Made by a program: the position numbers and the translations under genes. This document shows positions 1 through 33,237 of a stretch of DNA of 33,237 bases, in pieces. The first letter of the stretch is position 1, and each line of letters starts with the position of its first letter. The stretch comes from Alphaproteobacteria bacterium (GTDB lineage Bacteria > Pseudomonadota > Alphaproteobacteria > JAJFIK01): positions 1-33,237 of the forward strand of contig JANQLJ010000082.1 of NCBI GenBank assembly GCA_028280665.1. The letters run 5' to 3'. The notes below the pieces were generated by a model. It searched no databases. It worked only from the letters and a program-made list of their open reading frames with translations, and was not told the origin of the DNA.

Positions 1-2
1 AG

Positions 3-1280
3 ATGAAGGCGCTCCTCACACGCGCCTTCCTCGCCGGGGTCGAAGCCGCGCATCCAGGCCGGTTTTTGGCGCACGATGACGTGCGCGCCGCCTTGCACGA
101 TTGGATGGCGGGCGCGAAGAGCCGTGTGCTGGTCCTTGGCGCGGGCAAGGCGTCGGCGGCGATGGCAACAGCGCTTGAGCGCGAATGGGCAAGCCTTGGG
201 GGCCTCCCGCTTGAGGGGCTCGTGGTCACGCGCGCGGGCTATGAAACAAAAACAGGCTCAATCGAAATCGCAACCGGCGGACATCCCCACCCTTCGTCTG
301 AAAGCGCCGAGATCGCAGCGCGCATGCTCAAGATGGCGAAGGACCTCACTGCAGATGATTTGCTTATTGGGCTTTGGTCCGGGGGTGGATCGTCTCTGCT
401 GGCTGCCCCGCCGGAAACCCTTCCCTTTGAAGAGTTCCTTGTGCTGACGAAATCGCTGCTCACCTCCGGCGCTGACATTCACGAGATCAACACCACTCGC
501 AAACATCTTTCCCGGATAAGCGGGGGACGGCTGGCGCAAGCGGCGGCGCCTGCGTCCCTCCTTAACCTGGTGATTCCAGATGTTGCGGGAGGCGACGATA
601 GTGAGCGTCTTAGCGCCATCGCCTCGGGCCCTTGCATGCCCGACCCGACCACAGTGGAAGACGCCCGCACCGTGCTGGCGCGGTACGGTCTTGACGCAGC
701 TGCCAAAGCGCTCAGCGAAACCCCCAAGACCTGGGCCGAGATGGGCGTGGCCAACCACAGCATGATCGTGATGGAGAACGCGCTTGCGATTGATGGGGCC
801 GCCGCAGTCCTCAAAGAAGCAGGCTTCACCGCCGCAAGCACGGAAGTCACCGGCGAAGCGCGCGATGCCGCCAAGGCTCATGCCACGTGTGCATTGAAGC
901 TCACTCAGCAGGACGCCCGCGCTGCCATTGTGACCAGTGGCGAGCTGACGGTTACCGTCGAAGGCTCCGGCAAAGGTGGCCCCAATCAGGAATACGCTCT
1001 TACGCTTGCATTGGCGCTTGAAGGTACTGACGGCATTGCCGCGCTGGCGGGCGACACGGACGGCATTGACGGTATCGGCGAAGCGGCGGGCGCGTTCGTT
1101 TTCCCAGATACCCTGGAACGCATGCGCAAGGCAGGGATCGACCCGGAGGCCGCCCTCGACAACAACGATTCCGGGACCGCCTTCGCGGCCATCGGCGATC
1201 TTCTTATCACCGGGCCCACCTTCACCAACGTCAATGATTTGCGTCTGATCGTTATCAATGGTTTACAAAGTCCTGATTAG
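3..1280 (+). CDS. Glycerate 2-kinase (type-2, DUF4147/MOFRL family)
   Basis: 425-aa ORF; MOFRL-type glycerate kinase motifs (VLGAGKASAAMA, LWSGGGSSLL, SGELTVTVEGSGKGGPNQEYAL, AGDTDGIDG). Confidence 0.92.
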   Translation: MKALLTRAFLAGVEAAHPGRFLAHDDVRAALHDWMAGAKSRVLVLGAGKASAAMATALEREWASLGGLPLEGLVVTRAGYETKTGSIEIATGGHPHPSSESAEIAARMLKMAKDLTADDLLIGLWSGGGSSLLAAPPETLPFEEFLVLTKSLLTSGADIHEINTTRKHLSRISGGRLAQAAAPASLLNLVIPDVAGGDDSERLSAIASGPCMPDPTTVEDARTVLARYGLDAAAKALSETPKTWAEMGVANHSMIVMENALAIDGAAAVLKEAGFTAASTEVTGEARDAAKAHATCALKLTQQDARAAIVTSGELTVTVEGSGKGGPNQEYALTLALALEGTDGIAALAGDTDGIDGIGEAAGAFVFPDTLERMRKAGIDPEAALDNNDSGTAFAAIGDLLITGPTFTNVNDLRLIVINGLQSPD

Positions 1281-1322
1281 CTCCCGCGCGTAGCGCCCCC
1301 CGATTCGGCAGCGAAGGCCCCC

Positions 1323-2747
1323 ATGCAGCGCCGTCAACGCAATGTGAAAATCCTCGCAACCCTCGGTCCCTCGGCCCGGACCGCCCAAGAAATCGAGGCG
1401 CTGTTTGAAGCGGGCGCCGATGTCTTCCGCATCAACATGAGCCATACGGATCACGCAACACTGGCCGAGCTGCACGGGCGATTGCGCGAGCTTGAAAAAA
1501 GCCAGAACCGGCCCATCGCGATCCTTGTCGACCTGCAGGGCCCCAAGTTGCGCATCGGCAAGTTCAAAGACGGCAAGATCAAACTCAAGAAGGGCGCATC
1601 GTTCCGCCTCGATCTCGACGCGGCCGCCGGGGATGAGACGCGGGTGAACCTGCCGCACCCCGAAGTGTTCGAAGCGCTCTCCGCCGGTCACACGTTGCTG
1701 CTCAACGATGGCCGCATTCGCTTGCGCGTGACCGCTGCCGCGGCTGACCACGCGGAAACGGAAGTCATCGTGGGCGGCAAACTCGCCGACAAAAAAGGCG
1801 TAAACGTTCCCGACACGATCTTGCCGCTTGATGCGCTTTCGGAAAAAGACCGTGCTGACCTTAATCGCGCGCTCGAGTTAGGCGTCGATTGGATCGCGCT
1901 TTCGTTCGTGCAGCGCCCGGCGGATATTGCCGAGACAAAGAAGATCGTCGCGGGCCGCGCGGGTGTGATGGCAAAAATCGAAAAACCCGCCGCGCTCGAC
2001 CACATGTACGAGATTATCGAGCTGGCCGACGCCATCATGGTGGCGCGCGGCGATCTGGGGGTCGAACTTCCCGTGGAAGAAGTCCCGCCCTGGCAAAAGC
2101 GGATCGTGCGCGCGGCAAGGCGCATGGGCCGCCCGGTGGTGGTGGCGACGCAAATGCTCGAAAGCATGATCAGCGCGCCCGTCCCCACGCGGGCGGAGGT
2201 CTCCGACGTCTCGAACGCCATCTATGACGGTGCCGATGCGCTGATGCTGTCGGCGGAATCCGCCGCGGGTGAATACCCCGCCGAAGCGGTCGCCATGATG
2301 AACCGCATCGCCGAAACCGTCGAAGAAGACCCGTCTTATCAGTCGCTCCTTGACATGCAGCGCATCGAGCCCGAACCCACCACCGCCGATGCCATGATGA
2401 CCGCCGCGCGCGCGGTGACCGACACCATCCGCATCGCCTCCATCGTTTGCTATACGACTTCCGGATCGACGGGCTTACGTGCGGCGCGCGAGCGGCCAAC
2501 GGTGCCCATCCTCGCCTTCACGCCGGTGCCGGAAACGGCGCGGCGCTTAACGCTCGCCTGGGGCGTTCACTGCGTGCTGACCGAAGACGCAAAAGACTTC
2601 GACGATATGGTCGGGCGCGCCTGCGCCATTGCCCAACGCGAGGGCTTTGCCCGCGACGGCGAACGCATCGTGGTGACCGCGGGCCTTCCGTTTGGCACCC
2701 CCGGTGCAACGAACCTGTTGCGTATCGTTTACGTAGGGCGCGATTAA
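1323..2747 (+). CDS. pyk: Pyruvate kinase
   Basis: 474 aa; KILATLGPSA, DVFRINMSH, DLQGPKLRIG, MAKIEKPAALDHM, MVARGDLGVELP, TQMLESMI. Confidence 0.97.
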   Translation: MQRRQRNVKILATLGPSARTAQEIEALFEAGADVFRINMSHTDHATLAELHGRLRELEKSQNRPIAILVDLQGPKLRIGKFKDGKIKLKKGASFRLDLDAAAGDETRVNLPHPEVFEALSAGHTLLLNDGRIRLRVTAAAADHAETEVIVGGKLADKKGVNVPDTILPLDALSEKDRADLNRALELGVDWIALSFVQRPADIAETKKIVAGRAGVMAKIEKPAALDHMYEIIELADAIMVARGDLGVELPVEEVPPWQKRIVRAARRMGRPVVVATQMLESMISAPVPTRAEVSDVSNAIYDGADALMLSAESAAGEYPAEAVAMMNRIAETVEEDPSYQSLLDMQRIEPEPTTADAMMTAARAVTDTIRIASIVCYTTSGSTGLRAARERPTVPILAFTPVPETARRLTLAWGVHCVLTEDAKDFDDMVGRACAIAQREGFARDGERIVVTAGLPFGTPGATNLLRIVYVGRD

Positions 2748-3304
2748 AGCCCGGCGCCGCCCCGGGCAAGCGTGCTGTGGCGGGCAAGCTGCTCGACCAG
2801 ATCTTCACTCAAGGGGTAATACCGCTGCGCCTCGCGCGTCGTGGCGAGCGCGCTTGCGTAACGGCCCTGTGCCTCGAAGGTGCGCGCCAAGAGGCCAAGC
2901 CCCGCGTAGTAATCGGGTGCAAGCTCCACGGCGGCGATGGCGTCTTCGAACGCGGCATCAACATCACCCATATTGAGCCGCACGTTACCGCGCAGCACTA
3001 GGGCGGCGATCAGGCCCTCGTCGAGCACCAGCGCCCGCGTTAGCTTATAAAGCGCGGCCTGACGGTCGCCCTCCTCCACCACGACTTCGGATTGAGCGTA
3101 AAGCACCTCGGCGCTGGGGCTTTCGGATTCCGCATAGACCTCGCGCAGAGCGCCCGCGAGCTCCGCCGCCTCGTCCGCCGAGCCCGCGGTGGCGAGCCGG
3201 GCGGTCAGCACATCGGCGATCCCGGGCCGGGCGCCTTCTTCCACAGCGGCGGCAAGGCCCGTCATAAAGACCAATGAAACAACAATGGCTGCGATTCTGC
3301 CCAT
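2744..3304 (-). CDS. Exported tetratricopeptide-repeat protein
   Basis: Start placed at MGRIAAIVVSLVFMTGLAAA (signal peptide); TPR-like helical repeats (RQAALYKLTRALVLDEGLIAALVLRGNVRLNMGDVDAAFEDAIAAVELAPDYYAGLGLLARTFEAQGRYASAL). Confidence 0.8.
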   Translation of the reverse strand: MGRIAAIVVSLVFMTGLAAAVEEGARPGIADVLTARLATAGSADEAAELAGALREVYAESESPSAEVLYAQSEVVVEEGDRQAALYKLTRALVLDEGLIAALVLRGNVRLNMGDVDAAFEDAIAAVELAPDYYAGLGLLARTFEAQGRYASALATTREAQRYYPLSEDLVEQLARHSTLARGGAGL

Positions 3305-3393
3305 GGACTGATGATAGGGGCATTGCCGCCCCGGGGCCAAGGCGCCACAGCCCGGTAAGAGGTCAATTCCGGTTAATCATGAAGGAGGGCCGC

Positions 3394-3436
3394 GAAAAAC
3401 AAAAGCCGCGCGGGAAAGCCCGGCGCGGCTTCAAAA
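3394..3436 (-). terminator. Rho-independent terminator downstream of rpmJ
   Basis: Minus strand reads GAAGCCGCGCCGGGC-TTT-CCCGCGCGGCTT followed by TTGTTTTT; imperfect GC-rich stem plus U tract. Confidence 0.7.
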
Positions 3437-3453
3437 AAGGGCAAGATCGCGCC

Positions 3454-3579
3454 TTAGCCCTGACGGGCCTTGAAGCGCTTTTTGACTTTGTTGATCACGT
3501 AAAGACGCCCGCGGCGGCGGACGATCTTGCAGTCCTTGTCGCGGTTTTTCAGCGTCTTAATGGAATTCCGTACTTTCAT
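3454..3579 (-). CDS. rpmJ: 50S ribosomal protein L36 (form lacking most zinc ligands)
   Basis: 41-aa product read directly: [41 protein letters not shown]; too short for the supplied ORF track. Confidence 0.93.
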
Positions 3580-3783
3580 CGGTCCTGCCTCTTGTGCCCC
3601 GCGCCATTACCCCGGGCGCGAGAAGGCGCGGAACTTAGCCATGGCCCCTGGCCCTGTCAACCGGCACAGGCCTTAGCGAAAATGTGAGGGAATCTGCCTC
3701 CCCCACAGGCCCCGAAGCGGCTATGATGCGCGCCTGGCGTTGGGGCGATATCGGCCATTAAGAGGTCTGTGGGAGTTTCCGGA

Positions 3784-4992
3784 ATGGCACATCGGTTGCG
3801 GAAGGGGTTGGCCCTGCTGACCCTGGGAGTGGGACTTTTGACGCCAACTCTGGCGGCGCTCGGCCAAGACGCCTTCGCCGCGTGGCGTGATGCGTTCCGC
3901 GCTGAAGCGCTGGCGGCCGGGATCGCGGCGGAGACCTTCGACCGGGCCTTTGAGGGGGTGACACTGAACCCCCGCGTGCTTGAGCTTGATGCTTTTCAGC
4001 CGGAGTTTACCCGTCCCATTTGGGAGTACCTTGATACCGCCGTATCGCAAACGCGGATCGACGGGGGCCGCGCGCGGCTTGCCGAGAACATGGACCTGCT
4101 CGCCGACCTCGAAGCCCGCTATGGCGTTGACCGCCATGTGGTGGTCGCGATCTGGGGCCTTGAAAGCAGCTACGGCGCCGTGCGCGGTGATACCTACATT
4201 ATCGAGGCCTTGGCGACGCTGGCTTACGATGGCCGCAGAGCGGCTTGGGCGCGCGAGCAACTTATCGCCGCGCTGCGCCTTCTTCAGGAAGGCAACATGG
4301 AACCGCGCGCCATGGTGGGCTCGTGGGCGGGTGCCATGGGGCACACTCAGTTTATCCCAACATCCTATACTCAGTATGCGGTGGATTATGACGGGGATGG
4401 CCGCCGCGACCTTATCAACACCCACGCGGATGCGCTCGCTTCGACCGCGAGTTATCTGGCGGCGTTTGGCTGGAACGAAAGTGCCAATTGGGGCTTTGAA
4501 GTGGTGCTGCCCGAAGCCTTCGATTTTGCCGTGGCAGGGCCCCAAAGTATGAAGACCATGGGCGAGTGGCGCGTTCTCGGCGTGATCAATGCGGACGGCG
4601 CACCCCTTCCCAACACGGGCGAGCCCGCCTCGATCATTCTGCCCGCAGGCGCGGGCGGGCCGGCGTTTCTGGTGCGCGAGAACTTCCGCGTCATCATGCG
4701 CTACAACAACTCGACCGCTTACGCGCTCGGTATTGCGCATCTGGCGGACCGCCTGCGCGGCCGCGCGCCATTTCTGGGCGACTGGCCGCGCGAGGAGCGC
4801 GCGCTTTCCCGCGGCGAACGCGTCGAGCTGCAAAGGCTGCTCGCGGCGGCCGGGTTTAATCCGGGGCCTGCCGACGGCATTGTCGGCGCGCGCACCCAGG
4901 CCGCCGTGCGCTCTTTCCAGCAGGCGCGGAACCTTCCCGCCGACGGCTTTGCGACGGTGACGCTGCTCGAACAGCTTCGCGCTGAGAACTAA
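3784..4992 (+). CDS. Lytic murein transglycosylase (MltB-like) with C-terminal peptidoglycan-binding domain
   Basis: AIWGLESSYG, GSWAGAMGHTQFIPTSY, DYDGDGRRDL; C-terminal LQRLLAAAGFNPGPADGIVGARTQAAVRSFQ is a PG_binding_1 domain. Confidence 0.92.
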   Translation: MAHRLRKGLALLTLGVGLLTPTLAALGQDAFAAWRDAFRAEALAAGIAAETFDRAFEGVTLNPRVLELDAFQPEFTRPIWEYLDTAVSQTRIDGGRARLAENMDLLADLEARYGVDRHVVVAIWGLESSYGAVRGDTYIIEALATLAYDGRRAAWAREQLIAALRLLQEGNMEPRAMVGSWAGAMGHTQFIPTSYTQYAVDYDGDGRRDLINTHADALASTASYLAAFGWNESANWGFEVVLPEAFDFAVAGPQSMKTMGEWRVLGVINADGAPLPNTGEPASIILPAGAGGPAFLVRENFRVIMRYNNSTAYALGIAHLADRLRGRAPFLGDWPREERALSRGERVELQRLLAAAGFNPGPADGIVGARTQAAVRSFQQARNLPADGFATVTLLEQLRAEN

Positions 4993-5002
4993 ATAATGGG
5001 AA

Positions 5003-6346
5003 CTAGACATCAAGCGGCGGTGTTTCAGGCTCGTCGTCGAACACAAGCGCGGCCCGCTTGAACGCGGGGTCGAGCCAGGCAAACAGAATCACCACCGCCG
5101 CAATCGCGATCATCACCACGAACATGAGTGACGGATCGCGCCCGTAAAGCGCCTGCATCAAAAACGGGATCACGATAAAGCTCGCCGCGCCAAGGCCGCC
5201 GACAAGCCCAGTGACGCTGCCTTGCTCGGAACACCGCGCCGCAAGCGAGGCCGCGCCGATGATCCCCGGCCGTGCAAGTCCCAACCCCAGCCCGATGAGC
5301 ACCAGCCCAAAGATGAGCGTGCTGAAGTCGAGGGACAAGGCAAAAAGCAGCGCCCCCGCCGCCATGGCGATACAGCCATAGATGATCATTTGCCGGGCGG
5401 ACATGGAAACACGTTGAACGATCACGAGCTGCGCAAAGAGCGTCGACATGGCAAGAACGGTCAACGCAACGAAACCGGGTTCGGCCCCGTGCCCGCTTGC
5501 GCTTAGCTCGCCGGGTAGTTTGTCGATCATAAAGAAACTGACGGTTTGAATGGGGATCGCACCGGCGATGCCCAAAATAAAACTTGAAAGCACGAAGGAC
5601 CGGAAGCGCGGATCGAGCGGGTTGACGCGCGGTGTTTCCTCGCGCTTGCGCGGTGCGGTCTTTTCCGGCAGCAGCCGCCAGATGGCGACGGAGCTGACCA
5701 CGGCAACGCCCGCCACAAAGTAAAACGGCGCGGTAAGGCCGAAGAGGCTTGCGACAATACCGCCAAGGCCCGGACCGATGACCATGCCGAGCCCGAAGGC
5801 GGCGGCGATGCCCGCAAGCTCCTTCGTCCGGTCAAGGCGCGAAGTGCGGTCGGCGACATAGGCTTGCGCCGCCGCCATGGCGCCAGGACCAAGAGCGCCA
5901 TAGATCGTGCGCGAGGCGATCATCAGGGGATAGACGATGCTGAGGGCTATAAACCCGGCAATGCCCGCCCAAAGAACTGTGGCAAGCAGGATCGTCGAAA
6001 TCGCATATCCTGCGAGGCCGATGAGAATCACCGGTCGCCGCCCCATAAATTCCGACCGGCGCCCCCAGAAGGGGCTCATGAAAACCCAGATGGCGGCTGA
6101 AAGCGAAAAGACCGCGCTGGTGAGCGCTTCCGATATGCCAAGCTCGCGCGCCAAAGGCGGCAGGTTTGCGAACATGATGGTGTGGCCCATACCCAGACAA
6201 ATGAGGCACACGAAGAGCAGGCGAAAGGCGAACTTGCGCCGCCGTTCCATGGCGACCCGGTCGGCGATGGTTTCCGAAATCCGTAAGGATTCGGGCAAAG
6301 GCGGCTCGGCCTCAGCCGCCGCCGGGGCCTTTTGATCGGTGTCCAT
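5003..6346 (-). CDS. MFS transporter
   Basis: 12-TM-like hydrophobic protein; WGRRSEFMGRRPVILIGLAGYA and repeated GLGLGLARPG-type MFS segments. Start set at MDTDQKAPA. Confidence 0.85.
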   Translation of the reverse strand: MDTDQKAPAAAEAEPPLPESLRISETIADRVAMERRRKFAFRLLFVCLICLGMGHTIMFANLPPLARELGISEALTSAVFSLSAAIWVFMSPFWGRRSEFMGRRPVILIGLAGYAISTILLATVLWAGIAGFIALSIVYPLMIASRTIYGALGPGAMAAAQAYVADRTSRLDRTKELAGIAAAFGLGMVIGPGLGGIVASLFGLTAPFYFVAGVAVVSSVAIWRLLPEKTAPRKREETPRVNPLDPRFRSFVLSSFILGIAGAIPIQTVSFFMIDKLPGELSASGHGAEPGFVALTVLAMSTLFAQLVIVQRVSMSARQMIIYGCIAMAAGALLFALSLDFSTLIFGLVLIGLGLGLARPGIIGAASLAARCSEQGSVTGLVGGLGAASFIVIPFLMQALYGRDPSLMFVVMIAIAAVVILFAWLDPAFKRAALVFDDEPETPPLDV

Positions 6347-6591
6347 CTGGGGCCCCAAAATCAAAGAAACTTGTCCCAAAATAGAACGGGACGCGCTGCA
6401 CTGCAAAAAACACCCGGATTCCTGGGGAATTTTCCGAAAAGCCCGGTGATGCACAAGGGCAACGATCAGCGGCGGATTTACCCCGATTTGTCCCGGTTTA
6501 CTAGGAATTTAGGGGGCCGTTCCTATACTATTTACGTTGGACTCTGCCCGGAATCCCCGTGGCGGAGCCCGTTGGGATAAGTAGGATCACC

Positions 6592-7293
6592 ATGATGCGC
6601 CTGATGCGCGGTATTTCTGCAGGGATCGTCGCCCTCGCTGCCCTTGGCGGCGGGATGGCGCATGCCCAGGAAGAAACCCGCGGCTATTGGGTCAACCCGG
6701 CCCTTACGGGCACCTTGCAGGCGGACGAAAGCGCCGATCAGCTCTCAGCTTCCGCGGCTGCAGGGGAAGATCTCGCTCTTGGGTTCACGCTCAACGGCTT
6801 TGCCGGGATCACCGGCGAGCTTGAGCTGGGACGTGTCATGCTTAGCCCCGACGCAACGGACGAACGCATCAACACCTACGGCCACTCGGCCCTTGGCGGC
6901 GGCCAGGTGGACGAAGCGGTGGGCGAGGCGAGCGTCAACCTGAACCTTACCGAACGTCTGCAGCTTTCAACGTCCTACGCGCGCGAGGAAGCCGACCCGA
7001 CCTTGTTCGCGGGCACCACGGTTTTCGAGGATGAGATTTCAACTGAGTTCACTTACTCGATTACACCGCGCTTTGCCATTAGCGCGCGCGGCACGCGCAG
7101 CGTTTCGGCTGACAACAATCTTGCCGAGGTCGAAGACTTTACCGGCGACAGCGCCGCGCTGAACGCGGAATACCAGTTCATGCCCTACTTCAGCGGCGCG
7201 GTGAACTATACCTATCAGAGTTATGACGGCCAGGAAGGCGTGTTACGCCATGACGAGTCGACCTTGTCGCTGTCACTGACCGGCCGCTTCTAG
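6592..7293 (+). CDS. Exported outer-membrane beta-barrel protein
   Basis: Signal peptide MMRLMRGISAGIVALAALGGGMAHA; alternating amphipathic strands; C-terminal ...TLSLSLTGRF (terminal Phe typical of OMPs). Confidence 0.75.
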   Translation: MMRLMRGISAGIVALAALGGGMAHAQEETRGYWVNPALTGTLQADESADQLSASAAAGEDLALGFTLNGFAGITGELELGRVMLSPDATDERINTYGHSALGGGQVDEAVGEASVNLNLTERLQLSTSYAREEADPTLFAGTTVFEDEISTEFTYSITPRFAISARGTRSVSADNNLAEVEDFTGDSAALNAEYQFMPYFSGAVNYTYQSYDGQEGVLRHDESTLSLSLTGRF

Positions 7294-8235
7294 TTTCACT
7301 TCTTCAATTGGACTTGAGATCGACAGCGCGCACCCTGCGTCGCTCGCGCTCATTTTAACCGGCACGCCCATGGGCAGCGTCGCTTTGCGCGGGCCGTGGC
7401 CCGCAGGCACATTCGCGATCACCGGAACCCCCGGAAAATGGCCGAGAATCATTTCTAGGTCTGTCTTGCCAAAGGGCACATTGCCGTCTTCCACCTCGAC
7501 AAGATCAGAGATGATCACCCCGGCAACCCCTTCAAGCATACCGGCCCGGCGCAGCTGCACGAGCGCGCGGTCGAGCCGGTAGACATATTCCGACACGTCC
7601 TCCAAAAGCAAAATGGCGCCTTCGGCGGAGAACTTCCACCCCGTCCCCGCAAGGCTTGCCAAGACGGTGATGTTGCCCCCGACGATGGGCGCTTCGACCT
7701 CGCCCCGCCGAAGAACCGTGGCACCGTTGCAAAGGTTCGGCCAATCCTGGTAAGTGCCGCGCAAGGCTTCCAATAGGCCACGAAGCGTTTGTTCATCCTC
7801 CACCGTTCCCCCGTCCTGCAAGTCTCGCACCATGGGACCGTGAAAGGCCGGCATTCCGCATTCAAACACAAGCGTGTTCAGGATCGCTGTAATGTCGCTG
7901 TAGCCGATAAACGGTTTGGGATGCTTGGCAATCTCGGACCAATCGATGCGGTCGAGAAGGCGCGGCGAGCCGTAACCGCCCCGCGCACAGAGAATGACGT
8001 CAATGTTGGGATTCGTGAACGCGTCCATGATGCTTTTGGCGCGTGCGCGGTCCGTGCCGCCGAACTGGCCGTCGCGGTCGAACAAGTGCGGGCACGGATC
8101 GACCCTGAACTTGTGTTTCTTGAGCGTCATGGCGCCATGAACGATGTCGGCTTCGGTCACGAAATTGGCCGGCGCAACCATGCGGATCACGGCGCCCTCG
8201 GGGACAGGCTCGTGCGGTTTTAGCGCTGGGGTCAT
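7273..8235 (-). CDS. LD-carboxypeptidase (peptidase S66, muramoyltetrapeptide carboxypeptidase-like)
   Basis: IRMVAPANF, VILCARGGYGSPRLLDRIDW, KPFIGYSDITAI, FHGPMV, LLLEDVSEYVYRLDRAL. Start chosen at MTPALKPHEP; an upstream Met at 8247 is possible. Confidence 0.9.
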   Translation of the reverse strand: MTPALKPHEPVPEGAVIRMVAPANFVTEADIVHGAMTLKKHKFRVDPCPHLFDRDGQFGGTDRARAKSIMDAFTNPNIDVILCARGGYGSPRLLDRIDWSEIAKHPKPFIGYSDITAILNTLVFECGMPAFHGPMVRDLQDGGTVEDEQTLRGLLEALRGTYQDWPNLCNGATVLRRGEVEAPIVGGNITVLASLAGTGWKFSAEGAILLLEDVSEYVYRLDRALVQLRRAGMLEGVAGVIISDLVEVEDGNVPFGKTDLEMILGHFPGVPVIANVPAGHGPRKATLPMGVPVKMSASDAGCALSISSPIEEVKLEAAGQ

Positions 8236-8398
8236 TGAATCGACCATTGCTTGCCAAAAAACCCTGGGCTTGCCAGAAAATCTTGGCGATTGGACGGCAT
8301 TCGCCCTCAAAAGGCAATATCGGCGGCCCGCTGTCCGTCCCAATCCCAGCCCGATCATGCCTTGATCTTACCCCGCTTCACGAGGAAAAATCCGCCCC

Positions 8399-9301
8399 AT
8401 GACCAGCGAGCTGTTAGGGGCCTCACCCGCCACAAGCGATGAACAGGCAGCCGCCGCAGGCGACCAGCACATTGTGGACGTGCTGATCGAGGAGCGCGCG
8501 CGTCATCTTTTGAAGCGCCCGGTCACCTGGGCCCTGGTCAAGCGGATCATCTATCCCATTTTGAAGTACCGCACCGCGGTTCAGATGGCGGACGAAGTAT
8601 CCGAGATGAGCGCGCAAGAAGTCATGGAGCACGTAAGCGGGCTTCTTTCGGTACGGCTTAACGTGCAAGGGCGCGAGCACATTCCCCGCGAGGGGCGGTT
8701 CCTGCTGGTGGCCAATCATCCCACGGGGATCGCGGACGGCATTGCGGTGTACGACGCGCTCAAAGAAACCAGACCCGACATGTGTTTTTTTGCAAACCGC
8801 GATGCGCTGCGGGTCAATCCCAACCTTGAAGAGATGATCATCCCCGTCGAGTGGGTGGTGGACACGCGCACCAAGGCCAAGATGCGCGAGATGGTCCGCC
8901 GTATGACCCGGGCCTTCAAGGATGACGGTGCGATTATCATGTTCCCTTCCGGACGGCTGGCGCTGCCGACCTGGCGCGGCATCCGTGAACAGGACTGGTT
9001 CGGCACCACGGTCAATCTTGCCCGGCGGCACAAGACGCCCGTATTGCCGCTTTATATGACCGGGAGGAACTCACTGCTCTACTACCTCTTCCATCTGACG
9101 AGCGCAGAGCTGAGGGATATGACCTTGTTTAACGAGCTTCTGAACAAGCGCGGCTATCTGTTCAACATGACCTTCGGGCCGGTGATCGACCCCACGCAAC
9201 TGGACGGCGAGCCCACGGAAGTCGCAAGCCAGCTCAAGTCTTATGTGGAAGACGAGCTTTCAAAAGAGCCAGGCAAACCCTTTATGCCACAAAGCTCATA
9301 A
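8399..9301 (+). CDS. 1-acyl-glycerol-3-phosphate acyltransferase-like (PlsC family)
   Basis: LLVANHPTGIADGIA (an N-H-P-x-G variant of the acyltransferase NHxxxxD motif), IIMFPSGRLALP. Confidence 0.8.
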   Translation: MTSELLGASPATSDEQAAAAGDQHIVDVLIEERARHLLKRPVTWALVKRIIYPILKYRTAVQMADEVSEMSAQEVMEHVSGLLSVRLNVQGREHIPREGRFLLVANHPTGIADGIAVYDALKETRPDMCFFANRDALRVNPNLEEMIIPVEWVVDTRTKAKMREMVRRMTRAFKDDGAIIMFPSGRLALPTWRGIREQDWFGTTVNLARRHKTPVLPLYMTGRNSLLYYLFHLTSAELRDMTLFNELLNKRGYLFNMTFGPVIDPTQLDGEPTEVASQLKSYVEDELSKEPGKPFMPQSS

Positions 9302-9313
9302 GCCCCATAAGAA

Positions 9314-9339
9314 AGGGCCGCGGCGTGACCCGCGGCCCT
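9314..9339. terminator. Bidirectional terminator-like hairpin between convergent genes
   Basis: Perfect 10-bp stem AGGGCCGCGG-CGTGAC-CCGCGGCCCT between convergent stops at 9301 and 9366; flanking T/A tracts are short. Confidence 0.6.
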
Positions 9340-9365
9340 TGTATGAGAGACCTTAGCGTCCGCGC

Positions 9366-10361
9366 CTAGGGTATCAAATTGCCGAGCGGCACGGAGAGAC
9401 TAAGGAGCGCGTTGTGGCTTTCCACGCGCAGGTCCGTCTGCCCCACATCGATGTCCGAGGTGCCGAACCAGCGGTACTGGGCGGTGAGCCGCATGCCTTC
9501 GCCCACATCGAAGCCGACGCCCGCGCCTAGCTGATAGGCAAGACCCATGGCGCTATCGTCGACGCCATAGGCGATCATCGCACCACCGAGCAAGGTATCC
9601 ATGGAAGCGCTGTATTCGAAATCGAGGCTCGCAACACCCAATCCCCCGCCAATGAAGGTAACCATGCCATCCGGATTGAGGCCCATGAAGTTGAAGTCGT
9701 ACCAAAGGTTCCCCATGAACGACCACACTTGCGCCTCGCCGTCGCTCGATAGGTTGCCGGCTACTGTGGTGTGGTATGGCAGGTCAGCATCAAATGGGAA
9801 GGCTCGGCCAGACGTCGTCGGAGGGAACGTTCCAGAAAACGGCACCCCGGAAGCAAACACGGTTTTTATGGTGCCCGCCAAGTAATTATAGTTATAGATG
9901 TAGAGGGTGCCCGTACCCGAAAAGCCGTTGCGGCCATCGAAGTCATTAACAAATTTGTCGCCGCCCGCAACATCTGCCCGGCGGTAGGCCACTTCGATTT
10001 CTCCGCGCCAATTCTCGCCAAAACTGCGCCCGAGCGCTGCTCCGACGACAAATCCACTGTCGAAGTCGTCCTCCCATGCAAGCTTCGACGTGCCGAACAA
10101 ATAGGCGGTTGTGTGTATGGCAAGACGAGTGAAACGAACTGTGTACGGACCAACAGGCGTGCCGGCAATTTTTCCGCTGAACGGCGTACCGGACTTTTGG
10201 AAGCCCGGATTGTACTGCGATGTGCTAAACGGAATCTCATCGTCAAAGGTTGAGTATCCGCCAAAGACGCTGACGTAAAAGTCTTCCGCCGCCTGAGCCG
10301 ATGAGCCCGCCAAGAGTGCGACGGCCGCAGCCGACGTCACAAGAGTGCTACGCAGATTCAT
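9366..10361 (-). CDS. Outer-membrane beta-barrel (porin-like) protein
   Basis: Signal peptide MNLRSTLVTSAAAVALLAGSSAQAAEDFYVSVFGGYS; repeated Gly/aromatic beta-strands. Confidence 0.8.
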   Translation of the reverse strand: MNLRSTLVTSAAAVALLAGSSAQAAEDFYVSVFGGYSTFDDEIPFSTSQYNPGFQKSGTPFSGKIAGTPVGPYTVRFTRLAIHTTAYLFGTSKLAWEDDFDSGFVVGAALGRSFGENWRGEIEVAYRRADVAGGDKFVNDFDGRNGFSGTGTLYIYNYNYLAGTIKTVFASGVPFSGTFPPTTSGRAFPFDADLPYHTTVAGNLSSDGEAQVWSFMGNLWYDFNFMGLNPDGMVTFIGGGLGVASLDFEYSASMDTLLGGAMIAYGVDDSAMGLAYQLGAGVGFDVGEGMRLTAQYRWFGTSDIDVGQTDLRVESHNALLSLSVPLGNLIP

Positions 10362-10519
10362 TGAATGCCTCCCTGCTGCCGGCGCCCCTTCGTGCCGACC
10401 CCACAATTCAGAGTGGAGAGTAGCAAGAAAACTGCCAAAATCGGCCAGGATTCGTCAGATCGCACCCCTGAATCGGCCCAACCTGTTGCAGCCTTGCGAC
10501 AGTTTGTCAGCGATATCAG

Positions 10520-11437
10520 TTACTTTGCCGTTTTCGCGGCCTTTTTCGAGGCTTTCTTGGTGGCCCGCGTGGCCGCCGTCTTAACCACCTGCCGGGCCAC
10601 TTTTGCCGCGGGCGCCGCCTCGGGTTGGCTCACTTTGGCACTTGGGCTGTCCGCCTTCTTGAGGCCGTCAAAGGCTTTGCGGTTCTTGGCAAAATCCAGA
10701 TAAGTCGCGTCATAGGCCATGGTGCCGTGGTGGGTCACGCCGGGGCCGATATAGGCGTAGATCTCCTGACCCAGGCCCGTGGCCCAGCGGTGGCAGAAGC
10801 TCAAATCCTCCGACAGCCAGTACCGCTTTTCGGGCATCCAGACGCGGTCGAAAAACCCGTAGTGATCGCCCTTTTGCCAGAGCGGCGTTGGGCCGAGCTG
10901 GTCGAGCTTCGCCTTTTCCTTCTGCGCGATCATGGTCTCAAAGACGCGCCGCTCGGTGAGCATAAGGCCCGCAGGAATGCCTTGAGCGGGCACAAACCCC
11001 TTCTCCACCCGCGCGCCGTTTTGCACCAGAAACGGAAATTGCGAGGCACAAGCGCGCGCGGCGCGGAAGCGTTCTTCCGGGTCCTCAATCTCATCGAGCT
11101 GCGCGTAAACAGCGGCGTAGGTCTTCATGTCGATGCGGCGTTTGGGATAGGCCGCACCGACAAGGGGCTTTTTCAAGTTGACAAAGTCCGCCACCACTTG
11201 GGGCTCGAAACTGATATCGCTGTCGATGGAAAGCAGGTGAGAGGCTTTCGATTCCAGAAAATACGCCGCGAGGATGTTCCGGTTTTCAATAATATCCGCG
11301 CTTTCGGCAAAAAAGAGCGACGTAGAGATGTCGTTCTTGTGGAGCGCCAGGGCGAGCCGGTAGAGCGACTTGGCGGTGCCGGTGGAGATGTTTTGATCCG
11401 CTGTCGGAATACCGATGAAGATGTGTCCCTTGGCCAT
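10520..11437 (-). CDS. GT-A-fold glycosyltransferase-like protein with Lys/Ala-rich C-terminal tail
   Basis: DxD-like SIDSDISFEP after an N-terminal Rossmann-like region (HIFIGIPTADQNISTGTAKSLYRLALAL); tail KVARQVVKTAATRATKKASKKAAKTAK. Confidence 0.65.
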   Translation of the reverse strand: MAKGHIFIGIPTADQNISTGTAKSLYRLALALHKNDISTSLFFAESADIIENRNILAAYFLESKASHLLSIDSDISFEPQVVADFVNLKKPLVGAAYPKRRIDMKTYAAVYAQLDEIEDPEERFRAARACASQFPFLVQNGARVEKGFVPAQGIPAGLMLTERRVFETMIAQKEKAKLDQLGPTPLWQKGDHYGFFDRVWMPEKRYWLSEDLSFCHRWATGLGQEIYAYIGPGVTHHGTMAYDATYLDFAKNRKAFDGLKKADSPSAKVSQPEAAPAAKVARQVVKTAATRATKKASKKAAKTAK

Positions 11438-11580
11438 GGGTTTGGCTCTCTTCTGCTGCTTTCTTCTGCGCGCGGGGGCCGCAACATCGGCGGCCGAAGT
11501 TATCTTTGCCACAGGAGGCGGCCAAGAAACAGGGGCGATTTGGGTATCATGCCCGCCCTTTAGTAACAGGCGATGTCGCA

Positions 11581-11994
11581 CTAGTCGTTTGAAGTGGTGC
11601 CGTGGCGGCCTTCATTGATGATGCGGCGGACGCGGGCCGGGTGCGGCAAGCCGGGGATTTCAATCTCCCACCCATCGGAGCCCGCGGACGCGATCTTGAC
11701 CGAGCCGATGTTCATCAGCTTTTCCCAAAAGGTCTGATCAACCTCGACCGAACGGATGTCGGCAATGCGAATCTCGGTGGTGGAGGTGTTGAAAACGCCC
11801 TTGATGAAGACGGCTTCGTCCTCGGTCAGCACGAGCCGCCGTCCATAAACGCGAAACCACCATATGCCGAAAAGCGCAAGGCCCGCGCCGAACGCGAAAA
11901 CGAGAACGAGATAGATAAGCCAGCGCAAAGGGTCGGCCAGGAACATGGCCGGGTAGTTGAAGTAGCGGACCTTCTGTCCCTGATACCGTCTCAT
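11581..11994 (-). CDS. PH-domain (bacterial PH, YdbS/bPH2-like) membrane protein
   Basis: Hydrophobic helices followed by RRLVLTEDEAVFIKGVFNTSTTEIRIADIRSVEVDQTFWEKLMNIGSVKIASAG. Confidence 0.8.
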   Translation of the reverse strand: MRRYQGQKVRYFNYPAMFLADPLRWLIYLVLVFAFGAGLALFGIWWFRVYGRRLVLTEDEAVFIKGVFNTSTTEIRIADIRSVEVDQTFWEKLMNIGSVKIASAGSDGWEIEIPGLPHPARVRRIINEGRHGTTSND

Positions 11995-12141
11995 CCCGTG
12001 GTCTCCTTCGCGGGCCCCTGTCCTCGCGCAAGCGCAAGGCAGTCTTACTTAAAATGTAAGGTTTCTGGGGTGTCCCGCAAGGCGTACAGGCTTGCCGCAC
12101 ACGGCAATTTGTTGCCCCGATTTTGCCCCTCGGGCGCGCGG

Positions 12142-13569
12142 TCAAGCGCCGGCCCGCGCCTTGCGCCAAGCCCGAATGATGGAATCGCCCAGTTGTTCCA
12201 TGTCGCTTTCACCGGTCGTGCGGGAGATCACCGATACACGGATAATCTGCTGGCCCTTCCATTCCGCCCCGCCAATGTAAGATGTGTTCTCCCGCCGCAC
12301 CTCGTCGATCACCGCGCGGGCATAGGTATTGCGCGCATCGAGCGGCTCACCTTCACCGCCGAACGCCAAAGCCACCTGGTTGATCGCCACATCGTTCAGT
12401 ACACGGATGCCTGGCTCCTTGGTGACGTAGCTTGCCAGGTGCCGGGCGCAACGGGTGTGCCGCGCCACCATTTCCGCAACCCCCTTTCGGCCCAGGGCCT
12501 GAATGGTCGCCCATACCGCAAATCCGCGGGCGCGGCGGGAAAGCTCCGGCACGAAGCGGGAGGGGTCTTTTCCATCTTCCGGGCTACGCGCGATATAGCT
12601 GGCCGAAGTGTCCATGGCGCGCGCGTGGGCGATGGGATTTTTTACAATGGCGAAACCGGAATCGTAAGGCACCTGCAGCCACTTATGTCCGTCTACGGAC
12701 CATGAATCGGCCCCGTCGATCCCTTCGCAGAAATCGGCAAGTTCCGGCACCGCCCGCGCCCAAAGGCCGAACGCACCGTCCACGTGATGCCAGGCCTTGT
12801 GCTCTGCGGCGAGCGTGCTAATCGCCGCAAAATCATCAAATGCGCCGGAGTTGATCTGCCCCGCTTGGCTGATAATGATCTTGGGGCCATCATGAGATGA
12901 CAATTTTTCGCCAAGGTCGCTTGCGATCATGCAGCATTGATCGTCCGACGCAATCGTCACTTTTTGCCGCTCGCCAAACCCCAGATACCGCAGCCCTGAA
13001 TGGATCGTCGCGTGAGCCTCTTCGCTCAGGAACACTTTGACCTCCGGCGCGCCGATCAGGCCCTCTTGTTCGAGGTCCCAGCCCATTTTGTGCAGCACGT
13101 CCGTGCGTGCCGCCGAAAGGCAGATGAAGCTCGCCATGGTGGCGCCGGTGGTAAAGCCGATTGAGCTTTCGCGGGGCAAATCAAGAAGATCCAGAAGCCA
13201 GGCTCCCGCCACTTCTTCCGCCACCGCATTTGCGGGCGCAGTTTGGTAGATGCCGGCGTTCTGCCCCCAGGCGGCGGTCAGGAACTCCGCCGCCGTTCCC
13301 ACCGGGTGCGAAGCGCCCATGACCCAGCCGAAAAAATGCGGCGAAGTGATCCCGATAAGCCCCTGCTCGGCCGCATCCGCAAGCCGGTCGATAATCTCAA
13401 CCGGGTCGCGGCCTTCCTCGGACAAGCCCACATCGAAGGCGGCGCGCAACTCATTCGCCGTCGCCGTCGGGCGCGGCGGCAGCTCCGCCGATTTCTCGCG
13501 ATAGCGAAGCGCACGCTCATAGGCGCGTTTGAACGCGGCGGCGTACTCGGGTTTGAAGGGCTCAGTCAT
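12142..13569 (-). CDS. Group II pyridoxal-dependent decarboxylase family protein
   Basis: HFFGWVMG, GFTTGATMASFICLSAAR, WHHVDGAFG, SWSVDGHKWLQVPYDSGF (PLP-lysine signature). Confidence 0.9.
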   Translation of the reverse strand: MTEPFKPEYAAAFKRAYERALRYREKSAELPPRPTATANELRAAFDVGLSEEGRDPVEIIDRLADAAEQGLIGITSPHFFGWVMGASHPVGTAAEFLTAAWGQNAGIYQTAPANAVAEEVAGAWLLDLLDLPRESSIGFTTGATMASFICLSAARTDVLHKMGWDLEQEGLIGAPEVKVFLSEEAHATIHSGLRYLGFGERQKVTIASDDQCCMIASDLGEKLSSHDGPKIIISQAGQINSGAFDDFAAISTLAAEHKAWHHVDGAFGLWARAVPELADFCEGIDGADSWSVDGHKWLQVPYDSGFAIVKNPIAHARAMDTSASYIARSPEDGKDPSRFVPELSRRARGFAVWATIQALGRKGVAEMVARHTRCARHLASYVTKEPGIRVLNDVAINQVALAFGGEGEPLDARNTYARAVIDEVRRENTSYIGGAEWKGQQIIRVSVISRTTGESDMEQLGDSIIRAWRKARAGA

Positions 13570-13662
13570 GACAATTCTCAAAAGGTTGGCGGCTATATCC
13601 TACAGCCGGGCGGCGATGGCAACGGCAGCCCGCGCATGAGTGCCATGAGAGAAAGGGGGGCG

Positions 13663-14553
13663 CTACCCGGTTCTTGCGCGCGTGACCTTGGAGCCGACCT
13701 CGCGGCCAAGCTGCGCCGAAATCCAGCGGCTTACCTCCATCAGCGCGTCCAGATCAACGCCCGTCTCACACCCCATGCCGCCGAGCATATAGACCACATC
13801 CTCCGTCGCCACATTGCCCGTGGCGCCGCGCGCGTAAGGACAGCCGCCAAGTCCCGAGACCGAGGCATCCACCACCCGCGCGCCCTCTTCCATGCAGGCA
13901 AAGACGTTCGCCAGGGCTTGACCGTACGTGTCGTGAAAATGGCACGCGAGCGCGGGCGCCGGGACGGCGTCGGCCACCGCCTTGAACATAGCGCGCGCCT
14001 TCTCGGGCGTGCCCACGCCGATGGTGTCGCCCAGGGAAATTTCATAGCACCCCGCCTCATAGAGCGCCGATGAGACCCGCACCACTTCGCGCACTGCCAC
14101 TTCGCCTTCGTAAGGGCAGCCGAGCACGCAGGAGACATAAGCGCGCACGCGCTTGCCGTCCGCTTTGGCGGCCTCGATCACCGGCAAGAAGCGCTCGATG
14201 CTCTCGGCGATGGAGCAATTGATATTCTTCTGGGAAAAGCTCTCCGACGCCGCGCCGAACACCGCGACGATGTCCGCACCCGCTTCCTTGGCGGCTTCAT
14301 AGCCTTTTATGTTCGGGGTAAGCACGGGATATTCCGTACCCGGACGGCGCGTGATCCCCGCCATCACTTCCGCACTCCCGGCCATTTGCGGCACCCATTT
14401 GGGGGAAACGAAGCTGCCCGCCTCTACAAACGAGAGCCCGCAAGCCGCAAGCCGGTTCACAAGCTCAATCTTGACCGCCACCGCGATGGGCTCGCGCTCA
14501 TTTTGCAGCCCGTCGCGCGGGCCCACTTCAACGATAGTGACGGGGTCGGACAT
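13663..14553 (-). CDS. Hydroxymethylglutaryl-CoA lyase
   Basis: VEVGPRDGLQNE, VEAGSFVSPKWVPQMA, SLGDTIGVGTP, CHFHDTYGQALANV, VDASVSGLGGCPYARGATGNVATED. Confidence 0.95.
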   Translation of the reverse strand: MSDPVTIVEVGPRDGLQNEREPIAVAVKIELVNRLAACGLSFVEAGSFVSPKWVPQMAGSAEVMAGITRRPGTEYPVLTPNIKGYEAAKEAGADIVAVFGAASESFSQKNINCSIAESIERFLPVIEAAKADGKRVRAYVSCVLGCPYEGEVAVREVVRVSSALYEAGCYEISLGDTIGVGTPEKARAMFKAVADAVPAPALACHFHDTYGQALANVFACMEEGARVVDASVSGLGGCPYARGATGNVATEDVVYMLGGMGCETGVDLDALMEVSRWISAQLGREVGSKVTRARTG

Positions 14554-14595
14554 GGGCTTCCTCTAGCAGATGCTGAGCTTTGTGAGGAAGAAAAA

Positions 14596-14670
14596 TGGTG
14601 GGCACGGCTGGGATTGAACCAGCGACCCCCTCGATGTCAACGAGGTGCTCTCCCGCTGAGCTACGCGCCC
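14596..14670 (-). tRNA. tRNA-Val (anticodon GAC)
   Basis: Minus strand GGGCGCGTAGCTCAGCGGGAGAGCACCTCGTTGACATCGAGGGGGTCGCTGGTTCAATCCCAGCCGTGCCCACCA; complete cloverleaf by hand, anticodon loop TTGACAT, encoded CCA. Confidence 0.97.
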
Positions 14671-14730
14671 ATGACCGATGGAGACCGGTCGGGACGGCTT
14701 CCATATCCGTTTGGAAAAGCGAGCGCAAGA

Positions 14731-14745
14731 CCCCCGCACTGGGGG
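14731..14745 (-). terminator. Possible weak terminator after the CpdR-like gene
   Basis: CCCCC-AGTGC-GGGGG hairpin 4 bp after the stop codon (minus strand); no immediate U tract. Confidence 0.35.
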
Positions 14746-14749
14746 CCCT

Positions 14750-15109
14750 TCACGCGGCGAGCAGGCGTTCCACCTCGCCCACCAGCTCTTTGAGGTGGAA
14801 GGGCTTTGACAGCACTTTGGCGTCCTTAGGCGCGTTCGAGGCGGGGTTGAGCGCGACGGCGGCAAAGCCGGTGATGAACATGATCTTCATGGCCGGGAAC
14901 ATCTCCGCAGCGCGGCGGGCAAGCTCAATCCCGTCCATGACGGGCATCACGATGTCGGTGAGCAGAAGATCGTAAGGCGCGCGCTTGAGTTCTTCCAGCG
15001 CCTCGTCGCCCTGTTCGAAGTCGACCACGTGGTGGCCCGCCTTCTTGAGCGCCCCCGCCAGAAAGCGGCGCATGGAACTGTCATCTTCCGCCAGAACGAT
15101 CCGGGCCAT
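14750..15109 (-). CDS. cpdR: Single-domain response regulator, CpdR-like
   Basis: MARIVLAEDDSSMRRFLAGALKKAGH...LLLTDIVMPVMDGIELARRA...MKIMFITGFAAVAL...VLSKPFHLKELVGEVERLLAA; receiver domain only, closely matches CpdR as I recall it. Confidence 0.88.
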   Translation of the reverse strand: MARIVLAEDDSSMRRFLAGALKKAGHHVVDFEQGDEALEELKRAPYDLLLTDIVMPVMDGIELARRAAEMFPAMKIMFITGFAAVALNPASNAPKDAKVLSKPFHLKELVGEVERLLAA

Positions 15110-15343
15110 ACCGGTTACTTCCCCCCAAACCACGCGACACACTATATCGCGAACGGGTGCGCCCTCGCAGCCTTCGCGACTCAGATTCGTTAATCTCTAT
15201 AGCGAAATCGTAAACGGCCTATGAAACGGGCGGCGGGCGGGCGCTGCCCCCGGGAGCAATTCCCTTAGGGAATGTGCGCTTTTCCCGCGCTCTTCGCGGC
15301 TTCCGGGCTGGCCCGCGGGCAAATCGTCCCTATAATCGCCGTC

Positions 15344-16255
15344 ATGGATCAGGTTCAGCTGTCATCCTTCGAGCCCGCCGAGGCCCTTTGGCGGGGCCCG
15401 GCTTTCGCTGTGCATCGCCCGCGAAAGCTGAAGGTCCCTGTGGTCGTTGCCTCGCCCCATTCGGGACGGGATTATCCCCCCAGTTTCCTCGCCGCCTCGA
15501 GGCTCGATGCGCTGATGATCCGGCGTTCGGAAGACAGTTACGTGGATGAGCTTTTCATGGATGCGCCCGCCTGCGGCATGACGCTGCTCGCCGCCAACTT
15601 TCCCCGCGCCTATGTGGACGTCAACCGCGAGCCCTTCGAGCTCGACCCCGAGATGTTCGTGGGGCGCCTGCCCTCATTCGTGAACACAAGGTCGCTGCGG
15701 GTTGCCGGCGGGCTTGGCACCATCGCGCGGGTGGTGGCGGACGGCAAAGAGATTTACCGCCACAAACTCAGCTTTGAAGAAGCCGAGCAGCGCATTCGCG
15801 AGCTTTACGAGCCCTATCACGAAGAGCTGAGAAAACTTGTGGCCGAAGCCCATTACCGGTTCGGCTGCGCGGTGTTGATCGATTGCCATTCCATGCCGTC
15901 CGTGGGCGGACCAATGGATCAGGATGCAGGCCACGCCCGCGCCGATATCGTGCTCGGCGACCGCCACGGCACCTCCTGCGCCGGGGAAATCACCGCTTTT
16001 GTCGAAGAGGTTTTTCGCACCCTCGGCTATTCCACCGTGCGCAACGCACCTTACGCGGGCGGCTATACCACCGAGCGCTATGGCAAGCCGTTGCACGGCA
16101 TTCACGCCTTGCAAATCGAGATCAACCGGGCGCTTTACATGGACGAGGCGACGCTTGAGAAAAAGCCGCGGTTCCATGACCTCAAGTCCGATTTGGCAAG
16201 CCTCGCCGAGCGCCTGAACGCGCTCGATCTGGAACCGCTGGCCCCGGTTCTTTAA
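15344..16255 (+). CDS. N-formylglutamate amidohydrolase-like protein
   Basis: VVASPHSGRDYPPSF, RRSEDSYVDELF, YVDVNREPFELD, LIDCHSMPS, DIVLGDRHGTSC, NAPYAGGYTTERYG, LQIEINRALYMDE. Confidence 0.93.
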   Translation: MDQVQLSSFEPAEALWRGPAFAVHRPRKLKVPVVVASPHSGRDYPPSFLAASRLDALMIRRSEDSYVDELFMDAPACGMTLLAANFPRAYVDVNREPFELDPEMFVGRLPSFVNTRSLRVAGGLGTIARVVADGKEIYRHKLSFEEAEQRIRELYEPYHEELRKLVAEAHYRFGCAVLIDCHSMPSVGGPMDQDAGHARADIVLGDRHGTSCAGEITAFVEEVFRTLGYSTVRNAPYAGGYTTERYGKPLHGIHALQIEINRALYMDEATLEKKPRFHDLKSDLASLAERLNALDLEPLAPVL

Positions 16256-16600
16256 CCAATCTTACCCACGCGTTATCCCCGGCCCTGCCCAGGGAGCACA
16301 CACTTGCGGCTGATTTTGATACGCCGCCGGTCCGGCGAAATTTGCGATTATTTTACGCAAACCATTGAAATTAAGGAGCTTTTCCATCTTTCGTTGACCG
16401 GGCCCGGACCCGTGAGCACAGTTTTTGCAAGGGCAATCGGCGGCTGGGACAGCGATTTTGCTGCGGTGCCGAAAACGGTCTGCCGGCGGTATGGGAAAGG
16501 TTCTGTTTAGGAAGACCGCCCAAGCTTTGCCCGCTCAGACGGGTGCTCCCCGTCGGGACGGAGCGGGCAGCCGCACAAGGCCGGATCAATAGAGGAACGA

Positions 16601-17524
16601 ATGCCCATGGGCCTTCGCCGTGTCATACTGATCGTCTTTTCCGCAGGGGTCTTCCTTGCGGGCGGTCTTGCGCGCGCCCAGGAAATCCCCGCCCGGGAGA
16701 ACCAAGGGCCGCTTGCCGCCGACTGGTGGGCCTGCGTCGAGGCGGCGGAACTGGTTCAGGGCACCATTGATGCGCCGGATCACCTGCTGACCGCCGTCGC
16801 CTTTAACGAGAGCGCGCGCCGCGCGCCCAACGGCGAAACCGCGCCATGGCCCTGGACCATCAATGTGGGCGGCCAGGGCTATGTGTTCGCCACCAAGGAA
16901 CAAGCCGTCTTCGCCGCGCAACAATTGCTGAATGCCGGCACGCGCAGCTTCGACGTGGGCTGCATGCAGGTGAACGTCTTTTTCCATCCACGCGCTTTTA
17001 CAAGTTTTGAGGAAGCCTTCGACCCGCTCGCCAACATGATGTACGCGGCGGACTACCTGTATCAACTCAAGCGGCAAGCGGGCTCATGGTCCCGCGCGGT
17101 CGAGCTTTATCATTCCTATACTGAGGAATTTAACCAGATCTACGGCGCACGCTTTCAGAACTTCTGGGAGCTGACGCGCCGCCGTGCCGCGCGCGGCGAC
17201 ATGCTGGTCACCTCGCGCCCACTGGAAAGCCCCGCCCTGGTGGAGACCGCGGAGATCGATTTGCTGGGTGCGGATGAGGAAACATCCGGCGACGTGGGGC
17301 TTTGGCAGGCACGCCATCCTCATACACAGCACGTAAGGGGCCCAGCGGTTGATCCCTGGCAAAGCGCGGGCGCAAGCCGCACGCCCATGGTGGCGGCCTT
17401 GCTTGCAAGCAGCCATGCCACGACGGCCGCAAGCCCCATTGCCGTCTATGGCGGGGCGGATCTTAGAGCCGCCGCCATCGGGCGGCGCGTGGCGCACCAA
17501 GCTATCAGCGAAACCGGCAGCTAG
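16601..17524 (+). CDS. Exported SLT-domain (lytic transglycosylase-like) protein
   Basis: Signal peptide MGLRRVILIVFSAGVFLAGGLARAQ; AVAFNESARRAPNGETAPWPWTINVGGQGYVFATKEQAV, FDVGCMQVNVFFH, FDPLANMMYAADYL. Confidence 0.85.
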   Translation: MPMGLRRVILIVFSAGVFLAGGLARAQEIPARENQGPLAADWWACVEAAELVQGTIDAPDHLLTAVAFNESARRAPNGETAPWPWTINVGGQGYVFATKEQAVFAAQQLLNAGTRSFDVGCMQVNVFFHPRAFTSFEEAFDPLANMMYAADYLYQLKRQAGSWSRAVELYHSYTEEFNQIYGARFQNFWELTRRRAARGDMLVTSRPLESPALVETAEIDLLGADEETSGDVGLWQARHPHTQHVRGPAVDPWQSAGASRTPMVAALLASSHATTAASPIAVYGGADLRAAAIGRRVAHQAISETGS

Positions 17525-17610
17525 CCCGGGACCCTTAGCCTGGGCCTTTACTCCAAGTCTCACCACTCGACGCATGAGCGCAAACCCGCTATCAGGGGCG
17601 CCCATTTTCC

Positions 17611-18840
17611 ATGCGGAACCTCTTTGCCGTGAACGATACTGCGCCCGAGCCTCAAGCACCCCTTGTCGCGCCGCCCGCCGAAGAAACAGGCGGGCGCCTG
17701 CGCTGGTTCCGGCGCGTGGGCGGACGCTTGCGCCGTATCGGCAGGCGCCGCCGTCGCACCCCCGAAGTTCCCAACCCCAGCTCGGGCCTGCGCATCCTTA
17801 TCGTTTCCGATGCCTGGAAACCGCAAGTGAACGGCGTCGTGCGCACCCTCGACACCCTGGGCCAGTATCTCGGCAAGTTCGGCAACACAGTCTACTACAT
17901 CACGCCGGACCTTTTCCGCACGGTGCCGTTGCCCACCTATCCGGAAATCCGCCTGGCGCTCGCGCCCTATTCCATGATCTCGCGCATCATCAACGTCTAT
18001 CAGCCCGACGCGATCCATATCGCGACGGAGGGGCCCCTGGGCTGGGCGGCGCGGCGCTTTTGCGTGCGGCACGAGCATCCCTACACGACGTCGTTTCACA
18101 CGCGGTTTGCCGAATACATCCACGCGCGCACGCGCTTTCCCATTAGCTGGGGCTACGGCATCTTGCGCCGTTTCCACAACGCCGCATCGGCGGTGATGGT
18201 CGCGACCCCTTCCCTGGAGAAGGAGCTTGAAGAAAAGGGTTTTGAAAACTTGCGCATCTGGTCGCGCGGCGTGGACCTGACCCTCTTTAACCCGGACATG
18301 GCGCGCGAGACCGAACCGCTAAAGAAAGACGGCCCGCTTTGGCTTTATGTGGGGCGCGTGGCGGTGGAAAAGAACATTCAGGCGTTTCTCGATTTGAACC
18401 TCGACGGCGCAAAGATGGTGGTGGGCAGCGGGCCCATGCTTGAGGAACTTAAAGTCAAATACCCCCACGTGATTTTCACAGGCCCCCGCTTCGGCGAAGA
18501 ACTCGCCGCCATCTACGCGCAAGCCGATGTCTTCGTCTTTCCCAGCAAGACCGACACGTTCGGGCTTGTGGTGGTGGAAGCGCTTGCCTCGGGCACCCCG
18601 GTTGCCGCCTATCCCGTGCAGGGACCGGCGGACATTCTGGACGGCAGCGGTGTCGGCGCGGTGGACGACGATCTCGCCGCCGCGTGCCGCCGTGCGCTCG
18701 GCTGCGCCACCGCCGAGGAATGCCGCGCCCATGCGGAAAAATTCTCCTGGGAAGCCTGCACAAGGCAGTTCCTCTCCAATCTCGATCTTCCCGGATTTGA
18801 CGAAAGCTACTGGCTCGAAGTGGCGCGCCTGCCCGACTAA
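17611..18840 (+). CDS. Glycosyltransferase family 4 (SqdX/MgtA-like) with Arg-rich N-terminal extension
   Basis: LRILIVSDAWKPQVNGVVRTL, HIATEGPLGWAARRF, TSFHTRFAEYIH, ADVFVFPSKTDTFGLVVVEALASGTPVAAYPVQGPADI. Confidence 0.92.
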   Translation: MRNLFAVNDTAPEPQAPLVAPPAEETGGRLRWFRRVGGRLRRIGRRRRRTPEVPNPSSGLRILIVSDAWKPQVNGVVRTLDTLGQYLGKFGNTVYYITPDLFRTVPLPTYPEIRLALAPYSMISRIINVYQPDAIHIATEGPLGWAARRFCVRHEHPYTTSFHTRFAEYIHARTRFPISWGYGILRRFHNAASAVMVATPSLEKELEEKGFENLRIWSRGVDLTLFNPDMARETEPLKKDGPLWLYVGRVAVEKNIQAFLDLNLDGAKMVVGSGPMLEELKVKYPHVIFTGPRFGEELAAIYAQADVFVFPSKTDTFGLVVVEALASGTPVAAYPVQGPADILDGSGVGAVDDDLAAACRRALGCATAEECRAHAEKFSWEACTRQFLSNLDLPGFDESYWLEVARLPD

Positions 18841-18884
18841 AGGGCTCAGAAACCCTGGACAATGTGATTTTCAAACCCATCAAA

Positions 18885-18908
18885 TGCCGGTGAGCGACTC
18901 CACCGGCA
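18885..18908 (+). terminator. Hairpin downstream of the GT4 gene; candidate terminator
   Basis: Perfect 8-bp stem TGCCGGTG-AGCGACTC-CACCGGCA 44 bp after the stop; lacks a clear T tract. Confidence 0.35.
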
Positions 18909-19062
18909 CGCGAATTGCGACTACAATAATCGCCGGATATGGGTTGTGCCGATCAGGGACCGCATACCCCTGCTCAACACCGGCCCGATGCAGCCCGTAA
19001 GTACATTGGCGGCGACGGGACGGCACCTTGTAACCCGTGTAACTGTGACGGAGCGTAGCGTT

Positions 19063-19509
19063 ATGGACACCCCAACCCCCTCGGAAGAAAGCCGCCCCAC
19101 TGGCGCAGCCAAAGGCAAACACCCCGTTGACTTGCATGTGGGCGGGCGGTTGCGGCACCGGCGCTGGATGATCGGCATGACCCAACAACAGCTAGCCAAT
19201 GCCGTCGGGATAAAGTTCCAGCAAATCCAGAAATATGAAAGCGGCGCCAATCGGGTAAGCGCCAGCCGCCTTTGGGACTTGAGCCAAGCGCTCGACGTGC
19301 CCGTGGCGTTCTTCTTTGAAGGGCTTGAAAGCAAACGCGCCGGTGATGAAACCGGCAACACCCTGCCGCCCGACCTTCTTGCAAACAAAGAAACGCTCGA
19401 GCTTATACGGACCTATTACGCCCTTGATGAGGCCCCGCGCCGGCGGCTTCTCGATCTTGCAAAAGCCATCAAAAACCCCGGCCCCAGCGGGACCACCGCC
19501 GCCGCTTGA
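19063..19509 (+). CDS. XRE-family helix-turn-helix transcriptional regulator
   Basis: VGGRLRHRRWMIGMTQQQLANAVGIKFQQIQKYESGANRVSASRLWDLSQALDVPVAFFFEG. Confidence 0.93.
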   Translation: MDTPTPSEESRPTGAAKGKHPVDLHVGGRLRHRRWMIGMTQQQLANAVGIKFQQIQKYESGANRVSASRLWDLSQALDVPVAFFFEGLESKRAGDETGNTLPPDLLANKETLELIRTYYALDEAPRRRLLDLAKAIKNPGPSGTTAAA

Positions 19510-19533
19510 TCGCGGAGGATTTCTGAAAGTATG

Positions 19534-19560
19534 CCCCTCGGCACTTGCCGGGGGGTTTTT
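19534..19560 (+). terminator. Rho-independent terminator after the XRE regulator
   Basis: CCCCTCGGC-ACTT-GCCGGGGGG followed by TTTTT. Confidence 0.85.
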
Positions 19561-19617
19561 CATTTCCATGCGGACGTGGCAGGGTCGCGGGCGATTGCCC
19601 CGATCAAGGACCCGTCC

Positions 19618-20424
19618 ATGTCTTTATCCGTTCCCACCCCTTACGACGAGCTTGTCTCTTTTGCCTGCCGCGCCGCCGACGCCGCGCGGGACGCGATCCT
19701 CCCCCATTTCCGGAACGTGGCTCCCGAAGACAAGACAGGCGATACGCCGAACGCATTCGATCCAGTCACCATTGCCGACAAGGGCGCCGAGCGGGCGATC
19801 CGCACACTGATCGAACAGGAACGCCCGGCGGACGCCATTCTGGGCGAGGAGTATGGCGAGAAAGACGGCACCAGCGGCGGGCGCTGGGTCATCGATCCTA
19901 TCGACGGCACGCGCGCCTTTATCGCCGGGATGCCCACCTGGGGGACGCTTATCGGGTATCACGACGGCAAGGCGCCGGTTGTCGGTGTCATGGACCAGGG
20001 CTTTGTCGGCGACCGGTTCGTGGGCTGGCCGGGCGGGGCGGCGCTGGTGCGCGGCGAGGCGATCACGCCGCTTAAGACACGCGCCTGCCCCGATCTTGGC
20101 GATGCCATTTTCGCCTGCACGACGCCCGAGCTCTTTACGACCCCGCGCGAACAGGACGCCTATGACACGCTTCTGCGCGAGACCAAAATGCTTCGCCTGG
20201 GGACGGACTGTTACGCCTATTGCCTGCTGGCCCATGGGCTCATCGACATTGTGCTCGAAGCGGGGCTCAAGCCCTTCGACATTCAAGCGCTGATCCCCAT
20301 TATCGAAGGCGCGGGCGGCGTTGTTACCGATTGGCGCGGGGGTCCCGCCGAGCACGGCGGGCAGGTGCTTGCCGCCGGCGACCCGGCGCTTCACGAAAGG
20401 GTGCTGGGGCTTCTTCGCGCCTAG
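19618..20424 (+). CDS. Inositol monophosphatase family protein, histidinol-phosphatase-like
   Basis: FDPVTIADKGAERAI, ILGEEYGEKDG, WVIDPIDGTRAFIAGMPTWGTLI, GLKPFDIQALIPIIEGAGGVVTDW. Confidence 0.9.
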   Translation: MSLSVPTPYDELVSFACRAADAARDAILPHFRNVAPEDKTGDTPNAFDPVTIADKGAERAIRTLIEQERPADAILGEEYGEKDGTSGGRWVIDPIDGTRAFIAGMPTWGTLIGYHDGKAPVVGVMDQGFVGDRFVGWPGGAALVRGEAITPLKTRACPDLGDAIFACTTPELFTTPREQDAYDTLLRETKMLRLGTDCYAYCLLAHGLIDIVLEAGLKPFDIQALIPIIEGAGGVVTDWRGGPAEHGGQVLAAGDPALHERVLGLLRA

Positions 20425-21362
20425 TCCCGCGCCACGAACTCATCGAACAAGGCCCAGAACTGACGGCGGAAGCGGTCCCGTTCCATCAGGATCTCGTGCA
20501 AGGCGCCTTCGATAGTCACTGCATCGCAGACCGGCGAGCGCGCAGCGAAGTCGCGGCACGCCGCCGGGTCCACCAGCTTCTCGCGGCCCGCCGCCACCAG
20601 CAAGGTTGGCACCTTCAGGTTCTGGATGAACTCGTCCTGCCAAATCACTTGCACCGATATCATTGCCGCCCGAAGCCAATGCCAACTGAGCCCCGCAACG
20701 CCAAGGCGCGGATAAGCGGTGACGGTCGCCCGCACACGTTCAAAGCGGGCGCGGTCGGACGTGACAGGATTTTCTTCAAAACTCTGCTTTGCTGGGTCTT
20801 CGGCGCGGGCAGCAAAAGGCTCGGCATCGCCGCGGCCCATGTGCATCGCCACCGCCGCCACAAAGTGCAGCGCTTGCCGCATGATGCCCGACCCGATGCG
20901 CAGCATGGGCGCTGAAAAAACCGCCCGCATGGCAAGCTCGGGCCGGTCGCGCAGATAGCGCATCATGATGTTGCCGCCCATAGAATGGGCAAGCACGTAG
21001 CGCGGTCCAGGCATGGCGGTGAAAAAGGCGCTGGCGAATATCTGATCGAGATCGGCGAGGAAGTGGTCGAAGTTCTCAATATGCCCGCGCTGCCAATCTT
21101 CCAGCTCGCGCGTGGCAAGGCCTTGGCCCCGCCAATCGAACGTGAAGACGGCAAAGCCCCGCTCCAAAAGCTCGCCGATCACTTCGTAGTATTTTTCAAT
21201 GAACTCCGTACGCCCGTGGGCGAGGATGACGGTCCCTTTGCCCCCACCTTCGGGCAGCCACCTGGCCGCGCGCAGTTCCGCATCGCCATTGACGATGATG
21301 GTTCCCTCGCCGCCTGGCGGGCACGGATTTTCGTCGATGGTGTGAAGCTCCGAAGACGTCAC
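20421..21362 (-). CDS. Alpha/beta hydrolase (lysophospholipase/monoacylglycerol lipase-like)
   Basis: LAHGRTEFIEKYYEVIGELLERGFAVFTFDWRGQGLA; nucleophile elbow VLAHSMGGNIMMRYL. Confidence 0.88.
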   Translation of the reverse strand: MTSSELHTIDENPCPPGGEGTIIVNGDAELRAARWLPEGGGKGTVILAHGRTEFIEKYYEVIGELLERGFAVFTFDWRGQGLATRELEDWQRGHIENFDHFLADLDQIFASAFFTAMPGPRYVLAHSMGGNIMMRYLRDRPELAMRAVFSAPMLRIGSGIMRQALHFVAAVAMHMGRGDAEPFAARAEDPAKQSFEENPVTSDRARFERVRATVTAYPRLGVAGLSWHWLRAAMISVQVIWQDEFIQNLKVPTLLVAAGREKLVDPAACRDFAARSPVCDAVTIEGALHEILMERDRFRRQFWALFDEFVARD

Positions 21363-21688
21363 GAGGCCGCCTTGGCTTGCGCCCGCTCACGGATAAAGTC
21401 GCTGATGCGCGTGGCAAGGCCGACCTCGCCCGTAAGGCGCATCTCACCCTGCATAAAGGCGGCGGTCTCGTCGAGCTCGCCTTTCAAGATGTGCGCGAAA
21501 GTCTCGGCCGGCATGGCGATGGTGCATTGCGCCGCGCCCCGTTCCGGCGAGAGCACAATGGCGCCGCGCGAGCCGTCAATATGCACCGCGCCTGCATCGC
21601 CGAAATCAAAGAGCACGGTCGCGGAAAACCCCTCCGCCCCGTCAAGGAGTTCGGCAAGCCGCGCGCGAATGTGATCCATGGGGGTCAT
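21359..21688 (-). CDS. SCP2 sterol-binding domain protein
   Basis: ~110 aa; TVLFDFGDAGAVHIDGSRGAIVLSPERGAAQCTIAMPAETFAHILKGELDETAAFMQGEMRLTGEV is SCP2-like; stop overlaps the downstream hydrolase start by 4 nt. Confidence 0.85.
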   Translation of the reverse strand: MTPMDHIRARLAELLDGAEGFSATVLFDFGDAGAVHIDGSRGAIVLSPERGAAQCTIAMPAETFAHILKGELDETAAFMQGEMRLTGEVGLATRISDFIRERAQAKAAS

Positions 21689-21790
21689 GCCCGCCTTATA
21701 GCAGCGGCGCTTGTCCCTCTCCAGTCTTCCCTCTTCCAATCATCCCTTCCGAGTCTTGGGTTTGCCTTGCCCCTCGCATAGACTTCGCCC

Positions 21791-23326
21791 ATGAGCTGGA
21801 AAGACGAAGCGGACGAGATCGCCCGCCGCCGGGCGCAGGCTAAAGAAATGGGCGGCAAGGATGCGGTCGCCCAGCACCACGGCAAGGGGCGCCTCACGGT
21901 GCGCGAGCGCATCGCCGCGGTTACGGACGAAGCCTCCTTCGTCGAGCACGGCACGGTCGCGGGCGCCGAGGAAGAAGACGGCAGCTTCACTCCCGCCAAC
22001 TATGTGGTCGGCCTTGCTGAAATCGGCGGCCGCCCCGTGGCGGTGGGGGGCGAAGACTTCACCCTGAAAGGCGGCTCGCCCAATGCCGCCGGTTTGCGCA
22101 AGTCGGTCTATGCGGAGGAGCTGGCGCTCACCTATCGCGTACCGCTGGTGCGCCTTCTGGAAGGGGGCGGGGGCTCGGTGCGCGGCGCCTCGGGCAAGCG
22201 CCCGGCGGGCCAGCCCGTGTTTGCCACCCCAAGGTTTCAGTCAATCGCACAGGCCATGGGCGTCGTGCCCGTCGCCTCGGCGGCATTAGGACCCGTGGCC
22301 GGGTTCCCCGCCGCGCGGCTTGCGGCCTCGCATTTCTCGGTCATGAGCGAGGCGACAGCCCAGTTGCTCATTGCCGGACCCAAAGTGGTGGAACGGGCGC
22401 TTGGCCGCGAGCTGACCAAGGAAGAGCTTGGCGGCGCGAGCGTTCACGCAAAATCGGGCGCCGTCGACAACATCGCCAAAGACGAAGCGGATGCGCTTGA
22501 TCAGATCCGCACGTTTCTGAGTTACCTGCCCCAAAACGTCTGGGCCGATATGCCCGTGGGCGACAGCACCGATCCTACTGACCGCAAAGACGAAGCACTG
22601 CTCGACATCATCCCCCGCGACCGGCGCCAGCCCTTCAAGATGCGCAAACTGATCGGTCATGTGGTGGATCACGAGAGCTTCTTTGAAATGACGCGGGCCT
22701 TTGGGCCAGGACAGATTACGGGGCTGGCGCGGCTTGGCGGCCATCCGGTGGGCGTTCTTGCCAATGACTGCCGCTACTACGCGGGCGCGATGACGGCGGA
22801 GGGCTCCCAAAAAGTCCGCCGCTTTGTGGACCTCTGCAGCACGTTCCGTCTGCCCATTATCTCGTTCGTCGATGAGCCGGGCTTTATGATCGGCCCGGAC
22901 TCTGAAGCCGCTGGCACCATCCGCCACGGGACGGCGGCAGTGATGGCGGTGGTGCAAAGCCGCGTTCCGTGGATCAGCATTCTGGTGCGCAAGGCCTTTG
23001 GCGTTGCCGCCGCCGCCCATTTCGGCCCCAAGGGGCACGTGCTCGCCTGGCCCTCGGCGGAGACGGGCGCCCTGCCCCTTGAAGGGGGCGTCGCCGTTGC
23101 CTTCGGGCGCGAGATTGCCGCCGCTGAAAACCCCGACGCAAAACGTAAAGAGCTTGAAGAGGCGCTGGCCGCCGCGCAGTCCCCCTTCCCGCGCGCGGAG
23201 ACTTTTTCCGTACACGACCTCATCGACCCGCGCGAGACCCGGCCCGCCATTTGGAATTGGCTCAGGTTCGCCGCGCCGACGCTCGAAAACCTGAAAGGGC
23301 CTTACACCTCGACCATGCGGCCCTGA
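21791..23326 (+). CDS. Acyl-CoA carboxylase carboxyltransferase (beta) subunit, copy 1
   Basis: 511 aa; GKGRLTVRERIAAVTDEASFVE, KMRKLIGHVVDHESFFEM, ITGLARLGGHPVGVLAND, FVDEPGFMIG, AGTIRHG, VRKAFGVAAAAH. Confidence 0.92.
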   Translation: MSWKDEADEIARRRAQAKEMGGKDAVAQHHGKGRLTVRERIAAVTDEASFVEHGTVAGAEEEDGSFTPANYVVGLAEIGGRPVAVGGEDFTLKGGSPNAAGLRKSVYAEELALTYRVPLVRLLEGGGGSVRGASGKRPAGQPVFATPRFQSIAQAMGVVPVASAALGPVAGFPAARLAASHFSVMSEATAQLLIAGPKVVERALGRELTKEELGGASVHAKSGAVDNIAKDEADALDQIRTFLSYLPQNVWADMPVGDSTDPTDRKDEALLDIIPRDRRQPFKMRKLIGHVVDHESFFEMTRAFGPGQITGLARLGGHPVGVLANDCRYYAGAMTAEGSQKVRRFVDLCSTFRLPIISFVDEPGFMIGPDSEAAGTIRHGTAAVMAVVQSRVPWISILVRKAFGVAAAAHFGPKGHVLAWPSAETGALPLEGGVAVAFGREIAAAENPDAKRKELEEALAAAQSPFPRAETFSVHDLIDPRETRPAIWNWLRFAAPTLENLKGPYTSTMRP

Positions 23327-23406
23327 GCCCGCGAAATCAGCGCTCGCCCCCAAGGGCTGCGGGCGCTAAGCTCAGCCTTTCGTATCTTCAGCCAGGAAAG
23401 ACCGTT

Positions 23407-23898
23407 ATGCGTACATTTTTTCTTAGTCTCATCGCCGCCTTGCTTTTCGCCCTTCCCGCCCAAGCGCAGACGATTGAAAAGCTGTCGGCGGATCGTATCG
23501 GCGTAATACTGGGGTCCCTTGGCCTTACGCACGTCGAGACCAGCGACAACCGCGGCTTTCCCCTTGTGCAGGTCGCGACCCAAGGTCAATTCCGTGCACG
23601 GAACATCAATGTTCTTTTCTACGGTTGCGATGCGAGCGGCTGTAACGACGTAACGCTTTATAGCTGGTTCGAGCCCCAGACGCGGGTAAACACTGAGACC
23701 ATCCACGAGTGGAACGACATCTTCCGCCAGTCGCGCAATTGGTCACGCGCTTATATTGATGAAGAAGGCGACCCCACACTGGTCATGAACATCAACGCGG
23801 AAGGCGGTATCGGAACCGAGGCGCTGCAGATTCTCATCTACACTTATCTGATTGAGTCGGAGGATTTCGGCGCGCTCATCGGCGCGGTAGGCCCTTAA
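23407..23898 (+). CDS. Exported YbjN-domain protein
   Basis: Signal peptide MRTFFLSLIAALLFALPAQAQ; NVLFYGCDASGCNDVTLYSWFEPQ...WNDIFRQSRNWSRAYIDEEGDPTLVMNINAEGGIGTEALQILIYTYLIESEDFG is YbjN-like. Confidence 0.85.
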   Translation: MRTFFLSLIAALLFALPAQAQTIEKLSADRIGVILGSLGLTHVETSDNRGFPLVQVATQGQFRARNINVLFYGCDASGCNDVTLYSWFEPQTRVNTETIHEWNDIFRQSRNWSRAYIDEEGDPTLVMNINAEGGIGTEALQILIYTYLIESEDFGALIGAVGP

Positions 23899-23921
23899 AA
23901 GGGCTTTAGCGGAAAAAACTG

Positions 23922-25469
23922 ATGGGCTGGGAGAAAGACCTTGAAGAACTGAAGCGCCGCGCCGCGCTTGCCGAACAGATGGGCGGGGCGGAAAAGCTCA
24001 AGCGCCAGGCGGACCGCGGCAAGCTGAATGTGCGCGAACGCCTTGCTCGCCTGGTTGACGAGGGCAGCTTTCGGGAGATCGGCAAGCTCGCGGGCCGTGC
24101 GGAATATGACGAAGACGGCGCGCTCAAAGATTTCATGGCCGCGAACTTTCTTTTCGGGCGCGCCAATGTCGAAGGCCGCCCGGTGGTGGCGACGGGCGAT
24201 GACTTCACCGTGCGGGGCGGCGCGGCGGATGCCGCCATCTGGCAGAAGATGGTGGCCGCCGAGCAGATGGCGAACGAGCTGCGCCTGCCCCTCGTGCGCA
24301 TGATCGACGGCACCGGCGGCGGGGGCTCGGTCAAAACCCTGAACACCGCCGCGCGTACCTACGTGCCCGCCAATCCCGGCTGGGACTGGGTGGTGCGGAA
24401 CCTCGCCACCGTGCCCGTGGTGGCGCTGGCGCTGGGGCCTGTTGCGGGCCTTGGCGCGGCGCGGTTCGTGACCAGTCACTTCGCGGTCATGGTGAAGGAA
24501 CTCGCCCAGGTCTTCGTTGCAGGCCCGCCCGTGGTCAACCGGCTTGGCGAAGACGTGGACAAGGAAGGCCTTGGGGGCGCCCACATCCACGGGCACAACG
24601 GCGTTGCCGACGCGGTTGCCGAAAGCGAAGACGAAGCGATTGCCATGGCGCGGCGGTTTCTTTCCTATCTTCCTTCCTCCGTGGACGGATTGCCGCCGAG
24701 AGCCGAGACCAGCGATGACCCGGCCCGTGCGGACGAAGGCCTGCTAGGCGCGGTGCCCGAAGACCGGCGCAAGGTCTACAAGATGCGCAAGATCATCGAG
24801 AGCGTCTTTGACAAAGACAGCTTCTTTGAAATGGGAGGGCTCTGGGGCCGGTCGGCGATTACAGGGCTCGCCCGGCTTGACGGCTGGCCCGTGGCGGTGC
24901 TGGCGAACGATCCTTATCACTATGGCGGTGGCTGGACGGCGGACGCTTCGCAAAAGATCGTGCGCTTTGTCGATCTGGCCGAGACCTTCCACTTACCTGT
25001 CGTGCATTTGGTCGACAATCCCGGCTTCGTCATCGGCACCCAAGCGGAACGGGCGGGGACCATCCGGCACGGCGCCCGCGCGCTTGCGGCGGTCTATCAA
25101 GCGAGCGTACCGTGGTGTTCGGTCCTGATCCGTAAAGCGTTCGGGGTCGCGGGCGCGGCCAACCTCAACCATTCGCGCTTTCATTACCGCTTTGCCTGGC
25201 CGTCGGGTGATTGGGGCTCGCTGCCGCTGGAAGGCGGGATCGAGGCGGCCTACAGGTCGGAGCTTGAAAAGGCCGACGACCCCGATGTGTTGCGCGCGGA
25301 GATCGAGAGCACCATGAACCAAGTGCGTTCGCCGTTTCGCACGGCGGAGGCCTTCATGGTCGAGGACATTATCGACCCGCGCAAAACACGGCCGCTTTTG
25401 TGTGAGTTTGCGGAGCTGGCGGCACCCTTGCGCCGGACGGGACCCTCGGCCTTTCCTATACGTCCTTAG
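23922..25469 (+). CDS. Acyl-CoA carboxylase carboxyltransferase (beta) subunit, copy 2
   Basis: 515 aa; RGKLNVRERLARLVDEGSFREIG, KMRKIIESVFDKDSFFEMG, ITGLARLDGWPVAVLAND, LVDNPGFVIG, AGTIRHG, IRKAFGVAGAAN. Confidence 0.92.
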   Translation: MGWEKDLEELKRRAALAEQMGGAEKLKRQADRGKLNVRERLARLVDEGSFREIGKLAGRAEYDEDGALKDFMAANFLFGRANVEGRPVVATGDDFTVRGGAADAAIWQKMVAAEQMANELRLPLVRMIDGTGGGGSVKTLNTAARTYVPANPGWDWVVRNLATVPVVALALGPVAGLGAARFVTSHFAVMVKELAQVFVAGPPVVNRLGEDVDKEGLGGAHIHGHNGVADAVAESEDEAIAMARRFLSYLPSSVDGLPPRAETSDDPARADEGLLGAVPEDRRKVYKMRKIIESVFDKDSFFEMGGLWGRSAITGLARLDGWPVAVLANDPYHYGGGWTADASQKIVRFVDLAETFHLPVVHLVDNPGFVIGTQAERAGTIRHGARALAAVYQASVPWCSVLIRKAFGVAGAANLNHSRFHYRFAWPSGDWGSLPLEGGIEAAYRSELEKADDPDVLRAEIESTMNQVRSPFRTAEAFMVEDIIDPRKTRPLLCEFAELAAPLRRTGPSAFPIRP

Positions 25470-25482
25470 TTTGTGCGCCTGA

Positions 25483-26115
25483 TCAAAGCTCTCCGCCGGA
25501 ATCGCCCACGACTTTGTTGAGCATCCCTTCCGCCCGCGCTGCATCGCGAGAAGCGATAAATTCTTCCGCCTCGTCGGTTCCTTGCACCAGCGCGGGCATC
25601 CCAAAGCCGTCAAGGGGGCGCCCAATGGCGGCAATCCCCTCCTGGTCGAAATGGATCGCATCCGGATCGGTGAACGCCGCTTGATCGCCATTCAGGGCAT
25701 AGCCCGTCACGTCAATCCGGTCGCCTTCTTCCATGAGCGGGCGCACGATTGCGGTGCCGTCCAGCGAGTAAAGCGGCTCGTAAATTGAACGCGTAAGTTC
25801 GAGCGTGGCGGCGAACCGCAGTGACGGATCCGCAGGCTGCGTCATGCCGGGTTTGGGGGCTTCGTCGTCCACGACTTCGGCTTCGTCCTCCGGCGTTTTG
25901 CCAGCGGGCACGGCGGCGGCTGATGGTTCGGTTGGGGGCGCACCGGCGTCTTCCTCCAAAACCTCGAAATGTTCGATGCGCCACCAAGCGGGGATCGCGT
26001 TTGCGACCGCGCCTTGAAGAGACCCTTCTTCTTCAGGGCTTTCTTGCGCGCACGCCACCGGCGCCGTCAGCAAGAGCGCGGCCATCGCCACTGGGGCAAG
26101 ATTGATCTTCGTCAT
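25483..26115 (-). CDS. Exported protein of unknown function
   Basis: Start at MTKINLAPVAMAALLLTAPVACAQE (signal peptide); Glu/Ala/Pro-rich linker then folded-looking C-terminal region. Confidence 0.65.
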   Translation of the reverse strand: MTKINLAPVAMAALLLTAPVACAQESPEEEGSLQGAVANAIPAWWRIEHFEVLEEDAGAPPTEPSAAAVPAGKTPEDEAEVVDDEAPKPGMTQPADPSLRFAATLELTRSIYEPLYSLDGTAIVRPLMEEGDRIDVTGYALNGDQAAFTDPDAIHFDQEGIAAIGRPLDGFGMPALVQGTDEAEEFIASRDAARAEGMLNKVVGDSGGEL

Positions 26116-26204
26116 AGGTGTGCCCTCGCCAAGCCTTGAGCGGAACCGGTTTGCGCGGTCATAGAGGCAATGTAATGTGTCCAAATCATGAGGAGACCCG
26201 GTTA

Positions 26205-26660
26205 ATGCCACGCGCTTACTATGAGGACTTCAAGATCGGGGAACGGCGCACCACGCCCGCCCGAACCATCACCGAAAGCGACATTACCACATTCGCGGGC
26301 CTGACGGGTGATTGGCATCCGCTCCATACGGACTTGACCTACGCCGCCCAATCCCCCTTTGGCGAGCGCATTGCGCACGGTTTGCTGGTTCTTTCCATAG
26401 GCTCGGCGCTGGCATTCCGGCTGGGGCAATACGAGGTCCTGCCCAAATCGTTCATTGCCTTTTACGGCATGGAGGATGTGCGCTTCACGGCGCCGGTTAA
26501 GATCGGCGACACGATCCACCTCGAAATGGAAGTCCAATTGCTGGAGCCCAAAGACAGCGACCGGGGCATCGTTTCGACACGCAACGAGATTATAAATCAG
26601 CACGGCGATGTGGTTTGCGTGTTCACGACTAGAATCCTCTGCGGCCGCGAGCCCGCCTAG
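26205..26660 (+). CDS. MaoC-family dehydratase
   Basis: YYEDFKIGERRTTPARTITESDITTFAGLTGDWHPLHTD...AHGLLVLSIGSAL; hot-dog hydratase signature; GAGGAG-type SD. Confidence 0.93.
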   Translation: MPRAYYEDFKIGERRTTPARTITESDITTFAGLTGDWHPLHTDLTYAAQSPFGERIAHGLLVLSIGSALAFRLGQYEVLPKSFIAFYGMEDVRFTAPVKIGDTIHLEMEVQLLEPKDSDRGIVSTRNEIINQHGDVVCVFTTRILCGREPA

Positions 26661-26678
26661 CAACATGAGAGTGGTAAA

Positions 26679-27695
26679 ATGTTCCGTTACCTGACGATTT
26701 GCCTTGCCGCCGTGCTTACGTTTGCATTTGCGCAAGACGCCCCGGCGCAAGACGGGGACCGGTCCTACATTCTTGCGACGGCCACTACGGGCGGGACGTA
26801 CTACCCGGTGGGCGTGGCCCTTGCGACGCTGACCAAGGTGCGGCTCGAGCCCTCGACCGGCGTTTCGCTTTCCGCCATCAGCTCAGCGGGCTCGGCGGAG
26901 AACGTGCGGCTGTTGCGCGACGGCGAAGCGCAGTTCGCTATTCTGCAAGGCCTTTATGGCGCGTGGGCATGGGTGGGCGATGGCCCACTCCAGAGTGGCG
27001 GCCCGCAAACCCACTTGCGCGCCATCACCATGCTGTGGCCCAATGTGGAGCAATTCGTGGTCCGCACCCAGTTCGCCGGGGGCGGCACAATGGCCGGCAT
27101 GGACGCCATGCGCGGGCGGCGCTTTTCCATCGGCGCGCGTAACTCAGGCACCGAAGGCTCGGGCCGTCATATACTGGAAGCGCTGGGATACGCGCCGGAC
27201 GATGATTTCGAGCTGGTCTATCAAGGCTACGGGCCCAGCGCCGATTCCCTCCAGAACGGCGTCATCGACGGCATGAATGCGCCCGCTGGCATTCCCGTGG
27301 CCGCCCTTACCCGGGCCTTCGCCGCGGATGGGGAAGGCCTCACCATTCTTGCCTTTACCGATGACGAGATCGCCGCGGTAAACGCGCAATACCCGCTCTG
27401 GACACGCTTTGACATTCCCGCAGGCACCTATCCCGGCCAGATCGGGCTTGTGCGCACGGTGGCCCAGCCCAACTTCCTCGCCGCGCGCGCCGACATCGAC
27501 GAGGAGGCGGTCTACCTGATCACCAAAACAATCTATGAGAACCTACCGTTCCTTGCGGGCATTCATGCGGCCACGTCCTTCATGGCGCTTGACCGCGCCA
27601 TTGCCGGGCTGCCCATGCCGCTTCACCCGGGCGCGTTGCGCTATTACGAGGAAGCGGGGCTTGAGATACCGGACCGCCTGCGGCCGCCAGAATAG
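26679..27695 (+). CDS. TAXI-family TRAP transporter solute-binding protein
   Basis: Signal peptide; ILATATTGGTYYPVGVALATL, SSAGSAENVRLLRDGEAQFAILQG, FSIGARNSGTEGSGRHILEALGY. Confidence 0.93.
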   Translation: MFRYLTICLAAVLTFAFAQDAPAQDGDRSYILATATTGGTYYPVGVALATLTKVRLEPSTGVSLSAISSAGSAENVRLLRDGEAQFAILQGLYGAWAWVGDGPLQSGGPQTHLRAITMLWPNVEQFVVRTQFAGGGTMAGMDAMRGRRFSIGARNSGTEGSGRHILEALGYAPDDDFELVYQGYGPSADSLQNGVIDGMNAPAGIPVAALTRAFAADGEGLTILAFTDDEIAAVNAQYPLWTRFDIPAGTYPGQIGLVRTVAQPNFLAARADIDEEAVYLITKTIYENLPFLAGIHAATSFMALDRAIAGLPMPLHPGALRYYEEAGLEIPDRLRPPE

Positions 27696-27704
27696 CGTAT
27701 CATC

Positions 27705-29810
27705 ATGACCGCCGACCCTCTTACGGACCTGCAAAGCGAACGGGAACGCCCGCTCCGTGGGCGGCTGGGTTTCGTCTTCGCCGCGCTGGCCGTGGTGATC
27801 GCCGCCGCGCATATCTATTTCAACACCATAGCGACACTTTCGGACCTATGGCGATCCGCGCTCCATTTTGCCATGTTCGGGTTTGCCGCAGCGCTTATCT
27901 ACCCCCTCGCGCACCCCAAGGCGCGGGCACTTCGCGCCCTGACCTTGTGGGTGGACATGGGCCTGGGCGCTATGGCCGCGGGGTGCGGGCTTTATCTCGT
28001 TTTTGCCGAGACAGGCTTTTACGCGCGCGGCGCAACCTTCAATACTGCGGACTGGGCGGTATCCGCCGCTGCCATCTTGCTGGTGCTTGAATTCGCACGC
28101 CGCACGGCGGGGCTTTTCATTCCGGTACTGATCATTTTATCGCTTTCCTATGTCGTCATATGGGGAAGCTGGCTCGACGGCGTCTTTCATTTTCCCGGCT
28201 TGAGCTGGGAAACCCTGCTGCGCCGCAGCTTTTATGGCGAGGAAGGCATGTTCGGCCCCATCGCGCGCATCAGTTGGTCCTACGTTTTCATGTTCATCCT
28301 GTTCGGCGCGTTCCTCACCCAATCGGGCGCAAGCGACTTCATCGTGCGGCTCGCCAAGGCGGCGGCGCGGCGCCTTACGGGCGGGCCGGGGCTGATCGCG
28401 GTTTTCGCATCCGGGCTGATGGGATCGGTTACGGGCTCGGCGGTCGCAAACACGGTCGCCACCGGATCGGTGACCATCCCCCTTATGAAGCGGTCTGGGT
28501 TTCCGCCCCGCTTTGCCGCGGGCGTCGAGGCCGCCGCCTCCACCGGCGGCCAGCTCATGCCGCCAATCATGGGCGCGGGCGCGTTCGTGATGGCGACGTT
28601 CACCCAGATCTCCTACCTCCACATCGTCGCCGTCTCGGTAGTGCCGGCGGCGCTCTATTTCTTCACCGTCGGTCTTTTCGTGCGCATCGAAGCGCAAAAG
28701 GCGGGCCTCACACCGCGCGAGGATGAAGGCGAACGGGTCTTCCAAGTCCTTGGCGAAGGCTGGACATACCTGGTGCCGCTCCTGGTGCTGGTCGGCGTTC
28801 TGGTTGCCGGTTTCACGCCAACTTATGCGGCGGGGATTGCAACGCTTTCCATCATCGCCCTTTCGTGGATCGCCGGGCCGCGCATGGGCCCAAAAAAGAT
28901 ATTGAGCGCCGCCGCGCTCGCCGTTAAGTCCATGACGCAAACCGCGATCCTGCTGATCGCCGTGGGGCTGATCATCAACGTGATCGGCATGACCGGCGTC
29001 GGCAACACGTTTTCCCTGATGATCACAAGCTGGGCCGGCGGCAGCCTTTTGATCACGTTGATCCTGATCGCGCTTGCCTCGCTGGTTTTGGGGATGGGAT
29101 TGCCCGTGACCGCCGCTTACATCGTGCTCGCGACACTCGCCGCGCCCGCGCTCACCACTCTCATTCAGAATGCGGAACTGGTCCGGTTACTCATGGAAGG
29201 GGCGGTCAGCCAGGAAGCGCAAGCGGTACTCATGCTCATCGATCCGGCCTACGCCGCCGGGGCGCCGCTTACCGCCGAAGCCGCGCGGGCACTTCTTACG
29301 CAAGTGCCGCCGGAAATGATGCCCATGCTCACTCAAACATCACTGGCGCCCGCAGCAGTGGTCTCCGCACTGCTCTCGGCGCATCTGATCATCTTTTGGC
29401 TAAGCCAGGATTCGAACGTCACCCCGCCCGTGGCACTTGCCGCTTTTGCCGCGGCCACCATCGCCGGGACCCGGCCCATGCGCACGGGGCTCACGGCGTG
29501 GAAGCTCGCCAAGGGTCTTTATCTCGTGCCGCTTCTTTTCGCTTACACCGCCCTTGTCGGCGGAAGCGCATTGGAGATCGTGTGGATCGTGGTTACCGGT
29601 GGCGCGGCGTTCCTTGCCTTTGCCGCTGCGCTCGAGGGTTGGCTCGAAGGCCCATTGAGCCTGCCCGCAAGGGGCCTTGCTCTGCTTACCGGTCTTGCGG
29701 CTCTGCCGGTCTGGGGACTTTGGCCCCTTTCGGCGGTAGGTACCGCACTTGCCGCCCTTTTGCTCACGCGCGGGTATCTCTTGAAAATTCTGCCCCGCAG
29801 AAGGTCTTGA
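27705..29810 (+). CDS. Fused TRAP transporter permease (DctQ-like + DctM-like)
   Basis: 701-aa polytopic protein; GLMGSVTGSAVANTVATGSVTIPLMKRSGFPPRFAAGVEAAASTGGQLMPPIMGAGAFVMA, LGMGLPVTAAYIVLATLAAPAL. Confidence 0.94.
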   Translation: MTADPLTDLQSERERPLRGRLGFVFAALAVVIAAAHIYFNTIATLSDLWRSALHFAMFGFAAALIYPLAHPKARALRALTLWVDMGLGAMAAGCGLYLVFAETGFYARGATFNTADWAVSAAAILLVLEFARRTAGLFIPVLIILSLSYVVIWGSWLDGVFHFPGLSWETLLRRSFYGEEGMFGPIARISWSYVFMFILFGAFLTQSGASDFIVRLAKAAARRLTGGPGLIAVFASGLMGSVTGSAVANTVATGSVTIPLMKRSGFPPRFAAGVEAAASTGGQLMPPIMGAGAFVMATFTQISYLHIVAVSVVPAALYFFTVGLFVRIEAQKAGLTPREDEGERVFQVLGEGWTYLVPLLVLVGVLVAGFTPTYAAGIATLSIIALSWIAGPRMGPKKILSAAALAVKSMTQTAILLIAVGLIINVIGMTGVGNTFSLMITSWAGGSLLITLILIALASLVLGMGLPVTAAYIVLATLAAPALTTLIQNAELVRLLMEGAVSQEAQAVLMLIDPAYAAGAPLTAEAARALLTQVPPEMMPMLTQTSLAPAAVVSALLSAHLIIFWLSQDSNVTPPVALAAFAAATIAGTRPMRTGLTAWKLAKGLYLVPLLFAYTALVGGSALEIVWIVVTGGAAFLAFAAALEGWLEGPLSLPARGLALLTGLAALPVWGLWPLSAVGTALAALLLTRGYLLKILPRRRS

Positions 29811-29833
29811 ACGCGGCGAAATCCTTCCCACTT
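29806..29833 (+). promoter_or_regulatory. Candidate RpoH (sigma-32) promoter for hsp20
   Basis: CTTGAA (29806-29811)-N14-TCCCACTT (29826-29833), compared with CTTGAA/CCCCATNT. Confidence 0.5.
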
Positions 29834-29888
29834 ATGAAAGGCGCCGGGATGCTCAAGCGAGGTCCTGAAAGCGCAAAAACGCAACAAC

Positions 29889-29936
29889 GGGCGTGGCCAG
29901 ATGGCGTGCCCAAAGACATCGCTCAAAGGAGGATGA
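29889..29936 (+). promoter_or_regulatory. ROSE-like RNA thermometer in the hsp20 5' UTR
   Basis: Hairpin GGGCG-TG-GCC-AGAT-GGC-G-TGCCC (29889-29911), then 3' hairpin CATC-g-CTC-AAAG-GAG-GATG (29917-29935) with one bulged G opposite the SD AAAGGAGGAT, next to ATG at 29941. Confidence 0.65.
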
Positions 29937-29940
29937 TCCC

Positions 29941-30396
29941 ATGCGGACGTTTGACCTATCCCCTCTTTATCGCTCGACCGTAGGCTTTGACCGGCTGTTC
30001 AATTTGATTGACGGTGGCGGCGCCTTCGATGCGGGCTCCAGCTATCCGCCCTACAACATCGAACGGCTGGATGAAAACACCTACGAAATCAGTATGGCCG
30101 TGGCCGGGTTCGGTGAGGACGACCTTGAAATTGAGATCAAGGAAAACGCGCTCACCATCAGCGGCGGGCGCGGCGAAGAAACCCGCGACCGGACATTCCT
30201 GCATCAAGGCATTGCGACGCGCGCCTTTGAACGCCGCTTCCAGCTTGCCGATCATGTGGAAGTGAAAGGTGCCAAACTTGAGAACGGCCTTTTGACCGTC
30301 GCGCTTGAAAGGGTGATCCCCGAAGCCTTGAAACCACGCCGGATCGAGATTTCCGGCGGCGGCGGCACCAAGACCATCGAAAACAAAGCCGCGTAA
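29941..30396 (+). CDS. Small heat shock protein, Hsp20/IbpA class A
   Basis: MRTFDLSPLYRSTVGFDRLFNLID...YPPYNIERLDENTYEISMAVAGFGEDDLEIEIKENALTISG; alpha-crystallin domain. Confidence 0.96.
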   Translation: MRTFDLSPLYRSTVGFDRLFNLIDGGGAFDAGSSYPPYNIERLDENTYEISMAVAGFGEDDLEIEIKENALTISGGRGEETRDRTFLHQGIATRAFERRFQLADHVEVKGAKLENGLLTVALERVIPEALKPRRIEISGGGGTKTIENKAA

Positions 30397-30445
30397 CCTC
30401 CCTCCGTGCCCCTTGGAAGGAAGGCAGCCCCCTATCACACGCGGC

Positions 30446-30964
30446 CTAGCGGAGCGCGCCTGGAACTTTGTTTCCGGGCGCGCTTTCGCGTGCGGCGATC
30501 AGTGGACCCACCTGTGCCCGGACCCGGCGCAGCTTTTGATCCGCAACCGCATAGCCTTGTGCGAGAAAACAATCGACCAGAAGCCGCTGTTGCTTCTTGC
30601 CGGTGAACACGCTGGGAAGCGAGACCTGCATCGCGCCGCAGCCCAGGCGCTGGGCCTGGCGGTCCATCTCCTCGATCATCTTCTCAAAGAGCGGTTCGGG
30701 ATCAAGCGCCCCCGCCGCAATGAAGTTGTCGACGCTGAACACGTTCTCATGATCGAGGCTCGGTTGCGTGGCCCAAGTGTAAAGGGCGACAAGGCAGTCC
30801 TTGCCGAGGGAGGCAACGGTGGTGCCCCGTCCTCTGCCGTAACGATCAATGCTTGCCAGATAGGCGCGCCACCGGGCGAGATCCACCTCCGGCTTCATCA
30901 AATGCACCAGAATGTAGGCCCGCTCATGTTCGCACGGGCGCAGCGGATGAATATCGATGATCAC
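30446..30964 (-). CDS. Protein of unknown function, possibly GNAT-like
   Basis: 172-aa ORF with GTG start, SD AGGAGG at 30974-30979 (9-nt spacer); MIIDIHPLRPCEHERAYILVHLMKPEVDLARWRAYLASIDRYG; family call is tentative. Confidence 0.65.
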   Translation of the reverse strand: MIIDIHPLRPCEHERAYILVHLMKPEVDLARWRAYLASIDRYGRGRGTTVASLGKDCLVALYTWATQPSLDHENVFSVDNFIAAGALDPEPLFEKMIEEMDRQAQRLGCGAMQVSLPSVFTGKKQQRLLVDCFLAQGYAVADQKLRRVRAQVGPLIAARESAPGNKVPGALR

Positions 30965-31014
30965 ACGCGCGTACCTCCTGCCGCTCTTTTTATTGGCCGT
31001 GCGCCGGTTTTGCC

Positions 31015-31028
31015 TTGATCTAGGTCAC
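31015..31028. promoter_or_regulatory. FNR/FixK-type box, imperfect
   Basis: TTGAT-CTAG-GTCAC; 8 of 10 conserved positions of TTGAT-N4-ATCAA. Confidence 0.5.
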
Positions 31029-31039
31029 CCGCGGATTTC

Positions 31040-31053
31040 TTGATCGACATCAA
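31040..31053. promoter_or_regulatory. FNR/FixK-type box, perfect
   Basis: TTGAT-CGAC-ATCAA; 10 of 10 conserved positions. Confidence 0.7.
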
Positions 31054-31187
31054 GGCCTTGCTTGTACAGGCGTGAGAGATTGATTGCGGTTGCCCGGCGC
31101 CCAAGCATCGCCGGGACAAAAGGCCGTTCACGGAAAATTCCGGGTCCGGTCCAAGCCTTATAGATTCGCGCCCGGCATTTGCATCGG

Positions 31188-31237
31188 AGCCCTTGAGCGG
31201 TCTAGATTTGCGCGCAAATTCAGACCGCACGAGGGCT
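31188..31237. repeat. 50-nt near-perfect inverted repeat/hairpin abutting the HSL-hydrolase start codon
   Basis: AGCCCT-tga-GCGGTCT-ag-ATTTGCGCGCAAAT-tc-AGACCGC-acg-AGGGCT, followed by TTTTATG; includes SD GAGG. Confidence 0.85.
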
Positions 31238-31241
31238 TTTT

Positions 31242-32240
31242 ATGCCGGGACTAAGAGAGTGGGTGCTGGCGTTTGTTCTTCGCTACCTCCGCAGCCAGCG
31301 CCGCCGTGCGGCCCCCGATCTTGCCTTCACGGTTTGGCGCAAGCAGATTGCCAATGCGGCGCGGCGCGCGGCGAAGCTGCCCAAAGATGCCCGGGTCACG
31401 GAAGTTGACGTCAACGGCGTGCCGGCGGAATGGGTCGAGCGGGGCCTGAGCCGCGCCCACCGGGTGATCCTCTATTTTCACGGCGGGGGATATTGCGGCG
31501 GCTCGCCCGACAGCCACCGCCCCCTGGTTTCCCGGCTTTGCAATACGGCGCACGCGCGCGCGCTTATTCCCGCCTACCGGATTGCGCCGGAATACCCCTT
31601 CCCCGCCGCCTTCGAAGACGCCCTTGTCTGTTATCGCTGGCTGCTGGCAAGCGGCATCGACCCGGACGGCATCGCCATAGCCGGAGATTCCGCTGGCGGC
31701 GGGCTTGCGCTCGCCACCGCCATGGCCGTCCGAGACGAGGGCCTGGCTCTCCCTGGGTGCATTGTCTTGATCTCCCCTTGGACGGACCTTGCCCTTTCCG
31801 GCCGTTCCTTGCTCCGGGCCACGCGGCTCGATCCGTTTTTAGATATTCGCGACCTTGCGGGCTTTGCGCATCAATACCTGGATGGAAACTCCCCCACCGA
31901 CCCGCACGCATCGCCGCTCTATGGTGAGTTTCATAGTCTTCCTTCGACGCTTATCCATGTGGGCTCCAATGAAGTTCTGAAAGACGATGCGGTGAGAACT
32001 GCGAAGCTTGCCGAGGAAGCAGGGGTCGATGTGAGCGTCGAGGTCTGGGGCGATCAATACCACGTCTTCCAGGCCTTGCCGGTAAAGGCGGCGGAAGCCT
32101 CGATTGCGCGTCTGGGCTCGTTTATCCGTTCGCGCACGGTTCTTTCGGCGGTGGCGCGCCCCACGGTTCCTGCCGCCGGGAATGAAGGCGCGCCTACTTT
32201 GGAAAACCCGCAAACACCGAGCGGAAGCCGTCCGGGCTAA
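31242..32240 (+). CDS. Alpha/beta hydrolase fold-3 (HSL-family esterase-like)
   Basis: YFHGGGYCGGSPDSHR (HGGG oxyanion motif), IAGDSAGGGLALATA, YRIAPEYPFPAAFEDALVCYRWL. Confidence 0.93.
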   Translation: MPGLREWVLAFVLRYLRSQRRRAAPDLAFTVWRKQIANAARRAAKLPKDARVTEVDVNGVPAEWVERGLSRAHRVILYFHGGGYCGGSPDSHRPLVSRLCNTAHARALIPAYRIAPEYPFPAAFEDALVCYRWLLASGIDPDGIAIAGDSAGGGLALATAMAVRDEGLALPGCIVLISPWTDLALSGRSLLRATRLDPFLDIRDLAGFAHQYLDGNSPTDPHASPLYGEFHSLPSTLIHVGSNEVLKDDAVRTAKLAEEAGVDVSVEVWGDQYHVFQALPVKAAEASIARLGSFIRSRTVLSAVARPTVPAAGNEGAPTLENPQTPSGSRPG

Positions 32241-33237
32241 CCGTCGCGCGCTCCAAATCAATGCCGCGCAAGTTCGCGGCCCCAAGAACAGCGCCTCTAA
32301 GATCGGCGCGGGCGAGCACCGCTCCTTCAAGATCGACACCGCGCAAATCCGCGCCGCGCAAGTCCGCGCTCCGCAAGTTTGCGCCGCAGCCCCGCGTCGC
32401 AACGGGCCGCTTGCCCTCGACCGCCAGGGGGCCGAGCGCTGCACCCCTTAAGTCCGCACCGGCAAATCGGGCGCCGTTCAAGCTCGCGCCGCGAAGGTCG
32501 GCACGGGTGAGATTAGCTTTACGGAAATCGGCGCCCGCAAGCTGCGCCCCCTTAAGGCATACGCCGGACAAATCCATCCCGAAGAAGGTGGCATTAGGTG
32601 CAACAAGCGCCGTCAGGTCGCGCCCTGAAAGCACGCCCGCATCCCGCAAATCCGCATTGCCTAAAAGACCTGGCTCGCCCCCGGCGCCGTGCGAGCGCAC
32701 CCAGGCCTGATGCCGCGCAAGAACCTCCGCTAGCGAAGGCCCGCCCTCGTCCACCGATGGAGCCGCGGGTGCGTCCCGGACCACATGCCGCAGATGTGCC
32801 CCATTGAAAAGAACGCCCTCCGTCATGGCGCCCGCCAAGACCGCGCCTTCAAGATCGGCGCCCAAAAGGATGGCGCCGGTCAGGTCCGCGCCGTCGAGCA
32901 TAGCCTGCGTGAGCCGGGCATTGGTAAAATTCGCGGCAACAAGACGGCACCCGCCGAAATCCACCTCAGCAAGGTCCACAGGCCGGGCAACCACGCCGCC
33001 AAGAGATGAGCTTGTTTCCGCGTGCTCAGTGTCTGAGGTGGATGACGCGCGCGGATCGACCACCTCGCCAAAGTCCGCTTCGCAGAAATTCGCATCGGTG
33101 ATGCTCGCGCCCATAAGGCAGGCCCCGCTTAGGTCGGCCCTGCGCGCTCGTGCGCCGTCAAGCGCCGCGCCCGTAAGGTCCGCCAGGCGAAAGACGGCCC
33201 CCTCGATAACCGCGCCTTCGAAACGCGCGCCGCGCAG
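32194..33237 (-). CDS. Pentapeptide-repeat protein, 5' truncated by the window edge
   Basis: A(D/N)LxG-type repeats (RADLRGASLNGARFAGADLRGAAL). The frame stays open past the listed Met (33114) to base 33237: LRGARFEGAVIEGAVFRLADLTGAALDGARARRADLSGACLMGA. Confidence 0.9.
   Translation of the reverse strand: MRGARFEGAVIEGAVFRLADLTGAALDGARARRADLSGACLMGASITDANFCEADFGEVVDPRASSTSDTEHAETSSSLGGVVARPVDLAEVDFGGCRLVAANFTNARLTQAMLDGADLTGAILLGADLEGAVLAGAMTEGVLFNGAHLRHVVRDAPAAPSVDEGGPSLAEVLARHQAWVRSHGAGGEPGLLGNADLRDAGVLSGRDLTALVAPNATFFGMDLSGVCLKGAQLAGADFRKANLTRADLRGASLNGARFAGADLRGAALGPLAVEGKRPVATRGCGANLRSADLRGADLRGVDLEGAVLARADLRGAVLGAANLRGIDLERATVSPDGFRSVFAGFPK

Follow-up and report, generated by a model that had tools for sequence, protein, structure and literature searches.

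A near-perfect 50-nt palindrome lies directly in front of the start codon of a gene for an HSL-type hydrolase and contains its probable Shine-Dalgarno (SD) sequence. The window, i.e. the whole stretch of DNA that was analysed, comprises 33,237 nucleotides of an alphaproteobacterial genome. The palindrome is beyond chance, and as a hairpin it is single-copy and lineage-specific. Our tentative preference, held with less than even confidence, is that it constitutes a lineage-specific 5'-leader hairpin of the hydrolase gene, which acts as a fixed brake in cis. If this RNA reading is right, the locus is a compact case in which a long leader hairpin permanently silences translation; the hairpin does not open a new class.

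Geometry of the palindrome and start of the hydrolase gene

The palindrome reads AGCCCTTGAGCGGTCTAGATTTGCG CGCAAATTCAGACCGCACGAGGGCT on the + strand and is followed by TTTT and the ATG. Its arms (31188-31212 and 31213-31237) abut each other. Watson-Crick pairs are formed at 21 of the 25 positions; the number rises to 23 when the G-U pairs of the + strand RNA, T31194/G31231 and G31205/T31220, are counted. The sole mismatches in the stem are A31196/A31229 and A31204/C31221, and G31195-C31230 is a normal pair. Outwards, the fold can be extended by pairing of CCCGGCAT with ATGCCGGG. A T run flanks the stem only at its 3' end, towards the hydrolase. The coordinates of all features are compiled in Table 1.

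Table 1. Features of the hydrolase leader region and their coordinates in the window
Feature	Position	Strand	Basis or remark
Candidate promoter P1 (weaker): TTCCGG 31138-31143, spacer 17, TAGATT 31161-31166	31138-31166	+	motif match
CCCGGCAT	31171-31178	+	can pair with ATGCCGGG at 31242-31249 (start codon and codons 2-3)
Candidate promoter P2: TTGCAT 31179-31184, spacer 18, TAGATT 31203-31208	31179-31208	+	best upstream match
50-nt near-perfect palindrome/hairpin, loop 0	31188-31237	+	23/25 pairs as + strand RNA
Probable SD, GAGG	31231-31234	+	in the right arm; 7 nt 5' of ATG
T5 run at the 3' base of the stem	31237-31241	+	sequence; presumed role: terminator-like tail or SD-to-start spacer
HSL-type alpha/beta hydrolase (Abhydrolase_3), 332 aa	31242-32240	+	Pfam/NCBIfam; orthologues align from residue 1

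A preliminary description of this DNA, made from the letters only, had reported a 50-nt inverted repeat that holds the SD, has a perfect 14-bp palindromic centre and ends 4 nt before the ATG. The sequence agrees with it in all three respects: the repeat is found as described, the perfect core spans 31206-31219, and the stem ends at 31237, the ATG following at 31242. The description had further split the repeat into three blocks separated by symmetric gaps of 2-3 nt. The blocks are present, but the gaps are smaller, as only two positions are true mismatches.

The assignment of the downstream gene to the HSL-type hydrolases is upheld by profile matches. Abhydrolase_3 matches with an E-value of 4.5e-57, and the NCBIfam HSL subfamilies match with scores under their cut-offs. 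The orthologues from the same-genus genomes G001 and G002 are 72% and 64% identical, respectively, and align from residue 1 with the protein that begins at ATG 31242. These orthologues support ATG 31242 as the true start of the hydrolase. A gene start well downstream had been named as a finding that would speak against the proposed element; the N-termini of the orthologues fit ATG 31242 instead. The gene order DctM - hsp20 - hydrolase - pentapeptide protein is common to the source genome, G001 and G002.

Predicted fold of the leader

The + strand RNA of the palindrome folds with a dG of -37.2 kcal/mol (z = -4.8), a value equalled by none of 200 shuffled sequences. The - strand RNA is weaker (-28.7 kcal/mol) because the two departures from symmetry that are G-U pairs favour the + strand. 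For the stretch from -70 to +12 of the hydrolase leader, the fold has a z-score of -7.3. Five simulated genomes of 2.35 Mb each, generated by a Markov process with the same dinucleotide make-up as the source genome, contained no loop-0 palindrome with 21/25 Watson-Crick pairs; this number of pairs was reached once in the five when any loop of up to 10 nt was allowed. The genomic background was a 284-kb sample of stretches of the source genome, in which the runner-up palindrome has 19/25 pairs. In the same sample, the hydrolase leader is the most stable among 194 ORF starts, a rank that is approximate since these starts were picked mechanically.

The preliminary description had proposed that the hairpin occludes the SD, and folding supports this proposal for RNAs that include the left arm. 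The predicted probability of an unpaired SD is at most 0.0025 in RNAs with both arms, and the SD is more than 99.7% paired even if more than 100 nt of leader are added. To free SD and ATG, 15-21 kcal/mol are required in RNAs with both arms. The corresponding cost is 5-11 kcal/mol for an RNA that starts at 31215, which is inside the range of the relatives' leaders (3-11 kcal/mol; for example, 3.0 for G001 and 5.4 for G002). Folding thus makes an occlusion of SD and AUG likely in any RNA that carries both arms.

The likeness to a terminator, also pointed out previously, holds: as in an intrinsic (Rho-independent) terminator or attenuator, a GC-rich stem is followed at once by a U5 run, in line with the intrinsic-terminator criterion of at least five U after such a stem. 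Note that the terminator scan considered loops of 3-8 nt only and did not list this loop-0 hairpin. The element differs from an intrinsic terminator in its much longer stem of 25 positions, which holds the SD and ends 4 nt before the ATG. A terminator of the upstream gene was considered and rejected: the upstream neighbour is divergent, so that there is none to terminate directly.

For a fixed brake, we infer transcript starts, termination and an effect on translation as follows. In transcripts that start upstream of 31188, the left arm would pair with the right arm and bury the SD and the start codon, and the GC-rich stem plus U5 may end part of transcription just before the ATG. In favour of this reading are the fold beyond that of shuffled sequences, the strongest leader among the 194 and the start codon backed by orthologues. 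Against it, the orthologous leaders have no such hairpin, no competing fold would make it conditional, T-rich spacers before start codons are common without termination, and the hairpin would rarely be transcribed as a whole if P2 were the sole promoter.

The preliminary description had called the structure a switch. The MFE and centroid structures of the hairpin RNA are identical, lengthening the RNA leaves the SD within the helix, and no competing fold was seen; therefore, nothing supports a switch. This also makes it very unlikely that the leader is conditional, i.e. an attenuator or riboswitch-like element whose hairpin is opened by a ligand, a protein or a small RNA. A terminator-like stem with U5 right before a start codon would suit such an element, but there is no competing helix and, other than in an attenuator, no alternative antiterminator fold; neither a conserved aptamer nor an Rfam match was found. 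With regard to the neighbouring hsp20 gene, an RNA thermometer was considered as well and rejected, since the stability of the stem is much too high for melting and Rfam reports no match.

Candidate promoters and the operator alternative

The fixed brake presupposes RNAs that contain the left arm, and the two candidate promoters predict opposite RNA contents. The predicted start of P1 is near 31173, which would place the whole hairpin inside the RNA. P2 is predicted to start transcription near 31215, at the palindrome centre, and its message would hold the right arm only. The score of P2 is equalled by 30 of 300 shuffled sequences and is hence not beyond chance. In a free alignment, P2 lies opposite TTGCGT-17-TAGATT of G002.

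If P2 is a real promoter, its RNA would start near the palindrome centre, lack the left arm and be translated; the hairpin would then shield the hydrolase from stray upstream transcription. We regard it as improbable that both parts apply, i.e. that P2 yields translated transcripts beginning at the centre and that transcripts from outside fold and are neither completed nor translated. If true, a chromosomal gene for an ordinary enzyme would make use of a read-through shield known from insertion sequences. In IS10, IS50 and IS200, leader hairpins sequester the ribosome-binding site of the transposase, and in IS10 and IS50 the hairpin forms only in RNA that comes from outside the element. A leader hairpin that sequesters the transposase ribosome-binding site has likewise been described for the tnp 5'-UTR of ISPpu9 (PMC8450116). 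As in these systems, the SD and the start region of the hydrolase message would be enclosed in a 5'-terminal structure; if P2 is used, the leader also shares with IS10 and IS50 that only outside RNA would form the hairpin. It differs in that the gene behind it is a chromosomal hydrolase of an ordinary kind, that neither a transposase nor a known antisense RNA is present at the site, and that the palindrome is not repeated.

A DNA operator is a somewhat unlikely alternative to the brake. The palindrome would extend from about -27 to +23 around the P2 start, and a dimeric or tetrameric repressor bound to it would block initiation; the RNA fold would then play no part, as the left arm would be missing from the message. 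Repressor operators of the TetR, MarR and GntR type can overlap promoters, and the palindrome resembles them in its dyad, its perfect 14-bp core and its centre near a predicted start. It is consistent with an operator that the best promoter-like match upstream is located inside the palindrome and is set opposite a similar G002 site. Furthermore, the source genome has one intergenic near-copy of the core, ATTTGCACGCAAAT (L144 3767-3780, contig C48), which deviates by one base and could be due to chance. It lies between genes for a cyclopropane synthase (-) and an aminoglycoside 3-N-acetyltransferase-like protein (+), and AGACCGC sits 8 nt beyond it.

Several observations argue against an operator. 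Besides the frequency with which shuffled sequences match the P2 score, the other identical core near-copy falls within a gene, the motif is absent upstream of the hydrolase and the cyclopropane synthase in G001 and G002, and the 32-nt arms do not recur in the source genome. A symmetry of 50 bp exceeds the need of one dimer and distinguishes this candidate site, which comes without an identified regulator or regulon, from TetR/MarR/GntR-type operators. An operator that is conserved or shared by several promoters was thus not found, there being one intergenic core-like site only; a regulon around the 14-mer core was rejected, as its single intergenic near-copy is not conserved. If the RNA reading is right, the locus also warns that a palindrome, a promoter and an SD can be so tightly interlaced that an operator and an RNA element are not distinguishable from the sequence by itself.

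Distribution, possible origin and neighbouring features

A comparable hairpin is absent from the hydrolase leaders of both same-genus genomes and of two orthologues with about 50% identity, so there is no conservation. The z-scores of the leader folds are -0.7 (G001), +0.4 (G002), +1.2 (L036) and +2.3 (L035), versus -7.3 in the source genome. No counterpart was found upstream of the homologues in G001, G002, L034, L035, L036, L007 and L037, where the upstream sequence of L034 (OFTM120) is the same as that of G002 and hence not independent. An alignment of orthologous 5' regions had been suggested as a check for a conserved element; no structure is kept in the orthologues, which argues against one and leaves no homologous copy in which the arms could covary.

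The further copies that the preliminary description had proposed to look for do not exist in the source genome, nor was a second copy of the palindrome found in 96 relatives, in 385 genomes of the class, or in plasmids, phages or IMG/VR. Matches of 16-27 nt elsewhere were rejected as copies, their E-values being at chance level. One match in the class comprises 27 nt (E = 0.003 over the 385 genomes searched, as expected by chance), and one phage match comprises 26 nt (E = 0.4). At gathering scores, no Rfam family matches the palindrome, including the ROSE thermometer; sub-threshold matches were weak ones to eukaryotic microRNA precursors and were rejected as chance. A mobile repeat (MITE or REP-like) was also rejected, given a single copy in the genome and none in relatives.

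The palindrome therefore does not have the appearance of a new regulatory family, but that of a local control element of recent date or of a mutational accident. An accident would mean that it has no function and is either a quasi-palindrome of recent origin, which template switching during replication fork passage produced or perfected, or a mobile-element remnant; it would lie before the gene by coincidence and would not have been lost so far. Both the formation and the repair of hairpin stems by template switching have been reported (PMC8794818). The palindrome shares with template-switch quasi-palindromes (PMC8794818, PMC7202029) that it is an isolated near-perfect inverted repeat in one lineage, a comparison limited by the fact that closer relatives would be needed to trace how it arose. 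Its occurrence in the source genome only among the 385 of the class, the same site without the palindrome in the only two same-genus genomes, and the lack of an Rfam family and of plasmid or phage copies agree with a neutral origin. On the other hand, a cover of 15-21 kcal/mol on the SD would harm a gene in use unless transcription starts inside the palindrome, the T5 run and the position right next to the ATG show more order than an accident would call for, and no flanking mobile-element copies were found. We consider a neutral origin unlikely and retain the fixed leader hairpin as the preferred reading.

An IbpA-like small heat-shock gene (29938-30396, +) is a neighbour of the hydrolase gene in each of the three genomes from this genus; Rfam reports no ROSE thermometer at this gene. 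The divergent gene (30446-30964, -) encodes 172 aa without a Pfam or NCBIfam match. A homologue with 43% identity occupies the same place in G001 and was not found in the G002 stretch. The intergenic region that harbours the palindrome also contains a perfect FNR/FixK-type box, TTGATCGACATCAA (31040-31053), and a partial one, TTGATCTAGGTCA (31015-31027); a partial box, TTGATCTAGATCA, was found in G001. The perfect box precedes the divergent gene by 76 nt, which suggests that this gene is controlled by low oxygen.
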